64,000 bases of DNA from Actinoplanes oblitus (GTDB lineage: Bacteria; Actinomycetota; Actinomycetes; Mycobacteriales; Micromonosporaceae). The notes beneath the pieces are model-generated. The model had not been told where the DNA came from. It saw only the letters and a list, made by a program, of their open reading frames with translations, and searched no databases. This document shows positions 1 through 64,000 of the stretch, one piece after another. Every line of letters starts with the position of its first letter. The first letter of the stretch is position 1. The stretch covers positions 8,875,501-8,939,500 of the forward strand of contig NZ_CP126980.1 in assembly GCF_030252345.1 (NCBI RefSeq), in the 5' to 3' direction. A program made the position numbers and the translations under genes.

Positions 1-63
1 GAAGCCGGTGTCCCAGACGGCCGGCAGGAGCTGTTCGACCAGTTCGCGGGTGTAGGTGCTCAC
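1..63 (-). CDS. phage early protein, N-terminal fragment
   Basis: Only the first 21 codons are in the window: GTG start, then STYTRELVEQLLPAVWDTGF. The GTG overlaps the TGA stop of the preceding gene (GTGA), the coupling used throughout this leftward early operon. That overlap is the main reason for calling it. The function cannot be read from so short a piece. Confidence 0.5.
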   Translation of the reverse strand, partial: MSTYTRELVEQLLPAVWDTGF

Positions 64-380
64 GCGGCCTCCGCTCGGATCTGCTCGTAGGAGACGTGGC
101 GGGTCCGGCGGTTGGCGTCGGTCTTGACCATGTCGACCAGGTCGCACCACAGCCGGTGGTGCAGCATGCCGAGGCCCTTGCCGAGGTCGGCGAGGTAGTC
201 GCGGACGATCTCGGCGTCCTCGGCGAGGCGGATGAGGGCTTCCTGGTAGAGGTCGTCGTACTCGGCGGTGTGCTTGTACTGGGCGGCGACTCTGATGGCC
301 GCGCTGCGGGCGACGTCGGTGACGCCGTCGATGTCCAGGACCGTCCAGTCGACCGTGGTCGACAGTTCCCCCGTGGTCAT
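60..380 (-). CDS. small sigma-factor-like phage protein
   Basis: A 106-residue protein starting at the ATG 2 nt after the stop of the upstream phosphoesterase gene. Residues around 40-60 (YDDLYQEALIRLAED) resemble region 2 of sigma-70/ECF factors, where an acidic helix (DLxQE) contacts RNA polymerase. The rest is helical and ends in a basic stretch. No region 4 is visible, so it is far shorter than a complete sigma factor. The family assignment is inferred from this one motif; a generic HTH or replication accessory protein is possible. It is the second-last visible gene of the leftward early operon. Confidence 0.5.
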   Translation of the reverse strand: MTTGELSTTVDWTVLDIDGVTDVARSAAIRVAAQYKHTAEYDDLYQEALIRLAEDAEIVRDYLADLGKGLGMLHHRLWCDLVDMVKTDANRRTRHVSYEQIRAEAA

Positions 381-382
381 GG

Positions 383-1564
383 TCAACGCACTACCTCCTT
401 GATGTTGGTGTTGCCGTCTTTGGTGATCGCGACGATGAGTCCGGGAGCGCCGCCGGTGCCGTGGGCGTGGCGCCACCAGGTGGATTCGGCTTCCATGGAC
501 GGGACCTGGATGAAGGTCCGCGGCCCGTCGGTGTCGACCAGCTCGTGGTGCAGGTGGCCGGCGACCAGGAGATCGGCCTGGTGCATCGCGGAGTCCTTGT
601 TGAAGGCTTGGCCGCGCCACCAGTCGAAATGCCGGCCCGGTTTCCACTGGTGTCCATGGGCGTGGGCTACGACGGTGCCTGCGATGTCCAGGACGACAGT
701 CAGTTCGTCGGTGCCCGGGGTGTAGAACTCGACGTGGCCGAACGCGGCCGGGTTGAGCTGCACGGCGTCGTGCACGGCGATCAGCGCATCGGTGTCGTGG
801 CTGTCGTCGTATCGGGTGAGGCCGCGGCCGGCGATCCGCGCTGCTTCGCCGTGATTGCCTGGCACCGCAGCCATGGACACCCGCTCGGCGAGCGGGGCGA
901 ACAGCTCCACGGCGTGCAGCATCACGCGTCGGGTGAGCCGAAGCTGATCGGTCAGCGGCAAGGAGGTCCGCCACGTGTTGGCGCCGGCCTGCGCGGTGTA
1001 GCCCTCGATGTGATCGCCGAGCCAACCCACGTGGACGCGGCCGATGTCGCACCGCTTGCGGTACTCCACCAGCAGGTCCGCGGCTCGGTTGAGGCAGCCG
1101 ATCGTGCGGTGCAGCGCGCCGGCCGCACCGTCGCCGTCGATCTTGCCGAACTGCATGTCGCCGAGCAGCACCAGGAAGCCGTGGTCGCCGTCGGGCCGGC
1201 GCGGTGCCGGCTCGTGTGCCTGGACCTGGGCCAGTAGTTCGTCCAGCGGCACGCCATCTGTGCTGGTGCGATCGGTGCGGGTGAAGGCGTAGCGGGTGCT
1301 GACGCCTTCGCCGCCGCCGGCCATGGTCCAGGTCGATGAACGGAACCCGGTGACCGTCCAGCCGGCAGGGTCAAGGCCCTGGGCGCGCAGGTAGGCGCTG
1401 GCGGCGTCCTCGGTGACCTCGTCGCTCTGGCCGCGGACGGTGACCGTTGCGGTGTCGCCGCGGACTTCGAGCTGGCGGGTGAAGTCCCGCTCGGTGGTCA
1501 GCCGCGCAGGGATGCTCAGGCCGACGGGCTTGGCCAGCAGCTCGGCCAGAAGGTCATCGGTCAT
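383..1564 (-). CDS. calcineurin-like metallophosphoesterase
   Basis: 393 residues. The second half carries the ordered motifs of the binuclear-metal phosphoesterase fold: GDMQFGK, then GDHIEG, GNHGE, HAHGHQ and GHLHH, which supply the Asp, Asn and His metal ligands. Relatives include SbcD/Mre11-type nucleases and many phage phosphoesterases, so a role in nucleic-acid processing is likely; the substrate is not shown by the sequence. The first ~120 residues look like a separate phage-specific domain. An AGGAG sits 6 nt before the ATG. The start overlaps the end of the small HTH-like gene by 11 bp, indicating coupled translation in the replication operon. Confidence 0.85.
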   Translation of the reverse strand: MTDDLLAELLAKPVGLSIPARLTTERDFTRQLEVRGDTATVTVRGQSDEVTEDAASAYLRAQGLDPAGWTVTGFRSSTWTMAGGGEGVSTRYAFTRTDRTSTDGVPLDELLAQVQAHEPAPRRPDGDHGFLVLLGDMQFGKIDGDGAAGALHRTIGCLNRAADLLVEYRKRCDIGRVHVGWLGDHIEGYTAQAGANTWRTSLPLTDQLRLTRRVMLHAVELFAPLAERVSMAAVPGNHGEAARIAGRGLTRYDDSHDTDALIAVHDAVQLNPAAFGHVEFYTPGTDELTVVLDIAGTVVAHAHGHQWKPGRHFDWWRGQAFNKDSAMHQADLLVAGHLHHELVDTDGPRTFIQVPSMEAESTWWRHAHGTGGAPGLIVAITKDGNTNIKEVVR

Positions 1565-1784
1565 CGCGATCTCCTGAGGAGCGCAGCGAGCGCCGGTAGG
1601 TGCGGATGGTTGACGCGGACACCGCTGTACCGGACCGGCCGAGCCAGTCGGCGAGGTACTCGGCGCTGGTGTTGCCGAGCAGGTGCACGCGGAATACCGC
1701 CCGGGTTGGCTCGTTCATGGCGTTCCAGGCGGACTGGAGCCGCGGGCCGGGATTGCCGGGCAGGCTGGTGGTTGCCACGGTCAT
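1554..1784 (-). CDS. small HTH-like phage protein
   Basis: 76 residues. Residues about 38-70 (SAEYLADWLGRSGTAVSAST followed by a basic helix) read as a helix-turn-helix with a recognition helix rich in Ser, Thr and Arg. AAGGAGG lies 5 nt before the ATG. Its ends overlap the genes on both sides. Such proteins are common between primase and nuclease genes in actinophages. DNA binding is inferred, and the target is unknown. Confidence 0.6.
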   Translation of the reverse strand: MTVATTSLPGNPGPRLQSAWNAMNEPTRAVFRVHLLGNTSAEYLADWLGRSGTAVSASTIRTYRRSLRSSGDRDDR

Positions 1785-2449
1785 GCGGCCTCCTTGGTGA
1801 TCAGGGCGTGCAGGGCTGCTGCGCCGCCGGCCAGGTAGGTGTCCGTGACGTCGCCGCGCCGCAGCCGCACGCCCTTCGCGCTGCGCAAGGCGCGGCAGAC
1901 CCGCGCGGTGAAGTCCGCTCCGGCGTCGTCCGGGTCGCCCCAGACCCAGACGCGGGAAAAGCCGGCCAGCATCCGCCGGTGATGTGACTGCCAGCCGTTG
2001 GCGCCGGGGATTGCGACCGCGGGCAGGTGGGCAGCGAGGGTGAGCACCTGGGCGTCGAACTCGCCCTCGGCCACGTGGATTTCATCGCCGGCCTCGTGGA
2101 TGGCGCGCACGTTGTAGACCCGGGCCGGCTCGCCGGTGATGGACATGTACTTGCCGTGCCCGTGCGCCCGGTGGTCGTGTTCGGCCAGGCACCGGAACCG
2201 CATGCTCAGCGGCTGCCCGGTGCGATCCAGGTACGGAATGGCGAGGAAGCCGCGGAAGCGTTCGTGGCCGGGCAGCGGGTCAGCGACGACGCCAAGCCGG
2301 AACGTACGTGCCGTTTGCTGGTCGATCCCGCGGGCGCGCAGGTACCTGACGGCGTCGTCCGTAACGGCTGCCTGATAGGCCGCTGTCGCTTCCTCCATCG
2401 CCTCGCGTTGCGAGGCCGACAGAGGCTGCAAGGGCTCTGGCTCGGACAA
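1781..2449 (-). CDS. DNA primase, TOPRIM domain protein
   Basis: 222 residues. The TOPRIM fold is marked by the catalytic glutamate motif (AEGEFDAQVL, about residue 130) and the Asp-rich motif GDPDDAG (about residue 170), both needed for metal-dependent primer synthesis. The zinc-binding half is encoded by the overlapping upstream gene in another frame, so the primase is split in two. The start is TTG, 9 nt after a GGAGG that lies inside the upstream gene. There is no helicase domain; the DnaB-like ATPase is encoded separately. The split could be genuine, a programmed frameshift, or a mutation. Confidence 0.82.
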   Translation of the reverse strand: MSEPEPLQPLSASQREAMEEATAAYQAAVTDDAVRYLRARGIDQQTARTFRLGVVADPLPGHERFRGFLAIPYLDRTGQPLSMRFRCLAEHDHRAHGHGKYMSITGEPARVYNVRAIHEAGDEIHVAEGEFDAQVLTLAAHLPAVAIPGANGWQSHHRRMLAGFSRVWVWGDPDDAGADFTARVCRALRSAKGVRLRRGDVTDTYLAGGAAALHALITKEAA

Positions 2450-2663
2450 AGTCGACGCCCTCCTTTTCCATGATCAAGCTGTATGAGTCGCCGCCCTTGC
2501 CACAGGAGTGGCAGCGCCACAGGTCGCGGTCGGTGTCGATCGAGCAGGACGGGGTGTGGTCGTCGTGCAGCAGGCAGGCCACCATCTGCGTCACCCGGAC
2601 CGGGTCGACGGTGATGCCGTAGTGCTCCAGCACCGCGACCAGCGATGGTTTCGACTGCGTCAT
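2280..2663 (-). CDS. primase CHC2-type zinc-binding protein
   Basis: The first ~75 residues are a CHC2 primase zinc ribbon: CLLHDDHTPSCSID, then LWRCHSCGKGGDSYSLIM, matching the Cys/His spacing and the GGD motif of DnaG. This domain recognises template DNA. After residue ~75 the frame runs on as Arg/Ser-rich sequence with little resemblance to a protein domain, while the TOPRIM protein begins in a different frame. The functional product is probably the zinc ribbon plus a dispensable tail, or a fusion made by frameshifting. The ATG overlaps the upstream TGA (ATGA). Confidence 0.72.
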   Translation of the reverse strand: MTQSKPSLVAVLEHYGITVDPVRVTQMVACLLHDDHTPSCSIDTDRDLWRCHSCGKGGDSYSLIMEKEGVDFVRARALAASVGLATRGDGGSDSGLSGSRYGRRRQVPARPRDRPANGTYVPAWRRR

Positions 2664-3064
2664 CGCCTCCCCGGGGTCGGCAGGTCCAGGCCGAAGTAGT
2701 CCCGGACCGTGGTCAGCACGTACGCGTCACGCCAGTTCGCCCCGCGCCGCTTGACCACGGCGATGCCGGTCACCTCTGCCAGGGACAGCCCCCGGTGGAA
2801 GGCGAAGTGCGCGGCTTCCTCGCTGGCCTGGCGGACGAACTCAGCGGGATGCAGCACGCCGGCCTTGGCCTCGATGACCACGAACCGGCGGGCCGGCAGG
2901 ACAACGGGATCAACCCGAACGACGTGGTCGCCCTCGTCCTCGGCCCCGGTCAGGGCGAGGCGTTCGATGTCGAAGCCGGACTCACGCAGACCATCACGGA
3001 CGACGGTTTGCCAGCGCGCGCCGGCCCGCCGGTTGCGCTTATTGCGCGCAGCAATATCGGTCAT
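2660..3064 (-). CDS. PD-(D/E)XK nuclease, Hjc/VRR-like resolvase
   Basis: 134 residues from the ATG at 3064, which overlaps the upstream stop (ATGA). The sequence has an N-terminal Arg-rich helix with a conserved Gly (AGARWQTVV), a GAEDEGD acidic motif, then RFVVIEAKAG, matching the E-x-K core of archaeal Hjc-type and related PD-(D/E)XK nucleases. Expected role: cleaving branched or junction DNA during replication and packaging. Family-level identity is fairly secure; the exact substrate is inferred. A longer upstream reading frame exists but lies inside the ATPase gene in the wrong frame. Confidence 0.7.
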   Translation of the reverse strand: MTDIAARNKRNRRAGARWQTVVRDGLRESGFDIERLALTGAEDEGDHVVRVDPVVLPARRFVVIEAKAGVLHPAEFVRQASEEAAHFAFHRGLSLAEVTGIAVVKRRGANWRDAYVLTTVRDYFGLDLPTPGRR

Positions 3065-3906
3065 GACGATGGCCTCACAAGCGTCGGCTGCGCACGGCGC
3101 AGCGGAGAGTTGGCGTGGAAACGCGTGCGCTCCGGCTCGCACCACAGCACCGCGTACTTCCTGGCTGTCGGGTCCGACGGCCCCATCCGCTGCTTGATCA
3201 CCGCGATGCGGAACTCCAGGGAATGCGGATCCAGCGCCACGCTTAGGCTCAGCTCCGGCTTCTCCGACAAGCCGCCCTTGACCTGGTCGCGGGAGGGCGG
3301 CGCCCACGGATCGGTCTTCGCTTCCCACGACTTGTCGCTTGCGTGATGCAGCACGATCACGGTGGCGCCGGTGGAGCGGGCCAACTCGGTGAGCCCGGAC
3401 ATGACGGCCATCTGCGCGGTGTAATCACTCTCGGCTGCGTCGAAGTCCATCAAGTTGTCGCAGACGATCACCTGCGGATATGCGTCCCAAAGCTCGACGT
3501 AGGCTTTCAGCTCCTCGTCCAGGGCCTGCCACGTGATCGGCGAACCGAACGCGAACGTGATCTTCGACGGCGCCAGCGCCGACATGTACCGCGCCCGGGA
3601 CTCGCCGCCCGCCGCCATGCCGGCCTCCACCTGTTCGGTGGTGTCGCCGGTGACCATTGACGCCAGCCGCGAGCTGGCCGTGAACGGGGACATGTCGGCC
3701 GAGTAGTACAGGGTCGGCAAGCCCATCTGCGCGACCCAGAACAGCGCGAGGCCACTCTTCTGCGTGCCTGAACGGCCGGCGATCATGACGACTTCCCCGT
3801 GCCGGGGCCGGCACCCGCGCGCATACAGCGCAGCGAATGCCGGCACCCGCGGAAGTTCGCGACCGGACTCGGCGTGCAGGCTGAGCGACCGTCGAGGCGT
3901 CAGCAT
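3061..3906 (-). CDS. DnaB/RecA-fold replicative ATPase
   Basis: 281 residues forming a single RecA-like domain. The Walker A is GRSGTQKS (about residues 44-51) and the Walker B is VIVCDNLMDF. A conserved HH (VLHHASD) follows where DnaB-type helicases have their sensor and loop. It lacks the DnaB N-terminal domain, as do many phage helicases and loader-like ATPases. With the primase genes just downstream it probably forms the phage primosome. Helicase function is inferred from fold and context; a RecA-like recombinase or loader is an alternative. Confidence 0.75.
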   Translation of the reverse strand: MLTPRRSLSLHAESGRELPRVPAFAALYARGCRPRHGEVVMIAGRSGTQKSGLALFWVAQMGLPTLYYSADMSPFTASSRLASMVTGDTTEQVEAGMAAGGESRARYMSALAPSKITFAFGSPITWQALDEELKAYVELWDAYPQVIVCDNLMDFDAAESDYTAQMAVMSGLTELARSTGATVIVLHHASDKSWEAKTDPWAPPSRDQVKGGLSEKPELSLSVALDPHSLEFRIAVIKQRMGPSDPTARKYAVLWCEPERTRFHANSPLRRAQPTLVRPSS

Positions 3907-3922
3907 CTGCCACCAGCCCCGA

Positions 3923-4372
3923 TCAGTCGAAGCTCGGCATAGCGCCGGACGCGCGGGCCGCGTCCACGGCGGCTTCCCGCTGCTCCCAGTAGGCGCCCAC
4001 GACGGCTTCGACCTCCCACTCCACGTCCCGGAACGCGTAGCCCGAGCCGTTCTTGGTGGGGATCTTGCGGACCACGGCGACCATCGCGCCGCCCATGACC
4101 CGCTCCAGGGTGGAGGTCAGCATGCCGTGCACCACCCGGGCACCCTTGATGACCTCGGTCGGCTCGCCCTTCTCCAGGGCCTCGCTGGTGCCGAACACGG
4201 TCACGTCGGCGGTGACCTCGTCGCGCAGGGTGGTTCGACCCTGGTAGGTGTTCTCGACGCCCTTGGTAATGCTGGTCGGCTCGATCAGCAGGGCGAGATC
4301 GTTCATGTGATCGATGGGCTTGAAGAAGGTGCCACCCGAGATCGAGGACGGCTTGGCGAACGAAAAGCTCAC
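3923..4372 (-). CDS. SSB-like phage protein
   Basis: 149 residues, GTG start. The middle is rich in alternating hydrophobic and charged residues, as expected for a beta-barrel (DEVTADVTVFGT, GAMVAVVRKIPT, EWEVEAVVGAYW). The C-terminus ends in a short acidic/hydrophobic tail (GAMPSFD) resembling the protein-interaction tails of bacterial SSB and T7 gp2.5. It sits between the exonuclease and the helicase, where phages often place an SSB. The call rests on tail, size and context, not on a recognised motif. A 19-bp operator-like sequence lies 27 bp upstream of its start. Confidence 0.45.
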   Translation of the reverse strand: MSFSFAKPSSISGGTFFKPIDHMNDLALLIEPTSITKGVENTYQGRTTLRDEVTADVTVFGTSEALEKGEPTEVIKGARVVHGMLTSTLERVMGGAMVAVVRKIPTKNGSGYAFRDVEWEVEAVVGAYWEQREAAVDAARASGAMPSFD

Positions 4373-4398
4373 GGTTGAGCGGTCTCCCTAGACAGAGG

Positions 4399-4417
4399 TT
4401 GACTACATTTACACGTG
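4399..4417. promoter_or_regulatory. 19-bp operator-like repeat, copy 1
   Basis: Reads TTGACTACATTTACACGTG on the + strand, 27 bp upstream of the leftward SSB-like gene. It matches the site at 4760 with one mismatch, and the reverse complement recurs at 28984 and 29060. The small number of near-identical copies, mostly next to phage start codons, fits a phage repressor or stoperator site. Confidence 0.6.
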
Positions 4418-4431
4418 CAGGTGTGGAGCGT

Positions 4432-4917
4432 TCAGTGGGCCTGGCTCAGTGCCCGTCCGCGGGCCTTCCAGGCGGTCATGATCGCCGGATCGGCGAATGC
4501 GTCCTGGTTCTCCAGCCACAGTCGCTCCAGGCTGCGCACGTCCGGCGCCTGTTCGATGAGGGCCAGCAGTGGATTGACTGCGGGCGGCTCGGGCGCCGGT
4601 TGTGATGCCGCACGCTCCCAGGCGTCGGACCCCGCAGGGGTTGCAGGGGCTGGCTCGCGCTCCGCCGAGGCGATGACCATGCCGCCGAGGCCGGCGGCGA
4701 TATTGCCGACGCCGTGGGCGACGCCGGTGGCGTTGACGACGAGATCGGACAGGGTCAGGTTGACTACATTTTCACGTGGAAGGCCGAAATAGTCGACGAT
4801 GTCCTCGCGGATCTCCGCGGCGAGCCCATGGAAGACGACCCAACTCTCCTCGTAGCCCTTGCCGTATTTGATGGTGACGGTGATTCCGCGGCCTTTGGGG
4901 TCGCTGGTGATGCCCAC
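4432..4917 (-). CDS. conserved-type actinophage protein, unknown function
   Basis: 161 residues, GTG start. The N-terminus (MGITSDPKGRGITVTIKYGKGYE) is beta-rich, the middle has a small hydrophobic Gly/Ala segment (GVAHGVGNIAAGLGGMVIA), then comes a Pro/Ala linker and a helical C-terminus (RSLERLWLENQDAFADPA). I recognise no catalytic motif. Its place between the exonuclease and the SSB-like protein suggests a recombination or replication accessory role (inferred). An operator-like 19-mer lies inside the gene at 4760-4778. Confidence 0.7.
   Translation of the reverse strand: MGITSDPKGRGITVTIKYGKGYEESWVVFHGLAAEIREDIVDYFGLPRENVVNLTLSDLVVNATGVAHGVGNIAAGLGGMVIASAEREPAPATPAGSDAWERAASQPAPEPPAVNPLLALIEQAPDVRSLERLWLENQDAFADPAIMTAWKARGRALSQAH
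4760..4778. promoter_or_regulatory. 19-bp operator-like repeat, copy 2 (intragenic)
   Basis: TTGACTACATTTTCACGTG, one mismatch from copy 1, but inside the 4432-4917 coding sequence where it encodes part of ENVVNL. Intragenic copies are a hallmark of stoperator-type sites that block elongation in prophages. Confidence 0.55.
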
Positions 4918-4941
4918 CGGTCACGCTCCTCTCGATCTTGA

Positions 4942-4960
4942 GCGACTCAATTTACACATG
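4942..4960. promoter_or_regulatory. 19-bp operator-like repeat, copy 3 (diverged)
   Basis: GCGACTCAATTTACACATG keeps the ATTTACAC core and lies 25 bp upstream of the GTG start of the 4432-4917 gene, overlapping the end of the exonuclease gene. About five positions differ from copy 1. Confidence 0.45.
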
Positions 4961-5929
4961 GGTGTCCAGCGATGCCGGCCCGGGGGTGTCGCGGATGCCC
5001 CCAGGCCGGAACGGCACAAGGATGTTGCGGGTGGACCGGAGCTGGCGGATCTGGTGTGCGACCTGAACGGCGCCCCAACCGATCGTGAGGTCGATCCAGT
5101 GAACCGTGCACTGCCCGGTGCCCGCGGGTAGGTGGATGATCAAGCCCCACTCCTGGCTCACCTCGGGCAGCGGTGACCTCGCCTGGGTGGCGTGGTCGTA
5201 GAACAGGCCGCGGGAGTAGACGGCCAACTGCATGGCCATTTTCAGGCTGCCGCGGTCGACCGAGCCTGTCTTGAGGTCGGTGATGAGGTTGCCGGCGAAC
5301 GGGCTGCCGGCAGGGCCGGGGCCCTCGTAGTAGCAGATGCGGTCCGGCGTGCCGGCGACCTTCAGTGCGTCCACCACGACCAGGCGTTCCACGTGGACTA
5401 CGTCGAGGTGCACGGTGGCGGTCTTGTATGCCGCCATGTCGGTGACGTCCTGCGCCGTTCCCGGCGGGAGTGGTTCGCCCCGGTCGACGTGTTCGGACAG
5501 CTTGTGCAGGTAGGTGCCCTTGTCCCGCTTGGCGCTGCCACCGGCCAGATCGGCAGCGCGGTCGGCGAGGCGGTTGAGTGTCTGCTTGTCGGCCCGGTCG
5601 AGGGGGTTCAACCGTCGTGCCTGGTCGACCAGCCGCGGGTCACGGGCGGCCCCGACCAGGACCATGCGCTTTCCCCAGGCGCCGAGAGCGGTCTTGTCCT
5701 CGATGCAATCCACAAAGGTGGTGCAGCGCGTGTAGGCCACCAACTTGGCGGAACCGGGAACGTGGATCAGGGGCCTGTCGTACCGGTCCCGCGGAACGCT
5801 TGCCGTGGCAGTGCTTTCAGGCGGGTCTTCCACCTGGCTGGGCCGGGTCCATCGATGGGCCAGCGTGCTTGCCTCCCTGGGTTTGCGGTGTATGTGTACG
5901 CGGCTACCGCAAGGGGTTGCGGTCGTCAT
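4952..5929 (-). CDS. RecB/Cas4-like PD-(D/E)XK exonuclease
   Basis: 325 residues. The C-terminal half has the RecB-family nuclease motifs in order: a helix-borne conserved region (KRDKGTYLHKLSEHVDRGE), VERLVVVDALKVAGTPDRI with the metal-binding Asp, LITDLKTGS with the D-x-K pair, and QLAVYSRG, the family's conserved Q-x-x-x-Y. Such phage enzymes resect double-stranded ends for recombination. It precedes the SSB-like protein, helicase and primase, forming a replication/recombination unit. The N-terminal ~65 residues look unstructured and the exact start is uncertain. The gene overlaps the upstream gene by 26 bp. Confidence 0.78.
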   Translation of the reverse strand: MTTATPCGSRVHIHRKPREASTLAHRWTRPSQVEDPPESTATASVPRDRYDRPLIHVPGSAKLVAYTRCTTFVDCIEDKTALGAWGKRMVLVGAARDPRLVDQARRLNPLDRADKQTLNRLADRAADLAGGSAKRDKGTYLHKLSEHVDRGEPLPPGTAQDVTDMAAYKTATVHLDVVHVERLVVVDALKVAGTPDRICYYEGPGPAGSPFAGNLITDLKTGSVDRGSLKMAMQLAVYSRGLFYDHATQARSPLPEVSQEWGLIIHLPAGTGQCTVHWIDLTIGWGAVQVAHQIRQLRSTRNILVPFRPGGIRDTPGPASLDTHV

Positions 5930-6188
5930 CGAGCGAGTCCAGGGGCGCCAACCAGATACGGATCATCTGATCGGTGAGGAACTCAACCTCGTCCTCAAGC
6001 ACCTCCAGGCCAAGCTGATGCGCCTGCTGGAGCACCTCGCTCATCGAACCAGGCGGGTGACCCAAGGGCGCGTCGATGTAGAACTCGTAGGCGTCTGCGT
6101 CGCAGACCAGCAGCACGCCTTCCTGCCGCTCGATGCGGCGATCGGCAGGGAACACACTGGCGCTGCTATCGCGTGAGACTTGGTCCAT
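5904..6188 (-). CDS. small acidic phage protein, unknown
   Basis: 94 residues, ATG start, acidic, with a predicted beta segment (GVLLVCDADAYEFYIDAP) followed by helices. No known motif. It is probably co-transcribed with the exonuclease, whose start it overlaps. It is called for its protein-like composition and operon position; no strong Shine-Dalgarno is seen. Confidence 0.55.
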   Translation of the reverse strand: MDQVSRDSSASVFPADRRIERQEGVLLVCDADAYEFYIDAPLGHPPGSMSEVLQQAHQLGLEVLEDEVEFLTDQMIRIWLAPLDSLDDDRNPLR

Positions 6189-6518
6189 GCCGGGAGTCTC
6201 ACTTCCGTCGAGGGTTAACGTCTCGGAAAGTGGCCCCCGCTTGTTCCCGGATCATCTCGTTGTCTCACCGTCCCTAAAGCACAAAGAGCCCCCCGTGCAG
6301 CCGAACGGCCGCAGAGAGGCTCCACCTCTGCTGTGAGGAATGCTCGCATTTGCAAGTTGGTTGATCACCCTAGTCGGCTCGCATCGATTGCATAGACCTC
6401 CATGCCGCCTGGCCGGCTTCAATGGCCGAACGGATGATCAACGGCGTCCGAACGGTTGATCTTGTCCGCCTAGCAAAGGCTGACCGACTCGCACCGGTTC
6501 ATGCCGGAACGCACCCAG
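6189..6518. other. non-coding spacer in early operon
   Basis: About 330 bp without a convincing gene on either strand. A GAGCC/GGCTC inverted repeat near 6285-6325 could form a weak hairpin downstream of the leftward HTH gene. No promoter or operator copy is evident. Confidence 0.4.
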
Positions 6519-6962
6519 TCAGTCGACGGCGAGTCGCTTACCGGTGGCGTGAGCGGGGCGACGAACGATGTCGGTGTCGCCAGGCTCCCGAGGCACAAGC
6601 TCGAAGCCCTTCTCGGGGCTGTAGGCCACGACCTCATTGTTGTCATGAAGCTTCTTGAGGAAGCCGTTCACGCGGCCAAGATCTTCGGGGCGGACGTCCT
6701 TGCCGGCACGCCGCCGCGCCTCCGCCCTGAGCATCAGGGCCGGATAGTCGAAGCGGTGATCCTCCTCCAACCGCCACGGCATCAGGTCGTCATCCTGCAC
6801 GGTGCGCCGGTCGAGGCCATGCCGACTGCGGAAGTTGCCCCACATGCTGATGGAGGTCTTGATGCCACGTCTGAGGTACTGATCGCGCATCCACCTGAGA
6901 CTGCGCCCCTCCTCGAACCACCGACGCACCTCACCTTCATCGGTGATCTTCGTGGCCACCAT
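6519..6962 (-). CDS. HTH-type phage regulator
   Basis: 147 residues from the ATG at 6962 (GGAGG 7 nt upstream). The opening (VATKITDEGEVRRWFEEGRS, then a segment with SISMWGNFRSRHGLDRR) reads as a helix-turn-helix, with Trp/Asn/Arg in the recognition helix. The middle is charged and helical (LMLRAEARRRAGKDVRPEDL), and the end resembles a winged domain (NEVVAYSPEKGFELVP). It is the first gene of the leftward early block, about 250 bp from a LexA box, so a regulatory role is likely. The target is unknown. Confidence 0.65.
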   Translation of the reverse strand: MVATKITDEGEVRRWFEEGRSLRWMRDQYLRRGIKTSISMWGNFRSRHGLDRRTVQDDDLMPWRLEEDHRFDYPALMLRAEARRRAGKDVRPEDLGRVNGFLKKLHDNNEVVAYSPEKGFELVPREPGDTDIVRRPAHATGKRLAVD

Positions 6963-7174
6963 CGCGTGCCCTCCGCCCAGCGCTCGACCAAATGGGGCCG
7001 CTAGTCCCGCACTCAATGTGTAATTGATAGCGGAGGGCGTGGGGTTCGGTCAACTCGACCGAGGAGCCACAACGATCACTTAAGCCGAAGGAAAGAAACC
7101 CAGACACCCACACCCGCCTCGCAGCCGGTCAAATCAGGGCTGACCTGCGAATAGCCACACCAGCGGGAAGGGAT

Positions 7175-7193
7175 CAGGAGTGGTGCACTCCTG
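7175..7193. repeat. 8-bp inverted repeat
   Basis: CAGGAGTG-GTG-CACTCCTG: perfect 8-bp arms with a 3-nt centre, 23 bp from the LexA box in the control region between the lysis and early genes. It could be a repressor operator or a small hairpin. Confidence 0.5.
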
Positions 7194-7215
7194 CATGGTC
7201 ATCGATCCCAGTTCT

Positions 7216-7231
7216 TCGAACATATGTTCGA
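7216..7231. promoter_or_regulatory. LexA (SOS) box
   Basis: TCGAACATATGTTCGA is a perfect 16-bp palindrome and an exact match to the actinobacterial LexA consensus TCGAAC-N4-GTTCGA. It lies in the 410-bp non-coding region between holin and the first leftward early gene, so host LexA probably represses a phage promoter here and DNA damage would relieve it. The promoter itself is not clearly visible. A degenerate relative of the 19-bp operator (ATGTGTAATTGA, near 7016) lies closer to the HTH gene. Confidence 0.75.
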
Positions 7232-7374
7232 GAAATGGTCGGCTACCGACTCGCGGAACCGCCGTTCAGTGGCCGCAATTGCCACCGAACAGCGCAGGTG
7301 TGTTCGGGTTCGTGACCGCATCGCCACGCTGGGAAAAGGCCCGGCGTAGCGATACGGACCGGTGTGCTTCGGGC

Positions 7375-7671
7375 CTACTCGACGATGCTGTCCGCAGCGT
7401 GCTCGGGCGGCTCACCGGTCGACAGCCACGGCGTGTACGTGTCGATGAAGCCGATCACGGCGGGCAGCGCCATGATCCGGGTGATGAGGGTGGCGCCGGC
7501 GGTGATGCCGGCCGCGATGCCGGCGAGGGTCGCGTACTGCTGCGCGGTCAGGTGCTCGCTGGCGGTCTGAAGCACGACGGGGATGACAACGAGCAGCACG
7601 CCGGCTGCGGAGACGAGGGTCTGCACGGCGGTGCGGATGGTACGCCGCCGCGCGTCGATGGTCGGGGTCAC
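7375..7671 (-). CDS. holin
   Basis: 98 residues, GTG start with GGAGG upstream. There are two hydrophobic segments (VSAAGVLLVVIPVVL; ATLAGIAAGITAGATLITRI), a basic N-terminus and a short acidic C-terminus. Size, topology and the endolysin immediately upstream in the operon fit a two-TM phage holin that forms the membrane lesion releasing the lysin. No sequence signature is unique to holins, so the call relies on context. Confidence 0.8.
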   Translation of the reverse strand: MTPTIDARRRTIRTAVQTLVSAAGVLLVVIPVVLQTASEHLTAQQYATLAGIAAGITAGATLITRIMALPAVIGFIDTYTPWLSTGEPPEHAADSIVE

Positions 7672-7719
7672 GAGTTGTTTGCCTCCTGGTGATTGGTAGG
7701 GGTCAGTGCCGGTGGTGGT

Positions 7720-8484
7720 TCACATGCGGTCGATGGACCGCCAGGTGGGCGGGCCGGCGATGCCGTCCACGGTGAGGCCGCGCATCTTCTGGTACCAGCG
7801 CACCCGGGCCTCAGTCTTGGCGCCGAACTCGCCGTCGGGCTTCGCGCCGATCATGCGCTGGAGGAACAGCACGTGTTCGCCCTTGGCGCCGCGCCGCAGG
7901 ACGGGGCGCAGTTTGCCCTTGCACATGGTCCCGCTCGGCGCGGGGGTTCCTGCCGGCTTTCCGGTGCGCTTGCGCCAGGCCGCGAGGGACTCGCCCTTGA
8001 GAACGCTGATCAGCGCGTCCTTGTTGGCCCAGCTCTCGGCGTGCTCGCGGTTCTCGGAAAAGTGAATGTGCCATAGGTGCGAGGAGTCCGAGGTGACTGC
8101 GCGGTGGTAGCGGCAGTCCCAGCCCTCCACGTCGCGGTCGTGGTCGGCCTGGCCGTAGAACTCGCGCCAGCCGTTCAGGCGTTCGTCGCGGTTCTGGCCG
8201 GCGGTCAGGATCCGCGACGTGTACTTGTCGATCAGCGTGTAGTCGCCGCGCTGCGCGGACGGAAAGGTCCAGTCCAGGGCGGCGGCCTTGTCGCTAGGGC
8301 CGCGCTTGTCCTGGGCGTCGCGTACGGAGTAGTTGCTCTTGGCGTTGTTGTTGCGGGTGTTGTGGTAACCGGGCTTGTTGGCGTAGATGCCACCGAGCTG
8401 CGTGCTCGGTTCCAGCTCCTTCAGGGCCAGCCAGAGCTTCCACATGGCGTCGGTGATGCGGGCCGGGTTGGGGTTGCCAGACAC
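7720..8484 (-). CDS. endolysin: peptidase plus PG-binding domain
   Basis: 254 residues. The N-terminal domain has a metal-ligand pattern like M15-type peptidases: GYHNTRN, then KAAALDWTF, and HLWHIHFSE (H-x-H). It is followed by a linker and a C-terminal peptidoglycan-binding domain (LRRGAKGEHVLFLQRMI, then TEARVRWYQKMRGLTVDG, PTWRSI). It probably cuts the peptide part of the wall at the end of infection. GTG start with AGGAGG upstream. The catalytic class is inferred from the His/Asp spacing; the binding domain is clear. Confidence 0.85.
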   Translation of the reverse strand: MSGNPNPARITDAMWKLWLALKELEPSTQLGGIYANKPGYHNTRNNNAKSNYSVRDAQDKRGPSDKAAALDWTFPSAQRGDYTLIDKYTSRILTAGQNRDERLNGWREFYGQADHDRDVEGWDCRYHRAVTSDSSHLWHIHFSENREHAESWANKDALISVLKGESLAAWRKRTGKPAGTPAPSGTMCKGKLRPVLRRGAKGEHVLFLQRMIGAKPDGEFGAKTEARVRWYQKMRGLTVDGIAGPPTWRSIDRM

Positions 8485-8512
8485 GAAGCGGTGACCTCCT
8501 AGAAATGGCGAA

Positions 8513-8542
8513 AGGCCCGTCCCCCGGGCGGGGAAAGGGCCT
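8513..8542. terminator. GC-rich hairpin between tail and lysis genes
   Basis: AGGCCC (8513-8518) pairs with GGGCCT (8537-8542), with more C/G pairing inside. It lies in the 80-bp gap between the DUF2746 gene and the endolysin gene. There is no long U tract, so it may act as a partial terminator or processing stem. Confidence 0.4.
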
Positions 8543-8566
8543 GAAGGTGGCGACAGATGGGGTTGG

Positions 8567-8911
8567 TCAGCCCTCGTCGAGGTGCTTGGTAAGGCGGCGC
8601 TCGACGTCCAGGCGTTCGGCGCGTTCGTGACGCAGCTCGGCGCGCAGGTCAGTGATGCCGGTGGTGTGCAGGGTTTGAGTCGCTTCGATGCGGGCGACCG
8701 CCGCGATGACCTTGTCGATGTCGTCGCGCAGGTTGCTGCCGTGGGAGTTCTCGACCTGGTTGCGGACCTGACCGAGCCGCCGATGCGAGCGGCGGAGCAG
8801 TTCGAGGGCGACGCTGACGAGGGCGACGATGATCGTGCCGGCGGCGGTGACCACCGCTGACTGGACGGGGGTTTCGAGGGCGAGGATGTGCAAGGGGCGA
8901 GTCACTTCCAT
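8567..8911 (-). CDS. DUF2746-like membrane protein
   Basis: 114 residues from the ATG at 8911. One N-terminal membrane segment (AVVTAAGTIIVALVSVALEL) is followed by a basic turn and the signature NSHGSNLRDDIDKV, characteristic of the DUF2746 family found in actinophages next to lysis genes. The remainder is a long coiled-coil-like helix (ELRHERAERLDVERRL). The role is unknown; placement between tail and lysis genes suggests lysis control or a spanin-like function (inferred). Confidence 0.75.
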   Translation of the reverse strand: MEVTRPLHILALETPVQSAVVTAAGTIIVALVSVALELLRRSHRRLGQVRNQVENSHGSNLRDDIDKVIAAVARIEATQTLHTTGITDLRAELRHERAERLDVERRLTKHLDEG

Positions 8912-9960
8912 GCTGTCCCGTTGCCGACCTTGACCAGGGCGAGCACCCACGACGATCCGTTGCCGACCCACACGATGGCGTCGCGCCACGTCGTGCCGTC
9001 ACCGACCTTGACGCCGGACAGCGTGGTGAAGGTGGCGGTCGTCGACCAGGCGCCCGACCCGGCAGCGTTGATGGCACGGGTACGGACGTAGTAGATGGTG
9101 CCCGGCAGCAGTCCTGTCAGGGCGCCGGGCGATGAGGGGTCGGTAACTGACGCGACGTTCGTGGTGAAGCCGGCATCGGTGGCCCGCTGGATCTCGTAGT
9201 TCGTGATGGCCGCACCGCCGGTGTCCGATGGCGCGTTCCACGTCACGTTTGCCGAGGTCGGCCCCACGTCACTGATGCCAGGAAGGCCAGGCCCGGACGG
9301 TGTGGTGATGGCAGTCGTGAAGGTCCGGGTGCCGGACCAGCTCGACCAGCCAACGCGGTTGTGCGCCCGCACCCGGGCGTAGAGCACCGTGCCCTTCGGC
9401 AGGCCGGTGACAGTCCTGCCGGCCCACCCCTCCACGTCCCAGCTCGCGATCACATCGGTGAAACCGGAGTTACGTGACACCTGACCTGCGTTGCGGTCTA
9501 GGGCTGCTCCGTTAGTCGCGCCGGCCGACCAGGTCAGGTTCACGCTGGTCGCGGTGATGGAGCCGGCGGTCGGTACGGACGGCGCGGCCGGCACGGACGG
9601 GGGACGTTTCGGCAGGGTGATCGTGCGGGAGTGGGTCGGGCTGGCGCCGTTGAAGGCGCCGGACAGCCGGGCCGAATACGTCATCGTGCCGGTGCCGTCG
9701 TAGTCGACGGCCGCGCTCACGGTGACGGTCTCCAGGAGCTTGCTCGCGCCATTGGCGAGCGAATTGTGGAACGAGCCGGAACCACCGCCGTTGCCGCTCA
9801 GCGTCCAGGTCTGATCGTCATCGAAGTCGAAGTCGTCGGAGCACTGAATGTAGAGCTTGCAGGTCACCGTGACGCTGGTGCTCGATGTCGATGGCGTGCT
9901 GGTGGTCAAGTCAATGCCGAGCCGAAGGTGGCCGTCATAGGAGCCCCAGGTGATTGCCAC
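8902..9960 (-). CDS. minor tail protein with fibronectin III domains
   Basis: 352 residues. The N-terminal ~110 residues form a beta-rich, Thr/Ser-rich domain. Two fibronectin type III domains follow (about 115-215 and 220-310), recognisable from TSVNLTWSAG..., YARVRAHNRVGWSSWS and SANVTWNAPSDTGGAAITNY, YVRTRAINAAGSGAWS. Short repeats end the protein (VKVGDGTTWRDAIVWVGNGS). It is probably exposed at the tail tip and involved in surface binding. GGAGG lies 7 nt before the GTG start. Confidence 0.85.
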   Translation of the reverse strand: MAITWGSYDGHLRLGIDLTTSTPSTSSTSVTVTCKLYIQCSDDFDFDDDQTWTLSGNGGGSGSFHNSLANGASKLLETVTVSAAVDYDGTGTMTYSARLSGAFNGASPTHSRTITLPKRPPSVPAAPSVPTAGSITATSVNLTWSAGATNGAALDRNAGQVSRNSGFTDVIASWDVEGWAGRTVTGLPKGTVLYARVRAHNRVGWSSWSGTRTFTTAITTPSGPGLPGISDVGPTSANVTWNAPSDTGGAAITNYEIQRATDAGFTTNVASVTDPSSPGALTGLLPGTIYYVRTRAINAAGSGAWSTTATFTTLSGVKVGDGTTWRDAIVWVGNGSSWVLALVKVGNGTAWK

Positions 9961-9973
9961 TGCGGGACCTCCT

Positions 9974-10672
9974 TTACTGCGTCGGCTGAATCCAGATCCG
10001 GTTCGCCAGCGGCGTGACGCCGGGCTGGGTGGGAGAGACGATCAGCTCGTAGCCGCCCCATTGGCTGGTGTTGTCGGCCTGGCCAGCGGACAGGTTCTGC
10101 CAGGCCGCGCCATTCCAGAATTCCCAGCGCTGGGTGTCGACGTTGTAGCCGAGCTTGAACCGCCGGGGCATCTTCGGCCGGGAGTAGTTACGCCAGACGC
10201 CGGTCCGACTGCCGGAAAAACGCCGATCGTCGTAGACCATCGCGGCGTCGATGGTGGTGACGTTCGCCTGCACCGTGACGATCGCCAAGGCGTCCTCGAA
10301 AATGCCGGTGTCGGTCTGTGTCAAGTCCGGGACGGCAGTGTCCCCACCCGCGCCCGGCGTACCCTTGAGCACGGCGATCTCGCCGAGGTTGGTCGACGGG
10401 TTGATACGCAGCACCACGCGGTCGTAGCGGGTTGCGGTGTTGGCGGCCTCGATGGTCCGGGTCTCTACGGCGGTCGACGCGAGGGCGTGCCCGCGGAGCA
10501 GGGCGAAGCCGGGCTGGATCTGCACGGCCATGCCGCCTCCGCCGCCGGACACCTGGAAGCCGCTCCCGCCGTAGCCGTCAGCGACACCAGAGTCCTGAAG
10601 CTCCCGCGCCCAGGCACTGAACTGGGCCTCGCTGGTGTCTTGATCATCAAAAGGGAAGGCGGTGATCGCCAC
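9974..10672 (-). CDS. minor tail / baseplate protein
   Basis: 232 residues, beginning MAITAFPFDDQDTSEAQFS, typical of actinophage tail-tip proteins encoded after the Gp37-like protein. There is a Gly-rich stretch (about 30-50), then a beta-rich region with RYDRVVLRINPSTN and IVTVQANVTTIDAAMVYDDRR, which resembles phage proteins that anchor receptor-binding domains. The C-terminus has a small tail-fibre-like motif (WEFWNGAAWQNLSAG). It likely acts in host attachment. Confidence 0.75.
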   Translation of the reverse strand: MAITAFPFDDQDTSEAQFSAWARELQDSGVADGYGGSGFQVSGGGGGMAVQIQPGFALLRGHALASTAVETRTIEAANTATRYDRVVLRINPSTNLGEIAVLKGTPGAGGDTAVPDLTQTDTGIFEDALAIVTVQANVTTIDAAMVYDDRRFSGSRTGVWRNYSRPKMPRRFKLGYNVDTQRWEFWNGAAWQNLSAGQADNTSQWGGYELIVSPTQPGVTPLANRIWIQPTQ

Positions 10673-10696
10673 AGGGGAAAACCTCCACAGGGAAAG

Positions 10697-12325
10697 TCAG
10701 CCAAGAGGCCAGGAGATACCGGCCAGGGAGACCCAGGTGTCGTTGGCTGAGGCCGTAGCCGCCTGCTTGGCGCGAACGTTGAGTTGGCCGCTGCTGGTCA
10801 CGAGAATGTCGAAGGGGACGCCAGTCCCGTTATCTGCCGGGAAGAACCAGTCTCGGTCTGGGCGGACGTCTGTCGACAGGCCGAAGCCGAGGACGTAGAA
10901 GGCGTGGGCGGCCATGCTCAGCGCCGCCGGTCCGCGCTGATAGATGCCGCGCAGGTAGACAACGCCGTTGACGACCCGGTAGGCAGGGGTCTGTAGGGCG
11001 GAGTAGGACTTCCAGGCTGAGTCGATGCCGAGCGGTATCCAGGCAGTTGTGTCCTTCGCCGTGATCGCGGCGACCTGCGCGGCGGTCTGCTTGGCCATCA
11101 CCGCAGTGGTCCCGGCGGTGGCCGCGGTCGTGCGTTCCAGCGCCGAGACGCGGCTTTCCACGGTGGCGATCCGGGCGGCCGTGGCCCGGATCCGGTTGAA
11201 CCCGGTCGGGTCGCCGACCAGCGCGCCGAGGCGGACACCGTCAGCGCCGGCCTTGAGGACGTAGCCGGTCACGGTGCTGGACAGCTCCTGGCCTTCCACG
11301 ACCACAGCTACCTTGTCGCCCATCTGCCAGGCCGGGCCGTAGGGCATCGAGCTGTCGTCCATCGGGACCGCCTGCACCGCCAGGCTGGTGAAGCCTTCGC
11401 GGGCCAATTCCTCCAGTCCGGCTTGGTCCAGTTCGGCGTGGGTCTCTCGCGAGGAGTTGTCCTTGAACGTCTCGATGCGGCGACCCCATTCGGCCTCGGC
11501 CGCCAGCGAGGTGGGGGTGGTCGAGACCACGAAGTTGCGGATCGTGACCTTCGCGTCGTCGACCAGATCCTTGCCCTGCACCAACACGCGGGTCGCGCCC
11601 GGCGGGCCGACGATGACCTTGTGACCCGCGAGGGTGCTGTTGGCGATGTCGAGGCGCACGACGTCCGTGCGGTCGCGCACGGCGTAGGTCTCGAAGACCA
11701 GGCCGGTGCCGCGCTGCACGATCCGGAAGCCGAGGCCGGCGGGGACGGCCAGCTCGGTGAGTAGCTTGCCGAGCTGGTCGTATCGCGCGCTCTTGGTGGT
11801 GGTTGGGCCGCGGGCGGCGTTCGCGCCCATCGTGAGCCGTTCCAGGAAGGTGCCCTGGCGGCGCAGAGCGGGTGCGGCCGGGCCGATGTTCGCCGAGACG
11901 AAGGCATGCAGCAGCGTCTCGACGGGGCCGGTCCGCTTGTCCTCGACTGCGCCGACGCTGAACGGGAACGGCCGGTTCGGGTCGTAGGTGGCGGGGTCGG
12001 CGTAGGCGAGGGAGTCCAGCAACAGGACCGAGTCGGTGACCCCGTGGATTTGCAGGGTGCCGACCGGGTCTGCCGCGGTCGCCTCGCTCTGCGACTCGGT
12101 GACCGGCCCGGAGAACAGCACGTCCGTCTTACCGGTCACGATGATGCCGGCGCCTGGAGTGCGCAGCAGCCCGGCGAGCGGGTGCTCTACCGGAAGCCGC
12201 AAGGTCCACGCGCCGACGTTGTTGTGGTTGACCTCGGCTGCAAGGTCGAGGTCCTCCGGGCGGATCTGCCCGACCCGGTCAAGGGTGCGGTTGCGTACCT
12301 CGACGGTCAGATCATCGAGCCGCAC
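10697..12325 (-). CDS. tail-tip protein, ReqiPepy6 Gp37-like
   Basis: 542 residues from a GTG that overlaps the upstream TAG. The first ~400 residues match the plan of Gp37-like proteins of actinophages: a beta-rich base (WTLRLPVEHPLAGLLRTPGA), IHGVTDSVLLLDSLAYADP, GLGFRIVQRGTGLVFETYAV and DLVDDAKVTIRNFVVSTTP. This is the hub domain at the tail tip, related to Tal/gp27. A coiled-coil stretch (RIATVESRVSALERTT) leads to a C-terminal beta domain with putative receptor-binding function. A longer reading frame extends upstream but overlaps the Dit gene. Confidence 0.8.
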   Translation of the reverse strand: MRLDDLTVEVRNRTLDRVGQIRPEDLDLAAEVNHNNVGAWTLRLPVEHPLAGLLRTPGAGIIVTGKTDVLFSGPVTESQSEATAADPVGTLQIHGVTDSVLLLDSLAYADPATYDPNRPFPFSVGAVEDKRTGPVETLLHAFVSANIGPAAPALRRQGTFLERLTMGANAARGPTTTKSARYDQLGKLLTELAVPAGLGFRIVQRGTGLVFETYAVRDRTDVVRLDIANSTLAGHKVIVGPPGATRVLVQGKDLVDDAKVTIRNFVVSTTPTSLAAEAEWGRRIETFKDNSSRETHAELDQAGLEELAREGFTSLAVQAVPMDDSSMPYGPAWQMGDKVAVVVEGQELSSTVTGYVLKAGADGVRLGALVGDPTGFNRIRATAARIATVESRVSALERTTAATAGTTAVMAKQTAAQVAAITAKDTTAWIPLGIDSAWKSYSALQTPAYRVVNGVVYLRGIYQRGPAALSMAAHAFYVLGFGLSTDVRPDRDWFFPADNGTGVPFDILVTSSGQLNVRAKQAATASANDTWVSLAGISWPLG

Positions 12326-13188
12326 TAGATCACCACCCGCTTTCGTGGCTGGAAGGTGCACGTGATCGAGCTGGCCGTGGTCACGCCATCCAGCGAGGCG
12401 ACCGCGACGCTGGTGCCCGGCGGCACGGGCCAGAACTTCGGCGCGGTTGTCAGCGCGGCGTACCGGTTCGCGCCGGTGCCGTCGGTGACCGAGGCCGTCC
12501 GGCAATCCAGGATCAGCCGCTCACCAGCGGCCAGGGTTCCCGTCCAGCGAAGCTGCTGGCCGGTAGGTGACCGGGCGATGAAGTTGCCCCCTGGCCCTGC
12601 CACGGTCCACACCGGGTAGGCGGGGGCCGTGCCGATGTTGTTGAGCCGGATCGAGCCGATCGCCTGCGAGGCCGTAACTCGCAACCGGGTCAGCGACCCG
12701 TTGAGCAGGCCGCGGCCGGCGCCGGTGTTGCGGACCATCTCGGAGGTAGACACGCTGTACGTCCAGTACGGCGAGCCGGCCCGCAACGTGATGACGGTGG
12801 TCAGGTCGCGTTCGCCGATCGTGTCCGCGCCGTACGTCCAGGAGCCGCCGCCTTGCCAGGCGACCTGGGTCGACCAATAAGTGCCGTCGTCCTCATACCA
12901 GCGCAGTTGCACCGGGCCGGAAGCCAGCATCAGTTCCAGCCGGGCGACCAGCTCCTGAAGGCGGGGCCGGCTGTCGGCGACCAGGTGGATCGGCAGGTCG
13001 ATGTCGCGCGAGCGAAGACGCGAGCCACGATAGACCGCGCCGTCGCCCGCGCCTTCCATCCACTGCGCGCTCACCTCGGGGAAACCCAGGCCGGTCGCAC
13101 CAGACAACGCCTGCATGCCGGTCCCGAAGAGCAGCACGTCATCGAGGTTGATCGTGTCGGTGCTGCTCACGAGGGTGAGATGCCGCAT
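12325..13188 (-). CDS. distal tail (Dit-like) protein
   Basis: 287 residues. ATG overlaps the tape-measure stop (TAATG). The order tape measure, this gene, Gp37-like hub is the standard Dit position. The N-terminal domain has INLDDVLLFGTGMQALSGAT and RSRDIDLPIHLVADSRPRLQ, as in siphophage Dit proteins that form the hexameric ring joining tube and tip; the C-terminal part is a beta sandwich (PVWTVAGPGGNFIARSPTGQ). Confidence 0.82.
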   Translation of the reverse strand: MRHLTLVSSTDTINLDDVLLFGTGMQALSGATGLGFPEVSAQWMEGAGDGAVYRGSRLRSRDIDLPIHLVADSRPRLQELVARLELMLASGPVQLRWYEDDGTYWSTQVAWQGGGSWTYGADTIGERDLTTVITLRAGSPYWTYSVSTSEMVRNTGAGRGLLNGSLTRLRVTASQAIGSIRLNNIGTAPAYPVWTVAGPGGNFIARSPTGQQLRWTGTLAAGERLILDCRTASVTDGTGANRYAALTTAPKFWPVPPGTSVAVASLDGVTTASSITCTFQPRKRVVI

Positions 13189-16100
13189 TACCAGCCCACC
13201 ATCCTTGCCCGCGAGGCTGCCGCGAACAGGTCTTCCTCGCTGTCGAGGGAGTTGTTCGGGGCCGCGTAGTAGTTCAGGACCTTCGTCAGGCCCGCCTGCC
13301 CAGTGCCGTTGAGAGCGCCGGTCACCTGCGCCGCCAACCCGGCGGTATCGAAGCCGGCAATGCTGGGCGGCTGGATGGTCATCGCGCCGATCTCGCGGGT
13401 GAACCCGGTCAGGGACTTGCGCACCGTGGCGTACCGGGATTCCAGACCGGACAGGAAGCCCTCGATCACGAGCTGCCCGGCGTCGACCAGCAACACCCGG
13501 TCGGTGCTCGCTGGTCCCTTCCAGTCGGTGAGCTTCGAGGTGAGGTTGCCGAGAGTGTCCTTCACCTTGCCGAACATGCTCATGATTCCGTTGATCAGCC
13601 CCTGGATCAGCTTCACCCCCGCGCTGACCAACACGGCGCCGAGGTCGCCGAGCGCGGCCTTGGCCTTGCCCGGCAGTTCTCTGACCACGGTGATGGCGTT
13701 GCTCACGCCGGTCGAGAACGCGGCCTTGATCGCCGACCACGCCGCTCCCGCGGCGTCCTTGATCGCCGTCCAGGCCGCGGAGAACAGCGACCTCAGCCCC
13801 GACAATGCCGAGCTGCCGATGGAGCCGAGCGCCCCGGTGAACGCCGACCAGGCACCCTTGAGCCCAGCCCAGATCCCGTCGACCAAGGCTTTGATACCGG
13901 TCCAGGTGGCGTCCCAGGCGCCCTTGAGCAGGGCCAGGCCCTTCTTGGCGACACCGAGAATCCCGACGTTGATGATCACATCGAAGGCGCCGACGATGAC
14001 GTCCCAGATCCCGGTGAAGACCTGCTTGACGCCCTCCCACACCCGCGACCAGTCACCGGTGAAGATCCCCGCGAGGATGTTCCAGAGACCCTTGATCACG
14101 TCGACGACGCCGGTGAAGACCTTCGCCACGCCTTCGATCGCCGTGATCAGGCTGTCGACTAGCACGGTGGCGACCCACTTGATGGCCGGCACCAAGTACG
14201 GCATCAGGAAGTCGACGACGGCTTGCAGCGCCTGAAGGAACGGTTGCAGCGCCTGCGCCACCTTCGCCAGCGCTTCGCCCAGGCGGGGCAGCGCCGCCGC
14301 GATCACTTCGCCGAGCGCGGTCAGAATCGGCGTCAGGATCGACGTGATGAGCTGGAGCAGCATCGTGATCAGTGGCGTCAGCGCCTGCACGATGACGCCA
14401 AGCGTGGGCCCCAGCGCCGCAAGGATCTGTTGCACGATCGGCGCCAGTGACGTCAGCAACTGGGCGATGACCGGCGCAATCGCCGCGATCAGTTGCGCGA
14501 TGATCGGCAGCAGCGGGGTGATCGCCTGCAATGCCGTCACCAGCACCGTGCCCACCAGTCCGCCGAGCGAACTGACCACCGGCGCCAACGCGGTGAAGGC
14601 TGACGTCAGCGCGGGCACCAACCCACCGGAGATCATTGACGCCAACGCGCCCGCGACCTGGCCGATGACCGGCGCCAGTGCCGTCATCGCCGCCCCGAGC
14701 GCACCGCCCAAGGTGGAGATCAGCGGTTGCAGGGCCGGGGCGAGCGTGGTCACCGCGTTCGCAAGAGCGGTGAAGACGGTCGCCAGGGTCGGACCGAGGG
14801 TGGCGATGAACGTGCCCAGCACCGAGGCGAGCGCCCCGAATGCCTGCCCGACCGGGCCGATCGCCGGCGCGAGCGCCTGGACCGCGGTCTGGATCCCGCG
14901 GAACAGGTCGACGATCCCGCCTTGCACTGCCGGGCTGGCCAGCGCGGACGCGACCGCGCCGAGGAGTTGCCCGATCGCCTGCCCCGCCATCGGCAGGACC
15001 GTTTGCAATGTGCCGGCGAGCTGGGTGAACAGGTTCTCGACCGCGGGCCCGGACTGGGTCGCAATCAAGTTCATCGCGTTGTGCGCCGCAGCGAACACCC
15101 CGGTCAGCCCGGCCTGGAAGCCGGGGCTGTTGACCACCTCGGCGATGTGCTGGAGCGAACTGGCGAGGGTGGCGAGGGCGGAGCCGCCCGCATTGGTGGC
15201 CGCCTGAGCGACGCCGGCCAGGATCTGCCCGACCGACAGCAGCACCGTGCCCAGGTCCCGCAGCGCGGCAAGCGCGGTGTCGATCCATGCCTTGAGCCGG
15301 CCGTCCGCGGCTGCCGCGGAAAGCCAGGTGTTGAACTGCGTAGCGATGTCGACGAACCAGCGCGCGAGGGCGGGCAGGTAGCCGGCGCCGACCTCGCCAA
15401 GGATCCGGATGCTGTTGGCCAGCGCGCCGGTCGCGCCGGTCGCGATGGTGATCGAGGTTGAGAGGTCGGCGAACATGCCGGCCAGGGCGCCGTCGAAACT
15501 GCCGGTCAGGGCGGTGGCGAGGCCGCCGAAGAAGCCGCCCAGTTCGGTGCTGACCTTGCCCATGCCGGCGGAGAACTGCGGGAGCAGTGTGTCGATTAGG
15601 CGCCGGATCGGCTGCTCGGCCGCCGCCCAGAAGTTCGTCGAGATCGTCGCCTTCAGCGTGGTGAGCTGGGCCTTGACCTCGGGGATGACCTTGTTGAAGT
15701 CCTTGAACGCGACGATCGAGGCGCCCAGCCCGATGACGAGGCCGCCCAGCAGGCCCGGCAACCCGAGCACGGCCGGCGCGATGCTCGCCAGGGATGCCGA
15801 CAGCGCGGCGAGGTTGCTGGCCGCCGCGATCCCGACCCCGGACAGCCCGGCAATCGCGAGGGCGAGACCGCCGATGATCGGCGCCGCTTTGTCGAGATTC
15901 TTGATCGATTGCCAGAGGTTGTCCAGGAGGTTCCCGACCGCGCGGGCACCGGACAGCGCCGCCAGGGCAGTGGCCGCGCTTGCCAGCGCGCCCTGGTTGA
16001 CGGTGGGAATGATCGGGACGGTCCGCGGGCGGGTCAGCACCGCGAGCCGGGCGTTTACCGCAGCGCCGGCCCCGTTCGCGAAGTCCACCTTGACGGGGAT

Positions 16101-16523
16101 CTTCAGCGGGCTGATGTCGCTGGCCCAGTCCTTCAGCTTGTGCTCGACCTGCCGCAGCGATTCCTCGTCCAACTCGGTGGCGAGCACCGCCCCGACCAGG
16201 TCCGCGTGGATGCGCAGCTTGCGACCGTCGGCCTTCTCTTGCAGCTTCCGGAGGGCTTTGGTGATCTCCTCGTCCATGGTGGACGTGGCGATCGTGGTGT
16301 AAATCCGCATCTTGCGGCCGTCGTTGGTCCGGTTCTCCTGGTTGATCCGCCGCAACTCGGTGAGCGCGTCCCGCAGGCCGCTGGTCAGGTCGATCTTCGC
16401 CTGGACCTTGACCTCAAGCTGCTTCTCGATCCGGTCGAGATCCTTCTGCGCCTGCCGGCGGAACTGGTCGGTGTCCGGCAGTACCCGCACCGACACCCGG
16501 CCGATCACCTGACCAGCGGGCAT
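13188..16523 (-). CDS. tape measure protein
   Basis: 1,111 residues, the longest gene of the prophage. The N-terminal third is coiled coil (FRRQAQKDLDRIEKQLEVKV), then come hydrophobic segments (AAPIIGGLALAIAGLSGVGI) and many Ala/Leu/Gly/Pro-rich quasi-repeats of the form LAPxIxxLxGALxxL through residues ~480-760, typical of tape-measure proteins that fix tail length and may form a membrane channel at DNA injection. By the usual ~1.5 angstrom per residue rule this predicts a tail of roughly 160-170 nm (inference). Confidence 0.93.
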   Translation of the reverse strand: MPAGQVIGRVSVRVLPDTDQFRRQAQKDLDRIEKQLEVKVQAKIDLTSGLRDALTELRRINQENRTNDGRKMRIYTTIATSTMDEEITKALRKLQEKADGRKLRIHADLVGAVLATELDEESLRQVEHKLKDWASDISPLKIPVKVDFANGAGAAVNARLAVLTRPRTVPIIPTVNQGALASAATALAALSGARAVGNLLDNLWQSIKNLDKAAPIIGGLALAIAGLSGVGIAAASNLAALSASLASIAPAVLGLPGLLGGLVIGLGASIVAFKDFNKVIPEVKAQLTTLKATISTNFWAAAEQPIRRLIDTLLPQFSAGMGKVSTELGGFFGGLATALTGSFDGALAGMFADLSTSITIATGATGALANSIRILGEVGAGYLPALARWFVDIATQFNTWLSAAAADGRLKAWIDTALAALRDLGTVLLSVGQILAGVAQAATNAGGSALATLASSLQHIAEVVNSPGFQAGLTGVFAAAHNAMNLIATQSGPAVENLFTQLAGTLQTVLPMAGQAIGQLLGAVASALASPAVQGGIVDLFRGIQTAVQALAPAIGPVGQAFGALASVLGTFIATLGPTLATVFTALANAVTTLAPALQPLISTLGGALGAAMTALAPVIGQVAGALASMISGGLVPALTSAFTALAPVVSSLGGLVGTVLVTALQAITPLLPIIAQLIAAIAPVIAQLLTSLAPIVQQILAALGPTLGVIVQALTPLITMLLQLITSILTPILTALGEVIAAALPRLGEALAKVAQALQPFLQALQAVVDFLMPYLVPAIKWVATVLVDSLITAIEGVAKVFTGVVDVIKGLWNILAGIFTGDWSRVWEGVKQVFTGIWDVIVGAFDVIINVGILGVAKKGLALLKGAWDATWTGIKALVDGIWAGLKGAWSAFTGALGSIGSSALSGLRSLFSAAWTAIKDAAGAAWSAIKAAFSTGVSNAITVVRELPGKAKAALGDLGAVLVSAGVKLIQGLINGIMSMFGKVKDTLGNLTSKLTDWKGPASTDRVLLVDAGQLVIEGFLSGLESRYATVRKSLTGFTREIGAMTIQPPSIAGFDTAGLAAQVTGALNGTGQAGLTKVLNYYAAPNNSLDSEEDLFAAASRARMVGW

Positions 16524-16527
16524 GCGA

Positions 16528-17228
16528 TCACCTCCGCTGGAATCGCTGATAGAGGTCGGCGACCGTGACCGGCCGCGTGGCCTGCTCCGGTGCCGTCGTC
16601 GGGCGTGGCCAGGCCGGCAGCGTCGGCGCCTTGCCTTTCCACTGGCCGGACGCGCGGGTGTTGAGGTTCACCGCGTCGTAGGTCGCGGCCAGCACATGCC
16701 GGTCGACGCCCCAGCCGAAGTGGTCCCGGCTGCCGGCTGCGAGCGCCACCGTGAGAGAGGTGTCGGGCAGCCGGCGCACGAGCAGCAGGACCAGCGACGG
16801 GGCGGGACCGTGCCCGCCGATGACGTCGGCCAGGTCGATGCCGTAGTGGAATCGCAGGTCGGGGTAGATGCCCTCGCCGTACTGGTCGATCAGTCGGCAG
16901 AGGGCGAGGCTTCCCCCGCCTGCGTGCCCTCCGTGTAGCGGCTGAACACCTCGACCAGCACGGCCAGGTCCCCGCCGATCGACGCGAGCAGCGCCTTGGC
17001 CGCAGTCGGGGACTCGGCGACCAGGGTCAGGGCCTCGGCCAGCAGCGCCTCCTGATCGGCGCCCTCAGCGTTCAGCTTGTCCTGCACGGCCATCAGCGCG
17101 TCGCGCTGCTTCTTGCCCAGGCGCAGCGGGTTGAGCAACTTCACCGTGCGGGTTCCGGTGTCGATGTTGGTCGAGCCGTACTTGCGCTCGGCCGCCGCGC
17201 GGATGTCGTCGAGCATGATCGTGGACAT
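16528..17228 (-). CDS. tail assembly chaperone, -1 frameshift product
   Basis: The second tail-chaperone product, made by slipping -1 at 16911-16917. The shared N-terminus (106 codons) is joined to a downstream frame running SLALCRLIDQYGEGIYPDLR through to VTVADLYQRFQRR at 16528, about 233 residues in total. The downstream frame has no convincing start of its own. This matches the lambda G/GT arrangement directly upstream of the tape measure. The efficiency of shifting is unknown. Confidence 0.82.
16890..17228 (-). CDS. tail assembly chaperone, short form
   Basis: 112 residues from the ATG at 17228, with GGAGG 11 nt upstream (preferred over a TTG 24 nt further out). Acidic and helical (RKYGSTNIDTGTRTVKLLNP; ALLAEALTLVAESPTAAKAL), with the acidic C-terminus typical of lambda gpG-like chaperones. 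It coats the tape measure during tail assembly. Its 3' end carries the slippery heptamer for the longer form. Confidence 0.85.
   Translation of the reverse strand: MSTIMLDDIRAAAERKYGSTNIDTGTRTVKLLNPLRLGKKQRDALMAVQDKLNAEGADQEALLAEALTLVAESPTAAKALLASIGGDLAVLVEVFSRYTEGTQAGEASPSAD
16911..16917 (-). promoter_or_regulatory. -1 ribosomal frameshift site
   Basis: On the minus strand the in-frame heptamer is G-GGG-GAA, a slippery sequence common in actinophage tail-chaperone genes. It sits about 20 nt before the zero-frame stop and joins exactly the frame that encodes the downstream chaperone half. Confidence 0.82.
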
Positions 17229-17285
17229 GGAAAGCGAGACCTCCAAGGTCAACAGAAAAGCGGGAGGGCGCAGCGCGGCGAGCCG

Positions 17286-17861
17286 CTACAGCACGGTCGA
17301 GGGCTCCGGGGCCGGCTCGACGGTGCCGCCCAACGGGGTGACGGCGTACGTCCAGCCATTCGAGCCGTGCACCATGGGCTTGACTCCCAAGGGCAACCCG
17401 GCCAGGGACTCGGTGTCGGAGATCGACATGTCGTCGGCCCGGTACACCTCGGCGCGTGGGGCGTAGAAGCCGAAGTGATTGCTTCCGTCGATGAACACGA
17501 TCAGGAAGGCGCACTCGGTCGGCACCGGCTCGGCCGGCACGCCCAGCAGCCCGGACGGCAACAGCGGAGCGTTCGCACCGTAGAACAGCCGCAAGCCGTC
17601 GATGTCGAACTGTTGCAACGTGAACGTGAGCGTTTCGGTCCTGGCGCTGTACTTCGTCCGCAGGCTCTTGTTCTGCAACGTGCCGAGCACGGTGGCCTCA
17701 CCGCCTTCGGAGCTGACTCCAAAGATGTCTTCGAGGGAGGTATGCCCGACGTTGCCCCACGGGCTGGAGGGGGCGAGCAGGTCCGCCGGGAACGCCGTTC
17801 CGGTCGGCGCCTTGAAGTAGTTGCCACTGCCGATGACCAGCGTGGCGGCATCATTAATCAC
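17286..17861 (-). CDS. major tail protein
   Basis: 191 residues, GTG start with GGAG upstream. Beta-rich throughout (TLVIGSGNYFKAPTGTAFPA; TETLTFTLQQFDIDGLRLFY; FLIVFIDGSNHFGFYAPRAE), the fold expected of a siphophage tail-tube subunit. It sits directly before the chaperone genes and after the tail terminator, the standard place for the tube protein. It lacks the extra Ig-like domain seen in larger versions. Confidence 0.85.
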   Translation of the reverse strand: MINDAATLVIGSGNYFKAPTGTAFPADLLAPSSPWGNVGHTSLEDIFGVSSEGGEATVLGTLQNKSLRTKYSARTETLTFTLQQFDIDGLRLFYGANAPLLPSGLLGVPAEPVPTECAFLIVFIDGSNHFGFYAPRAEVYRADDMSISDTESLAGLPLGVKPMVHGSNGWTYAVTPLGGTVEPAPEPSTVL

Positions 17862-17931
17862 GAATATGGGCTCCTCATGGACACGCCGAAAGCCCCGCCA
17901 CCGCTACGGGCGACAGGGACGGCAGAACAGG

Positions 17932-18429
17932 TCAGGCAGAGGGAAGGGGCCGCGCGAACGGCTTGCGGATCGCGACGCGGTACAACGTCTCGTACCGCCA
18001 CACACCGGTAGGCAGATCCGCGAACTGCACCGGGCCGGTGGCGGTGGCCCAGTCGGTGACCCGCCGCGGGGCCGAGGTCATGGTGACCCGAGTGAGATGG
18101 CCGCGCTGCGGCACCGACCGGTACATCAGCCACGCGTCGCGCAGCGCCACCCGGACCGCCTCGGCCAACAGCGCCGCATCCTCGTCCCCGTTCGGGTCCG
18201 CGCAGAAGGTATGGATAGCGACGTCCGCGGAGTCAACAAAGCGGGGATCACCCATCCACTCGCCGAACGACGGCTGCCGGCGCACCAGCACCATCGGAAA
18301 CGTTTGGTTGTCCCAGATCAGCGACTGCACGCTGATCCCCGCCAGGGCCTCGCGCAACAGCACCAGGAGCAGATCCTCCACCGGGCTCAACTCGACCATC
18401 GCACGGATGTGCGCCGGCAAGCCACTCAT
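17932..18429 (-). CDS. tail terminator / completion protein
   Basis: 165 residues. Starts with a helix (VEDLLLVLLREALAGISVQS) followed by FPMVLVRRQPSFGEWMGDPR and VDSADVAIHTFCADPNGDED, then EAVRVALRDAWLM, the layout of actinophage tail-terminator proteins. It probably caps the tail tube next to the head. The start overlaps the upstream stop (ATGA). Confidence 0.75.
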   Translation of the reverse strand: MSGLPAHIRAMVELSPVEDLLLVLLREALAGISVQSLIWDNQTFPMVLVRRQPSFGEWMGDPRFVDSADVAIHTFCADPNGDEDAALLAEAVRVALRDAWLMYRSVPQRGHLTRVTMTSAPRRVTDWATATGPVQFADLPTGVWRYETLYRVAIRKPFARPLPSA

Positions 18430-18806
18430 CGGCGACCACCCCGTTTCCGTTTACGCAACTCGGGAACGCGGATCTTCGGATGCGACTTCTTCGGCAGGTG
18501 GGCGGCGCGGTGCAGGATGAACAGGCCATCCATCGCCGCATACCGCTCACCGGTCTCCGGGTCGATGTAGCCGGCCCGACCGAACTCGATGCTCATGGCG
18601 GCCTTCTGACCGCGCTCGTCGGACAGCACCACGAACCAGTCAACCCGGCCGTGCTCGATGTCGATCTCGGCGTGGCCGTCCTGCCGGTGAGCGATCAGCT
18701 CGACTTCGGCGCGAGCGGCGATCTCAAACGTCCGTGCCTCCAACGCGGCCTGCACACCCTCGATCACGGCGACCCGCTTGGGAGCAGCACGGAAGATCTT
18801 GGCCAT
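18426..18806 (-). CDS. head-tail connector, DUF5403-like
   Basis: 126 residues from the ATG at 18806. The N-terminal half is helical (RVAVIEGVQAALEARTFEIA); then come DIEHGRVDWFVVLSDERG and AAMSIEFGRAGYIDPETGER, matching the DUF5403 family in the connector block of actinophages. The C-terminus is very basic (KKSHPKIRVPELRKRKRGGR). Likely role: head completion or an HK97 gp10-like tail component. Confidence 0.72.
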   Translation of the reverse strand: MAKIFRAAPKRVAVIEGVQAALEARTFEIAARAEVELIAHRQDGHAEIDIEHGRVDWFVVLSDERGQKAAMSIEFGRAGYIDPETGERYAAMDGLFILHRAAHLPKKSHPKIRVPELRKRKRGGRR

Positions 18807-19135
18807 CAGGGACGCTCCCGAATGTCGATCGACCAATGCCGTGTGCGGCGGGTGCCGTGGTGGTAGGCCGGCGGCGTGACCACATCCCACTGCCGGCCCG
18901 CCCACGCAACCCGCGACCACAGGTTCACGTCTGGCAGGTCCGCGGCGACGATCATCCGGGTGACGTTGATCTGCGCCTGGCCCGGCACTTCCGCCCGCGC
19001 GGACCGCTGGGGAATGAACGCGGCCCGAACCTCGTGTGGCCCGTCCGCGTCGGCCACCACGACCTCGTTGCCGCGGTTGTCGACGATGGTCTTGGCCTTC
19101 CAGATGCGCGCCGCTTGGCCGCGCCGACGTTGCAT
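18806..19135 (-). CDS. head closure / stopper protein
   Basis: 109 residues from the ATG at 19135, just after the stop of the upstream small gene. Beta-rich, with VDNRGNEVVVADADGPHEVR, QINVTRMIVAADLPDVNLWS and RVAWAGRQWDVVTPP, the last typical of head-closure proteins in which a small barrel gates the portal channel. Assigned by position and fold-like pattern. Confidence 0.65.
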   Translation of the reverse strand: MQRRRGQAARIWKAKTIVDNRGNEVVVADADGPHEVRAAFIPQRSARAEVPGQAQINVTRMIVAADLPDVNLWSRVAWAGRQWDVVTPPAYHHGTRRTRHWSIDIRERP

Positions 19136-19137
19136 GC

Positions 19138-19365
19138 TCAGCGCTTCACCTCCGCTCCGGACCGCCATCGGCGGACGATTGCCCGGAACTGCCGTTCGAC
19201 GAATACGGCGTCACGCCACCGGGTCCGCGCAACGACGAACTGCGCGATCCCGTCTGGGCCGGTCGTGAAGTCGCAGCGCCGGGGCGATGGCCCGGCCGCA
19301 CCAGGCCCGAGCGTCGATATCCGTGCGACGCGGGCCACCCAGATGTCATCGCCGTGCGCTACCAC
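19138..19365 (-). CDS. small connector-region protein
   Basis: 75 residues from a GTG that overlaps the upstream TAG stop. WVARVARISTLGPGAAGP, CDFTTGPDGIAQFVV and VERQFRAIVRRWRSGAEVKR. Composition and tight packing between the adaptor and stopper genes argue for a real gene; no family recognised. Confidence 0.55.
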   Translation of the reverse strand: MVAHGDDIWVARVARISTLGPGAAGPSPRRCDFTTGPDGIAQFVVARTRWRDAVFVERQFRAIVRRWRSGAEVKR

Positions 19366-19814
19366 GGGTGGACCTCGTCCGCGAACAGTGGGAACGGTTT
19401 GCCGGTGTCGACCGGCACGTACCCGGCACCGGGCCGGCGTTGCGGGCCCCACGCCGTGATCGGTGCCGAGACCAGCCCGGCCGCCTTGCCGGCGAGGCCC
19501 TTGAGCAGCTTCTGTTCCTCGGCGGTGAAGAACACGGTGCCGGCGTCGGTGCCGGCTGCGTCGTTCCAGGACAGGGTTTCGTCGCCGGCCCTGGATTGGG
19601 TGTAGCCGTCGGGGTTGCGCAGGTAGCGGACCGCGGCCTTGAGCACCAGCGTGCGCACCAGCCGCGGAGCCGCCTCGGGTTCCCAGTCCCGGCCGTAGCC
19701 GCGGGCCAGGTCCGAGGCGTCCTCCAGCGCGCCGGCCGCAATCCGCAGCTCGTCCGCGTCAAGGGCCCAATCGAGACGGTCCAACAGGTCGGTCAGGGTC
19801 GCGTACGCCTGCAC
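19359..19814 (-). CDS. head-tail adaptor protein
   Basis: 151 residues, GTG start. The N-terminus is helical (YATLTDLLDRLDWALDADEL, then RIAAGALEDASDLARGYG), then RLVRTLVLKAAVRYLRNPDG and TFFTAEEQKLLKGLAG-like segments, the helical pattern of HK97 gp6-type adaptors that dock to the portal. First gene after the capsid, as expected. Confidence 0.72.
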   Translation of the reverse strand: MQAYATLTDLLDRLDWALDADELRIAAGALEDASDLARGYGRDWEPEAAPRLVRTLVLKAAVRYLRNPDGYTQSRAGDETLSWNDAAGTDAGTVFFTAEEQKLLKGLAGKAAGLVSAPITAWGPQRRPGAGYVPVDTGKPFPLFADEVHPW

Positions 19815-19849
19815 GCCTCACCTCCCTGTGATCTCGTGTGCAGCGGCTC

Positions 19850-20881
19850 CTACTTCTTGGGTGCCGGCGGCCACGGCGCGGCGTCGGAGATCCCGGTCAT
19901 GGTGGCCAGCTCGCCTGCGGCCGGCGGGTACACCGACGCGCCGTCGAGCGACAGCTTGATGCCGCGGACGAAGTGTTCCTTGGTCGAGACGACCTCGGAC
20001 TGCTTCGCCTCGTCCCAGCCGACCAGCACGTCCGTGACCGACCGGAACCCGGCGTAGGTGTTCACCACGGAGCGGTCGTGCATGTAGGTCGGGTCGTAGT
20101 CGCGCACCCAACGCAGCGCGATGTCCTCGAACGAGGTCGTGGCGCCGTACGGGACCGACTGCGGCACGGACGGCGCCGCGGACAGGAAGATGAACCCGGA
20201 CGAGGAGAACGCGAACGCGGCGTCGCCCGGGATCTCCAGGGCCTTGATGACGGTGAACCCGTACCGGCTGCCGATCGTCGCGGTCCGCAGCGCGCTCTGG
20301 GCCTCGCTGTCGCCCACGTTCTGCGCCAGGTTCAGCTTGTCGTCACCGAGAAGCGCCGCGTGGTAGTCCGAGCCGACCAGCATGTACCGGCCCTCCGCCG
20401 GAGCGTGGAAGGCATCCAGGACCCGCTGCGCCTCGATGAACGCGCCGCGCAGGTTGCTGGCCGCCTTGCCGATCGTGACGTTGTACTGCGCCGAGGTCAG
20501 CGTCCGCACCGCGCGCCGGCCGAGGCCGCGGGCGACGGCCTTGACCTGTGGGCGCAGTAGCTTGCCCCAGCCGTTGAGGTCGAAGTCGTTCTGTTCGTCG
20601 GTGACCTTCACGGCGCTGTAGACGTTCCCGCCGAACGCGACCGGGACTTTGCGTTCCTTGTACTCGTCAAACACGATCGGCTTCGACCGGTCGTTGCGCC
20701 ACTCGTAGTCGTGGAACGGCAGAACGCCCTCCACGGGAACGCTGATCGTGTCGTTCTCGGCGCCCTTGAACTGGTCGACGCCCTGCTTCTGGAACAGGTT
20801 CGGGATGACCAGTTCCTGCTCCAGCATGCCGACCGCGGTAGCGACCAGCTTCTCAGGCTTGACGATCTGGTGTTCTGCCAA
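19850..20881 (-). CDS. major capsid protein
   Basis: About 343 residues. I prefer a TTG start at 20881, with GGAGG 7 nt upstream, over the ATG at 20899, which places the Shine-Dalgarno inside the gene. The sequence reads VAFGGNVYSAVKVTDEQNDF, RGLGRRAVRTLTSAQYNVTI, RYMLVGSDYHAALLGDDKLN and FTVIKALEIPGDAAFAFSSS, the pattern of P22 coat-type (HK97-fold) capsids seen in actinophages. It follows the scaffold gene and is not fused to a protease. Confidence 0.85.
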   Translation of the reverse strand: MAEHQIVKPEKLVATAVGMLEQELVIPNLFQKQGVDQFKGAENDTISVPVEGVLPFHDYEWRNDRSKPIVFDEYKERKVPVAFGGNVYSAVKVTDEQNDFDLNGWGKLLRPQVKAVARGLGRRAVRTLTSAQYNVTIGKAASNLRGAFIEAQRVLDAFHAPAEGRYMLVGSDYHAALLGDDKLNLAQNVGDSEAQSALRTATIGSRYGFTVIKALEIPGDAAFAFSSSGFIFLSAAPSVPQSVPYGATTSFEDIALRWVRDYDPTYMHDRSVVNTYAGFRSVTDVLVGWDEAKQSEVVSTKEHFVRGIKLSLDGASVYPPAAGELATMTGISDAAPWPPAPKK

Positions 20882-20905
20882 CGTGTGCCCTCCGGGCATA
20901 GAAAA

Positions 20906-20928
20906 GGCCCCCGCGCATCGCAGGGGCC
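20906..20928. terminator. hairpin between scaffold and capsid genes
   Basis: GGCCCC (20906-20911) pairs with GGGGCC (20923-20928) in the short gap before the capsid start. No U tract. It may stabilise the abundant capsid mRNA by blocking nucleases rather than terminate transcription (inferred). Confidence 0.4.
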
Positions 20929-20946
20929 GAACAGGTCAGGGGATCC

Positions 20947-21459
20947 TCAGCGCCGGCCGCCGTAGCGGCGCGCGAGGGTGCGCGGATCGGTTTCGGTGTC
21001 GCCGTCGTCGGCCGGGTCCAGGCCGCCGCGCAGGACGACCGGCTCGGCCGGGGCCGCGTACTTCTGAAGTGCCTTCGCGTCGGCCTCCAGCTCGGCGACG
21101 CTCGCGCCGCGCAGCCGTTCAGCGAGGTCGTCAGGAAGGCCGTACTTTCGGGCGACGCGTTCGCGGGCGACCTGCTGTTCCAGCTCGGCGTTGCGGGTCT
21201 TGATGTCGGCCACGGCCTGCTCGTACTCTTCGGCTGTCTTCGCCCCGTCCAGGCGGGCTTCGGCCTCGCGCAGCCGAGTGCGGTAGTTGGCCGCTTCGGC
21301 ATTGGCCTTGGTGAGCCGCTTGCGGGCCCACTCGGGCAGCTCGTCTACCTGGCCGCCGCCGTCATCGGAACTCGGGTTCTCCGTGGTCGGGGTGTCGGTG
21401 TCCGCGTTGGTCGGATCCTGCGGCTGCTCGGTGGTGTCGTCGGTGACCGGTGCGGTCAT
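20947..21459 (-). CDS. scaffold protein
   Basis: 170 residues from the ATG at 21459 (ATGA overlap). An acidic, Thr/Asp-rich N-terminus (about 1-45) precedes a long coiled coil (RLTKANAEAANYRTRLREAE; EQAVADIKTRNAELEQQVAR) and a charged C-terminus. This composition and the place between MuF-like and capsid genes are typical of scaffolding proteins that guide procapsid assembly. Confidence 0.85.
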   Translation of the reverse strand: MTAPVTDDTTEQPQDPTNADTDTPTTENPSSDDGGGQVDELPEWARKRLTKANAEAANYRTRLREAEARLDGAKTAEEYEQAVADIKTRNAELEQQVARERVARKYGLPDDLAERLRGASVAELEADAKALQKYAAPAEPVVLRGGLDPADDGDTETDPRTLARRYGGRR

Positions 21460-22523
21460 GGTGCTTGCGCCTCCTGGGCAGTGCGGGCAGGCAGCGCCTC
21501 CCGGGCGTCGGCCTGCTGTTGACGGATGAAGCGCCGCCACGCGCGAAGGGCGGCCTTGCCGGACAGCCCCTTGGTGACCTTCGGCCACAGCTCCTGGTAT
21601 TCGCGGTTCAGCGCGTACAGGCGGGAGCTGGCGTACTGGCCGCGGTCGAAGACGGGCTCGGCGTAGCAGTGACAGTTGTCGTGGTACCGATCGCCGTCCG
21701 CATACTCGGCGGAGCGCTGTGACCGGTAGACCGGACCGCGGGAGATCAACATGGCGCACCAGCCACACGGCGTACCCGTCCGCGACAGCCGGATGTAGCC
21801 GATCGCCCGCCGGTCGCGTTCAGCAGCCGACCACATCGTGCTGCGTGCGCCGTTCATCACGAGACGTTCCGCGGTGGCGGCCTGCCTCGTGCCGGCCCGT
21901 CGGTGCGCGTCGTCGCGCAGGTCGTCGACCAGCTCGGCGGGCTGGCTGGTGTCGATGTCGGCGAGCTTACGATCGAGGTTGCGCGGCCCCAGCTCCTCCA
22001 GGGCGATGCGCGCTTCCTTCTCGGCCGCCTGCTCCAACCGCTCCAGGTCGCGGTCCAGGGCGTCGAGCTGCTCGACCAGAATCCGATCGTCGTCATCATC
22101 GCCGGCCCGGCCGCCATCCAGCGCCGGCACATCCGCGGCCGTCCGCGGTGCGGCATCGTCCGCCGCCGGGGCGGGCGCCGCAGGTGCCGGGCCGGTGAGA
22201 GCAGCGAACTCGTTGCGCAGCATGCCGAGCGTGACGTACGGCGGGTCCGGACGCCGCGGGTCAGCGACCGTCGTACCGGTGCGCAGCGCCCGGACCAGGC
22301 GGTAGTAGGCCATGGCCAGGTCCCGGCCGCGGGCGCGGCGGGTCATCACCAGGTGAATGGCCCGGCGCAGCCATGCCGCGCTCAGCGCGGCGGTGCGGGT
22401 AGGCGGTACGCCGGCCCACAGCGTCAACGCGTCGCCGATGGTGGCCACGCCGAGCTGCGTCAACGCGAGGTGGAAGGCGGTCGACGCCTGGTCGGCCTCC
22501 GCCGCGCGGACCGGGCTCGTCAC
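21456..22523 (-). CDS. MuF-like minor head protein
   Basis: 355 residues from a GTG overlapping the portal stop (GTGA). A helical N-terminal half carries an acidic linker; the C-terminal half has RLVMNGARSTMWSAAERDR, TPCGWCAMLISRGPVY and YHDNCHCYAEPVFD, the conserved Cys/His pattern of phage MuF-type proteins (C-x2-C, H-x-x-C-x-C). These sit inside the head beside the portal. No toxin domain is appended. Confidence 0.82.
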   Translation of the reverse strand: MTSPVRAAEADQASTAFHLALTQLGVATIGDALTLWAGVPPTRTAALSAAWLRRAIHLVMTRRARGRDLAMAYYRLVRALRTGTTVADPRRPDPPYVTLGMLRNEFAALTGPAPAAPAPAADDAAPRTAADVPALDGGRAGDDDDDRILVEQLDALDRDLERLEQAAEKEARIALEELGPRNLDRKLADIDTSQPAELVDDLRDDAHRRAGTRQAATAERLVMNGARSTMWSAAERDRRAIGYIRLSRTGTPCGWCAMLISRGPVYRSQRSAEYADGDRYHDNCHCYAEPVFDRGQYASSRLYALNREYQELWPKVTKGLSGKAALRAWRRFIRQQQADAREALPARTAQEAQAP

Positions 22524-23935
22524 GCGGCCACCGGCTCCGCGGCCGGCTCGGGCGTGGCTCGGCGGATGGACTGGGCAAGCTGGAGTTCCGCGTCGTCGTC
22601 CTCGCGGATCTGCTCCCACTCCCTGATCTCCGTCGCGGTCACCCCGGGCACCCTCGACCACAGGCCGCGCTTCGGAATGCTCAGCGACTCGGCGAGCTTG
22701 CCCAATCCGTCAGCGGACTGCGCGAGCGACCGCATTTCCATGTCGCGCCACAGCACTTCGCCCGCGTAGTCCTCGGCCGCGGCCGTGTCGCCAGCCAGCT
22801 CCGCAGCGACCCTGAACACCCTTTCCCACGCCTCACCGAACATCGCCCGGAACTCTGCGATCTTGCGGCTGAGGGCGGTCTCCGCGGCCAGCAGCGCCTC
22901 CGCACTGAGGTTGGCGATCTGCCCGAGCAGGTGGTGCGGAGGGGTCTGGCTGATCGCGGACAGGTGCCGGATGCTCATGTCAATGCTGTCGATGAACCCG
23001 CCCAGCGGTGTCTCCGCGAGGGAGTCGAACTTGACGTCCGGATCCTCCGCGAACAAGAACCTCTTCGCGTTGACGTTGACCGGCAACGGGATCGGCTGCC
23101 CGTTGTCGTCCAGGATCGGTTCACCGTCCGCGTCGCGCTTGATCGGCGGGGCCATACCCGTCGCCGTCCGAACTTTGAACGACGCGTAGGTCTGCGCAAC
23201 CAACAAGTCAAAAATCGTCTGATTGATGCGGTTCTGCAAGGCGATCATCGGCTCGATCACACCGACCGTGCGGCCCTCCAGATCCACCGCAGCGCAAAAC
23301 CGGGTGACCGGACACTCGGAACAGCCATGCCGGCGAACCCGGCTCACGCGGACACTGGCGGCGTCGGTGAAGCTCTTGAACGTCACGCGGTACTCGCTGG
23401 CGGCGTCCCACATCCGCGCTACACCCGGCAGATCACCGGTCGGCCGACGGGTCACCGTCAGCGCCGCGTACGGCACGAGGTCGTTCGCCGGGTCCTCGTA
23501 CACCGCCGAAGTGCGCATCGCGGACAGCCCCTTGGTACGCACCTTCCCCTTGACTTTCTCGGTCAGGGCGAAGCTGTGCCCGAACGTGAGGGCCCCGCGG
23601 TGAATGGCGGCCTGGCGTGCGTCCAACCTGGACTGCTGCCAGTGCCGCCACTCCGGAAGCTGCGCCGCCGGCTGCGTATCCACAGTCCGGCCGCGACGGA
23701 ACGAATCGACGTACAGGGCTTGCGCCGGCGTACCGACCAGCAGAGGCATCCAGTTCGAGATCGCCCGCTTCGCGAGCAGCCGGTACTCGTCGTCGGCGAA
23801 GGCCGGCATATACGGGTCATCGTGCTTGCCCTGCACGTAGTTGTCGATGCGCTCCAGCCGAGGCGTGTCCCGATCGAGGGTCGCCAGGAGCTGGCGGGCC
23901 AGAGCGCGCGGGGCGCCGTCCACCAGGTCAGTCAC
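22520..23935 (-). CDS. portal protein (SPP1 gp6 type)
   Basis: 471 residues, GTG start. Features of the SPP1 gp6-like family: IDNYVQGKHDDPYMPAFADD near the N-terminus, AHRGALTFGHSF-like region, IEPMIALQNRINQTIFDLLV (helix entering the channel), FIDSIDMSIRHLSAISQTPP and LSAEALLAAETALSRKIAEF. The protein forms the dodecameric DNA entry ring at one capsid vertex. Near residues 205-215 a CSECPVTRFC Cys cluster is unusual for portals. The operator core ACATTTACAC overlaps the start codon. Confidence 0.92.
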   Translation of the reverse strand: MTDLVDGAPRALARQLLATLDRDTPRLERIDNYVQGKHDDPYMPAFADDEYRLLAKRAISNWMPLLVGTPAQALYVDSFRRGRTVDTQPAAQLPEWRHWQQSRLDARQAAIHRGALTFGHSFALTEKVKGKVRTKGLSAMRTSAVYEDPANDLVPYAALTVTRRPTGDLPGVARMWDAASEYRVTFKSFTDAASVRVSRVRRHGCSECPVTRFCAAVDLEGRTVGVIEPMIALQNRINQTIFDLLVAQTYASFKVRTATGMAPPIKRDADGEPILDDNGQPIPLPVNVNAKRFLFAEDPDVKFDSLAETPLGGFIDSIDMSIRHLSAISQTPPHHLLGQIANLSAEALLAAETALSRKIAEFRAMFGEAWERVFRVAAELAGDTAAAEDYAGEVLWRDMEMRSLAQSADGLGKLAESLSIPKRGLWSRVPGVTATEIREWEQIREDDDAELQLAQSIRRATPEPAAEPVAA

Positions 23936-23943
23936 ATTTACAC
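23934..23943. promoter_or_regulatory. operator-like core at portal start
   Basis: ACATTTACAC, identical to the central ten bases of the 19-bp operator repeat at 4399, overlaps the GTG start of the portal gene in the short gap after terminase. The flanks are not conserved, so this is a weak candidate. Confidence 0.35.
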
Positions 23944-23951
23944 ACCCCCGG

Positions 23952-25583
23952 TTAGAGGAAGTAGCCGCGACCGGTGCGCGCCCGGGTCTTCTTGCCGCGG
24001 GTGCGCAGGTCGTACAAGGCTTCGTGAGCGAGCATCAGCGCGGCATAGAGATCGACCTTGCGCGGCGATTCACGCCCACCGGCCTTACCGAAGGAGATGC
24101 CGTAGTTGTTGACCCGCCGGTGCGCGTTGAGCACATGCCGGCGCAAGGCCAGGTCCCCGTCATGGCCGAGCTTGCCATCGAAGATCGAGCGCATCAGCCG
24201 CTCGTGCGCCCGGGTGACCCGCTGCAAGCTCTGCCGCATGTCCCAGGCGATGGCGTTGCGGCCCTCGGCCTTGACGGTCAGGCCCTCGCCGTAGGTGGCG
24301 GCCCAGTCCTCGATGAAGGACTCCCACAAGGCGACATCGGCGTAGAAGCCCTGCACGTTGAACACGCGGAACGCGTCGTGCACCGCGGAATCCACCGCGG
24401 AACGATCGACTTCCCAGCCGTCGCCAGCCGGGCCGTCCGGTCGTTCCCACAGGCCGAGCACGAACGCAACGCGATCCGACGTTCTGATTGCGACGATTCC
24501 GGTTGAATCATCTGATTTCCCGCCATCGAAGCCCATGACGATCTCGTCGCCCGGCTTCAGAGTGGCGCCCTCGACGTACAGCGGCACCCAGTTCTCTGGG
24601 CCGAACAAGGCGTCTTCATCGGCCACGATTTGGTTGAGCCACATCCGCCGCGACCGGGCCGGCGACAGCGTGATGTCGAGAACCGATTGGATGATCGTGT
24701 CGACGCGCAGCCAGACCGCGTCCCCGCGGATCTTCGGGATGACGATGCGCAGCGCCTCGGGCGTCAGCGGTGTCTTCGGGTGCGCCTCCACGCTGTCGTA
24801 GAGGAAGCCGACGTCGAGCGCGCGGCCTTCGCGGATCTTGTCGAATGCCTCGCGCATCCGCTCGCCGACACTGTCTTCGCCGGGCAGGTAGGCGTTGGTG
24901 ATCGCCAGGTAGCGCGAGTCCTTCTTGGTGGCGTTGCCGTCGATCGTCTCGTACATCTGGTGGCCGTTGTTGCCACGGATCCAGTGGTGCGTCTCGTTGA
25001 GCACGACGAACGTGCTTCGGCCACCTTCCAGGGCTCGGTACGAGCTGGTGACCGCCTCCAGGCGCTGCCGGCCGCCGTTCGCACGGATCAGCTCCGCGCC
25101 GGCCTTGATCCCGTACGTCGCGATGAAGTGCTTGCTCATCAGCGACGGGAACAAGGTCATGGTGTTGCGGGTCTGCTCCCGGCTCACGGCGGCGACCTGC
25201 ACCCACGCCTGCGGATGCGGCGCCCCGACCGGGTCACCGGTCTTCGGATCGAAGTGGATGAAGCGGCTGGGGCCGACCAGCTCGATCAGGCACATCACCG
25301 CGACGAGGGGATCCTTGCCCCAGCCCTTGAGGCGCTGGAGCACGCCCTTGCGGTAGATGAACCGGCCGCGGTGACCGACGGCGTACCACCACAAGATGAA
25401 CCGCAACTGTTCCTTGGTGAATCGCCACGGCTTGCCGTCCTCGCCGAGCAGGTATTCCGCGCACCAGCCGGCGATCTGCCAGCCGAGCGTGAAGACGGGC
25501 AGCCGCCAGGAGCCGTCGTCGTTGCGTTCCCAGGTCGGCCCGAGGTAGGTCGGTTCGAGGGCTTCGATCTCGGCGGCCTCGAT
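23952..25583 (-). CDS. terL: terminase large subunit
   Basis: About 543 residues if translation starts at the ATC at 25583. The ATPase part shows an atypical Walker A (KGVLQRLKGWGKDPLVA) and Walker B with STFVVLNETHHW; the nuclease part has VMGFDGGKSDDSTGI and a late Asp (KVDLYAALMLAHEA). It packages DNA. No ATG, GTG or TTG exists upstream of a TTG at 25406, which would remove ~59 residues that look like terminase (EALEPTYLGPTWERNDDGSW, FTLGWQIAGWCAEYLLGED). A near-perfect anti-Shine-Dalgarno match (GGAGGTGATC) lies 9 nt before the ATC. Confidence 0.88.
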   Translation of the reverse strand: MEAAEIEALEPTYLGPTWERNDDGSWRLPVFTLGWQIAGWCAEYLLGEDGKPWRFTKEQLRFILWWYAVGHRGRFIYRKGVLQRLKGWGKDPLVAVMCLIELVGPSRFIHFDPKTGDPVGAPHPQAWVQVAAVSREQTRNTMTLFPSLMSKHFIATYGIKAGAELIRANGGRQRLEAVTSSYRALEGGRSTFVVLNETHHWIRGNNGHQMYETIDGNATKKDSRYLAITNAYLPGEDSVGERMREAFDKIREGRALDVGFLYDSVEAHPKTPLTPEALRIVIPKIRGDAVWLRVDTIIQSVLDITLSPARSRRMWLNQIVADEDALFGPENWVPLYVEGATLKPGDEIVMGFDGGKSDDSTGIVAIRTSDRVAFVLGLWERPDGPAGDGWEVDRSAVDSAVHDAFRVFNVQGFYADVALWESFIEDWAATYGEGLTVKAEGRNAIAWDMRQSLQRVTRAHERLMRSIFDGKLGHDGDLALRRHVLNAHRRVNNYGISFGKAGGRESPRKVDLYAALMLAHEALYDLRTRGKKTRARTGRGYFL

Positions 25584-25589
25584 GCGCGA

Positions 25590-25742
25590 TCACCTCCCCC
25601 GCTTCGGTGGCCATCCCTTCCGCGGAGCAGGCCGGTCCGCCGGGCGTGGGCGCAGCGAGCGCACCCAATCGATCAGGGCGTGATCGGCGTAGCTCATCGA
25701 GCAATGGCCCATACGGCAGGCGCGGCACCAGTGCCGCTTCAC
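25590..25742 (-). CDS. Cys-rich 50-aa protein before terminase
   Basis: VKRHWCRACRMGHCSMSYAD then HALIDWVRSLRPRPADRPAP and a basic end. The GTG overlaps the stop of the small terminase gene (GTGA). C-x2-C plus H-C suggests a small zinc knuckle. Its TGA stop is in the same frame as the large terminase, which resumes two codons later. A separate zinc protein is the simplest reading. Confidence 0.5.
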   Translation of the reverse strand: MKRHWCRACRMGHCSMSYADHALIDWVRSLRPRPADRPAPRKGWPPKRGR

Positions 25743-26167
25743 TGCGCCACGCCCAGTTCGCGGCGGTAGTCCTCGATCGCCACCACCGACGCCGGGGTGG
25801 AGTCGTCATCCGGCTCGTGCAGCTCGATGCGCACCCGGCGCCGGTCGCCCTCGGTAACCAGCAGCCGTTCCAGCGCCGAGTAGATCGTCTGGAGCATCTG
25901 GCCGCTGCGCTTCATAGACTTCTTGTAGTGCGACAGGTCGTCGCACACGCTCATCGCAAACGCCCAATCGGAGTTCTGGTAGAAGTCCGCCTGGCCGGAC
26001 GAGCGCAGCGACTCGTAGAGCCGAGCGGCGATTGGATGCCAGCCCGGGTCGGGCTCGGGCACGGTCACCGGCCGCAGCTCGCCCTTGGTAACCGGTTGCA
26101 CCTGACTGCCGCCACGTTCCCGCGGCCGGGCAAGGTCCGCTTCCCGGTTCGGGATGGGTCCAGGCAC
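25739..26167 (-). CDS. terS: terminase small subunit
   Basis: 142 residues from a GTG at 26167 (GAGGTGATC Shine-Dalgarno 8 nt upstream), giving the typical start MPGPIPNREADLARP. The middle (WHPIAARLYESLRSSGQADF; YQNSDWAFAMSVCDDLSHYK; SGQMLQTIYSALERLLVTEG) is helical and matches small terminases of actinophages that bind the packaging site and recruit the motor. It ends with VVAIEDYRRELGV. Confidence 0.8.
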   Translation of the reverse strand: MPGPIPNREADLARPRERGGSQVQPVTKGELRPVTVPEPDPGWHPIAARLYESLRSSGQADFYQNSDWAFAMSVCDDLSHYKKSMKRSGQMLQTIYSALERLLVTEGDRRRVRIELHEPDDDSTPASVVAIEDYRRELGVAQ

Positions 26168-26503
26168 GTCGATCACCTCGCATACCACAGGTCGAGCGGC
26201 ATCGCGGGTTATCCACAGACGGTGGATATCCACAGGCCGGCAGGTGTTGGGTCGCGCTCACGGCGCAGTAGCGGGCACGCTGCCAGGGTCGGCGAAGGAC
26301 ACTCCCTCACGGCGCCGGCCGCGGCCTTGGGCAGGTGGGGCGCGGCGAGCAGCAGATCCGCCGACGGCTCCGGGGCGGCCCGCGTAACAGCAGGCCGCCC
26401 CCGGGTTTGAGGAAGAGGCCGGAACCACCACACGGGGGAATGGCGGTCCCGGCCTCGACAGCGTAGAAGATCAACAGCGCAGATGGATCGCCTGTCCGGA
26501 CGG
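26168..26503. other. non-coding region before small terminase
   Basis: 336 bp without a convincing gene. It contains a perfect DnaA-box sequence TTATCCACA (26209-26217) and a one-mismatch copy (26226-26234). It also contains a 15-bp hairpin read on the minus strand (26415-26456, GAGGCCGG.../...CCGGCCTC, two G-U pairs) that would terminate or process RNA from the HNH/membrane-protein genes. The packaging (cos/pac) site could lie in or near here; I cannot locate it. Confidence 0.45.
26415..26456 (-). terminator. 15-bp hairpin downstream of membrane protein gene
   Basis: On the minus strand GAGGCCGGGACC-GCC pairs with GGTGGTTCCGGCCTC including two G-U pairs. It starts 48 nt after the stop of the 79-aa membrane protein. 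Followed by CUUCCUC rather than a U run. Confidence 0.5.
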
Positions 26504-26743
26504 CTAGAACAGGCCGCCGGTCAGGAAGTGCAGCACCAGCCAGGCCAGGCCGGCGAGCAGCGCGAACCGCCGTAGCCGCACCCAGCCGGTCACCCGCGGA
26601 CGCTTGCCCGGCTCGCCGATCGCGAACCAGCGCCACACGTGCTCCGACAGCGTGTCGCCCGGAGCCTTGCGCGCCAGGGCGACGCCTTCAACGAGGGCGA
26701 AGAGCGCGAGCCAGCCAATCCATAGCCAGGCCCAGATGTCCAC
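26504..26743 (-). CDS. small two-TM membrane protein
   Basis: 79 residues from a GTG with GGGAGG 5 nt upstream. Two hydrophobic segments (WLWIGWLALFALVEGVAL; LLAGLAWLVLHFLTGGLF) flank a basic loop (GEPGKRPRVTGWVRLRR). No known family. It lies between HNH and terminase genes, where actinophages often encode small membrane proteins of unknown role. Confidence 0.65.
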   Translation of the reverse strand: MDIWAWLWIGWLALFALVEGVALARKAPGDTLSEHVWRWFAIGEPGKRPRVTGWVRLRRFALLAGLAWLVLHFLTGGLF

Positions 26744-26770
26744 GGCACCTCCCGGTGAGAGCGGTCGAAG

Positions 26771-26815
26771 GTGGCCCCCGCCCCAGGGCTGTATGCCGGC
26801 TGAGGCGGGGGCCAC
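26771..26815. terminator. 12-bp GC hairpin between HNH and membrane genes
   Basis: GTGGCCCCCGCC (26771-26782) pairs perfectly with GGCGGGGGCCAC (26804-26815). A stable stem in the 85-bp gap after the HNH gene; no U tract. Confidence 0.5.
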
Positions 26816-26828
26816 GCAGAGGGGGCTC

Positions 26829-27143
26829 TCAAACAAGGCCGGGGTGGGCCTCGGAGCGCCGATACCTGCGGTCATGCCGGCGCCGTTGGGCAGCTCGGGC
26901 CGCAGCTCCCTCTCGTGAGGATTTGCGCTGGTGATGCCACCCGCAGAGCGAGGCCAGGTTGGCGTCTCGGTGGTCGTCACCAGCGACGATGTGATCCACG
27001 TCTGTGGCCGGCTCCGCGCACCGAAGACGGTTGACGTCTTTCGCGGTGCAGCGATATCCATCGCGACGCAGGATCCGCGTACGGATTGCCGGCCAGTCCG
27101 GGGGGAGCCGGTCACGTCGATCTGATCCTTCCCAGCTCGACAT
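26829..27143 (-). CDS. HNH endonuclease
   Basis: 104 residues from the ATG at 27143 (GGGGGAG 4 nt upstream). Classic HNH: YRCTAKDVNRLRC (C-x...-C), ATDVDHIVAGDDHRDANLAS (D-H catalytic pair and N), LCGWHHQRKS (C-x2-H-H). The zinc and metal ligands are intact. HNH proteins encoded next to terminase assist cutting at cos sites in many siphophages, so this supports a cos-type packaging mode. First gene of the leftward late operon. Confidence 0.88.
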   Translation of the reverse strand: MSSWEGSDRRDRLPPDWPAIRTRILRRDGYRCTAKDVNRLRCAEPATDVDHIVAGDDHRDANLASLCGWHHQRKSSREGAAARAAQRRRHDRRYRRSEAHPGLV

Positions 27144-27292
27144 CCGGCTCCCCCTTTGCGGTGCGGAGTATTGGCCCCGACGACGTGTGCGCGGACGCGT
27201 GCCGACCCAGGGCCGAGACTTGGGGAGATCGTGAAGGCTCCACTGCAATACAGCGTGGCTGCCTTATCGGTTCGCCGGTTGACTTGATTACC

Positions 27293-27307
27293 GGCCCCGG
27301 AGGGGCC
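27293..27307. repeat. GGCCCC-GGA-GGGGCC hairpin, copy 1
   Basis: Perfect 6-bp arms with a GGA centre. It is the reverse-complement version of the two stems at 27527 and 27578. Confidence 0.6.
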
Positions 27308-27331
27308 CTTACCGGCGTTGCCGTTTCAACC

Positions 27332-27347
27332 TCACACTATTAATACG
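27332..27347. repeat. TATTAATACGC repeat, copy 1
   Basis: TCACACTATTAATACG followed by C. The same 17-mer recurs at 27615 with a single difference, and a more diverged copy lies at 27462. The central TATTAATA is palindromic. Confidence 0.6.
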
Positions 27348-27461
27348 CAGCGGCGAAGGAGAAACTTCGACGATCTTGCGAGTGAGCCACACCACACGCC
27401 CTGCGGGCGGTTGTTTGCGACGGCGGAAGGGCAGCCAACGGGATCGCCAGCAAGGCAGGCG

Positions 27462-27478
27462 ACACAGTATTACTGCGC
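27462..27478. repeat. TATTAATACGC repeat, copy 2 (diverged)
   Basis: ACACAGTATTACTGCGC: shares CACAGTATTA and CGC with copy 3. Confidence 0.45.
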
Positions 27479-27526
27479 TGCCGGGAAGCGGCGACCGGTA
27501 ACAGCTTTGCCGGCGATGCAGCTAAC

Positions 27527-27543
27527 AGGCCCCTCCGGGGCCT
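27527..27543. repeat. AGGCCCC-TCC-GGGGCCT hairpin, copy 2
   Basis: Perfect 7-bp arms around TCC. The loop and arms are identical to the copy at 27578, so this is a true repeat rather than chance GC pairing. Confidence 0.6.
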
Positions 27544-27577
27544 CGATGTCAAAGGTTTAGCGGCGACGCTTCATCAT

Positions 27578-27592
27578 GGCCCCTCCGGGGCC
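27578..27592. repeat. GGCCCC-TCC-GGGGCC hairpin, copy 3
   Basis: Same stem and loop as copy 2, 51 bp downstream, in the same orientation. Confidence 0.6.
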
Positions 27593-27614
27593 TTATGGCT
27601 TGCCGTAAACAGCT

Positions 27615-27631
27615 TCACAGTATTAATACGC
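27615..27631. repeat. TATTAATACGC repeat, copy 3
   Basis: TCACAGTATTAATACGC, one mismatch from copy 1. Confidence 0.6.
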
Positions 27632-27829
27632 TCCCGGCGTCCCGGAAGTTCGGCAAGTTCGAGAGTTGCCTAGATCACAACACGATCCGCTACGGGGGAT
27701 CGCCGGCTTGACCAGGCTTCGACATCATGCCAGCGGTGACGGCGATCACGTCCGCCGAAGAAGCTTCTCCACGCCAGCGAATTACTAGAAGAGAGGTTTT
27801 CCGCAGGCCCGTGGAGGTGGTCACGCCCA

Positions 27830-28006
27830 ATGACGATGACAGCGACCGTGATCGACGACCAGGAGCGCGAGCGCCGGCTGCGCGAAGCGCTGTGCCTCTG
27901 GTGCTCTGTGCCGCTCCCCGCCGATGCCTCCTACCAGCGGGAGTTCTGCGGCGCTACCTGCCGGCAGCGCAACCACCGCGCCCTAAAGCGCGCCGGGCTG
28001 CGATAA
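27830..28006 (+). CDS. small Cys4 zinc-finger-like protein
   Basis: 58 residues, too short for usual ORF cut-offs. ATG with GGAGG 12 nt upstream. Sequence: an acidic/basic helix (VIDDQERERRLREAL), CLWC, then YQREFCGATCRQRNHRALKR. The C-x2-C and C-x3-C pairs about 17 residues apart plus the RQRNHR helix match small phage zinc-ribbon/treble-clef proteins that bind DNA. First rightward gene after the control region. Confidence 0.7.
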   Translation: MTMTATVIDDQERERRLREALCLWCSVPLPADASYQREFCGATCRQRNHRALKRAGLR

Positions 28007-28311
28007 ACGGTCACGCGGACCGCCGAATATCCTCATTCATCCGCCGCCGGAATGGCGTCACAACGGCCCTGGAACCTTGGCATTCTGCGAGCTGCTAAGA
28101 CGTACCGGTCTTCGCGTTTCTTAGTAAGAGGTATTACCCCCTCCCCACCCTTCCGCCGACGCGATTTCAGTGGGTACAAAACTGCCCCTGAGCAGCGCAA
28201 ACACGCGCCGCAGCAACGCTGTAGAGCGGCCCGAAAAGGAGCCCCTGAGGACAGCTCAGAGCGACCCATCAACCCGCGCAGCGACGCATTTAGAGCCATT
28301 GACCAGCGCAT

Positions 28312-28341
28312 TTGACAATGAGTTGGTGCATGGCCTAGCTT
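28312..28341 (+). promoter_or_regulatory. candidate rightward promoter
   Basis: A perfect -35 TTGACA (28312-28317) and an 18-bp spacer before TAGCTT (28336-28341), a fair -10 match (TAnnnT). It could drive the rightward small-gene operon, though about 740 nt upstream of its first gene. Confidence 0.4.
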
Positions 28342-28983
28342 TTGACGCGTCACCGCAACCGAGCAACACAGCGGAGACAAGCGACAAACCCGAATACGGG
28401 GGTTGCGAGAACCAAAGCGAATAGGCTAGGTTCAATCGCAGAACGGAACGCAGCGCCAGACAGTGAACACCTAAGCCATACCGGGTGCGAACGGGGCGGA
28501 CGGCAACTGACCGGCTGTCAGGCAAGCGTTACGGACAACGCGAACTCGCATCCCACGAACACGGGAATGCAACACAGCACCACTGCATGACAGCAACAGG
28601 GCAACCCAGCGTGGCCCAGAGGCTGGGAACGGAACGGAAAGCGGTTGGGTTCTTAGCGGAACCTGTCCGGCGACATGTTCATTGTGAATTCCATATTGGG
28701 CTAGCGGTTGATACTCCGCGCTGCCGATACAGGCACCACCTTTCGGGGTGGGTCCTGGAAATCGCGAGGCAGGGCGAGCGAACCGGACGCGACTGCCGCC
28801 CCCTGTAGCGGGGGGCCGGGGCTCCGAGGAACGCGCCGCTACCGGCACGATTGTCAACACCTGTGGACTATCCACGGGGGTAGACGCCGCGCCGTTCAAA
28901 GACGACCCGCGACCCACTACCCACCTGCATCACGGGATGAGTGGCACAGCGTCATGGCTGATCGCGGGTGCTTGTCACGACAC

Positions 28984-29002
28984 GATGTGTAAATGTAGTC
29001 AA
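28984..29002. promoter_or_regulatory. 19-bp operator-like repeat, copy 4
   Basis: GATGTGTAAATGTAGTCAA: the reverse complement of copy 1 with 3 changes at its outer edge; the 16 bases GTGTAAATGTAGTCAA are identical. Confidence 0.6.
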
Positions 29003-29015
29003 TGCCCCATTGCCC

Positions 29016-29048
29016 CTGAGGTGCGGTCCGCGAATTGGACAACCTCAG
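29016..29048. repeat. hairpin between two operator copies
   Basis: CTGAGGT (29016-29022) pairs with ACCTCAG (29042-29048) and GTCC with GGAC inside it. It sits between operator copies 4 and 5 in the leader of the first ribozyme-operon gene. Confidence 0.5.
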
Positions 29049-29059
29049 AGGCAGGGCCT

Positions 29060-29078
29060 CATGTGTAAATGGAGTCAA
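29060..29078. promoter_or_regulatory. 19-bp operator-like repeat, copy 5 (overlaps RBS)
   Basis: CATGTGTAAATGGAGTCAA lies directly before the ATG at 29080. The one core change (GTAG to GGAG) creates the Shine-Dalgarno GGAG at the right spacing, so a protein or repressor bound here would also cover the ribosome site in DNA. Confidence 0.6.
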
Positions 29079-29079
29079 G

Positions 29080-29859
29080 ATGGACGATGGCGACGAGACC
29101 CGCGATAGCGCGGGACTGTTGAACGACCTCACGGAGTACAAACCGCTGGTCTACGTCTGGCGCGGTCAGACGTTGCAGGGCTCGATGTGGGTGCCGGCGG
29201 ATCCGCCCGAGGGCGGGGACTCGATCAGGCTCGGTGCGCTGGACATGCGAGAGCAGAGCAGCGTGTACGACCTGACCGACGATGACGTGCGGTACCTGGA
29301 GATCCGCGCGACCGCGTGGGGCGACTACACCGGCTCGACGTACGACCGGAGCAACGCCCGATCCATCCGCCGCGACTTCGGCGACCACGTGATCACGCTC
29401 CGGGCCGACTTCGGGTTTGAAGTGCTGCTCGTGCGGATCGGTGTCGACATCCCCGAAGGGTTGTACGACGCAATCGTGGGCCTGCGCGAGTGCTCGCTGT
29501 ACGACGAGTCCGACCTGTCCGACCTGGAATCCGAGCTGGAATCCGAGGACTGGGCGAACTGGGGTCGCAGCGACTGGACGGGCGAGGTCCGCAAGCTCGC
29601 GCAGCAGCTCGACCAGGACGACGACGTGACCGAGCTGCACGACGACGCGTACGCCGATGACCTGTTCTGGGCTGTGTGCGCCGACGGTGAGGCCGGCTAC
29701 TGGCAGGCGGAAACCGCCGTGTCCGGCTACTGGTCCGACTTCGAGCGGGCCGCCAAGCTGGCCTGGCAGGAGATCGAGCGCCGCCGCATGGCGGCGTTAG
29801 AGGAATGGGCGCGCGAACTGTCCGCGCCGATCCCCGGGCAACTCGCCCTCGCAATCTGA
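29080..29859 (+). CDS. acidic protein, first gene of ribozyme operon
   Basis: 259 residues. I chose the ATG at 29080 (GGAG 5 nt upstream) over a start 45 nt earlier. Strongly acidic, with beta segments (YKPLVYVWRGQTLQGSMWVP; EIRATAWGDYTGSTYDRSNA; FEVLLVRIGVDIPEGLYDAI), an Asp/Glu/Ser-rich stretch (SDLSDLESELESEDWANWG) and a helical C-terminus. No known motif. Codon use and length of conserved secondary structure argue it is real. Its stop is 4 nt before hammerhead copy 1. Function unknown; acidic early phage proteins often bind host targets (speculative). Confidence 0.75.
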   Translation: MDDGDETRDSAGLLNDLTEYKPLVYVWRGQTLQGSMWVPADPPEGGDSIRLGALDMREQSSVYDLTDDDVRYLEIRATAWGDYTGSTYDRSNARSIRRDFGDHVITLRADFGFEVLLVRIGVDIPEGLYDAIVGLRECSLYDESDLSDLESELESEDWANWGRSDWTGEVRKLAQQLDQDDDVTELHDDAYADDLFWAVCADGEAGYWQAETAVSGYWSDFERAAKLAWQEIERRRMAALEEWARELSAPIPGQLALAI

Positions 29860-29862
29860 AAT

Positions 29863-29920
29863 GCCGAAACCCCTTCGGGGGTCGCGTGGATTGGCATTCC
29901 ACGCCTGATGACGGCTGCCC
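29863..29920 (+). ncRNA. type II hammerhead ribozyme, copy 1
   Basis: Stem II 5' strand GCC (29863-29865), GAAA core (29866-29869), stem III ACCCC-UUCG-GGGGU, cleavage base C29883, stem I GCGTGGA/TCCACGC (29884-29890, 29898-29904) with loop TTGGCAT, CTGATGA core (29905-29911), one extra C, GGC closing stem II, then TGCC, which can pair with loop I GGCA. All invariant hammerhead core positions are present. The predicted cut is after 29883. It separates the 259-aa gene from the next small gene. Confidence 0.92.
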
Positions 29921-29967
29921 TTGGCGCTGACTGATTGCTTAAATCAAATCTCCCGATGGGACGACCT

Positions 29968-30285
29968 ATGCCCGTGGAACCGATTCACCCGAACCCGCAC
30001 GTCGTTGCCGCGCTGGCGGCGCTGTCGGACGCGCTGGACCACCTAAACATGGCTGGCTACCCATATGCCGTGGGCATCAAGGGGGTCGATGAGCCGTACG
30101 GCATGGTGCAGCGTGCCGCCGATCGCACGCTCGTGCACGCATTCCCTGACCTGGACTCCGACGAGATCCAGTACGCACGGGCCGACAGCGGCGAAAGCTA
30201 CGAGCACGTGGTTCGCGCGCTGCGGCACGAGCGCGCTGGTTGCATGCAGGACGTGTCTACGGCCGAGAACGGGCAGACCCCGTGA
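29968..30285 (+). CDS. small phage protein, unknown
   Basis: 105 residues from the ATG at 29968 (an in-frame ATG at 29956 is an alternative). HVVAALAALSDALDHLNMAG is a clear amphipathic helix, followed by YPYAVGIKGVDEPYGMVQRA and LDSDEIQYARADSGESYEHV. No family recognised. It starts 48 nt after hammerhead copy 1 and overlaps the next gene (GTGA). Confidence 0.7.
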   Translation: MPVEPIHPNPHVVAALAALSDALDHLNMAGYPYAVGIKGVDEPYGMVQRAADRTLVHAFPDLDSDEIQYARADSGESYEHVVRALRHERAGCMQDVSTAENGQTP

Positions 30286-30623
30286 GTCGGCAACCCGACG
30301 CGCGGAGCGTCGTCACGTACCGATGGCAGCACTGCAAAGGCGGATACGACGTCACCGATCAGTCGTTCTGCGAGGCGAACGCCGACAGGGTCCGCGCGTG
30401 GGACGGCGCGCACGGCGATCTCTGCCTTGTGGAGGTCATCCGCACCCCGCGGGGCCGCTGGCGGATCACGTCAACCGAATGCGCGGCCGGCATTCCGATC
30501 AGCGGTTACGACCGTCGGTTCCCCTCGCCGCTGGATGCACTGGGTTACGTGCTCAAACGGTCAAGCCGGCGTCCCGTCGAGGCTGTCTGCCGGTGCGGCA
30601 CTCCCGGCGCCGAATGCGACTAG
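30282..30623 (+). CDS. small phage protein, unknown
   Basis: 113 residues from a GTG overlapping the upstream TGA. VVTYRWQHCKGGYDVTDQSF, DLCLVEVIRTPRGRWRITST, then FPSPLDALGYVLKRSSRRPV and a CRCGTPGAEC end, where two or three Cys could hold a metal. The middle resembles small beta proteins of actinophages. Hammerhead copy 2 begins 7 nt after its stop. Confidence 0.7.
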   Translation: MSRQPDARSVVTYRWQHCKGGYDVTDQSFCEANADRVRAWDGAHGDLCLVEVIRTPRGRWRITSTECAAGIPISGYDRRFPSPLDALGYVLKRSSRRPVEAVCRCGTPGAECD

Positions 30624-30629
30624 TGGTTC

Positions 30630-30687
30630 GCCGAAACCCCTTCGGGGGTCGGGTGGATTGGCATTCCACCCCTGACGATGGCTGCCA
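30630..30687 (+). ncRNA. type II hammerhead ribozyme, copy 2
   Basis: GCC-GAAA (30630-30636), stem III with UUCG loop identical to copy 1, cleavage base C30650, stem I GGGTGGA/TCCACCC (30651-30657, 30665-30671), CTGACGA (30672-30678), an extra T, GGC, TGCCA. Against copy 1, the second stem I pair changes from C-G to G-C, a compensatory change on both strands. Confidence 0.92.
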
Positions 30688-30705
30688 AACGCAGGAGGAC
30701 ACCAA

Positions 30706-31029
30706 ATGCCGAAGGTCATTGACGAGAATTCGTACAGCGAGGCGCACCACACGATTTACGGGAGCATCGAGGATGCCGACCCGATCACCGTCGAAAAGCG
30801 CCGCTTCCTGCCGTCCCGTTTCTCGGTGACGTACGACTACCGGACGCACGTCAATCCGGTCGGCTGGTCACCGCGCCTGATCGACATCAGCGGCCCGTGG
30901 ATCGACGAGGACGGCATCGCCACAGGCGACGGATCGGGACGGGTCCTGTTGCCGCCGAGCCAGGCGCCGCAGTGGGCGCGCGACTTCGTCACGGCGAAGG
31001 TTCCGAGCCTGCGGCTGGTCGATCAGTGA
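30706..31029 (+). CDS. small phage protein, unknown
   Basis: 107 residues, ATG with AGGAGG 7 nt upstream. The N-terminus reads MPKVIDENSYSEAHHTIYGS; then ITVEKRRFLPSRFSVTYDYR and WSPRLIDISGPWIDEDGIAT. The C-terminus (SQAPQWARDFVTAKVP) is helical. No family recognised. It is a single-gene unit bounded by ribozymes 2 and 3. Confidence 0.75.
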   Translation: MPKVIDENSYSEAHHTIYGSIEDADPITVEKRRFLPSRFSVTYDYRTHVNPVGWSPRLIDISGPWIDEDGIATGDGSGRVLLPPSQAPQWARDFVTAKVPSLRLVDQ

Positions 31030-31033
31030 GAAC

Positions 31034-31090
31034 GCCGAAACCCCTTCGGGGGTCCGCCGGCCTGGCATGCCGGCGCTGATGAGGCTGCCA
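31034..31090 (+). ncRNA. type II hammerhead ribozyme, copy 3
   Basis: The best match to the consensus: GCC-GAAA (31034-31040), ACCCC-UUCG-GGGGU, cleavage base C31054, stem I CGCCGGC/GCCGGCG (31055-31061, 31069-31075) with loop CTGGCAT, CTGATGA (31076-31082) followed directly by GGC with no extra base, then TGCCA. All pairs of stem I differ in sequence from copy 1 yet remain paired. Confidence 0.94.
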
Positions 31091-31105
31091 CTTGGGGAGG
31101 AAACC

Positions 31106-31699
31106 TTGAGCAACAACACGGTCGAGCGCGTTCGGGTGCTCGCGGGACACACCAGTCCGGAGACCGCGTACCTGGTGGAGGACTACCCGTACGGGCGGGT
31201 GCTGCGTTGCCAGATCCGCTATTGGATCGAGACCGCGAGCAAGGGTGCAAAGAAGGGGATGCAGCGGTTCGTCCGGCAGACCACCAATCCGAAGGTCGCG
31301 GGTGAGCCGTGGAACAAGCCGCACGCGGGGCAGTACGCGCCGCTGGTGTTCCTGTACCTCGACGGCGATGACTATGTGCAGCACATCGGCGTGTCGGAGT
31401 ACGGCATCGATCCGCACGCGGACGCCCGGCTGCGGCTGATGGGCATCTACGAGCAGATGAGTACCGAGCAGCGCGCCCGCTATGACGCCCTGCTTGCGGT
31501 GTCGCGCCGGTACGAGGAGCCGTGGCAGCAGTGGGAAGCGACCATCGCGGCGATGGCTGAGCACATCCGCAGCACCGGTGAGGATCCCGTCCTGACTAAC
31601 GGTCTCTGGGAGTGGCCCGCTGGGCGGGCGTACGTCACCGATCACAACCTGCCGGTGTACGTTACCGCCGCTCGACAGCAGCTCACCGCCGAGCAATAG
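31106..31699 (+). CDS. phage protein, unknown
   Basis: 197 residues, TTG start with GGGGAGG 5 nt upstream. RVRVLAGHTSPETAYLVEDY and VLRCQIRYWIETASKGAKKG are beta-rich and basic; QRFVRQTTNPKVAGEPWNKP follows; APLVFLYLDGDDYVQHIGVS and a helical C-terminal half (YEEPWQQWEATIAAMAEHIR). No catalytic motif recognised. It is one of the two largest proteins of the ribozyme operon and forms a single-gene unit between ribozymes 3 and 4. Confidence 0.78.
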   Translation: MSNNTVERVRVLAGHTSPETAYLVEDYPYGRVLRCQIRYWIETASKGAKKGMQRFVRQTTNPKVAGEPWNKPHAGQYAPLVFLYLDGDDYVQHIGVSEYGIDPHADARLRLMGIYEQMSTEQRARYDALLAVSRRYEEPWQQWEATIAAMAEHIRSTGEDPVLTNGLWEWPAGRAYVTDHNLPVYVTAARQQLTAEQ

Positions 31700-31726
31700 C
31701 CCAATTCCCTCGATCACTCCCGTTGA

Positions 31727-31803
31727 GCCGAAACCGCGTCCGGCTCAACGCGGGCCGGGCTCGGTCCGCCGGATTGGCATTCCGGCGCTGACGATGGCTG
31801 CCA
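31727..31803 (+). ncRNA. type II hammerhead ribozyme, copy 4 (long stem III)
   Basis: GCC-GAAA (31727-31733), an extended stem III of 33 nt (ACCG/CGGT base, inner GTCCGGC/GCCGGGC), cleavage base C31766, stem I CGCCGGA/TCCGGCG (31767-31773, 31781-31787) with loop TTGGCAT, CTGACGA (31788-31794), extra T, GGC, TGCCA. A competing 10-bp hairpin (31721-31730 with 31741-31750) would break stems II and III. Confidence 0.88.
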
Positions 31804-31827
31804 ATCACCCGTGAAGGCGATGACGCG

Positions 31828-32145
31828 ATGAACTTTGAAGAAGTCACTGATCCGGCCGCGTTCCTGAAGCCCACGTTGCGCGACGCCGCCCGCCGATTCG
31901 GCGTGAAGCGCTATTCGGATATGACCAAGGCCGATTTGGTCGAAGCACTGGGACACACCGCCTGGTCGCCGGCTGCTGAGGCGATCCACACCTACCTGAA
32001 CGAGCACCACCCGAAGAACGGCCAGCCGCCGCAGACCTGCGCCGTGTGCTTCCGCCCGAGGGACAGGCACTCCCTGCCGACCCCGAGCCGCTTCGGTTGG
32101 CCCAGCGAGTGGCGTTGGCCGCTGGGCGAGCCCTTCCGCCGCTGA
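31828..32145 (+). CDS. SAP-like small phage protein
   Basis: 105 residues. Residues about 15-42 (PTLRDAARRFGVKRYSDMTK, then ADLVEALGH) fit the SAP/Rho-N helix-extended loop-helix motif that binds nucleic acid. A CAVC pair and FRPRDRHSLPTPSRFGWPSE follow. RNA or DNA binding is inferred from that motif. Bounded by ribozymes 4 and 5. Confidence 0.7.
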   Translation: MNFEEVTDPAAFLKPTLRDAARRFGVKRYSDMTKADLVEALGHTAWSPAAEAIHTYLNEHHPKNGQPPQTCAVCFRPRDRHSLPTPSRFGWPSEWRWPLGEPFRR

Positions 32146-32148
32146 CCT

Positions 32149-32205
32149 GCCGAAACCCCTTCGGGGGTCCGCCGGCCTGGCATGCCGGCGCCGACGAGGC
32201 TGCCA
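32149..32205 (+). ncRNA. type II hammerhead ribozyme, copy 5 (core variant)
   Basis: GCC-GAAA (32149-32155), UUCG-capped stem III, cleavage base C32169, stem I CGCCGGC/GCCGGCG (32170-32176, 32184-32190), then CCGACGA instead of CUGACGA (U4 to C), GGC, TGCCA. The change hits a conserved core base and may slow cleavage. Otherwise nearly identical to copy 3. Confidence 0.85.
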
Positions 32206-32217
32206 ATGGAGGAACGA

Positions 32218-32565
32218 ATGGAAGCGGAAGAACTCACCAGGGAGGATCCCGGTCCGGCATTGATTCCGCTGAACACGCATGAGCTGCGCGTCGGCGACAT
32301 CGTGCACCTGTTCGGCATGCGCGTGCATCTGTCCCGCGAGCCGCACATCGAGAAGCGTCAGCGTGTGGTCTACGCGTGGGATGGCGACGTGCTGAACCCG
32401 GAAGAAGCCATCGCGTACGGCATGGTCCCTCGCAGCTTCCTCGGCGACAACCGATGGCACGAGGAACACGGCTGGGTCTGGGAGCAGACCAACCGATGGC
32501 TCGTCCAGGGTAACGACCTGGCGATGTGGGCGGTCGAGCGTCCCGCTGAGGCGGAGGCGAGCTGA
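32218..32565 (+). CDS. small phage protein, unknown
   Basis: 115 residues from the ATG at 32218 (GGAGG 5 nt upstream); a second ATG 12 nt earlier is possible. LNTHELRVGDIVHLFGMRVH is a pattern I recognise from many small actinophage proteins with an SH3-like start; RQRVVYAWDGDVLNPEEAIA and RSFLGDNRWHEEHGWVWEQT follow. Function unknown. Two-gene unit with the next gene. Confidence 0.72.
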   Translation: MEAEELTREDPGPALIPLNTHELRVGDIVHLFGMRVHLSREPHIEKRQRVVYAWDGDVLNPEEAIAYGMVPRSFLGDNRWHEEHGWVWEQTNRWLVQGNDLAMWAVERPAEAEAS

Positions 32566-32567
32566 CG

Positions 32568-32885
32568 ATGGCCACCAAGCTGTCACAGCGGCTCTCCGAC
32601 GGCACGACGATCACGGTTCGCCGTTCCCGCACGCTGATCGGTACCCAGTTCGTCGAGGTCCACTCGGTGCGCGGCGTGGCCAAACACGCGCTGTTGTGGA
32701 TGGACGGCGGCATGTACGTGCTGTACGGCAAGGGCGACATGATGCGGATCCGTCACCCGGACTACAGCTTCGCCCCGACCGAGGCCGAGGCCGGGCGCAA
32801 GGCTCTCGCGTTCTTCGTCGACAGCGCGGAGAGCGTGATCGAGCACGCGAAGAGCGAGGGCATTCCGGTAGCCGACTGCTACTGA
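32568..32885 (+). CDS. small phage protein, unknown
   Basis: 105 residues. The ATG is 3 nt after the previous stop, so translation is probably coupled; there is no ribozyme between. GTTITVRRSRTLIGTQFVEV, VAKHALLWMDGGMYVLYGKG and HPDYSFAPTEAEAGRKALAF: a beta-rich N-terminal half and a helical end. No family recognised. Confidence 0.7.
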   Translation: MATKLSQRLSDGTTITVRRSRTLIGTQFVEVHSVRGVAKHALLWMDGGMYVLYGKGDMMRIRHPDYSFAPTEAEAGRKALAFFVDSAESVIEHAKSEGIPVADCY

Positions 32886-32913
32886 ACTCGCCTGCACCCC
32901 GATCCCCCGTTGA

Positions 32914-32989
32914 GCCGAAACCGCGTCCGGCTCCATCGGTCGGGCTGCGGTCCGCCGGATTGGCATTCCGGCGCTGACGATGGCTGCCA
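32914..32989 (+). ncRNA. type II hammerhead ribozyme, copy 6 (long stem III)
   Basis: GCC-GAAA (32914-32920), stem III with base ACCGC/GCGGT and inner GTCCG/CGGGC, cleavage base C32952, stem I CGCCGGA/TCCGGCG (32953-32959, 32967-32973), CTGACGA (32974-32980), extra T, GGC, TGCCA. Sister of copy 4 but with an altered stem III that stays paired. Its competing hairpin is only 6 bp. Confidence 0.9.
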
Positions 32990-33004
32990 CAAAGGAGCGC
33001 GGAC

Positions 33005-33235
33005 ATGGACGACGACCAGATGGTGTACGTCAACTTCACCGAGACCACCGAATACAGCCTGGAACTGGAACTCGTCGAGATGGCGAAGGTTCTCGGGATC
33101 GGTAAGAAGAAGCTGGCCACGATGATCGAGAACGGCGAGGACTTGGAGCCGTCCGACGCGGCCGTGGCGCGGATGCGCAAGCAGGCCGAGGTCACCGACG
33201 GACAGGTGACGGTCGACGACTTCGGCGAAGCCTGA
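33005..33235 (+). CDS. small acidic helical protein
   Basis: 76 residues. ATG with AAAGGAG upstream. Acidic ends and a helical middle (LVEMAKVLGIGKKKLATMIE; DAAVARMRKQAEVT). The middle resembles a one-turn helix-turn-helix (ELELVEMAKVLGIGKKKL), as in XRE-like N-termini, but it is too short to be sure. Single-gene unit between ribozymes 6 and 7. Confidence 0.68.
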   Translation: MDDDQMVYVNFTETTEYSLELELVEMAKVLGIGKKKLATMIENGEDLEPSDAAVARMRKQAEVTDGQVTVDDFGEA

Positions 33236-33241
33236 TTGCAC

Positions 33242-33314
33242 GCCGAAACCCGCCCCGGCGCGACGCCGGGGCGGGTCGCGTGGACTGGCATTCCACGCCT
33301 GATGACGGCTGCCA
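33242..33314 (+). ncRNA. type II hammerhead ribozyme, copy 7 (13-bp stem III)
   Basis: GCC-GAAA (33242-33248), stem III of 13 perfect pairs closed by a CGA loop (33248-33276), cleavage base C33277, stem I GCGTGGA/TCCACGC (33278-33284, 33292-33298) with loop CTGGCAT, CTGATGA (33299-33305), extra C, GGC, TGCCA. Stem I equals copy 1 while stem III is wholly different. Confidence 0.94.
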
Positions 33315-33339
33315 CATTCCCTGACGAAAGGTGCGGGCG

Positions 33340-33732
33340 ATGGACCCTGCCCTGATGAACGACGACCAGCGCCGCGACCACTTCCGTGGCCTCGCGCAGG
33401 ACTACGCCCGCCGGTACGCGCAGCTCGTGATTGATGCGCTCGGCGGGCAGGTCTCCAGCAACGCCGCTGCGGTCCTGCATCGCATGGGGTTCGAGCTGGG
33501 ACACGACGCGTGCCAGATCTTGGCCAACGAGATCCGGCCTCGCGTCGCCCCGGCCTCTGTCGACGACCGGCCCACCGTGACGATCACCCGGGAACAGGTC
33601 GAGTGCTGGGCCGGACGCACGCTCACCGACGACGAGGTGTACGTCCTGGACGGCTGCATTCCGAACTCGTCGATCCCGGACGCCGTCGGAGACATCGTCG
33701 CCAGCTTCCCCGAGGACAGCGACGATGAGTGA
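33340..33732 (+). CDS. phage protein, unknown
   Basis: 130 residues from the ATG at 33340. The first half is helical (FRGLAQDYARRYAQLVIDAL; NAAAVLHRMGFELGHDACQI); then DDRPTVTITREQVECWAGRT and LTDDEVYVLDGCIPNSSIPD and an acidic C-terminus. No family recognised. Its end overlaps the next start by 8 bp. Confidence 0.72.
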   Translation: MDPALMNDDQRRDHFRGLAQDYARRYAQLVIDALGGQVSSNAAAVLHRMGFELGHDACQILANEIRPRVAPASVDDRPTVTITREQVECWAGRTLTDDEVYVLDGCIPNSSIPDAVGDIVASFPEDSDDE

Positions 33733-34327
33733 CGTCCTGGAGATCCGAGGCGACCTGCGGGTCCGGCTCGCGCACGACGGCTGCGCCGCCGAGCCGTACT
33801 TCGAGGGGCGTAGTCCGATCCTGCGGCTCTACCCGTCGCGCTCGTGGGGCGGCTGGCGAGGCGAGTACATCGACAGCATCGGCGCATACACGCCGACCGC
33901 GGCCGACGACATCCTGACCGCTGCGGAGAAGTGGGCCGGCGGGCCGGACCTGTTCGAGCGGTACCTGCGGATGTTCCACGGGACCACCGCGGTCGAGTGG
34001 TACGACGGGCGCCCGGGTGGCGGGGACTTCGTGTACGTCACGTTCGACACCGCGGGCTGGCGCGCTCGCTACGACCTGCCGGATGACGTCGCCGGCATCG
34101 TCGATCTCAGCGAGTGGCGTGCGTACTGCGAGGGCGACGTCTACGGCTACGTCGTCGAGGAGCGGGCGACCTGGCAACGCACCAACGGGGCCGGCGAGGT
34201 GGCCGAGACCCGCGAGACGTGGGAGCCGGTCGATTCCTGCTGGGGCTTCTACGGCCACCAGTACGCCGAGACAGCCGGCCGCAGCGTGCTCGACGCCATG
34301 ACCTCAGCGCTTCCCGCTGCGGCCTGA
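33725..34327 (+). CDS. phage protein, unknown
   Basis: 200 residues. Rich in Trp, Tyr, Gly and Asp, beta-type: RGDLRVRLAHDGCAAEPYFE, SRSWGGWRGEYIDSIGAYTP, FHGTTAVEWYDGRPGGGDFV and DVYGYVVEERATWQRTNGAG. Middle gene of the only three-gene unit between ribozymes (7 and 8). Similar aromatic-rich proteins occur in actinophage accessory regions, but I can assign no function. Confidence 0.75.
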   Translation: MSDVLEIRGDLRVRLAHDGCAAEPYFEGRSPILRLYPSRSWGGWRGEYIDSIGAYTPTAADDILTAAEKWAGGPDLFERYLRMFHGTTAVEWYDGRPGGGDFVYVTFDTAGWRARYDLPDDVAGIVDLSEWRAYCEGDVYGYVVEERATWQRTNGAGEVAETRETWEPVDSCWGFYGHQYAETAGRSVLDAMTSALPAAA

Positions 34328-34346
34328 TCACGACAGGAGAGCAGTC

Positions 34347-34595
34347 ATGCAGTTCCCGCAACGAATCGGCCCGGACCGTGTCGTCGCCTTCATCCAGATC
34401 GGGTCGGCGCCCGGCACTCAGGCCCATCAGGGCGTCGCGATCACCAAGGACAAGGACGGCTTCAACGTCCATTCCGTCTGGCTGGCAGACGCCGAAATCG
34501 GTCGGTGGGAGGCGCAGAACGGCCGATACGGCGTCACCTGGCAGCGCGCCCTTGACGCGATGGTCGATCGCGCCGCCACCTCACCCCCGCCGTAA
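34347..34595 (+). CDS. small phage protein, unknown
   Basis: 82 residues. ATG with AGGAG upstream. RIGPDRVVAFIQIGSAPGTQ, GVAITKDKDGFNVHSVWLAD and RYGVTWQRALDAMVDRAAT. A compact alpha/beta protein with no family recognised. Ribozyme copy 8 begins at the base after its stop. Confidence 0.7.
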   Translation: MQFPQRIGPDRVVAFIQIGSAPGTQAHQGVAITKDKDGFNVHSVWLADAEIGRWEAQNGRYGVTWQRALDAMVDRAATSPPP

Positions 34596-34670
34596 GCCGA
34601 AACCCCGCCCCGGGCTGCCGGTGGTGCGGGTCGCCAGGGCGTGGCGTCCCTGGCCTGACGATGGCTGCCA
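34596..34670 (+). ncRNA. type II hammerhead ribozyme, copy 8
   Basis: GCC-GAAA (34596-34602), longer imperfect stem III with ACCC/GGGT base, cleavage base C34632, stem I GCCAGGG/CCCTGGC (34633-34639, 34648-34654) with 8-nt loop CGTGGCGT, CTGACGA (34655-34661), extra T, GGC, TGCCA. Stem I is fully different from other copies yet fully paired, and loop TGGC still matches GCCA downstream. Confidence 0.92.
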
Positions 34671-34685
34671 ATCAAGGAGATCTAC

Positions 34686-34946
34686 GTGGACGAATACGTT
34701 CGAGCGGACGCGACCGTGACGGTCACGCTCGATGCGAACCTGGCCCTGCTGCTCATGTCCGGCATCCGCCGGATGGACGCCGCCTGGACCAAGGCGCTGA
34801 CCAAGGAGGAAGCCGGCAGCAAGATCGAGCCCGACATCCGCGCGGCTCGTAACCTGCCCAACCACATTGCCCGCGCCCTGCGGGACCTGGGCGAGAAGGT
34901 CAGCACGGCCGAACTCAGCTTCGGCAAGGTCGAGATCATCAAGTAG
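34686..34946 (+). CDS. small helical phage protein
   Basis: 86 residues, GTG start with AAGGAG 6 nt upstream. A short beta start (ADATVTVTLDANLALLLMSG) and mostly helical remainder (RMDAAWTKALTKEEAGSKIE; NLPNHIARALRDLGEKVSTA). No family recognised. Its stop is 1 nt before ribozyme copy 9. Confidence 0.7.
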   Translation: MDEYVRADATVTVTLDANLALLLMSGIRRMDAAWTKALTKEEAGSKIEPDIRAARNLPNHIARALRDLGEKVSTAELSFGKVEIIK

Positions 34947-34947
34947 T

Positions 34948-35022
34948 GCCGAAACCTGCGTCCCGGCCAGCGCCGGGGCGTAGGTCGTGTGGGCGGCATC
35001 CTACACCTGACGATGGCTGCCA
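34948..35022 (+). ncRNA. type II hammerhead ribozyme, copy 9 (14-bp stem III)
   Basis: GCC-GAAA (34948-34954), 14-bp stem III (34954-34985) with two G-U pairs and CAGC loop, cleavage base C34986, stem I GTGTGGG/CCTACAC (34987-34993, 35000-35006) with loop CGGCAT, CTGACGA (35007-35013), extra T, GGC, TGCCA. The last copy; it heads the segment with the 143-aa gene, excisionase and integrase. Confidence 0.92.
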
Positions 35023-35166
35023 CCAGGGGATACGCGCGTGACGGGCGCCCCGTGTGGGCGGCCATCACGCATTTCTGACCCGCCCGCGTAGCGCTGTGGT
35101 TGAGGGACCTCCCACGGCTGCCGGATCGCGGGGCGGCAACGCCGAAGGCGAGGAGGCAAATCCCTG

Positions 35167-35598
35167 GTGCGTTTGACACCACGCAAGGAAGAGATCGACG
35201 GCGTCAAAGCCATCCTGGAAAGCGACGCCTACACCACCGCCGACCAGATGGCCAAGGCCCTGATCAAAGAGGTCGCCGACATGCTGTGGATGCGCGACTG
35301 GTTCGCGCTCGTCCACCTCAACGAGGCAGGAAGCGGCGGGCTGAACTGGGCGCCGTTCGCCAGCCCGATCGAAGCACTGAACACCGCCGAGAAGATCGCC
35401 ATCGGCGGACGCTTCGGCACGGTCAAGCTCTACAGCCCCGGCGCCCTGCTCGGCAACGCCCTCGGCAAGAAGGGCTGGAAGGGCTTCTGCCAGGACCCGG
35501 GATGCGGTCACGCCCCGTTCCTGCACCTCATGGACGGCAGCGCCCGCGGCGCCTGCGGCCTCGCCTCCATGTGCACCTGCAAGAAGTACATCAAGTGA
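35167..35598 (+). CDS. Cys-rich phage protein, unknown
   Basis: 143 residues, GTG start with GGAGG about 10 nt upstream. The N-terminal two-thirds is helical (EIDGVKAILESDAYTTADQM; LIKEVADMLWMRDWFALVHL). The C-terminal third has GFCQDPGCGHAPFLH and CGLASMCTCKKYIK, five Cys and two His that could form a zinc site. No family recognised. A 145-bp gap separates it from ribozyme copy 9; a 21-codon frame starting in that ribozyme's core (35013) is probably not a gene. Confidence 0.72.
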   Translation: MRLTPRKEEIDGVKAILESDAYTTADQMAKALIKEVADMLWMRDWFALVHLNEAGSGGLNWAPFASPIEALNTAEKIAIGGRFGTVKLYSPGALLGNALGKKGWKGFCQDPGCGHAPFLHLMDGSARGACGLASMCTCKKYIK

Positions 35599-35621
35599 CA
35601 CGGCCGACGGGGGACGACACC

Positions 35622-35825
35622 ATGCCGCATCCGCACCCGCTTGACGAGCTGCCGGCGCTGATCTCCGTGCCGCACGCCGCGAAGCTGCTCGGCCTCGCGC
35701 GGGCCTCCGCGTACCGCTACGCCGCAGCCGGCGAACTGCCGGTCCACCGGATGGGCGGACGCGTGTACGTGATCACCGCCAAGATCCGCCCCCTCATCGA
35801 CGGCAGCGAGGAGCTGGCCGCCTGA
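35622..35825 (+). CDS. xis: excisionase-like HTH protein
   Basis: 67 residues from the ATG at 35622 (GGGGGA 7 nt upstream; an in-frame GTG at 35595 is possible). LISVPHAAKLLGLARASAYR then YAAAGELPVHRMGGRVYVIT is the winged MerR-like helix-turn-helix of phage and plasmid excisionases. Located just before the integrase, as expected for the partner controlling excision. Confidence 0.8.
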   Translation: MPHPHPLDELPALISVPHAAKLLGLARASAYRYAAAGELPVHRMGGRVYVITAKIRPLIDGSEELAA

Positions 35826-35837
35826 CACGAAAGGAAG

Positions 35838-37331
35838 ATGATGCCGAGCAAGACCACGAAGGCCAGCGGCGCGGAGCAAGGCGGTCAGCCGAAGATTCCC
35901 GGGATCTCGGTCTACCAGCGGCGCGGACGGTGGACCTTCATGGTCTACCTCGACAAGGACCCGCTCACCGGCAAGCGCCCCTCGATTCAAGGACCGGTCT
36001 TCGACACCGACGCCGAGGCGTTCCAAGCGGCCGTCCTCGCCAAGGCGAAGGCCGAGGAGAACGGCGGCAAGAAACTGGTCCTGCCGACCGACACGGTCGA
36101 ACAGGTCGTCTCCAAGTGGCTGGTGGCCGTCAAGGACTCCGTCAAGCCGAGCCAGTACGCGAACTGGGAGACCAACGCCCGCGCCTACGTGTACCCGCTC
36201 ATCGGGCATCTCCCGTTCCGCAAGGCCGACGTGACGGTCCTGAACGCGTTCTACGCACGGCTGTCCAACAACGGGCGGATCAAGCCCGACAACAACCTGA
36301 AGATGTACCAGTACTGGTCGAAGCACCGCGACCAGCGCGACGGCCAAGGCCCCACGTCCCGCGAGATCGCCGAAGCGTGCGGGGTCACCATCCACGCCGC
36401 GAAGGCCGCCGTCACCCGCTACCGGCGCGGCCGGGTGGCCGAGGCGAAACCGACCGGCCTCGCCCGCAAGTCGATCAAGAACATCCACGGGATGCTCTGC
36501 CTGGTCTGGGTCGACGTCATCGGCCAAGGGTTCAAGGTCGACAACGCCACCACCAACGCGCGGATCCCGAAGCAGCCAGGCCGGCGGCGATCGAGGACGC
36601 GTGAGGCGACCTGGACCGTCGAGCACCTGGCCCGGTGGCTGGCCTTCGCGCTGCGGGATCGGTTCTACGGGCTGTGGGTGCTCGAAGCCACCACCGGGAT
36701 GCGCCGCTCCGAGCTGGCCGGCGCGGATGAGGTCCGCCTCGACCGCGAGAAGAAGATCCTGCACGTCCACGAGACCCGCGTGGTGGTCAACGGGCGGGCG
36801 GAGGACTCCGACGGCAAGACCGATGCCGGGTGGCGGGCGATCAGCTTGGACGACTTCACGTTCGAGGTGATCTGCCGCTACATCGACATGCTCCACGAGG
36901 AGGCGAAGAAGTACGGCAAGGGCTACGAGAACCCCGGCAAGCTGGCCGTCTGGCCGGACGGCAAGCTCGTCCACCCGGACACCCTCACGCGTCGCTTCAA
37001 CAAGCTGGTCGACCTCGCCGGAGTCCCCAAGATCCGGCTGCATGACGTGCGTCACGCGTACGTGACCCTCGCTCGGATCCTCGGAGTCAACCGAAAGATC
37101 CTCGCGGACCGCGTCGGGCACGCCAACGAAACGGTCACCGACACCGTTTACACCCACGTCAGCGTCGGACATGACCGCGAGCTGGCGGACAAGATCGGCG
37201 GGGCAATCCTGGAAGCCCTGAAGGAAGCGGCCGGATCTGAGTTGAAGGTGGAGCTGGAAGCCGGCCGCGTGTACGAGTTGGAGGCCGGCGCCGCCCCGGT
37301 CGATCAGCGCGGAGAACTTTTCGCGGCCTGA
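35838..37331 (+). CDS. int: tyrosine integrase with inserted HTH
   Basis: About 497 residues (a second ATG follows directly). The N-terminal arm-binding domain has SVYQRRGRWTFMVYLDKDPL. The catalytic domain has Arg289 (ATTGMRRSEL), His402 and Arg405 (LHDVRHAYVT), His428 (GHANETV) and the nucleophile Tyr438 (TVYTHV). An unusual ~50-residue insert in the core-binding domain carries a helix-turn-helix (TSREIAEACGVTIHAAKAAV). It integrates the prophage at the adjacent initiator tRNA gene. Confidence 0.93.
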   Translation: MMPSKTTKASGAEQGGQPKIPGISVYQRRGRWTFMVYLDKDPLTGKRPSIQGPVFDTDAEAFQAAVLAKAKAEENGGKKLVLPTDTVEQVVSKWLVAVKDSVKPSQYANWETNARAYVYPLIGHLPFRKADVTVLNAFYARLSNNGRIKPDNNLKMYQYWSKHRDQRDGQGPTSREIAEACGVTIHAAKAAVTRYRRGRVAEAKPTGLARKSIKNIHGMLCLVWVDVIGQGFKVDNATTNARIPKQPGRRRSRTREATWTVEHLARWLAFALRDRFYGLWVLEATTGMRRSELAGADEVRLDREKKILHVHETRVVVNGRAEDSDGKTDAGWRAISLDDFTFEVICRYIDMLHEEAKKYGKGYENPGKLAVWPDGKLVHPDTLTRRFNKLVDLAGVPKIRLHDVRHAYVTLARILGVNRKILADRVGHANETVTDTVYTHVSVGHDRELADKIGGAILEALKEAAGSELKVELEAGRVYELEAGAAPVDQRGELFAA

Positions 37332-37358
37332 CCCGGGTTTACTGCCATTCTTACTGCC

Positions 37359-37393
37359 AAACGCCCTCCCAGACAGTGTCTGGGAGGGCGTTT
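37359..37393. terminator. bidirectional terminator between int and tRNA
   Basis: A 17-bp perfect inverted repeat (AAACGCCCTCCCAGACA and its complement) with a T run on each side of the strands. It ends the integrase transcript and, on the other strand, the tRNA transcript. Confidence 0.85.
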
Positions 37394-37397
37394 TCCC

Positions 37398-37474
37398 TGG
37401 TAGCGGGGACAGGATTTGAACCTGCGACCTCTGGGTTATGAGCCCAGCGAGCTACCGAGCTGCTCCACCCCGCG
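37398..37474 (-). tRNA. initiator tRNA-fMet(CAT), prophage attachment end
   Basis: The 5' half is CGCGGGGTGGAGCAGCTCGG and the anticodon arm CTGGG-CTCATAA-CCCAG. Positions 1 and 72 do not pair and the anticodon stem has three G-C pairs, both initiator hallmarks. The CCA is encoded here (37398-37400). The 3' end faces the integrase, so the prophage probably joined within the 3' part of this gene (attR). A second copy at 41968-42041 has the identical 74-nt body but no encoded CCA. Confidence 0.95.
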
Positions 37475-37612
37475 TCGGTAGATAAAGCTTAGCTCGCCGC
37501 CCCCGGGGGCCTGCAACCGGGTTCCTCCCGGCCACTTTCGCCTGGTCAAGCGCCTGGACGCAGCGCGCCCGGCCGGGGTGAGCCGGCCGGGCGCGGTATC
37601 CGTGCGGCAGGT

Positions 37613-39085
37613 TCAGTGCGACCCGATCTCCGCCGGGACGCGGTGGCGGCCCCGGGAGCGGGCCGCGATCAGGGCGACGACGTTCAGCAGCAGGCCGGCG
37701 ACGGCCACCCCGGTGACCAGGTTGACGCCGGGCCGGAACGGGGTGAAGTCGGCGGAGGCCGCGGTGGTCGCCGAGGCCACCAGGCCGGTCACCACGGCCA
37801 GTACCAGCGCGGTGCCGACCTGGCCGGACGACTGGACCAGGCCGGATGCCAGGCCCTGCTCGGAGTCGTCGATGCCGTCGGTGGCCTGCGCCATGATCGA
37901 GCTGAAGCCGAACGCGAAACCGCCGCCCAGCAGCAGCATCGTCGGCAGCACGGTGACCAGGTAGTCGGGGCGGGTGCCGGCGGTCGCCAGGAACCACACG
38001 TACCCGGCGCTGAGCGAGGTCATCGCGGCCACGATCAGCGGCGCGGTGCCGTGCCTGTCGATCAGCCGGCCCATGAACGGCGAGCTGAACGCGACCAGCA
38101 GGCCGGCCGGCAGCAGGGCCAGCGCCATGCTCAGCGGCGACCAGTGCAGCACGTCCTGCAGGTAGAGGGTCATCATGAACTGGAAGCTGACGTACGAGCC
38201 CATCAGCGCGATCATGCTGGCGTTGGCCCGCACTATCGACCCGATCCGGAAGATGCTGAGCCGCACCAGCGGGTGCCGGACCCGGCTCTCCGCCGCCACG
38301 AAGGTGGCCAGCAGCACCACCGCGAGCACGGCGGCGGTGACGGTCAGCGCGCCGAGGCCCCGCTGCGGCGCGGTGACCACCGCGTACACCGCGAGCAGCA
38401 TGCCGCCGACCAGGGTGACCGCGCCGATCAGGTCGTGTCCGCCCTCGGCGGCCGGCTTGTCCCGCGGGATCAGGTAGATCCCGGCGATCAGGGCGCCGAG
38501 CGCGAGCGGCACCGGGACCAGGAACGTCCACCGCCAGCCGAGGCTGGTCAGCAGGCCGCCCAGGATGAGGCCGGAGGAGTATCCGCTGGCACCGAAGACC
38601 GTGAAGATGGACAGCGCCCGGTTGCGGGCCGGGCCCTCGGCGAACGTGGTGGTCAGGATGCTCATCGCGGTCGGCGCGGTGAACGCCGCGGCCAGGCCCT
38701 TGACGAAGCGGGTGGCGATCAGCAGGCCACCGTCGTCGACCAGGCCACCGACCAGCGAGGCGACGGTGAAGACGCCGAGCGCGATCAGGAAGACCCGGCG
38801 CCGGCCGAGCAGGTCGGCGGTGCGGCCGCCGAGCAGCAGCAGGCCGCCGTAGCCGAGGACGTAGCCGTTGACGATCCACTGCAGGGAGGTGGTGGAGAGG
38901 CCGAGCTCGGAACCGATCGAGGGCAGCGCCACCCCGACCATCGAGACGTCGAGGCCGTCGAGGAAGAGGACCGCGCACAACACCGCGAGCACGCCCCAGA
39001 GCCGGAGTGTCCAGCGCTGCTCCGCTGCGGTGCGCGGCTCCGGCGCACCGCTCGCGGACTGGGTCAGGGATTCGGTGATAGTCAC
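37613..39085 (-). CDS. MFS drug exporter, DHA2-like (14 TM)
   Basis: 490 residues from the GTG at 39085. Motifs: LFLDGLDVSMVGVALPSIGS (motif D1 of the 14-TM family), GGRTADLLGRRRVFL (motif A) and a GLILGGLLTSLGWRW motif-C-like segment. It exports hydrophobic drugs or metabolites by proton antiport. Divergent from the marR gene, with a palindrome (ATGCG-CA-CGCAT, 39100-39111) in between, so probably controlled by it. The -10-like TATAAC close to the GTG suggests a leaderless mRNA. Confidence 0.9.
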   Translation of the reverse strand: MTITESLTQSASGAPEPRTAAEQRWTLRLWGVLAVLCAVLFLDGLDVSMVGVALPSIGSELGLSTTSLQWIVNGYVLGYGGLLLLGGRTADLLGRRRVFLIALGVFTVASLVGGLVDDGGLLIATRFVKGLAAAFTAPTAMSILTTTFAEGPARNRALSIFTVFGASGYSSGLILGGLLTSLGWRWTFLVPVPLALGALIAGIYLIPRDKPAAEGGHDLIGAVTLVGGMLLAVYAVVTAPQRGLGALTVTAAVLAVVLLATFVAAESRVRHPLVRLSIFRIGSIVRANASMIALMGSYVSFQFMMTLYLQDVLHWSPLSMALALLPAGLLVAFSSPFMGRLIDRHGTAPLIVAAMTSLSAGYVWFLATAGTRPDYLVTVLPTMLLLGGGFAFGFSSIMAQATDGIDDSEQGLASGLVQSSGQVGTALVLAVVTGLVASATTAASADFTPFRPGVNLVTGVAVAGLLLNVVALIAARSRGRHRVPAEIGSH

Positions 39086-39099
39086 GGCGCCGACGTTAT

Positions 39100-39111
39100 A
39101 TGCGCACGCAT
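39100..39111. promoter_or_regulatory. candidate MarR operator
   Basis: ATGCGCACGCAT: 5-bp arms around CA, overlapping the likely -10 of the divergent exporter. A partly matching ACGCATTCGATGACGCTGCA follows at 39121-39140. Confidence 0.5.
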
Positions 39112-39187
39112 CTAATGTCCACGCATTCGATGACGCTGCATTTATTTCAGGTGCATCGACCGCCTGGTGCGGAGTAGGATGCCCGGC

Positions 39188-39571
39188 ATGGAGCCGGAAG
39201 TAGTTCTCGTCGAGCGCTGGCAATCGCTCCTGACCTGCTACAACGAGGTCGCGTGCCACCTGGAGCGGGCCCTGCAGGACACCCATGGCCTCACCCTGAG
39301 TGAGTACGAGACGCTGGACCGTCTCACCACCCAAGAGTGTGACAAGCGCCGCATGCAGGACCTTGCCGACACCATGTATCTGAGCCAGAGCGCCCTGTCC
39401 CGCACGGTGAGCCGCCTGGTGAAAGAGGGGCTCGCCGAGCGCACGCACTGCGAGGTCGACCGCCGCGGCGTCTTCGTGGCGATCACCACAGCGGGCCGTG
39501 CGCGGTGGGCCGAGGCGCGCAAGACCCAGCTGGCCGTACTGGCCGAGCACCTTTCCCCGGCTAACGCCTGA
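39188..39571 (+). CDS. MarR-family regulator
   Basis: 127 residues from the ATG at 39188. Winged HTH: GLTLSEYETLDRLT, MQDLADTMYLSQSALSRTVS, RLVKEGLAERTHCEVDRRGV and the wing FVAITTAGRARW. Probably represses the divergent MFS exporter and senses its substrate. Two or three Cys (CYNEVAC, HCEVD) might give redox sensing (inferred). The end overlaps the convergent exporter gene by 11 bp. Confidence 0.9.
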   Translation: MEPEVVLVERWQSLLTCYNEVACHLERALQDTHGLTLSEYETLDRLTTQECDKRRMQDLADTMYLSQSALSRTVSRLVKEGLAERTHCEVDRRGVFVAITTAGRARWAEARKTQLAVLAEHLSPANA

Positions 39572-40952
39572 CCGGCTCCGGCGCCGGCGCGCCGGTCCCC
39601 GCCCGGAGCACCGGGGCCACCCGGGCGATCAGCAGCACGGTCAGCCCGCACCCGGCGACCAGGAGCCAGCCCGGCCGGCTCGCGGCGGCCAGGGCGCCCG
39701 GTGCGGTGTCCGCGACCAGGCCACCGGCGAGCGCGATGCCGAGCGCCGCGCCGATCTGCCGGGCGGTCGAGGCGATCCCGCCGGCCACCCCGGCCCGTTC
39801 CGGCGGCAGTCCGCTCACCGCCGTGTTGGTGATCGGCGCGTTCGCGAAGCCGATGCCGATCCCGGCGCACAGGTACGCGGTCAGCAGCACCGGCAGCGGG
39901 GTCCGGTCGGTCAGCCCGGTCAGCAGCAGCCCGCCGAGCAGGGTGCTCGTGCCGGCCAGCAGCAACGGCAGGCGGGGACCGTACCGGCCGACCAGGTGAC
40001 CGGAGAGCGGCGCGCAGACGGTGGCGGCGAGCGCCATCGGCAGGGTGACCGCGCCGGCCGCCAACGGGCTCAGGCCGCGGACCCGTTGCAGGTAGAGGGT
40101 GCCGAGCAGGAGCGTCACGTTCAGTGCGACGAACATCACCACGGCACCGCCGACCGCCGCGCTGAACGGGAGGCGGCGGAACAGGCGCAGGTCCATCAAC
40201 GGTTCGGCCCGGCGGCGCTCCACCCCGGCGAAGGCGAGCGCGGCGGCGGCGATCACGGCGTACGCCAGCAGTGCCCATCCGGACCCGAAGCCCACCCGCG
40301 GCCCTTCGATGAGCACCGCTACCACCGTGCCGACCAGCACGATCAGCAACGCCTGGCCGAGCGGGTCCAGCCGGCGCGGGCGCGGTGACCGCGACTCGGG
40401 CACGACGACCGCGGTCAGCACCAGCACCACCGCGATGATCGGAAGGTTGGCCCAGAACACCGGGCGCCACCCGGCCCCGGTGATCACCGCCCCGCCGAGC
40501 ACCGGGCCGGCGGCCATGCTGAGCCCGAAGACCGCGGCCCAGACGCCGATCGCCCGCGCCCGCTCCCGTGGCTCGGTGATCGCGCCGACCACGATGGCCA
40601 GCGCCACCGGGCTCAGCATCGACCCGCCGACCCCCTGCACCACCCGCGCCGCGACCAGCGCGTCCAGCCCGGGTGCCAGGGCACAGCCCGCCGATCCCAC
40701 GGCGAACAGGACCAGTCCGATCCGGAAGACCCGGCGCCGTCCCACCCGGTCCGCCAGCGCCCCCGAGCTGATCAGCAACCCCGCCAGGACCAGCGTGTAC
40801 GCGTCGACTGCCCACTCCAGCTGCCGCACGCCGAGCCCGAGGTCCCGGCCGATCGACGGCAGCGCCACGTTGACCACCGTCGTGTCCAGCCCTACCAGGA
40901 AGATGCTGGCGCAGCAGACCGCCAGCACCATCCACCGATGCGTTTTCTCCAT
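39561..40952 (-). CDS. MFS drug exporter (EmrB/QacA-like)
   Basis: 463 residues from the ATG at 40952. FLVGLDTTVVNVALPSIGRD (motif D1), GALADRVGRRRVFR (motif A) and FGLSMAAGPVLGGAVITGAG (motif C of drug/proton antiporters). Divergent from the XRE-cupin regulator; the second regulator/exporter pair of this segment. Substrate unknown. Confidence 0.9.
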   Translation of the reverse strand: MEKTHRWMVLAVCCASIFLVGLDTTVVNVALPSIGRDLGLGVRQLEWAVDAYTLVLAGLLISSGALADRVGRRRVFRIGLVLFAVGSAGCALAPGLDALVAARVVQGVGGSMLSPVALAIVVGAITEPRERARAIGVWAAVFGLSMAAGPVLGGAVITGAGWRPVFWANLPIIAVVLVLTAVVVPESRSPRPRRLDPLGQALLIVLVGTVVAVLIEGPRVGFGSGWALLAYAVIAAAALAFAGVERRRAEPLMDLRLFRRLPFSAAVGGAVVMFVALNVTLLLGTLYLQRVRGLSPLAAGAVTLPMALAATVCAPLSGHLVGRYGPRLPLLLAGTSTLLGGLLLTGLTDRTPLPVLLTAYLCAGIGIGFANAPITNTAVSGLPPERAGVAGGIASTARQIGAALGIALAGGLVADTAPGALAAASRPGWLLVAGCGLTVLLIARVAPVLRAGTGAPAPEPVRR

Positions 40953-40998
40953 CACGCCGGTGATGCTCCCGCCCGGACCCGCGCCCTTCCCAGCGAAC

Positions 40999-41013
40999 TT
41001 GCGAAGACCGCAA
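40999..41013. promoter_or_regulatory. TTGCG-N5-CGCAA operator
   Basis: A perfect 5-bp-arm palindrome in the 70-bp region between the exporter start (40952) and the regulator start (41023). Probable binding site of the XRE-cupin regulator. Confidence 0.6.
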
Positions 41014-41022
41014 ACTGTTCGG

Positions 41023-41610
41023 GTGGACCACGAACTCGCCGCGCTGCTCGATGGCATCGGCCCCCACCTGCGCCGGATCCGTCAGGACCGCGGCCTGACC
41101 CTCGCCGACCTGGCCACCGCCACCGGCCTCTCGGTCAGCACCCTCTCCCGCCTGGAGTCCGGCCACCGCCGCCCCACCCTGGACCTGCTGCTCCCGCTGG
41201 CCAGGACGCACCGGATGGCGCTGGACCACCTGATCGGCGCCCCGCCCACGGGCGACCCGAGAGCGCACCTCACGCCGCACCGCACCGACCCCCGGACCGG
41301 CAACCCCAGCGTGGTGGTCCCGCTCACCACCTACCCCGGCCGCCTGCAGGTCTTCAAACAGATCCTCGGCCCCACCGCGACCCCGCCCGAGCTGGTCACC
41401 CACCCCGGCCACGCCTGGTTCCACGTCCTCTCCGGCACCGTCCGGCTGCTGCTGGGCCCCCGCACCCTGCTCCTGCACCCCGGCGACACCGCCGACTTCA
41501 ACACCGAGGAGCCCCACTGGTTCGGCCCCGCCGACACCCACCCCGCCGAGATCCTCCACCTCTACGGCCCCCACGGCGACCGCCCCACCCCACCCCAGAA
41601 CCAGAGCTGA
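41023..41610 (+). CDS. XRE-cupin regulator
   Basis: 195 residues, GTG start. The N-terminal HTH is IRQDRGLTLADLATATGLSV, STLSRLESGHRRPTLDLLLP; the C-terminal cupin has HPGHAWFHVLSGTVRLLLGP and LHPGDTADFNTEEPHWFGPA with His positions for metal or ligand. Such proteins sense a small molecule and control a neighbouring gene, here the divergent exporter. Confidence 0.9.
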   Translation: MDHELAALLDGIGPHLRRIRQDRGLTLADLATATGLSVSTLSRLESGHRRPTLDLLLPLARTHRMALDHLIGAPPTGDPRAHLTPHRTDPRTGNPSVVVPLTTYPGRLQVFKQILGPTATPPELVTHPGHAWFHVLSGTVRLLLGPRTLLLHPGDTADFNTEEPHWFGPADTHPAEILHLYGPHGDRPTPPQNQS

Positions 41611-41660
41611 CGCCGTACCCAAAGCCCGCCCCCGTCCCACCCCACGGCCCGCGGCCCGAG

Positions 41661-41893
41661 GTAAAGCCGTCAATTGCGCCTGGGATCCCGGGCTAACCCG
41701 CCAGTTCCGGCCCACCGCCACCAAACGCGGCCCGAGGCCGAGGTAAGCCGCCAGTTGTGGCCCACCGCCACCAAACGCGGCCCGGGGCCCGAGGTAACCC
41801 GCCAGTTGCGGCCCACCGCCACCAGACGGGGAGTTCCGGGGTAACCCGCCAGTTGCGGCCCACCGTCCCCACCGGAACGTGGGGTTTCCGGGG
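41661..41893. repeat. about 50-bp tandem repeats, four copies
   Basis: Units begin at 41694, 41744, 41795 and 41842 (50, 51, 47 and ~52 bp), each starting TAACCCGCCAGTTGCGGCCC or a close variant; a broken fifth copy precedes at 41661. The region follows the XRE-cupin gene and ends near the second tRNA. It is probably non-coding; minus-strand frames through it just reflect the repeat. Confidence 0.8.
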
Positions 41894-41967
41894 CTCGGCC
41901 CCGGAGCAGATATGCGAAGAGGGGCCCCGGTCCGCGCACTCCGCGGACAGGGACCCCTCGCCACTCG

Positions 41968-42041
41968 TAGCGGGGACAGGATTTGAACCTGCGACCTCTG
42001 GGTTATGAGCCCAGCGAGCTACCGAGCTGCTCCACCCCGCG
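41968..42041 (-). tRNA. initiator tRNA-fMet(CAT), second copy
   Basis: The 74-nt body is identical to the tRNA at 37401-37474, and 14 further bases of the 5' flank (TTTATCTACCGA on the RNA side) are also shared. CCA is not encoded. It could be the original host gene or the other end of a 4.5-kb duplication or island. Confidence 0.95.
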
Positions 42042-42112
42042 TCGGTAGATAAAGCCTAGCGCACCCGCTCCGGGAGCCGCAAAGCGGCCCCCGGAGACGG
42101 CGTCGGTGCTGG

Positions 42113-45091
42113 TCAGCCGCCCGCGCTCGGGGTCGGCGACACGCTGGCGGACGGTGCGGCGGACGGTCCCGCGCTGGGTGCGACGGTCGGTCCGGCTCCG
42201 GTCGCCTGGGCCTGCTGGAAGCGGTTCATCGCCTCGTCGAGGTCCTTCAGCGCCTGGCCCTGGGCCGCGAAGTCGCCGGCTTTCTGCGCGGTCCGGAGGG
42301 CTTCGATGGCCTTGTCCACGTCGGCGGCGGCCGCGGCCAGGTCCGGGCTGAGCTGCCCGGACGGCGTGTTGGGCTGGGTCGTCGTCGGCGGGGTGGTGGT
42401 GCCGTTGTTGTTGTTGCCGCTCTTGCCGAGGGTGGCGAGGGCCTTCAGACCGTCGGTGAGGTTGTTCTCCAGCACCACGTCGGAGCCGTCACCGTACGAC
42501 ATCAGCACCTTCTGCAGCAGCGGCGGCGCGTTGGCCTGGGTGCTCTTCACGTAGACCGGCTCGACGTACAGGATGTCGTTCTTGAGCGGCAGTGAGATGA
42601 GGTTGCCGTAGAGCACCGTGGCCTGGCCGTTGCGGTTCAGCCCGAACAACTGTTGCGAGATGCTCGCGTTGTTGACCATGAGCCGGTGGACCTGGATCGG
42701 GCCGGCCGACACCGACTGGTCGGGTAGTTCCAGCACCTCGATCTTCGGCCGGCCGTCGTCCTGGTAGGAGGCGGAGATCAGCGCGGCCATGTTCTCCCGG
42801 TTGGCCGGAGTGACCCCGGAGGTGAGCTGGAATCTGGTCCCGCTCTGCTCGGGCAGCTTCACGTTCAGGTAGAACGGCGGCTGCTTGACCCCGGTCTGCG
42901 GCTGGTCGGGAGCGTTCGGCACCTGCCAGAAGTCGTCACCGTTGAAGAACGTCTGCGGGTTGGTGACGTGGAACTTGGTCAGCAGGTTGCGCTGCACCTT
43001 GAACAGGTCGGCCGGGTACCGGAAGTGCGCGGCCAGCTCGGCGGGGATCTCCGACTTGGGGATCACCAGGTCGCCGCCGAAGGCCTGGTTCCACGCCTTG
43101 AGCACCGGGTCCTGGTCGTCGAACTGGTAGAGCTTGACCGTCCCGTCGTACGCGTCGACGGTCGCCTTCACCGAGTTGCGCATGTAGTTGACGTCGTCCC
43201 GGGCCAGCGCGAACGAGCCGGTCCCGGTCAGTTCGTCGCGGGTCTCGGTGGCCAGGTTGATCTTCTGCGCGTACGGGTAGGTCTGCGCCGTCGTGTAGCC
43301 GTCGAGGATCCAGGTGATCCGGCCGTTGATCACCGCCGGGTACGGGTCGCCGTCGATGGTGAGGAACGGCGCGACCTTCTCCACCCGCTCGCGCGGGGTG
43401 CGGATGTACATCAGCCGGGACTTCTCGTTGACCGCGTCGGAGAGCAGGAAGTTGCTCTCGGTGTTCTTGATCGCGAACACCATCCGGCGGAAGAACGAGC
43501 CGATCGGGACGCCGCCCGTGCCGTCGTAGGTGTAGTTCACCGACGCGTCGGTGTTCTGCTCCTGCGGCCTGTCGAACTCCACGTTCTTGTTCTTGTCGGC
43601 CTGGCCGACGATGGCGTACTCGGTGGACTGCTCGCCGAAGTAGATCCGCGGCTGGTCGGCCTCGAGCTCGTCGCTCGGCGCGGAGCAGGTGTTGGTCTGG
43701 CTCTCACCGAGGAAGCCGGAGACGAAGTACGGCAGGCCGGTGCCGCCGCACACCTTGTTGGCCGGGGCGGCGACCAGGCCGTACCCGTGGGTGTAGACGG
43801 TGTGCCGGTTGAGCCAGTTCCGCTGCTGGGCGGAGAGCTTCTCGTCGTTGATCTCCCGGGCGCCGACCACGTAGTCCTGCGCCTTGCCGTCGATCGTGTA
43901 GCGGTCGACGTCCAGTTTCTCGCCGAAGTCGTAGAAGCCACGGGACTGCTGCGACTGGGTGAAGGCCTGCGAGACCAGCTGCGGGTCGATCAGCCGGACG
44001 TTCTGCGCGCTGGAGTCCTGCGGCAGGTCGGCCGGTGGGTTGGTGTTCGTCGGCTTGTACTCGTTGACCTCGGTGTCGGTCAGGCCGAACGCCGCCCGGG
44101 TCGCCTCGATCGACCGCTGGATGTACGGCCGTTCCTTGTCCGAGAGGCTCGGCTTGACCTGGAAGTTCTGCACCGCGAGCGGGTAGATCCCGCCGATCGC
44201 CACGGCCGAGATGGCCAGCAGCGCGAGCGAGACACCCGGCCAGACCAGGTTCCGCATCACCGCGTTGGAGAACACGATGATCGCTACCGCGACCACGATC
44301 GAGATGTACGCCAGGATCTCCTTGGCCGGCAGCAGCGCGTGCACGTCGGTGTAGCCGGCGCCGTACAGCCCCGGCGAGACGTGCTGCTCCAGCAGCAGAG
44401 CCCGCTGGTCGAGCACGTACGCCACCGCCTTGAGCAGCACGAACACGGCGACCAGGGAGGTCAGGTGGGCCCGCGCGGCGGTGGTCATCCGGTCGCCGAC
44501 GCCCTGCAGGCGCACGCCGCCGAAGATGTAGTGCACGGCGAGCGCGCCCAGCACCGACAGCACCACCGCGGTGAAGCCGACGCCGAGCAGGTAGCGCAGC
44601 AGCGGGTAGTCGAAGATGTAGAACCCGATGTCCACGTTGAACTGCGGGTCCTTCTGGCCGAACGGCTGCGCGTTGCGGAACAGCATCCAGTCGCCCCACC
44701 GGCCCTGCGCGGAGAGACCCGCGAAGAAGCCGATGATCACGCTGAGCACGGTGATCCACAGACCCAGTCGAGGCGCCAGCACCATCCGGTAGCGCTCGAG
44801 CGTCGCCTGTTCCGCGGAGTGCGGCCGCAGCAGCGGCCGCAAACGGTACGCCAGGTAGAGGTTGCCGCCCACGATCAGGGCCATCACCGCACCGATCACC
44901 AGGAACAGCGTCAGCCTGGTGAGCAGGACTCCGGAGAAGACGCTGGTCTTGGCGACCTCGGAGAACCACAGATAATCGGTGTACGCGTCAATGCCCCAGC
45001 CGAGCAGCGTGAAGAGTATGAAGACCCCGACCAGGACGCCGACGGTGACGCGACCGCGCCGGCTCATCCTCGGCAGGGGACTGTTTCGCAT
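42113..45091 (-). CDS. UPF0182 family membrane protein
   Basis: About 992 residues from the ATG at 45091 (a GTG 18 nt upstream is possible). Several N-terminal TM helices (VGVLVGVFILFTLLGWGI; LFLVIGAVMALIVGGNLYLA and others), then a large extracellular domain with YFGEQSTEYAIVGQADKNKN and LPEQSGTRFQLTSGVTPANR, and a Pro/Ser/Thr-rich, low-complexity C-terminus. Typical length for UPF0182 of actinobacteria. The family is conserved beside the PDZ-Lon protease and DUF2342 genes; function remains unknown. Confidence 0.92.
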   Translation of the reverse strand: MRNSPLPRMSRRGRVTVGVLVGVFILFTLLGWGIDAYTDYLWFSEVAKTSVFSGVLLTRLTLFLVIGAVMALIVGGNLYLAYRLRPLLRPHSAEQATLERYRMVLAPRLGLWITVLSVIIGFFAGLSAQGRWGDWMLFRNAQPFGQKDPQFNVDIGFYIFDYPLLRYLLGVGFTAVVLSVLGALAVHYIFGGVRLQGVGDRMTTAARAHLTSLVAVFVLLKAVAYVLDQRALLLEQHVSPGLYGAGYTDVHALLPAKEILAYISIVVAVAIIVFSNAVMRNLVWPGVSLALLAISAVAIGGIYPLAVQNFQVKPSLSDKERPYIQRSIEATRAAFGLTDTEVNEYKPTNTNPPADLPQDSSAQNVRLIDPQLVSQAFTQSQQSRGFYDFGEKLDVDRYTIDGKAQDYVVGAREINDEKLSAQQRNWLNRHTVYTHGYGLVAAPANKVCGGTGLPYFVSGFLGESQTNTCSAPSDELEADQPRIYFGEQSTEYAIVGQADKNKNVEFDRPQEQNTDASVNYTYDGTGGVPIGSFFRRMVFAIKNTESNFLLSDAVNEKSRLMYIRTPRERVEKVAPFLTIDGDPYPAVINGRITWILDGYTTAQTYPYAQKINLATETRDELTGTGSFALARDDVNYMRNSVKATVDAYDGTVKLYQFDDQDPVLKAWNQAFGGDLVIPKSEIPAELAAHFRYPADLFKVQRNLLTKFHVTNPQTFFNGDDFWQVPNAPDQPQTGVKQPPFYLNVKLPEQSGTRFQLTSGVTPANRENMAALISASYQDDGRPKIEVLELPDQSVSAGPIQVHRLMVNNASISQQLFGLNRNGQATVLYGNLISLPLKNDILYVEPVYVKSTQANAPPLLQKVLMSYGDGSDVVLENNLTDGLKALATLGKSGNNNNGTTTPPTTTQPNTPSGQLSPDLAAAAADVDKAIEALRTAQKAGDFAAQGQALKDLDEAMNRFQQAQATGAGPTVAPSAGPSAAPSASVSPTPSAGG

Positions 45092-45193
45092 TGCCAACGT
45101 TGGCTCCACACTTCGTCGGGCCGGTGTTTCACCTTAGATTGTCGTATCCAGCTTCGATACGCGGCGGTACGTGTTCGATTACGGCCGGTGGCG

Positions 45194-46222
45194 TCACTTC
45201 GCCGTGCAGGGCGTCGGGGTGCCACCGGACGTGAACGTCTTGAGAGCGGTGAGCGCGTCGTCCACGGTGGCCACCTTCGCCATCGGCAGGCCGCTCACCG
45301 CGTTGCGCAGCGCTTCCGCGCAGTTGTCTTTCGGAACCAGGAAGAGTTTCGCGCCGGCCTCGCTCGCGCCGGCCAGTTTCTGCGGGATGCCACCGATCGG
45401 GCCGACGTTGCCGTCGTCGTCCATGGTGCCGGTGCCGGCGATGACCTTGCCGCCGGTCAGGTCCTCGTCGCGGACCTTGTCGATGATGCCCAGGGTGAAC
45501 ATCAGCCCGGCGCTGGGGCCGCCGATCTTGTCAAGGTCGATCTTGATGGTGAACGGGTGCGGCTGCTTGGTGTCGATCTCGATGCCCAGGCGCGGGGTCT
45601 TGCCGTCCTCGCCCGCCTTGGTGGTGACCTCGACGGTGCCCGGCTTGCCGTCGCGGGTGTAGCCCACGGTCAGCGCGCTGCCCACCGGCTGCGCCCGGAC
45701 CAGCTCGGTGAGCTGGGTCGGCCCGGTCACCGCCGTGCCGTCCACCGAGGTGACCACGTCGTCCGCCCGGAGCCGGCCGGCCGCGGCACCGCCGGGGGTG
45801 ACCTTGCGCACGTAGGTCTGCACCGGGTAACCCAGCTCGCGCAGCGCCACCGTCTCGGCGCTGCTCTGTGACTGCTTCCACTCCTGCGCGTTCTGCTCCT
45901 GGACCTGCTTCTCGCTGCGGTCCGGCGGATAGATGAGCTCGCGCGGGACGACCGCGTCCTCGTGGCTCAGCCAGCCCTGCACCGCCGCCACCAGCTCCAC
46001 CTGCGACTGCACGTTCACCGTGGTGAGCCGCAACTGACCGGCCGAGGACGAGGTCTTGGTCCCGGTCACCTGGATCACCTCGGTGCCCTGGGAGGAGCCG
46101 AGGGTGTTCACCGTCGGGCCGGGCTTGAGCACCACGTAGGGCAACGGGGCGATCATGACACCGGCCGCCAGCAGGGCGGTTATCAGGGCGCCCAGGATGA
46201 CGGTGACACCGCGTCGTCTCAT
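45194..46222 (-). CDS. PDZ-Lon (S16) secreted protease
   Basis: 342 residues. An N-terminal signal anchor (GVTVILGALITALLAAGVMI), a PDZ domain (VRKVTPGGAAAGRLRADDVV, TSVDGTAVTGPTQLTEL) and a C-terminal Lon-type protease domain with the catalytic Ser in KIGGPSAGLMFTLGI and Lys in GGIPQKLAGASEAG. A YlbL-family protein acting outside the membrane. Divergent from the DUF2342 gene, as in mycobacteria. Confidence 0.92.
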   Translation of the reverse strand: MRRRGVTVILGALITALLAAGVMIAPLPYVVLKPGPTVNTLGSSQGTEVIQVTGTKTSSSAGQLRLTTVNVQSQVELVAAVQGWLSHEDAVVPRELIYPPDRSEKQVQEQNAQEWKQSQSSAETVALRELGYPVQTYVRKVTPGGAAAGRLRADDVVTSVDGTAVTGPTQLTELVRAQPVGSALTVGYTRDGKPGTVEVTTKAGEDGKTPRLGIEIDTKQPHPFTIKIDLDKIGGPSAGLMFTLGIIDKVRDEDLTGGKVIAGTGTMDDDGNVGPIGGIPQKLAGASEAGAKLFLVPKDNCAEALRNAVSGLPMAKVATVDDALTALKTFTSGGTPTPCTAK

Positions 46223-46312
46223 GCGCGTGAGACTACCGACCCTGTCTGAGTTCTCTCTGAGCTGACACCTCCATCAGTCCGCCGGGAGCTTTTCACGCGT
46301 ACCGTTGGGGTC

Positions 46313-47575
46313 GTGCCTGATATCCCGTTCGGCTTCTCCCTGCCGGGCGCACAACCGCCCGACCCATCCGACCCGCAGCAGATGCAGCAGTTCATGGCGC
46401 AGCTGCAGCAGATGTTCGCTGCCCCCGGCAGTGGCCCGGTGAACTGGGACCTGGCCCGGCAGGTCGCCGCCAGCCAGCTCTCGGCCAGTGGCGACCCCGC
46501 GGTGAACATGCACGAGCGCCACCACGTCGAGGAGTCGCTGCGACTCGCCGACCTGTGGCTGGACCCGGTCTGCGCGCTGCCCACCGGTATCCACAAAGCC
46601 GTCGCGTGGAACCGCAACGAGTGGATCTACAACACCCTGGACGTGTGGAAGAAACTGTGCGAGCCGATCGCCGGCCGCATGGTGGGCGCCATGGGCGACC
46701 TGGTGCCCGAGGAGGCTCGGGCCCAGCTCGGCCCGATGCAGTCGATGGTCGCCACGCTCGGCGGGGCGCTCTTCGGCGGCCAGCTCGGGCAGGCGTTCGG
46801 CCAGCTCGCGGCCGAGGTCCTGTCGGCCGGTGACATCGGGCTGCCGCTCGGCCCGGCCGGCACCGCGGCGCTCATTCCGGCCAACATCAAGGCGTACGGC
46901 GAGGGGCTCGAGCTCCCCGAGGACCAGGTCCGGCTCTACGTCGCCCTGCGCGAGGCGGCCCACCAGCGGCTCTTCGGGCACGTCCCGTGGCTGCGCGCCC
47001 ACGTGCTGAACGCCGTCGAGACCTACGCCACCGGCATCACCGTGAACCGGGAGGCGATCGAGGAGGCGATGAGCCGCGTCGACCCGACCGATCCGGAGTC
47101 GATGCAGGCCATGGCCCTGGAGGGGATCTTCACTCCGGAGGACACCCCGCAGCAGAAGGCCAGTCTGGCCCGCCTGGAGACCGCGCTCGCGCTGGTCGAG
47201 GGCTGGGTCGGCCACGTGGTCGACGACGCGGCCGGCGACCGGCTGCCGTCGGTGGCCGCGCTCGGCGAGGCGTTCCGCCGCCGCCGGGCCGCCGGTGGCC
47301 CGGCCGAGCAGACGTTCGCCGCTCTGGTCGGCCTGGAGCTGCGGCCCCGCCGCCTGCGTGAGGCGGGCGCCCTGTGGTCGGCGGTCACCGAGCACCGCGG
47401 CATCCAGGGCCGCGACTCGCTCTGGGACCACCCCGACCTGCTCCCCACCGACGAGGACTTCGCGCACCCGGAGGTCTTCGCCCGCAGCCAGTCCGACTGG
47501 GACATCAGCGAGCTGGAGGGCCTGGAGAGCAACCCCGAGCCGGGCTCCGAGGAGCCGGGCGAGCCGGAGAGATGA
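46313..47575 (+). CDS. DUF2342 zinc-dependent metalloprotease-like
   Basis: 420 residues, GTG start. MQQFMAQLQQMF near the N-terminus, a helical core with MHERHHVEESLRLADLWLDP, then EDQVRLYVALREAAHQRLFG (E...H..H, putative zinc ligands) and HVPWLRAHVLNAVETYATGI. This is the DUF2342/putative hydrolase family of actinobacteria. The acidic C-terminus ends in ESNPEPGSEEPGEPER. The substrate is unknown. The place next to the PDZ-Lon gene is conserved. Confidence 0.88.
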   Translation: MPDIPFGFSLPGAQPPDPSDPQQMQQFMAQLQQMFAAPGSGPVNWDLARQVAASQLSASGDPAVNMHERHHVEESLRLADLWLDPVCALPTGIHKAVAWNRNEWIYNTLDVWKKLCEPIAGRMVGAMGDLVPEEARAQLGPMQSMVATLGGALFGGQLGQAFGQLAAEVLSAGDIGLPLGPAGTAALIPANIKAYGEGLELPEDQVRLYVALREAAHQRLFGHVPWLRAHVLNAVETYATGITVNREAIEEAMSRVDPTDPESMQAMALEGIFTPEDTPQQKASLARLETALALVEGWVGHVVDDAAGDRLPSVAALGEAFRRRRAAGGPAEQTFAALVGLELRPRRLREAGALWSAVTEHRGIQGRDSLWDHPDLLPTDEDFAHPEVFARSQSDWDISELEGLESNPEPGSEEPGEPER

Positions 47576-47578
47576 CTC

Positions 47579-48175
47579 TCAGCCGCCCAGGAGGGCCCGG
47601 GTGTTGTCCCAGCCCTCCAGGGCGACGTCCAGCGTCGCCAGGTCCGCCGGCCCGCGCAGCCGGCGCCACTGCGGGGTCGAGGTGACCTCGCCGGGCGCCG
47701 GCGCGGTCCGGCGCAGTTGCTGCGCCGAGGCGGTGTCCAGGTCGTGGTCGGCCAGCCAGTCCGGGGCGGGCAGACCGGTGGCGACCCCCAGCAGGCCGCC
47801 GGACGGGCCGCCCGGGGCGACGGCGACCGCCTTGCCGTCGAGCGGGCGCAACAGCTTGCCGAGGATCATCCCGGGCACGTCCGGGGCGTCGGCGGCGATC
47901 ACCGCCGCCTGGTCGAAGCCGTCCGCGGCGGCCGCCGCCAGCACCGGCAGCACCGTGGCCCGCGGGATCTCGTAGATCCGCATCCCCGGCCAGGCGATCT
48001 CCTCGGCCAGCGCACGGTCGGCCGGGGTGGCGGCGATCGCGGCCTCGGCCTGGGCCAGCCGGGCGAGCAGGTCGACGACGTCCTCGGCGAGGGCGGCACG
48101 CCAGGCGGCCGGCTCCACCCCCGGCGGGCTCCACGGCACCGGGACCAGCATCGCCACCACCACACGCCGCGTCAC
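47579..48175 (-). CDS. DUF2064-like, glycosyltransferase-A fold protein
   Basis: 198 residues. AALAEDVVDLLARLAQAEAA then AVIAADAPDVPGMILGKLLR and VAVAPGGPSGGLLGVATG match the sugar-nucleotide-fold DUF2064/TIGR04282 group, with an Asp-Ala-Pro motif in place of D-x-D. Function unknown. Confidence 0.65.
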   Translation of the reverse strand: MTRRVVVAMLVPVPWSPPGVEPAAWRAALAEDVVDLLARLAQAEAAIAATPADRALAEEIAWPGMRIYEIPRATVLPVLAAAAADGFDQAAVIAADAPDVPGMILGKLLRPLDGKAVAVAPGGPSGGLLGVATGLPAPDWLADHDLDTASAQQLRRTAPAPGEVTSTPQWRRLRGPADLATLDVALEGWDNTRALLGG

Positions 48176-48370
48176 AGGAGCACCCTACCCAGGCTCCGGT
48201 CCCAGCCAGCCCCCAGCGCCAGCCCACCCGTCCCTGGGGGCTCCCCCGCTGAACAGTGTGGCGGAGGGCCGCATGATCACGGTGGGGGGCTGTGGACAAG
48301 CGGGGATTGTGGAGAACGGGCTCCGGGCGTACCGGAAAATCGCCGGAGGCGCCGGACCAGCGTGACCTGC

Positions 48371-48532
48371 GGGCGGACGCCGGGTTGAGCGGACCCGCGG
48401 AAGCAGCAGACCAGCGGAACTGCCGGGCAGACGCCGGGTTGAGCGGACCCGCGGAAGCAGCAGACCACCGGCACCGGCAGGCAGACGCCCGGGTTGAGCG
48501 GACCACGCAAGCGGCAGATCAGCTGACCGGCG
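48371..48532. repeat. 54-bp tandem repeat, three copies
   Basis: Copies begin at 48371, 48425 and 48479 with exact 54-bp spacing; each starts near G(G/C)GCAGACGCCGGGTTGAGC. Copies 1 and 2 are nearly identical, copy 3 is diverged. It lies in a 480-bp gap between the DUF2064-like and peptidase genes that otherwise holds no clear gene. Confidence 0.8.
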
Positions 48533-48659
48533 GCCGGAACCCAGGCCGAGCTGACCCCCGCGAGCGCCGGATCAGCGGGCGGACCTCACGCCGAGCGCAT
48601 CCGGAGCGATGCTGCGGACGGCACCGCGGGCGACGCCGCGGTTGGTCACCCGGGACGAG

Positions 48660-49190
48660 TCACTCGGCCATGACCAGGGAGCCCGCCGCGGAGACGCCCT
48701 CCAGATAACCCCGGGCCCGCTCGGCCTTGGGGAAGCGGTTGACCAGCTCCCAGAAGTGGGCGTTGTGGCTGGGGACGATCAGGTGGGCCAGCTCGTGCAG
48801 GAGGACGTAGTCGATCACCCAGTCGGGCATCTCCTGGATGCGGTGGGAGATGCGGATCGTGGCGTCGTCCGGGGTGCAGGAGCCCCAGCGGCCGTTCTGG
48901 TTGGTCACCCAGCGGACGCTGGCCGGGGCGACCAGGTCGGCGAAGTCGTCAAGGTAGCGCGCGGTGAGCCGGCGGGCGCGGAGGAGCAGCTCGGCGTCGG
49001 TGTGCTGGAGGCGCTCCTCGCGGGCGGCCAGCCGGGCCAGCATCCGCTCGACCCACTCGGTCTCCTCGGCGCGCGAGAACCGGTCCGGGATGAGCACGAC
49101 CACGCGCTCGCCGTCGCGATAGGCGGACACCGTCCTGCGGCGACGCTGACTGCGCCGCACTTCCACGACAGGTTTGCGCACGCGGGCCAT
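48660..49190 (-). CDS. YgjP-like metallopeptidase (DUF45)
   Basis: 176 residues. Zinc site HELAH (LLHELAHLIVPSHNAHFWEL, with the third His in NAHFW) preceded by VTNQNGRWGSCTPDDATIRI, the family's conserved WGSC motif. The N-terminus is very basic (RRSQRRRRTVSAY). Members act as WLM/SprT-like proteases; the substrate is unknown. Confidence 0.88.
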   Translation of the reverse strand: MARVRKPVVEVRRSQRRRRTVSAYRDGERVVVLIPDRFSRAEETEWVERMLARLAAREERLQHTDAELLLRARRLTARYLDDFADLVAPASVRWVTNQNGRWGSCTPDDATIRISHRIQEMPDWVIDYVLLHELAHLIVPSHNAHFWELVNRFPKAERARGYLEGVSAAGSLVMAE

Positions 49191-49662
49191 TACCGGCTCG
49201 CGCGGCCCAGATTCGGGTTCACGTTGAGACGCTAATCCGCGAGACCCTGGTCACCGCAAGAGTACGCCCAATGACTGTCACGGAATACGAGTGTTACGTC
49301 CGCATATACCCGAAAAAATTTTCCCCAGCGGCAACATCTGAGACAGCGGTCAACCTAGACCATCGTCGACTCAGTGGGCCACTCGGGTAGCGACTCCCTT
49401 TCGTGCCGTTATGAAGGCAATCACCGGCGTGTCCCGGCAAATCTGGGCGAAAAGGGCACTTCCTCCCGGCACACTCACGTCGTCGGCGACACCGCCGACG
49501 CCGCGCTGACATGGAACCGGCCTGACCTGGGTAAGTCCACGCCCCGGACGGAGGCCGCATCCACGTGGCCGCCTGGCGGTTCAGCGCCGCAGACAGGTTC
49601 GCGCCCGTCGCCGCGAGACAGGCACGGGGCCCAGCGGCCGACGACACGAACGAGGAGGAACC
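49191..49662. other. 470-bp spacer before zinc-ribbon gene
   Basis: No convincing gene. AT-rich stretch at 49290-49330 (CCGAAAAAATTTTCCCC) could serve as a promoter or terminator. The short frames on both strands have shadow-like composition. Confidence 0.4.
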
Positions 49663-49830
49663 GTGGCCGACACCACATACAACGGCTACTGCGTCAAGTG
49701 CAAGGAGAAGCGTGACTTCCAGGGCAACGTGGAGGTCTCCAAAACCGGCATGAACATGGCCAAGGGCAAGTGCCCGGTCTGCGGGACGACGATGAACCGG
49801 ATCTTGGGGAAGGCCAAGCCGGCCAGCTGA
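49663..49830 (+). CDS. DUF5679-like zinc-ribbon protein
   Basis: 55 residues, GTG start with AGGAGG 4 nt upstream. MADTTYNGYCVKCKEKRDFQ with a second pair at KGKCPVCGTTMNRILGK: a Cys4 zinc ribbon (C-x2-C twice), matching the short DUF5679 proteins of actinobacteria. Function unknown. Too short for usual ORF cut-offs. Confidence 0.88.
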   Translation: MADTTYNGYCVKCKEKRDFQGNVEVSKTGMNMAKGKCPVCGTTMNRILGKAKPAS

Positions 49831-49931
49831 CGAGCGCCCTGGGGAGGCCGGCCACCCGGCCGCCCTCCCCGGCGGACCGTAACCGTGTCCGAGTCGGCAC
49901 GTTGAGTTATCAGGAGGCTGGTGTATCCACC

Positions 49932-49993
49932 TGTGGATAACTCACTCCGGCTTGTGGATAACGCTGCGGAGTAAACCGCGGGGCTGTGGATAA
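49932..49993. promoter_or_regulatory. cluster of three DnaA boxes
   Basis: TGTGGATAA, the exact reverse complement of the DnaA box TTATCCACA, occurs at 49932-49940, 49953-49961 and 49985-49993, all in one orientation and spaced 21 and 32 bp. A partial box TATCCACC precedes at 49924. No dnaA or dnaN gene is nearby. Confidence 0.7.
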
Positions 49994-50033
49994 CCAACTC
50001 GCTCCGCAGCCCGACAGTGACACGCTGTCACTC

Positions 50034-51113
50034 ATGACTCTCCCGCCCCGGACGTCCCCACGCACCCCACTGCCCCGGCCGATCCTGATCCCGGGACTCG
50101 CCCGGGTCTGGCGCGGGCCGGTGGAGCTGCAGCTGGGGCTGGACCCGGCTCACGCCGTACGGCTGGAGCTGCCCGATCCACGACTGGCCCGGGTGCTCGA
50201 CCTGCTCGACGGCAACCGCCCGGAGCGACAGGTCCTGCTGCACGCCGCCGAGCTCGGGGTGCCGCCGGACGACGCCCGCCAACTGCTCGACCTGCTGCAC
50301 CGCGCCGGCCTGGTGCTGCCGTCGGCGTCGCTGCTGCCCGCCGGACTGCCGAGCGCACAGCGGCGGAGGCTGACCGGCGAGGCCGCCGCCCTGGCTCTCG
50401 GCACCCCGTTCTCCGCACCGGCCCGCACCCTGCGGCGCCGGCAGACCGCCCGGGTGGTGGTCGCCGGGCGCGGGCGGCTCGGCGCGACCATCGCTGTCGC
50501 CCTGGCCGAGGCCGGGGTGGGACACGTCCACCCGGACCTCTCCGGCATGGTCGGGCCGGGCGACCTGGCCGGCAGCCCGCTCACCACCGCCGACCTGGGG
50601 GCGCCGGCGCACGCGGCGGTGGCCGCCGCGGTCTGCCGGGCCGCACCCGGCACCGAGGTCCGCGAGCTCCGCCGGGCGGCCGCCGACCTGGTGGTCCAGC
50701 TCGCCCACGACCAGCCGGTCGGCCTGATCGCGGCCGGGCACGCCGCCCGCCGGCAGCCGCATCTCGCGGTCCGCATCCGGGACGGCGCGGCGGTGATCGG
50801 CCCGTTCGTGCCGGCCGCCGGCCGGCCCTGCCTCAACTGCCTGGAGCTGCACCGGCGGGAGCGCGACCCGGACTGGCCGGGCCCGCCCGCGCCGCCCGGC
50901 CCGGCGGCCGGCGAGCCGTGCACGGTGGCCACCGTGCTGACCGCCACCGGGTTCGCCACCGCGGAGGTGCTGACCTTCCTGGACGGCGGCACTCCGGAGA
51001 CGCTGGGCGCGGCCGTCGAGATCACCGCACCCGGCCGGTCGCGCCGCCGGAGCTGGCCACCGCACCCTAATTGCGACTGCCGCCGCCGTAGGCGCCGAAA
51101 TGCCGATCCATAA
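50034..51113 (+). CDS. ThiF/E1-like protein with zinc cysteines
   Basis: 359 residues from the ATG at 50034. The N-terminal ~150 residues are Leu/Arg-rich and helical. A Rossmann start VVVAGRGRLGATIAVALAEA follows, then a C-terminal zinc site (RPCLNCLELHRRER ... NCDCRR). The layout matches ThiF-like proteins beside ABC1 and whiB7 genes in actinobacteria. Adenylating activity is not certain, since the ATP-binding Arg/Lys motifs are hard to see. Related proteins in RiPP clusters bind leader peptides. Confidence 0.75.
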   Translation: MTLPPRTSPRTPLPRPILIPGLARVWRGPVELQLGLDPAHAVRLELPDPRLARVLDLLDGNRPERQVLLHAAELGVPPDDARQLLDLLHRAGLVLPSASLLPAGLPSAQRRRLTGEAAALALGTPFSAPARTLRRRQTARVVVAGRGRLGATIAVALAEAGVGHVHPDLSGMVGPGDLAGSPLTTADLGAPAHAAVAAAVCRAAPGTEVRELRRAAADLVVQLAHDQPVGLIAAGHAARRQPHLAVRIRDGAAVIGPFVPAAGRPCLNCLELHRRERDPDWPGPPAPPGPAAGEPCTVATVLTATGFATAEVLTFLDGGTPETLGAAVEITAPGRSRRRSWPPHPNCDCRRRRRRNADP

Positions 51114-51191
51114 TCGAACCTTTGTCGCATAACCCAGCAAACCAGCGCTCGACGGGCAGAGGAACAGCCGAGCGTCGGTCACAATGATCTG

Positions 51192-52538
51192 GTGACGGAC
51201 ATACCGCGCCGCGCGGCCTCTCGGACGGCCAAGCTGGCCGCACTGCCCCTCGGCTTCGCCGGCCGCACCGCGCTGGGCCTCGGCAAGCGAGCCGTCGGGA
51301 TCGCCGCCGACGTCATCTCCGCGGACATCCAGCAGCGCACCGCCGAGCAGCTGTTCAGCGTGCTGGGGCAGCTCAAGGGCGGGGCGATGAAGTTCGGCCA
51401 GGCGCTGTCGGTCTTCGAGGCCGCGCTGCCCGAGGAGATGGCCGGGCCGTACCGGCAGGCGCTGACCAAGCTCCAGGAGGCCGCGCCGCCGATGCCGGTG
51501 GCCAGCGTGCACAAGGCGCTGGCCGAGCAGCTCGGGCCGGACTGGCGGGACAGCTTCGCCGAGTTCGACGACAGCCCGGCCGCCGCGGCCAGCATCGGCC
51601 AGGTGCACCGCGCCGTCTGGAAACTGCCCCCGGCCCGGAAGAACGGGAAGCCGAAACTGCTGCCCGTCGCGGTCAAGGTGCAATATCCGGGTGCCGGCGA
51701 GGCGCTGGTCGCCGACCTCAAGCAGCTCTCCCGGCTGGCCGGCATGTTCAAGATCATCCAGCCCGGGATCGACGTCAAGCCGCTGCTCGCCGAGCTGCAC
51801 GAGCGGGTCGTCGAGGAGCTGGACTACGAGATGGAGGCGGCCACCCAGCGGGCGTTCGCCGAGGCGTACGCCGACGACGAGGACATCTTCGTGCCGCGGG
51901 TGGTGGCGTCCGCGCCGCGGGTCCTGGTCACCGAGTGGGTCGAGGGCACCCCGCTGGCCAGCGTGATCGCCGGCGGCAGCGTGGCCGAGCGGGACGAGGC
52001 CGGTCGGCTGATGGCGCTCCTGCACTTCTCCGCGCCCGCCATGGCCGGGCTGTTGCACGCCGACCCGCACCCGGGCAACTTCCGGATCCTGCCGGACGGC
52101 CGGCTCGGCGTGATCGACTTCGGGGCGGTGGCCCGGCTGCCCGAGGGCCACCCCGAGCCGATCGGGCGCCTGGTCCGGCTCGCGCTGGAGGGCGACGCCC
52201 AGGCGGTCGCCGACGGGCTGCGCGACGAGGGCTTCATCAAGCGGGACGAGCAGATCGACGCGGAGGCGGTGCTGGCCTTCCTGCGCCCGATGATCGAGCC
52301 GGTGGCCGTCGAGCGGTTCCGTTTCACCCGCAGCTGGCTGCGCGGCGAGGCGGCCCGGCTGGGCAATCCACGGTCGCCCGCCTACCAGCTCGGGCGCAAG
52401 CTCAACCTGCCGCCGTCCTACCTGCTGATCCACCGGGTGACGCTGGGATCGATCGGCGTGCTCTGCCAGCTGGAGGCGGAGGCGGCCTACCGGGAGATCC
52501 TGGAGGAGTGGCTGCCCGGCTTCGCGCCGGTCGACTGA
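51192..52538 (+). CDS. ABC1/UbiB-family kinase-like protein
   Basis: 448 residues, GTG start. Motifs of the family: LKGGAMKFGQALSVFEAALP (the KxGQ motif), AAAASIGQVHRAV, the VAVKVQYPG ATP-binding Lys, LDYEMEAATQR, LHADPHPGNFRI (catalytic H-x-D-x-H-P-x-N) and GVIDFGAVARLP. UbiB-type atypical kinases support isoprenoid-lipid metabolism; in actinobacteria, which make menaquinone, the exact role is unclear. Followed by a terminator. Confidence 0.92.
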   Translation: MTDIPRRAASRTAKLAALPLGFAGRTALGLGKRAVGIAADVISADIQQRTAEQLFSVLGQLKGGAMKFGQALSVFEAALPEEMAGPYRQALTKLQEAAPPMPVASVHKALAEQLGPDWRDSFAEFDDSPAAAASIGQVHRAVWKLPPARKNGKPKLLPVAVKVQYPGAGEALVADLKQLSRLAGMFKIIQPGIDVKPLLAELHERVVEELDYEMEAATQRAFAEAYADDEDIFVPRVVASAPRVLVTEWVEGTPLASVIAGGSVAERDEAGRLMALLHFSAPAMAGLLHADPHPGNFRILPDGRLGVIDFGAVARLPEGHPEPIGRLVRLALEGDAQAVADGLRDEGFIKRDEQIDAEAVLAFLRPMIEPVAVERFRFTRSWLRGEAARLGNPRSPAYQLGRKLNLPPSYLLIHRVTLGSIGVLCQLEAEAAYREILEEWLPGFAPVD

Positions 52539-52553
52539 GCACCCCGCGGCGGA

Positions 52554-52596
52554 AATGACGGAAGCCCGGCCGCAACGGCGGCCGGGCTTCGTCATT
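52554..52596. terminator. bidirectional terminator
   Basis: AATGACG-AAGCCCGGCCGC pairs with GCGGCCGGGCTT-CGTCATT around an AACG loop. It separates the ABC1 kinase from the convergent whiB7 downstream gene. Confidence 0.85.
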
Positions 52597-52624
52597 CCCT
52601 GGGTAGCGGGTCTACATCGGGGGA

Positions 52625-52846
52625 TCAGTAACCGCCGACGCCGAGTTCACGGGCGGCCTGCTTGCGGCTTTCCATGGCAATGCGGCGGGCGGATCGGTAA
52701 GCCTCAGGTGCGTTGTCACTCTGAGGCCGACGCATTCGAGCCCTCGACAACGCTTCGTGGATGAGTCTCACTTTGCTTGCTCCATTCGGGCGCACGGTTA
52801 CGGTGCTCGGTTTGCGGATCTCGGCGGGGAGGGTCAGGTCGGTCAT
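52625..52846 (-). CDS. small actinobacterial protein downstream of whiB7
   Basis: 73 residues from the ATG at 52846. Basic and helical: TLPAEIRKPSTVTVRPNGAS, KVRLIHEALSRARMRRPQSD, YRSARRIAMESRKQAARELG. The start is right after the whiB7 stop, so it is co-transcribed. It resembles short conserved proteins found next to whiB genes. Function unknown. Confidence 0.75.
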   Translation of the reverse strand: MTDLTLPAEIRKPSTVTVRPNGASKVRLIHEALSRARMRRPQSDNAPEAYRSARRIAMESRKQAARELGVGGY

Positions 52847-52847
52847 C

Positions 52848-53210
52848 TCAGGCCGCCAGCCGAACGCTGTTGCGGGTGTCGAGACCATTGGCGGCGAGCC
52901 GCTCCTCGACCTCGACAGCGAGCTCGGCGTCGCGAGCGACGTCGACCTTGCGGGGACGGCCACGGGGCCGCTTGCGCGGAACCACGGCGCCGCGCTCGAA
53001 GATCTCGCCGCCCCAGACACCCCAGGGCTCGCTCCGCTCCACCGCGCCGGCGAGGCACTCGACGCGCAGCGGGCAGTCCCCGCAGAGCGACTTGGCCAGC
53101 TCCAGCTGGGCCGGGGAGTCGGAGAACCACAGGTCCGGGTCGAACTTCCGACAGGGCAGGTTCGCCTCGATCTCGACGGTGATGTCGATCGGGGCCAGCG
53201 CCAGACTCAT
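52848..53210 (-). CDS. whiB7: WhiB7-type iron-sulfur regulator
   Basis: 120 residues. The [4Fe-4S] ligands are Cys20, Cys43, Cys46 and Cys52 (LPCRKF; SLCGDCPLRVEC), followed by the WhiB signature GVWGGE (64-69) and a C-terminal AT hook (RGRPRK, about 83-88), diagnostic of WhiB7/WblC. It activates antibiotic-resistance genes together with the main sigma factor. Neighbours uvrD2 and ABC1 kinase match mycobacteria. Its leader contains a uORF and attenuator. Confidence 0.93.
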   Translation of the reverse strand: MSLALAPIDITVEIEANLPCRKFDPDLWFSDSPAQLELAKSLCGDCPLRVECLAGAVERSEPWGVWGGEIFERGAVVPRKRPRGRPRKVDVARDAELAVEVEERLAANGLDTRNSVRLAA

Positions 53211-53287
53211 AAAGCCCGGTCACCTCTCTCTTCTCATCGATCTTCTGGATCGCGTTCCGGGGTGGTGCACCGGCTTGGTGAGCCGGC

Positions 53288-53330
53288 AAAAAAATTAAGG
53301 CCGCGGATCCCGGTTACGGGTTCCGCGGCC
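53288..53330 (-). terminator. whiB7 attenuator terminator
   Basis: On the minus strand a 9-bp stem GGCCGCGGA/TCCGCGGCC with an inner CCC/GGG, followed by TTAATTTTTTT. It lies 78 nt before the whiB7 ATG and 27 nt after the uORF stop. Arrested ribosomes on the uORF would be expected to prevent it from forming, as known for whiB7/wblC leaders. Confidence 0.85.
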
Positions 53331-53356
53331 TCGAGGTGAGCCGGAGGTCTGGTCTG

Positions 53357-53668
53357 TCAGACCGGCCTTCCTCGAGGCGGGGCGCCGTCACCATCCGTGT
53401 AACGCTTGCTGGAGATGCCGTTGCCCGTGAACCCAGTGGTGCCATTGGTGCCAGTGCTGCCCTTGACGCCGCCGACGAGCACCTGCTCGACAACCCACGC
53501 GCCCAGCTCGGCCTGGGACGGGATGACGACCTGGTGCGCCTGCGGAGCCAGAACCCGCTCAGCGGCCAGCAGCGCCGACGGAGCGGCGATGACGGGCAGC
53601 GAAGCGGACGGAGCGCAGGCAGACGGCAGCATCGACGGACGACGCATCAGCATGTCGTTGAGCCTCAT
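53357..53668 (-). CDS. whiB7 leader uORF
   Basis: 103 codons from an ATG with GGAGG upstream, in the whiB7 leader: MRLNDMLMRRPSMLPSACAP, then an Ala/Leu-rich middle and a Gly/Thr/Asn-rich end (STGTNGTTGFTGNGISS). The stop is just before the attenuator. Coding uORFs in whiB7 leaders sense translation inhibitors; the peptide itself may be dispensable. Confidence 0.7.
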   Translation of the reverse strand: MRLNDMLMRRPSMLPSACAPSASLPVIAAPSALLAAERVLAPQAHQVVIPSQAELGAWVVEQVLVGGVKGSTGTNGTTGFTGNGISSKRYTDGDGAPPRGRPV

Positions 53669-53743
53669 CGGTGCCACCTCCTCCGTAAAACTGCGCTCGC
53701 ATGTGAATCCCGCCCGGGATGATCCCCGGCGAGGTGTGTTCTG

Positions 53744-53782
53744 AGGCTATGCCTGCCCTACAGGGGAGGGCAAACGAATTAA
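53744..53782 (-). promoter_or_regulatory. whiB7 autoregulated promoter
   Basis: -35 TTGCCC (53768-53773), 18-bp spacer, -10 TAGCCT (53744-53749). The AT-rich GTTAATTCG directly upstream of the -35 is the feature WhiB7 recognises with its AT hook. Confidence 0.65.
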
Positions 53783-53786
53783 CGCA

Positions 53787-55931
53787 CTAGTTTTCAAAGT
53801 TTTTTCGGCCAAGGTCATCGGGGCTCGCGCCGCCCACCAAGGCGAAGACGGCGTCGCCGTACTGGCCCAGCTTTCGCGGACCAATGCCGGCGATCGCCAG
53901 CAGCTGGGCCGGATCGGTCGGGCGGCGTTCCGCGACGGCCACCAGGGTGGCGTCGGTGAACACGACGTACGCAGGGACTTTCAGCTCCGCGGCGGTGCTC
54001 GCCCGCCAGGTCTGAAGCCGCTCGAACAGGTCCTCGTCCATGTCCGACGGACAGGTCGGGCAGCGGCCCAGTTTGCGGTCCGCGCCGGCCAGCAGCGTCG
54101 CACCGCAGACCCGGCAGGAGGAGATCTTCGGCGGGCGGCGGTCGGGTTTCTGACTTCGCTCGGCCACAGTGGTTTTCGAGAAGCTCGCGCCGGAACGCTC
54201 CAGCTGCGGCAGGAAACGGCACGGCCGGCGAGCCCGGCCGCCCGGCGCCCGGGACTGGCCGAGGGAGAGCCAGAGCAGCTGGCGGGCCCGGGTCACCCCG
54301 ACGTAGAGCAGGCGGCGCTCCTCCTCCAGCTGGTCGGGGGTTTTCGCGTACGTGGTGGGCAGCGTCCCGTCCGCCAGCCCGACCAGGAAGACGGCGTCCC
54401 ACTCCAGTCCCTTGGCGGCATGCAGGGACGCCAGGGTGACGCCGGCCACGGTCGGCGCGTGCTGCTGCTCGGCCCGACGGGCCAGCTCGTCGTTGAAGGC
54501 GGCGAGGGAGATCTCGCGCTGCACCCGGCCGGCCTCGCCGATCGGCAGGATCTCCGGCTCGGCGGCGTACTCCTCGGCGAGGGTGACCAGAGCCGCCAGC
54601 GCCTCCCACTGCTCGCGGGCGGCACCGCCGGGCGGTGGCTGCGAGCGGTTCCAGCCGGTCGCCGACAGCCCCTCCACGACCGCTTGGACCAGCGGGGTCT
54701 CGCCTGGGATGGAGCGCACGGCGGCGCGCAGCGCGACCATCGCCTGGCGGATCTCGGGGCGCTCGAAGAAGCGTTCGGCACCGCGGACGACGTAGGGGAC
54801 CTCGGCCTCGGCCAGGGCCTTCTCGTACGACTCGGACTGCGCGTTGGTCCGGAACAGCACAGCGATCTCGTTGGCCGGGGTGCCCGCCGCGATCAGCTCC
54901 CGGCAGCGCCGGGCCACCGCGTTCGCCTCCCCCGGTTCGTCCGGGAAGATCTTGAGGGCCGGCTCCGGGCCGGGCGGCCGCTGACCCTGCAGCTCCAGCC
55001 GCAGTTTCGCCTCGGTGCCGCGGGCCTGCCGGATCACCGCGTTGGCCAGGCCGACCACCTGCGGGGTGGAGCGGTAGTCGCGGACCAGGCGGACCACCAC
55101 GGCGCTCCGCCAGCGGCGCGGGAAGTCGATCAGGTACGACGAGGTGGCGCCGGTGAACGAGTAGATCGTCTGGCTGGCGTCACCGACCACGGTGAGGTCG
55201 TCCCGGCCGCCCAGCCAGGCCTCCAGCAGGCGCTGCTGGAGCGGGTTGACGTCCTGGTACTCGTCGACCACGAAGTGCCGGTACTGCGCCCGGATCTGGT
55301 CGGCGACGTCCTGGTGCTCCTCGATGCCCCAGACCGCGGCGCGCAGCAGGTCCTCGAAGTCGATCACGCCCTGCCGCCGTTTGAGCGACTCGTAGGCGGC
55401 GAACACCTCGGCCACCCGGGCCGGCTCGAACGGGGGCTCGCGGAGCGCCTTGGCGGCGGCGACGGCGTACTCGGACGGCTCGACCAGCGACGACTTGGCC
55501 CATTCGATCTCGCTCGCCAGGTCGCGGGCGATCGCCCGGTCGGCGCGCACCCCGGCACGCGCGGCGGCCAGGCCGACCACCCGGATCTTGCTCTCCATCA
55601 GCTCCGGCATGGCCCGGCCCTCGAGCAGGCGGGGGGCGAAGTAGCGCACCTGGCGCAGCGCGGCGGCGTGGAACGTCCGGGCCTGCACCGCGCCGGCACC
55701 CAGCCCGGTGAGCCGGGCGCGCATCTCGGCGGCGGCCCGGGCGGTGAAGGTGACAGCGAGCACGTGCCGTGGGTTGATCTCGCCGGACAGGGTCCGGTGC
55801 GCGATCCGGTGGGTGATCGCCCGGGTCTTGCCGGTACCGGCGCCGGCCAGGATGCAGACCGGACCGGCCGGGGCCGTCACCGCCGTACGCTGGTCCGGGT
55901 CGAGCCCGGCCAGCACCGATTCAGTCCGCAC
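53787..55931 (-). CDS. uvrD2: UvrD2-type SF1 helicase
   Basis: 714 residues. SF1A motifs: ILAGAGTGKTRAITHRI (Walker A), VLAVTFTARAAAEM, FVVDEYQDVNPLQQRL (DExx), VVGDASQTIYSFTGA, VRDYRSTPQVVGLAN, TLASLHAAKGLEWDAVFLVG and RRLLYVGVTRARQLLWLS. A Cys4 zinc motif (CRVCGATLL ... CPTCP) and a C-terminal HRDC domain (LLAIAGIGPRKLGQYGDAVF) match mycobacterial UvrD2, a DNA-repair helicase. Divergent from the mycoredoxin gene. Confidence 0.93.
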   Translation of the reverse strand: MRTESVLAGLDPDQRTAVTAPAGPVCILAGAGTGKTRAITHRIAHRTLSGEINPRHVLAVTFTARAAAEMRARLTGLGAGAVQARTFHAAALRQVRYFAPRLLEGRAMPELMESKIRVVGLAAARAGVRADRAIARDLASEIEWAKSSLVEPSEYAVAAAKALREPPFEPARVAEVFAAYESLKRRQGVIDFEDLLRAAVWGIEEHQDVADQIRAQYRHFVVDEYQDVNPLQQRLLEAWLGGRDDLTVVGDASQTIYSFTGATSSYLIDFPRRWRSAVVVRLVRDYRSTPQVVGLANAVIRQARGTEAKLRLELQGQRPPGPEPALKIFPDEPGEANAVARRCRELIAAGTPANEIAVLFRTNAQSESYEKALAEAEVPYVVRGAERFFERPEIRQAMVALRAAVRSIPGETPLVQAVVEGLSATGWNRSQPPPGGAAREQWEALAALVTLAEEYAAEPEILPIGEAGRVQREISLAAFNDELARRAEQQHAPTVAGVTLASLHAAKGLEWDAVFLVGLADGTLPTTYAKTPDQLEEERRLLYVGVTRARQLLWLSLGQSRAPGGRARRPCRFLPQLERSGASFSKTTVAERSQKPDRRPPKISSCRVCGATLLAGADRKLGRCPTCPSDMDEDLFERLQTWRASTAAELKVPAYVVFTDATLVAVAERRPTDPAQLLAIAGIGPRKLGQYGDAVFALVGGASPDDLGRKNFEN

Positions 55932-56014
55932 GGTAGGGAATCATGACACCCTCGCGCGGCGTTGTGCTTTTCAGCCGCACCGCCGTGTGACCTGGATCGA
56001 AGGAGCCCTGACCG

Positions 56015-56257
56015 ATGCTGACCATGTACTCGACGTCCTGGTGTGGGTATTGCCACCGGCTGAAGAGCCAGCTCGACCGCGAGGGCATCGCCTATGACGT
56101 CGTGGACATCGAGCAGGACGAGGCCTCGGCCGCGTTCGTGCGCAGCGTGAACGGTGGCAACCAGACCGTTCCCACGCTCAAGTTCGATGACGGCTCGGCG
56201 TTGACCAACCCGTCGATCGTCCAGGTGAAGCAGCACCTGGCAGCGATCTCCGCCTGA
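56015..56257 (+). CDS. mrx1: mycoredoxin (glutaredoxin fold)
   Basis: 80 residues: MLTMYSTSWCGYCHRLKSQL with the active-site CGYC, and NQTVPTLKFDDGSALTNPSI with the cis-Pro loop. The size and W-C-G-Y-C match mycoredoxin-1, which reduces mycothiol mixed disulfides. Sits between uvrD2 and nudC as in M. tuberculosis (Rv3198A). Confidence 0.92.
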   Translation: MLTMYSTSWCGYCHRLKSQLDREGIAYDVVDIEQDEASAAFVRSVNGGNQTVPTLKFDDGSALTNPSIVQVKQHLAAISA

Positions 56258-56262
56258 GTCCC

Positions 56263-56308
56263 GACAACGAGGAAGGGCCGTCCATCCGGACGGCCCTTCC
56301 TCGTTGTC
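56263..56308. terminator. bidirectional terminator
   Basis: GACAACGAGGAAGGGCCGTC pairs with its complement around CATCCG, giving a perfect stem of about 20 bp. It separates mycoredoxin from the convergent dioxygenase gene. Confidence 0.88.
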
Positions 56309-56314
56309 AGCGGA

Positions 56315-57196
56315 TCACGGGATCAGCGCGGGGATGCTGGAGTCGAGCAGGCCCCGCTCCTTGAGCGCGCCGTAGAGCGGCGTGGTCTCCGGGTAGTGAC
56401 CCCACTGGTGGTCACCGTCACCGTTGCCGAACCCGCCGAGCAGCTGCTTCTGCACCTCGGTCAGGGTCGCCCACTCGGGCTTGTTCGGCAGGTCGGCGAC
56501 CTCGTCGCGGATGGCGATCCACCGCGGGGTGTAGCCGAAGAACGCGCCGACACGGGTGATGTCGGAGTAGTTGTCCGACCGGGCGTGCCAGATGCGGCGG
56601 TCGAAGACGACCAGGTCACCCGGGTTCGCGGTGATCTGGACGGCACCCTCGGGCTGCGGCCACGGAACGCCACGGCTCGGCGGGCCGGGCAGCCAGTTGG
56701 TCTTGTGGCTGCCGGGCAGCACGGTGAAGTTGCCCCGGCCGGTCTCGCTGACGTCGGAGAACCAGTACGCCAGCTTCACCGACAGCATCGGGCGCGGGTC
56801 GGTCTCGATCTCCCGGTTCTGCCGGCCGCCGTCCTGGTGCCAGTGCCACCACTGCTTCTGCTGCTCGTGCAGCTGCGGGTGCACATCAATGTGCGAGTGA
56901 TACACGTGGACGTTCCACCCGAGCAGCGACCAGATGTACTTGAAAGCCTTGGGGTGGTCGAGCAGGAAGGCCAGCTCCGGCACGTAGTTCACCGGGGAGA
57001 GCTGGTGCAGGGCGCCGGTCGCGCTCAGCTTGCCCTCGGCCTTGGCCTTCTCGTAGTACCCCAGGATCGCGGCCCGGCCGGCCTCGATCTCGCTCTCACT
57101 CAGCACCGACGGCACGATGATGTAACCATCGCGGTCGAACGCCTCCCGCTCCTCCGCGGACATCGGCGTCCACGCCGGCGCTTCCACCTGGGTCAT
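56315..57196 (-). CDS. phytanoyl-CoA dioxygenase-like enzyme
   Basis: 293 residues from the ATG at 57196. Fe(II)/2-oxoglutarate facial triad: H-x-D in WWHWHQDGG and the distal His in RRIWHARSDNYSD, with a later Arg (RVGAFFGYTPRW) for 2-oxoglutarate. The opening FDRDGYIIVPSVLSESEIEA is typical of the PhyH family, whose actinobacterial members hydroxylate secondary metabolites or ectoine. Substrate unknown. It breaks the conserved mrx1-nudC pairing, so probably inserted later. Confidence 0.85.
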   Translation of the reverse strand: MTQVEAPAWTPMSAEEREAFDRDGYIIVPSVLSESEIEAGRAAILGYYEKAKAEGKLSATGALHQLSPVNYVPELAFLLDHPKAFKYIWSLLGWNVHVYHSHIDVHPQLHEQQKQWWHWHQDGGRQNREIETDPRPMLSVKLAYWFSDVSETGRGNFTVLPGSHKTNWLPGPPSRGVPWPQPEGAVQITANPGDLVVFDRRIWHARSDNYSDITRVGAFFGYTPRWIAIRDEVADLPNKPEWATLTEVQKQLLGGFGNGDGDHQWGHYPETTPLYGALKERGLLDSSIPALIP

Positions 57197-57281
57197 CGGA
57201 TCCCCTCTCGTCTTTATAAGCATGACGTACCGGGACGGTATCCAGGTTGCCTGCTAAACGAGAAATTCTCTGATCAGCCGG

Positions 57282-58280
57282 TTAAACGTGATCTTGAACA
57301 CTGCCGCCGCGGAGCCACATCTCGATCAGATAGAACGCGATCGACGAGCTCATCGGCACGCTCATCGGGACGCCGGTCTCCGGGTGCACGAAGCCGCCGG
57401 CGATCATCTTGGCGATCTCCTCCCGGGAGAACCAGCGCGCCTCGTCGATCTCCTCCGGATCCAGCCGCAACGGCTGCTCCGGATCGGCGGTGGCCAGGAA
57501 ACCCAGCATCAGCGAGCCCGGGTAGGGCCAGGGCTGGCTGGCCGCGTAGCGCAGCGAGGTGAGCCGCAGGCCGACCTCCTCGGCGACCTCGCGGGCCACC
57601 GCCGCCTCGGCGGACTCGCCGGGCTCGACGAAACCGGCCAGGCAGGAGAAGCGGGTCAACCCGTCCGGGCCGCGTCCCCAGGCCGCGTTGTGACCGAGCA
57701 GACAGCGACCGGCCGGACCGGCCACGCCGTCGTGCACCACCACGATCATCGCCGGGTCGGTCCGCGGCCACATCAGCGCGCCGTCCGGATCGGCTCTGGC
57801 CCAGCCGGCCTCGACCACGACCGTCGGCTTGCCGGAGCGCGGCGAGAACCGGTGGCTGGCGTGCCAGTTGGCGAGCGCGGCGGCGGCCGTGAAGAGCCCG
57901 GCGTCCCGGTCGTCGAGCAGGTGGCCGATCTCGCGCAGGGTCACCGGCCGGGACCCCTCGGCGGCCGGCAGCGCGGTGTCCATGGTCCAGAGCGGGGTGC
58001 CGTCGGTGTCCACCCCGAGGAACCAGCGCTCCGCGTCCGGCGCGTCGGCCGACGGCACCAGGACCAGCGTGGCACCGCCGTCGTCCCGGTCGGTGACCAG
58101 CGCGCGGCCGCCCGCGGCCAGGTCGACGAGCACCACCTGACCGCGTGGCCAGGCCTCGGCCAGCCAGGCCTCGTCCTTGCGCCGGTGCGCGGCGCGGTCC
58201 AGGGTGGTCCGCGCCAGCGGCGGGGTGCCGGGTTGCTCGCCGCCCAGGTCGGGCTGCTCCGGCTGCTCGGTGCTGGTCAC
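57282..58280 (-). CDS. nudC: NudC-like Nudix hydrolase lacking zinc cysteines
   Basis: 332 residues. The Nudix box GFVEPGESAEAAVAREVAEE, then the NudC signature SQPWPYPGSLMLGF. NudC hydrolyses NADH and removes NAD caps from RNA. In family members the Nudix domain is preceded by a Cys4 zinc ribbon (FCPxCG...C); here that region reads HRFSPRSGKPT and later ARADPDGALMWPRTDP, so all four Cys are gone. The call is secure; loss of zinc is an oddity. Confidence 0.9.
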   Translation of the reverse strand: MTSTEQPEQPDLGGEQPGTPPLARTTLDRAAHRRKDEAWLAEAWPRGQVVLVDLAAGGRALVTDRDDGGATLVLVPSADAPDAERWFLGVDTDGTPLWTMDTALPAAEGSRPVTLREIGHLLDDRDAGLFTAAAALANWHASHRFSPRSGKPTVVVEAGWARADPDGALMWPRTDPAMIVVVHDGVAGPAGRCLLGHNAAWGRGPDGLTRFSCLAGFVEPGESAEAAVAREVAEEVGLRLTSLRYAASQPWPYPGSLMLGFLATADPEQPLRLDPEEIDEARWFSREEIAKMIAGGFVHPETGVPMSVPMSSSIAFYLIEMWLRGGSVQDHV

Positions 58281-59596
58281 TGCGCGCTGCGCTCCACCAC
58301 GGTCAGGGCGGCCAGCTGGCCCTCGATCTTCTCGGCGTCGCCGAGCACCACGATCACCGCGCGGGACGGGGCCAGGTGCCTGGCCGCCACCTCGGCGACC
58401 TGCTCGCGGGTGGCGGCGGCCAGCGCGGCCGAGTGCTCGCGCAGGTGCTCGAGGCGCAGCCCGAACCCGGCGTAGACGCTGGCCACCCCGGCCAGGCCGG
58501 CCTGGGTGGACATGCCCAGCCGGAGGGTGCCCAGGGCGTAGCGCCGGGCCTGCTCCAGCTCCTCCTCGCCGGGCGGGAGGCTGGCGATGCGGCCCAGTTC
58601 GTAGCTGGTCTCGAGCAGCGACGGGCCGGTCACCTCGGTGGCCACGTCGGCCGCGGCGAGCAGGGCGGAACCGGCCACGAAGTGCTCGACCACCGAGTGG
58701 GAGCCGTAGGTGTAGCCCTTGTCCTCCCGGATGTTCTCCACCCAGCGGGACGAGAAGTAACCGCCGAAGACCAGGTTGGCCAGGGTGAGGGCGGCGTAGT
58801 CCGGATCGGTGCGGGTCAGCGCGGGCAGCGCGATCCGCAGCGAGGACTGCACCGAGCCGGGCCGGTCGACCAGCAGCAGCGGGCCGGGCTGGAGCGCCGG
58901 GGTGGGCGGGATGTCGCCGTCGCGCGCCTCGCCGGTCCAGCCGCCGAGGGTCTTCTCCGCCACGTCGATGGCCTGCTCCGGGTCGATGTCGCCGACCAGG
59001 ACCAGGACGGCGCCGCCCGGGCGGACCCGGTCGGCGTGCAGCTCGCGCAGGGCCTCCGGCTCGACGGCGCGGACGTCCTCCGGCGCCGGGGTCTGCACCG
59101 CGTACGGATGGGTCAGGTACATCCGCTTGAGCAGGGCCACCCGGGCCAGGTGGGCGGGCTGGCTGAGGGCGACCTGGATGTTGTCGACCAGGCGCTCCCG
59201 CTCGGTGACCACCTCCTCGCCCGGGTACGCCGCCCCGGTCAGCACCCCGGCCAGGATCTCCAGCGTCCGGGGCAGGCCGTCGACCAGCGCGTTGCCGCTG
59301 ATCTGCAGCCGGTCCGGGTCGGTCCCGGCGGCCAGGCCACCGCCGACCGCCTGCAGCTCGGCGGCGATGTCCAGCATCGTCATCGTGGCGGTGCCGGTGA
59401 ACAGCGACTGGGAGAGCAGGGTCGCCGCGGCCAGCGGGGCCCGGCCGAACGGGATGCGCAGCCGCACCTCGACCAGCGGCACCGACTCGCGGCGGATGGC
59501 GATCACCGTCAACCCGTTCGGCAGCTTGCGCTCGGCCTGGCGGGGCAGGGTCAACTCGGCGTCCGGAACCAGGTCCGGCAGGGTCTTGGTGGTCAC
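58277..59596 (-). CDS. M16 peptidase-like, inactive subunit
   Basis: 439 residues. Fold of M16B peptidases (RKLPNGLTVIAIRRESVPLV; GGWTGEARDGD-type linker; NLVFGGYFSSRWVENIREDK, GYTYGSHSVVEHF). The HxxEH zinc motif is absent: after RIPFGRAPLAAATLLSQSLF no His/Glu occur. It pairs with the active partner in the next gene, as is usual for two-subunit M16B enzymes. Start overlaps the upstream stop (ATGA). Confidence 0.9.
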   Translation of the reverse strand: MTTKTLPDLVPDAELTLPRQAERKLPNGLTVIAIRRESVPLVEVRLRIPFGRAPLAAATLLSQSLFTGTATMTMLDIAAELQAVGGGLAAGTDPDRLQISGNALVDGLPRTLEILAGVLTGAAYPGEEVVTERERLVDNIQVALSQPAHLARVALLKRMYLTHPYAVQTPAPEDVRAVEPEALRELHADRVRPGGAVLVLVGDIDPEQAIDVAEKTLGGWTGEARDGDIPPTPALQPGPLLLVDRPGSVQSSLRIALPALTRTDPDYAALTLANLVFGGYFSSRWVENIREDKGYTYGSHSVVEHFVAGSALLAAADVATEVTGPSLLETSYELGRIASLPPGEEELEQARRYALGTLRLGMSTQAGLAGVASVYAGFGLRLEHLREHSAALAAATREQVAEVAARHLAPSRAVIVVLGDAEKIEGQLAALTVVERSAQ

Positions 59597-60900
59597 GCTC
59601 CGGCTCCCGGCTTCACTTCGACGGTGGCGCGGCGCTCCGGCCGCAGGGTGGCCGCGGCGGCGACGATCTGCTCCGCGGTGACCTCACTGATCAGTTTGGG
59701 CAGTTCGTTGAGCAGCTCGGGGCGGCCGCGCTGCAACTCCAGCACGGCCATCGGCAGCGCCCGGCCGAGCACCTCGTCGGTGCCCTGCAGCAGGCGGGCG
59801 CCCATCCGCGCCTGGGTGCGCTCCAGCTCGCCCGGCTGGAGGCCGTCGGCGGCCAGCCGGTCCAGCTCCTCGTCGATGGTGCTGAGCACCTTGCCGGCGT
59901 CCCCGCCGGGCGGCATGTGCGCCTGGAGCAGCAGGGCGGTCGGGTTGCGCACCTGGTACTCGTCGCCCATGAAGCCGAGGTAGCCGCCGACGTTGGTGAC
60001 CGAGCGGTCGCGCTGGACCAGCCGCTCGACCAGGCGGGACGCGTCACCGTCGGTGAGCACCTCGGCGAGCACCGAGAACGGCAGGTAGGCGTCGAAGGCC
60101 CCGATCGGGTCGGGCACCCGGTAACCGGCGGCGACGGCGGGGAGCGGGGCGATCCGGTCGACGTAGGACTCGCGGCGCTCGCCGTCCAGGTCCGGCTCGG
60201 CGAAGTCGGGCAGCACCGGGGCCGGGCGGGCCGGCACGTCGCCGAAGTGCCGCTCGATCATCGCGGTCGCCTCGGCCACGTCGAAGTCGCCGGCGACCGA
60301 GAGCACCGCGTTGCCACAGGCGTAGTAGCGGTCGAAGAAGCCCTGCGCGTCGGCGACCGTGGCGCTCTCCAGGTCCTCGAACGAGCCGTAGCCGTCGTGC
60401 GCGTTGGGGAACGTCCGGAACATCACCGGGGGCAGCTTCAACCAGGGGAAGCCGCCGTACGGCCGGTTCAGCACGTTGACCCGGATCTCCTCCTTGACCA
60501 CGTCGACCTGGTTGCGCAGGTTCTCCTCGGTCAGGCGGGGGCCGCGCATCCGGTCGGCCTCGAGGAACAGGGCCCGCTCCAGCGCACCGGCCGGGAGCAC
60601 CTCGAAGTAGTCGGTGTAGTCCAGGTGGGTGGAGCCGTTGAAGCTGCCACCGGCACCCTGCACATGCCGGAAATGAGCCAGTTTCTCCAGATTTTCCGAG
60701 CCCTGGAACATCAGGTGCTCGAAGAGGTGGGCGAAGCCGGTCCGGCCCTCCGGCTCACTGCGGATGCCCACGTCGTAGACGACGGCGACACCGACGACCG
60801 GAGCGCTGCGGTCCGGCGAGAGGACCACCCGCAGACCGTTGGCGAGGGTGAACCGTTCGACCGGATATTTCGTCGCGGGGATCTGGATTCTGGACGCCAC
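59593..60900 (-). CDS. M16 zinc peptidase, active subunit
   Basis: 435 residues. RTGFAHLFEHLMFQGSENLE has the inverted zinc motif HLFEH, with the third ligand Glu ~76 residues on (VVKEEIRVN). C-terminal domain: NVGGYLGFMGDEYQVRNPTA. It forms a clam-shell protease with its partner; targets may be small peptides or signal sequences. Upstream is a divergent Rrf2 gene. Confidence 0.92.
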   Translation of the reverse strand: MASRIQIPATKYPVERFTLANGLRVVLSPDRSAPVVGVAVVYDVGIRSEPEGRTGFAHLFEHLMFQGSENLEKLAHFRHVQGAGGSFNGSTHLDYTDYFEVLPAGALERALFLEADRMRGPRLTEENLRNQVDVVKEEIRVNVLNRPYGGFPWLKLPPVMFRTFPNAHDGYGSFEDLESATVADAQGFFDRYYACGNAVLSVAGDFDVAEATAMIERHFGDVPARPAPVLPDFAEPDLDGERRESYVDRIAPLPAVAAGYRVPDPIGAFDAYLPFSVLAEVLTDGDASRLVERLVQRDRSVTNVGGYLGFMGDEYQVRNPTALLLQAHMPPGGDAGKVLSTIDEELDRLAADGLQPGELERTQARMGARLLQGTDEVLGRALPMAVLELQRGRPELLNELPKLISEVTAEQIVAAAATLRPERRATVEVKPGAGA

Positions 60901-60981
60901 CAGGTGACATTAGCGCGCTGCGTGACCGCCCGCGCCACTACGTGTGGCGGTCCGGCCGGGTCCCGTCATCCGGTAGCCCAC

Positions 60982-61011
60982 TTGACTCATCAAACCCATC
61001 TGATCCAGTAT
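60982..61011 (+). promoter_or_regulatory. candidate promoter of Rrf2-ABC operon
   Basis: -35 TTGACT, 18-bp spacer, then CAGTAT (61006-61011). It faces the Rrf2 gene. A second AT-rich element (TAGATTTAACG, about 61028) sits nearer and may be the operator. Confidence 0.45.
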
Positions 61012-61066
61012 TCCCATCCAACAGATAGATTTAACGAAGTTTGATCCGCCGGGAGGAGGCTCCGCC

Positions 61067-61480
61067 GTGTACGTCTCGGCACGCACCGACTACGCCGTCC
61101 GCGCCATGCTCGCCGTCACCGCGGCGCATCCACGTCTGGTCAAGGCCGCCGGGCTGGCGGCCGCGCAGGACATCCCGCTGAGCTTCCTGCAGGGCATCCT
61201 GCTCGACCTGCGCCGCGCCGGCCTGCTGCACAGCCACCGCGGCGTGGACGGCGGGTACGCCCTGGCCCGCGCCGCCGAGGAGATCACCGTGGGCGACGTG
61301 GTCCGCGCCGTCGGCGGCGCGCTCACCACGGTCCGCGGCCTCCCCACCGCCACCGCCACCTATCACGGCGCGGCGACCGCACTGCACGACGTCTGGATCG
61401 CCGTCGAAGCCGCCATCGAGGGTGTGGTCGACCACCGGACCCTTGCCGAACTCTCCACCATCGCCACAAAGCAGAACTAG
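61067..61480 (+). CDS. Rrf2-family regulator without cysteines
   Basis: 137 residues, GTG start with GGGAGGAGG upstream. Winged HTH: SARTDYAVRAMLAVTAAHPR, GLAAAQDIPLSFLQGILLDL, RRAGLLHSHRGVDGGYALAR, then EEITVGDVVRAVGG. There is no Cys, so it cannot be an IscR/NsrR-type Fe-S sensor; related CymR-type members control sulfur genes. It precedes the ABC transporter operon and probably regulates it. Confidence 0.85.
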   Translation: MYVSARTDYAVRAMLAVTAAHPRLVKAAGLAAAQDIPLSFLQGILLDLRRAGLLHSHRGVDGGYALARAAEEITVGDVVRAVGGALTTVRGLPTATATYHGAATALHDVWIAVEAAIEGVVDHRTLAELSTIATKQN

Positions 61481-61491
61481 GAGTCCCGAGC

Positions 61492-62571
61492 ATGCGTTCC
61501 CGCACCCTTCGTGCGCTCGCCCTTGGCACCGCCGCCCTCGCGGCCACGACCGCGCTGACCGCCTGCGGATCATCCGACGACGACAAGAAGTCCGACACCG
61601 CGGCCGGCGCCGCGGCCGAGGCGAAGACCCTCAAGCTGGGCTATTTCCCGAACATCACCCACGCGCCGGCCCTGGTCGGCGTCAACAAGGGCCTGTTCGC
61701 CGACGCCCTGACCGGCACCGAGCTGAAGACGCAGACCTTCAACGCCGGACCGGCCGCGATCGAGGCGCTGCTCTCCGGCGCGATCGACGCCACCTACATC
61801 GGCCCGAACCCGGCGATCAACGGCTGGGCCAAGTCCGACGGCCAGGCCCTGAAGATCATCGCGGGCAGCACCTCCGGCGGCGCCGGCCTGGTGGTCAAGG
61901 AGGGCATCAACAGCCCGGCCGACCTCAAGGGCAAGAAGATCGCCACCCCGCAGCTGGGCAACACCCAGGACGTCGCGCTGCGCGCCTGGCTCAAGGAGAA
62001 CGGCCTCAACGCCGACACCAACGGCGGCGGCGACGTCTCGATCCTGCCGCAGGACAACGCCACCGCGGTGCAGGCCTTCGCCCAGGGCTCGATCGACGGC
62101 GCCTGGGTGCCGGAGCCGAACCTGAGCAAGATGCGGCTGGAGTCCAAGGGCAAGCTGCTGGTCGACGAGAAGACCCTGTGGCCGAACCAGGACTTCGTCA
62201 CCACCCACCTGATCGTCAGCCAGAAGTTCCTCAAGGAGTACCCGGGCACGGTCAAGAAGCTGCTGCAGGGGCACATCGCGGCGGTCAAGTACATCAACGA
62301 CGACAAGGCCGGCGCGCAGAAGGCGGCGAACGACCAGATCAAGGCGCTGACCAGCAAGCCGCTCAAGGACGAGATCCTGGCCGCCGCGTTCGGGAATCTC
62401 AAGTTCACCAACGACCCGATCGCCGGCTCGCTGTTCACCAGCGCCAAGCACGCGGAGGAGGTCGGCCTGCTCAAGCCGGTCGACCTGAAGGGCATCTACG
62501 ACCTCGGCCCGCTGAACGAGCTGCTCACGGCGAACGGGCAGCCCGCGGTCAGCGACGCCGCGGCATCCTGA
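61492..62571 (+). CDS. ABC transporter substrate-binding lipoprotein
   Basis: 359 residues. Lipobox LTACGSS after a signal peptide (RTLRALALGTAALAATTALT). LKLGYFPNITHAPALVGVNK and IGPNPAINGWAKSDGQALKI match the SsuA/NrtA/TauA family for aliphatic sulfonates, taurine or nitrate. With the Rrf2 regulator, sulfonate/sulfur uptake is the best guess. Ligand not decidable. Confidence 0.88.
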   Translation: MRSRTLRALALGTAALAATTALTACGSSDDDKKSDTAAGAAAEAKTLKLGYFPNITHAPALVGVNKGLFADALTGTELKTQTFNAGPAAIEALLSGAIDATYIGPNPAINGWAKSDGQALKIIAGSTSGGAGLVVKEGINSPADLKGKKIATPQLGNTQDVALRAWLKENGLNADTNGGGDVSILPQDNATAVQAFAQGSIDGAWVPEPNLSKMRLESKGKLLVDEKTLWPNQDFVTTHLIVSQKFLKEYPGTVKKLLQGHIAAVKYINDDKAGAQKAANDQIKALTSKPLKDEILAAAFGNLKFTNDPIAGSLFTSAKHAEEVGLLKPVDLKGIYDLGPLNELLTANGQPAVSDAAAS

Positions 62572-62597
62572 CGGACCGACGGGAGGGCGAGTAGAGC

Positions 62598-63374
62598 ATG
62601 AGCATCCTCGAGACCACCGGCGTCGCCACCGACGCGGTGGTGCGCATCGAGAACGTCTCCAAGACGTACGGGTCGGGGAGCAACGCTCTGCTCGCCCTCG
62701 ACCGGGTCTCCCTGGACGTCCGGCGCGGCGAGTTCGTCTGCCTGCTGGGCGCCTCCGGCTGCGGCAAGAGCACGCTGCTCTCGCTGGTGGCCGGCCTCGA
62801 CAGGATCAGCGGCGGCACCCTGGACACCGGCGGCCACCAGGTCGCGCTGATGTTCCAGGAGGCCGCCCTCTTCCCCTGGCTCTCGGTCTCCGGCAACGTC
62901 GAGCTGCCGCTGCGGCTGCAGGGCGTCGGCAAGGCGGAGCGCCGCCGGCGGGCCGGCGAGCTGCTGGAGATCGTCCGGCTGGGCGGCTTCGGCGAGAAGC
63001 GCCCGCACGAGCTCTCCGGCGGCATGCGGCAGCGCGTCGCGCTGGCCCGGGCACTCGCCCAGGACGCCGACGTGCTGCTGATGGACGAGCCGTTCGGCGC
63101 GCTCGACGCGATGACCCGGGACATCCTGCACGACGAGCTGGAGCGGATCTGGCGCGAGCAGGAGCTGACCGTGCTCTTCGTGACCCACAACGTGCGCGAG
63201 GCGGTCCGGCTGGGCGACCGGGTGATCCTGCTGAGCAGCCGGCCGGGCCGGGTGATCGAGGACTTCCCGATCAAGCACCCGCGCCCCCGGCGCATCGACT
63301 CCCCCGAGGTCTCCGGCCAGGCCGCCGAGATCACCGACCGGCTCCGCGCGGAGGTCGCCCGTCATGCCCACTGA
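62598..63374 (+). CDS. ABC transporter ATPase (SsuB/TauB-like)
   Basis: 258 residues. Walker A GASGCGKST, Q-loop MFQEAALFPWL, signature LSGGMRQRVALARALAQ, Walker B VLLMDEPFGALDAMTRD and the His switch VTHNVREAV. Drives the transporter of the upstream binding protein. Its end overlaps the permease start by 11 bp. Confidence 0.92.
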   Translation: MSILETTGVATDAVVRIENVSKTYGSGSNALLALDRVSLDVRRGEFVCLLGASGCGKSTLLSLVAGLDRISGGTLDTGGHQVALMFQEAALFPWLSVSGNVELPLRLQGVGKAERRRRAGELLEIVRLGGFGEKRPHELSGGMRQRVALARALAQDADVLLMDEPFGALDAMTRDILHDELERIWREQELTVLFVTHNVREAVRLGDRVILLSSRPGRVIEDFPIKHPRPRRIDSPEVSGQAAEITDRLRAEVARHAH

Positions 63375-64000
63375 TCACCACGCGCCGAGCGCCCCGGTCG
63401 GGCTCGGCGACGACGGCATCGGCCCGGCCCCCCAGAAGATCAAGGTGCTGTCCTCCGCCGAGGTCAGCGGCCTGGACGCGCTGGAGCTCGGCCCGAAGCG
63501 GGAGAAGGGCCGGCTCGGCCTGCGGATCTGGCGCAGCGCCTGGCCGAAATTGCTGGCCATCGCGATCGTGCTGCTGGCCTGGGAGCTCGCCTACCTGAGC
63601 GAGTGGAAGCCGGCCTACGTCTTCCCCTCCCCCGGCAAGGTCTTCCCGCAGCTCTGGGACCTGGTCACCACCGCGGACTTCTGGGACGGCGTCCGGCTGA
63701 CCATGACCCGGGCGATCACCGGCTTCGCCCTGGCGGTGACCATCGGCACGGTGATCGGTGCCGCGGTGTCCCGGTTCGCGCCGCTGCGCGCCGCGATCGG
63801 CTCGCTGATCACCGGCCTGCAGACGATGCCGTCGATCATGTGGTTCCCGCTCGCCATCCTGCTGTTCCAGCTGGGCGAGAAGGCGATCATGTTTGTGGTC
63901 ATCATCGGTGCCGCGCCGTCCGTGGCGAACGGCCTGATCAGCGGCATCGACTACGTGCCACGAACCTGGCTGCGGGTCGGCCAGGTGATGGGGATGACGG
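63364..64000 (+). CDS. ABC transporter permease (SsuC-like), partial
   Basis: The first ~212 codons are in the window; the gene continues past the right edge. A long polar N-terminus (to about residue 55), then TM segments (LLAIAIVLLAWELAYLSE; ITGFALAVTIGTVIGAAVSR) and the loop SLITGLQTMPSIMWFPLAIL, GAAPSVANGLISGIDYVPRT typical of SsuC/TauC. Confidence 0.9.
   Translation, partial: MPTDHHAPSAPVGLGDDGIGPAPQKIKVLSSAEVSGLDALELGPKREKGRLGLRIWRSAWPKLLAIAIVLLAWELAYLSEWKPAYVFPSPGKVFPQLWDLVTTADFWDGVRLTMTRAITGFALAVTIGTVIGAAVSRFAPLRAAIGSLITGLQTMPSIMWFPLAILLFQLGEKAIMFVVIIGAAPSVANGLISGIDYVPRTWLRVGQVMGMT

Follow-up and report, generated by a model that had tools for sequence, protein, structure and literature searches.

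Nine type II hammerhead motifs between the gene blocks of a prophage operon in Actinoplanes oblitus and their predicted role in transcript cutting

Results and discussion

Overall organization of the array

A rightward prophage operon of Actinoplanes oblitus carries nine type II hammerhead motifs between its cistrons, all on the + strand at positions 29863–35025 of the window (the whole stretch of 64,000 nucleotides that was analyzed). The motifs are predicted to cut the operon transcript at nine GUC sites, with the probable release of separate mRNAs that each hold one to three genes. The phage structural genes lie on the - strand to the left of the array, while an excisionase-like gene and an integrase occupy the right prophage end. 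A copy of the tRNA-Met 3′ end (47 bp, 98%) is found at genome position 8861089 and, together with the tRNA-Met at 37398–37474, bounds about 52 kb, confirming a prophage of that size integrated in tRNA-Met. The first-pass annotation had described a rightward prophage operon with nearly every cistron bounded by a hammerhead; these features bear out the prophage, and the positions, read directly, show that nearly every gene block of the operon is so bounded:

29080–29859, + strand: gene ahead of the first ribozyme, 259 aa, 73% identical to its sister-prophage counterpart
29863–29923, + strand: ribozyme R1, type II hammerhead, predicted cut after 29883, Rfam E 0.0047
29968–30623, + strand: unit R1–R2, two overlapping genes (29968–30285 and 30282–30623)
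30630–30690, + strand: ribozyme R2, type II hammerhead, predicted cut after 30650, Rfam match in the array-region search
30706–31029, + strand: unit R2–R3, one gene, 107 aa
31034–31093, + strand: ribozyme R3, type II hammerhead, predicted cut after 31054, over the Rfam gathering score
31106–31699, + strand: unit R3–R4, one gene, start taken as the TTG at 31106
31727–31806, + strand: ribozyme R4, type II hammerhead, predicted cut after 31766, Rfam match in the array-region search
31828–32145, + strand: unit R4–R5, one gene, 105 aa, with a weak Rho_N-like stretch under the Pfam cut-off
32149–32208, + strand: ribozyme R5, type II hammerhead with U4C, predicted cut after 32169, Rfam match in the array-region search
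32218–32885, + strand: unit R5–R6, two genes (32218–32565 and 32568–32885)
32914–32992, + strand: ribozyme R6, type II hammerhead, predicted cut after 32952, over the Rfam gathering score
33005–33235, + strand: unit R6–R7, one gene, 76 aa
33242–33317, + strand: ribozyme R7, type II hammerhead, predicted cut after 33277, Rfam match in the array-region search
33340–34595, + strand: unit R7–R8, three genes (33340–33732, 33725–34327 and 34347–34595)
34596–34673, + strand: ribozyme R8, type II hammerhead, predicted cut after 34632, over the Rfam gathering score
34686–34946, + strand: unit R8–R9, one gene, 86 aa
34948–35025, + strand: ribozyme R9, type II hammerhead, predicted cut after 34986, Rfam search without a match
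35167–37331, + strand: genes 3′ of R9, namely a phrog_3965 gene (35167–35598), the excisionase-like gene (35622–35825) and the integrase (35841–37331)
37398–37474, - strand: tRNA-Met, attachment site and right prophage end

Pfam and PHROGs searches left the operon genes mostly without functional assignment, and a promoter and terminator scan, restricted to the sigma-70 type, gave nothing above shuffles.

Conservation of the hammerhead fold

Every copy reads, in order, GCC-GAAA, stem III, GUC, stem I, CUGANGA and GGC, which is the type II arrangement, with loop-closed stems I and III and an open stem II. The NUH cleavage triplet is GUC and the stem II halves are GCC/GGC in all nine. A pseudoknot that joins loop I to the 3′ tail, common but not universal in type II hammerheads, has at least four Watson-Crick pairs in each of the nine and is invariant across them. 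The full catalytic core (CUGANGA plus GAAA) is present in eight copies, and the core of R5 reads CCGACGA, in keeping with the earlier count of eight perfect cores and a ninth with one change; this change, U4C, is cited as much weaker in vitro in Perreault et al. 2011 (PMC3088659). Six paired versions were counted for stem I, as the first-pass annotation had stated, and six for stem III, for which it had given at least five. R1, R2, R3 and R5 have a stem III in common, yet three stem I versions occur among them; a stem I is common to R4 and R6, and likewise to R3 and R5.

A strict descriptor combining the core, an NUH triplet, stem I of at least 5 bp, stem III of at least 4 bp and stem II of at least 2 bp matches the window eight times on the + strand and nowhere on the - strand. 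Against the Rfam type II model (RF02276, Hammerhead_II), the check that the first-pass annotation had proposed, three of the nine copies score over the gathering score; when the array region is searched alone eight match at E ≤ 0.005, so that five more are recovered below threshold and R9 is missed. The window copies share with this family the core, the GUC site, closed stems I and III, the short open stem II and the loop I–tail pseudoknot, but most score near or below the gathering score, and in seven of the nine one additional base stands between the core and stem II.

We also built a covariance model of our own, seeded from four window copies. Its first version, in which the stem II brackets were one column off and one stem I pair was absent, was used for searching and for alignments A3 and A4, and covariance model R2 (not to be confused with ribozyme R2) was derived from A4 with the corrected structure. 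Two-sided changes are seen in 13 of 20 pairs among 70 distinct copies and in 16 of 20 among 143 distinct copies, and therefore the RNA fold is selected. Across the 143 copies these changes cover stems I–III and the loop I–tail pseudoknot, which also covaries in array G364. The claims of nine type II hammerheads, and of a structure kept while its sequence changes, thus hold on core, architecture, an independent Rfam match and covariation. With our own model no further copies were found elsewhere in the 9.8-Mb host genome at E ≤ 0.001, and a whole-genome Rfam search returned three weak matches (E 3.5–4.5).

Predicted processing of the operon transcript

The placement of the ribozymes is tight. 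The distance from stop codon to ribozyme is 0–28 nt in the window, that from cut to start codon is 48–62 nt for R2–R8, and in many copies the pseudoknot tail lies directly 5′ of the ribosome-binding site. Cutting at the nine predicted GUC sites would release mRNAs carrying one to three genes. Each would start with a 5′-OH followed by the stem I hairpin and the loop I–tail pseudoknot, placed directly before the ribosome-binding site; its 3′ end would be the stem III hairpin, bearing a 2′,3′-cyclic phosphate. With such structured ends, each gene block may have a stability and a translation of its own, uncoupled from those of its neighbors. Operon-wide arrays with strict placement argue for mRNA processing, and the ribozymes would act as operon punctuation comparable to the tRNAs that punctuate mitochondrial transcripts, where host RNases cut at real tRNAs. 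Both systems set cleavable RNA elements between the cistrons of one long transcript; however, host RNases cut in the mitochondrial case, whereas self-cutting is predicted for the RNA of the window array. The two resemble each other in function alone, as no tRNA or tRNA-like element lies between the cistrons of the array: the tRNAs in the window, at 37398 and 41967, are both outside it, and no tRNA-like minihelix (see below) was found in the window.

Perreault et al. 2011 (PMC3088659) already described prophages in which clustered hammerheads lie on both sides of single genes or of short gene blocks, and proposed that they process long transcripts. The paper reports that three tandem sets from prophages were cleaved in vitro and one in E. 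coli, and states the function of bacterial and phage hammerheads as unproven at that date. The window array, with its repeated hammerheads around one gene or a few within a prophage, is of this known kind. If the comparison is confined to the tested sets, these are tandem, on fragments of about 2 kb and with one triple, whereas the window has nine copies over a whole operon. A literature search with most subscription journals outside its coverage returned no later answer on phage hammerhead function and, in titles and abstracts, nothing on arrays spanning an operon or on tRNA-like minihelices in Streptomyces phages.

Arrays and an alternative element in other phages

At least 12 other phages, among them the laboratory Streptomyces phage R4, carry 8–12 hammerhead copies, and the idea that nine copies are unique is rejected. 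The reading of the first-pass annotation is thus qualified in two respects: the kind was known and the copy number recurs. With any hammerhead match present in 15 of 354 family genomes, the array is rare. In prophage G296 the called start codon falls 15–23 nt past the match for 10 of 11 ribozymes. Of the 42 hammerheads in four annotated phages, 12 have their midpoint within an annotated gene, which may reflect misannotation.

Among Streptomyces phages, this analysis identified hammerhead arrays in R4-like members (Celia, Alvy, Janus, R4 and others). As in the window, they consist of type II copies (8–11) on the coding strand between short genes, here of the early region, but these phages differ from the window prophage in lineage and gene content, and their integrases are of the serine type where annotated (Joe, Alvy and Janus) as against a tyrosine integrase in the window prophage. 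Among a sample of 14 R4-like (Arquatrovirinae) phages, nine have hammerhead arrays and no minihelix, and the remaining five have minihelices and no hammerhead. The minihelix is a 44-nt tRNA-like element present in 7–10 copies per phage in those five (scanned at 6+5 bp, a setting that missed one visible copy in Joe); it reaches no gathering score in Rfam, and in Hydra no hammerhead was found in the part searched. Minihelices lack the hammerhead leader structure and sit at several of the same orthologous junctions as hammerheads, and the F5–F4 gene pair has an element on both sides in all six phages compared (four hammerhead, two minihelix). That a tRNA-like element stands at some of the hammerhead gene borders in sister phages suggests that transcript cutting is the selected property, although the tree permits a single hammerhead/minihelix switch and the mutual exclusion may represent one event. 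In phage Alderaan, for which RNA-seq has been published (PMC9239200), neither element was found in the 14.4 of 34.4 kb searched.

We consider the odds about even that in many dsDNA phages most gene borders of an operon are punctuated by interchangeable RNA-cutting elements, namely self-cleaving hammerheads (as in the window prophage and in phage R4) or, in Joe and Hydra, a 44-nt tRNA-like minihelix that had not been described before and that host RNase P would cut. These would be two unrelated solutions yielding individually ended mRNAs from a polycistronic transcript.

Alternative explanations

It is unlikely, in our estimate, that the ribozymes are translational or ligand-responsive switches in which cutting, or the pseudoknot beside the ribosome-binding site, sets output and cistron separation is a by-product. 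The position of the pseudoknot tail fits such a switch, as does the predicted access of the ribosome-binding site upon cutting, which, computed without the pseudoknot, rises in eight of nine copies by at most 0.26 and falls in R7. These changes are small, however, a weak indication that cutting frees the site, and no additional conserved ligand-binding-type domain is visible among the copies listed; moreover, minihelices take the place of hammerheads without this leader structure. This replacement also bears on the quite improbable reading that released cistrons are circularized or spliced, their 5′-OH and 2′,3′-cyclic-phosphate ends being joined by reverse ligation or host RtcB: minihelices cut by RNase P, if so cut, would not yield such ends. 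RtcB is encoded at two loci of the host genome, and with the same stem II in all nine copies the ends of different copies could pair, but array G364 has one GCC/GGC copy among at least eight of the GTC/GAC kind, and the ends of that one copy do not match those of its neighbors; Perreault et al. 2011 (PMC3088659) reports that circular and spliced products were sought and not detected.

A role at the DNA level, with the copies serving as homologous joints for gene-cassette exchange and having no RNA role, would account for the mosaic of stem I and stem III combinations in the window and for the different gene order of G296 and G360; the two-sided changes that keep pairing across 143 distinct copies make it very improbable. 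These changes also weigh against chance GC-rich hairpins or decayed, inert ribozymes, which the R5 core change and the 69% G+C of the window might otherwise recall and to which we assign next to no probability. The strict descriptor found no match on either strand of 100 dinucleotide shuffles of the window and eight of nine cores are intact, and a chance origin is rejected on these grounds and on covariation.

Implications

If operon punctuation by RNA cutting is true, many phage early mRNAs would carry 5′-OH ends, which are generally not captured by common 5′-end mapping methods. The alternation of hammerhead and minihelix at several of the same gene boundaries makes the role of phage hammerheads testable and, since phages R4 and Joe are both recorded with Streptomyces coelicolor as host, the question of function can be addressed directly in a laboratory strain.

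A hammerhead array in a prophage operon

Nine motifs lie on the forward strand between 29863 and 35025, and direct reading confirms the type II order assigned to them by the first-pass annotation, here read as GCC-GAAA, a stem III hairpin, GUC, a stem I hairpin, CUGANGA, (Y)GGC and UGCC. The full hammerhead core is present in eight, as had also been claimed, and R5 (CCGACGA, a U4C change) is the sole exception. Perreault et al. 2011 (PMC3088659) cite a U4C variant that cleaves weakly in vitro but suffices in a viroid.

Hammerhead motifs of the array (start, strand, predicted cut after the position named, distance from the preceding stop codon; GUC in all)
R1: 29863, +, cut after 29883, 3 nt
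R2: 30630, +, cut after 30650, 6 nt
R3: 31034, +, cut after 31054, 4 nt
R4: 31727, +, cut after 31766, 27 nt
R5: 32149, +, cut after 32169, 3 nt
R6: 32914, +, cut after 32952, 28 nt
R7: 33242, +, cut after 33277, 6 nt
R8: 34596, +, cut after 34632, 0 nt
R9: 34948, +, cut after 34986, 1 nt

A descriptor comprising the core, cleavage triplet and minimum stems matched the 64-kb window eight times on the forward strand (all but R5) and never on the reverse, and matched neither strand in 100 dinucleotide-preserving shuffles of the window. In the Rfam type II search proposed at first pass, three of nine motifs exceed the gathering score in the whole window; in the array region alone, eight of nine score E 1e-7 to 5e-3 and R9 is missed.

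The array's setting, within a single-contig host genome of 9.8 Mb, bears out its earlier description as a prophage operon. To its left, the reverse strand carries the capsid, portal, terminase and tail genes, and the rightward ribozyme operon ends in an excisionase-like gene and then a tyrosine-type integrase, beside tRNA-Met (37398–37474). The other attachment site is a 47-bp, 98% copy of the tRNA-Met 3′ end at genome position 8861089, and the prophage therefore spans about 52 kb. A near-identical tRNA-Met gene (41967–42041) lies 4.5 kb from the first; the left one is the attachment site. No further ribozyme copies were found in the host genome at E 0.001.

Every ribozyme sits between two rightward genes, and none occurs where genes overlap or are separated by less than about 20 nt (30282, a gene start of our choosing, 32568, 33725 and 34347). 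The predicted cuts, which divide the interior of the operon into eight RNA units, each with one to three genes, fall 48–62 nt before the start codon for R2–R8, 84 nt for R1 and 180 nt for R9. Promoter- or terminator-like sites in the array region did not exceed the shuffled number (sigma-70 consensus only).

Selection on the fold

Searching 44 sources with a first model (E ≤ 0.001) yielded 75 copies, whose 70 distinct rows show two-sided changes in 13/20 pairs (shuffles as high, 0/500). A larger alignment of the 150 best among 208 matches (143 distinct rows) gives 16/20 pairs (3/500), with 94% of cells paired and a covariation score of 0.644 vs 0.152 shuffled and at most 0.079 in slid registers; both alignments are biased towards stem pairing by having been fitted to the stems, and the pseudoknot lies outside the models. 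These changes indicate that the hammerhead fold is under selection, in keeping with the first-pass view that structure is kept while sequence changes.

Pairing between loop I and the tail was measured outside the alignment: 111 of 138 copies (of the 143) have a run of at least four Watson-Crick pairs, vs 40 with the tail reversed. Array G364 contains the pseudoknot versions TGGCT/AGCCA, ATTGATC/GATCAAT, TTGGTT/AACCAA, GTTGAGCA/TGCTCAAC and GTGGC/GCCAC, and nine of its copies average 5.89 pairs with their own partners vs 4.06 when swapped; 28 copies from other records give 5.07 vs 3.90. Swapping changes little among the window copies (5.11 vs 5.18) or among 38 copies of another set (4.03 vs 3.89), so these two offer no pseudoknot covariation.

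A sister prophage (genome G258, of the same genus) keeps five ribozymes at junctions matching R1, R3, R4, R8 and R9, a junction counting as matched when one or both flanking genes are orthologous; the surrounding orthologous proteins are 70–77% identical. Between the two, one U-A pair of R9 stem I has changed to C-G.

Distribution of the arrays

Our covariance model R2 matched 15 of 354 family genomes, with 9 copies in the window's genome, 11 in G296, 6 in G054 and 5 in G258, and 4 of 394 genomes drawn from the class, the window's among them. Close patterns found 17 viral records, two with nine copies and fifteen with one to four. Two looser patterns gave 106 further loci, of which 50, chosen mostly for longer contigs, were searched (some of the other 56 lie in the same records): 45 contain hammerhead matches, 14 at least five copies and 6 nine to twelve. 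The record search loses copies, as in G768, with 5 there and 12 across its two loci by direct search. Near an intact hammerhead, L063 (9347–9399) and L015 (3986–4038) each hold a shrunken copy with almost no stem III, possibly a decaying ribozyme. One viral record (G810) includes 8 kb identical to Streptomyces phage Celia.

Fifteen GenBank Streptomyces phages were searched in part (Joe in full), a non-random sample chosen through BLAST lists or by name, with Alderaan included for its RNA-seq; 14 are Arquatrovirinae.

Elements in Streptomyces phages (hammerheads at E ≤ 0.01; minihelices by structural scan)
Celia, Alvy, Janus: 11 hammerheads each
Thestral, VieEnRose: 10 hammerheads each
phiScoe1: 10 hammerheads and one weak opposite-strand match
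R4, phiELB20: 9 hammerheads each
Daudau: 8 hammerheads
Joe: 7 minihelices and an eighth by eye, L209 43053–47675, − strand
Hydra: 10 minihelices, L211 4119–11371
Goby, Verabelle: 7 minihelices each
Izzy: 9 minihelices
Records with 7–10 minihelices between genes: L209 (Joe), L211 (Hydra), L325, L329 and L330

Of the 42 hammerhead midpoints in Celia, Alvy, Janus and R4, 30 fall in the mere 5–13% of sequence that annotation leaves outside genes, at a median of 13 nt past the stop and 17 nt ahead of the next start; the other 12 fall within annotated genes, some very short ORFs. Three tiny R4 genes that overlap hammerheads (L213), gp60.1 (3763–3846), gp67.1 (6126–6218) and gp75.1 (9074–9175), may be spurious. 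Hammerhead pairs 2–3 nt apart occur in Alvy (L210 15396–15528), Thestral (L326 8000–8133) and phiScoe1 (L332 7367–7497). OCR-like antirestriction genes lie within the arrays of Celia (L208 9353–9775) and R4 (L213 7303–7833), and Perreault et al. 2011 (PMC3088659) note ardA beside prophage hammerheads; anti-defence genes may be common cargo.

A tRNA-like minihelix in sister phages

Hammerheads are absent from Joe and from the parts searched of Hydra, Goby, Verabelle and Izzy. A 44-nt repeat, first seen in Joe's gene gaps, is built of an acceptor-like stem (5 bp), a linker of 11 nt in which GGCA never varies, and a T-arm-like hairpin of 6 bp whose loop reads UUCGANN; most copies end in ACU. The scan found none in the nine hammerhead phages, in Alderaan or in single-base shuffles of six phages. 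It demanded pairing, so only the changes are informative: across 17 copies, two-sided changes occur in 7/11 pairs (shuffles as high, 4/500) and the covariation score is 0.562 vs 0.148 shuffled (0/500), while the count of additional pair types is unremarkable (71/500). In Joe and Hydra, ARAGORN called no tRNA and Rfam gave nothing at gathering score for the minihelices; the top weak match in Hydra is mascRNA-menRNA (26.9 bits vs 42.5), an RNase P product. The minihelix is possibly an RNase P substrate.

In six phages compared for gene order, both junctions of the F5-F4 gene pair hold an element in 6/6 (hammerhead in 4, minihelix in 2). All four phages that have F14 also hold one at the junctions on either side of it (two phages of each kind); many other junctions differ, or carry nothing in some of the phages. 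A dNMP-kinase tree covering 13 of the 14 Arquatrovirinae needs one hammerhead/minihelix change, with weak support (47/9; a single change in 45% of bootstrap trees), so the difference may be a single exchange.

Relation to known hammerheads and possible role

Natural type II hammerheads, their pseudoknot and clusters flanking prophage genes are described by Perreault et al. 2011 (PMC3088659), who saw three tandem prophage sets cleave in vitro and one in E. coli, and all three hammerhead types occur in prokaryotes and phages according to a 2020 review (PMC7761336). Since clustered prophage hammerheads are published, and flank genes there as here, the window array belongs to a known kind, of which it is a large instance. 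As to the first-pass remark that no operon with nearly every cistron bounded by a hammerhead was known, our literature search found no account of operon-wide actinophage arrays, or of the minihelix.

The motifs, their placement and recurrence, the selection on the fold and the different element in sister phages are observed. Self-cutting mRNA processing is inferred from here on; we prefer it to circularisation, to control by a ligand or of translation, and to shuffling at the DNA level. As regards circularisation, Perreault et al. 2011 (PMC3088659) report that no circular or spliced products were detected. PMC9239200 notes that a hammerhead ribozyme is bound by aminoglycosides, which also inhibit some Streptomyces phages; the susceptible phage Alderaan has no hammerhead in the part searched. 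The ribozyme halves of the window form a mosaic, and DNA-level shuffling may therefore be a side effect. Two RtcB-family loci in the host (G000:C1:3359821-3360909 and 7404918-7405904) could act on 5′-OH and cyclic-phosphate ends.

Under self-cutting mRNA processing, the RNA would cut itself during transcription and release each gene block with a 5′-OH pseudoknotted leader and a 3′ hairpin, where UUCG- and GCGA-type stem III caps would provide firm 3′ ends. If both members of a close pair cut, a fragment of about 65 nt would be released. Such cutting would separate the fates of neighbouring mRNAs.
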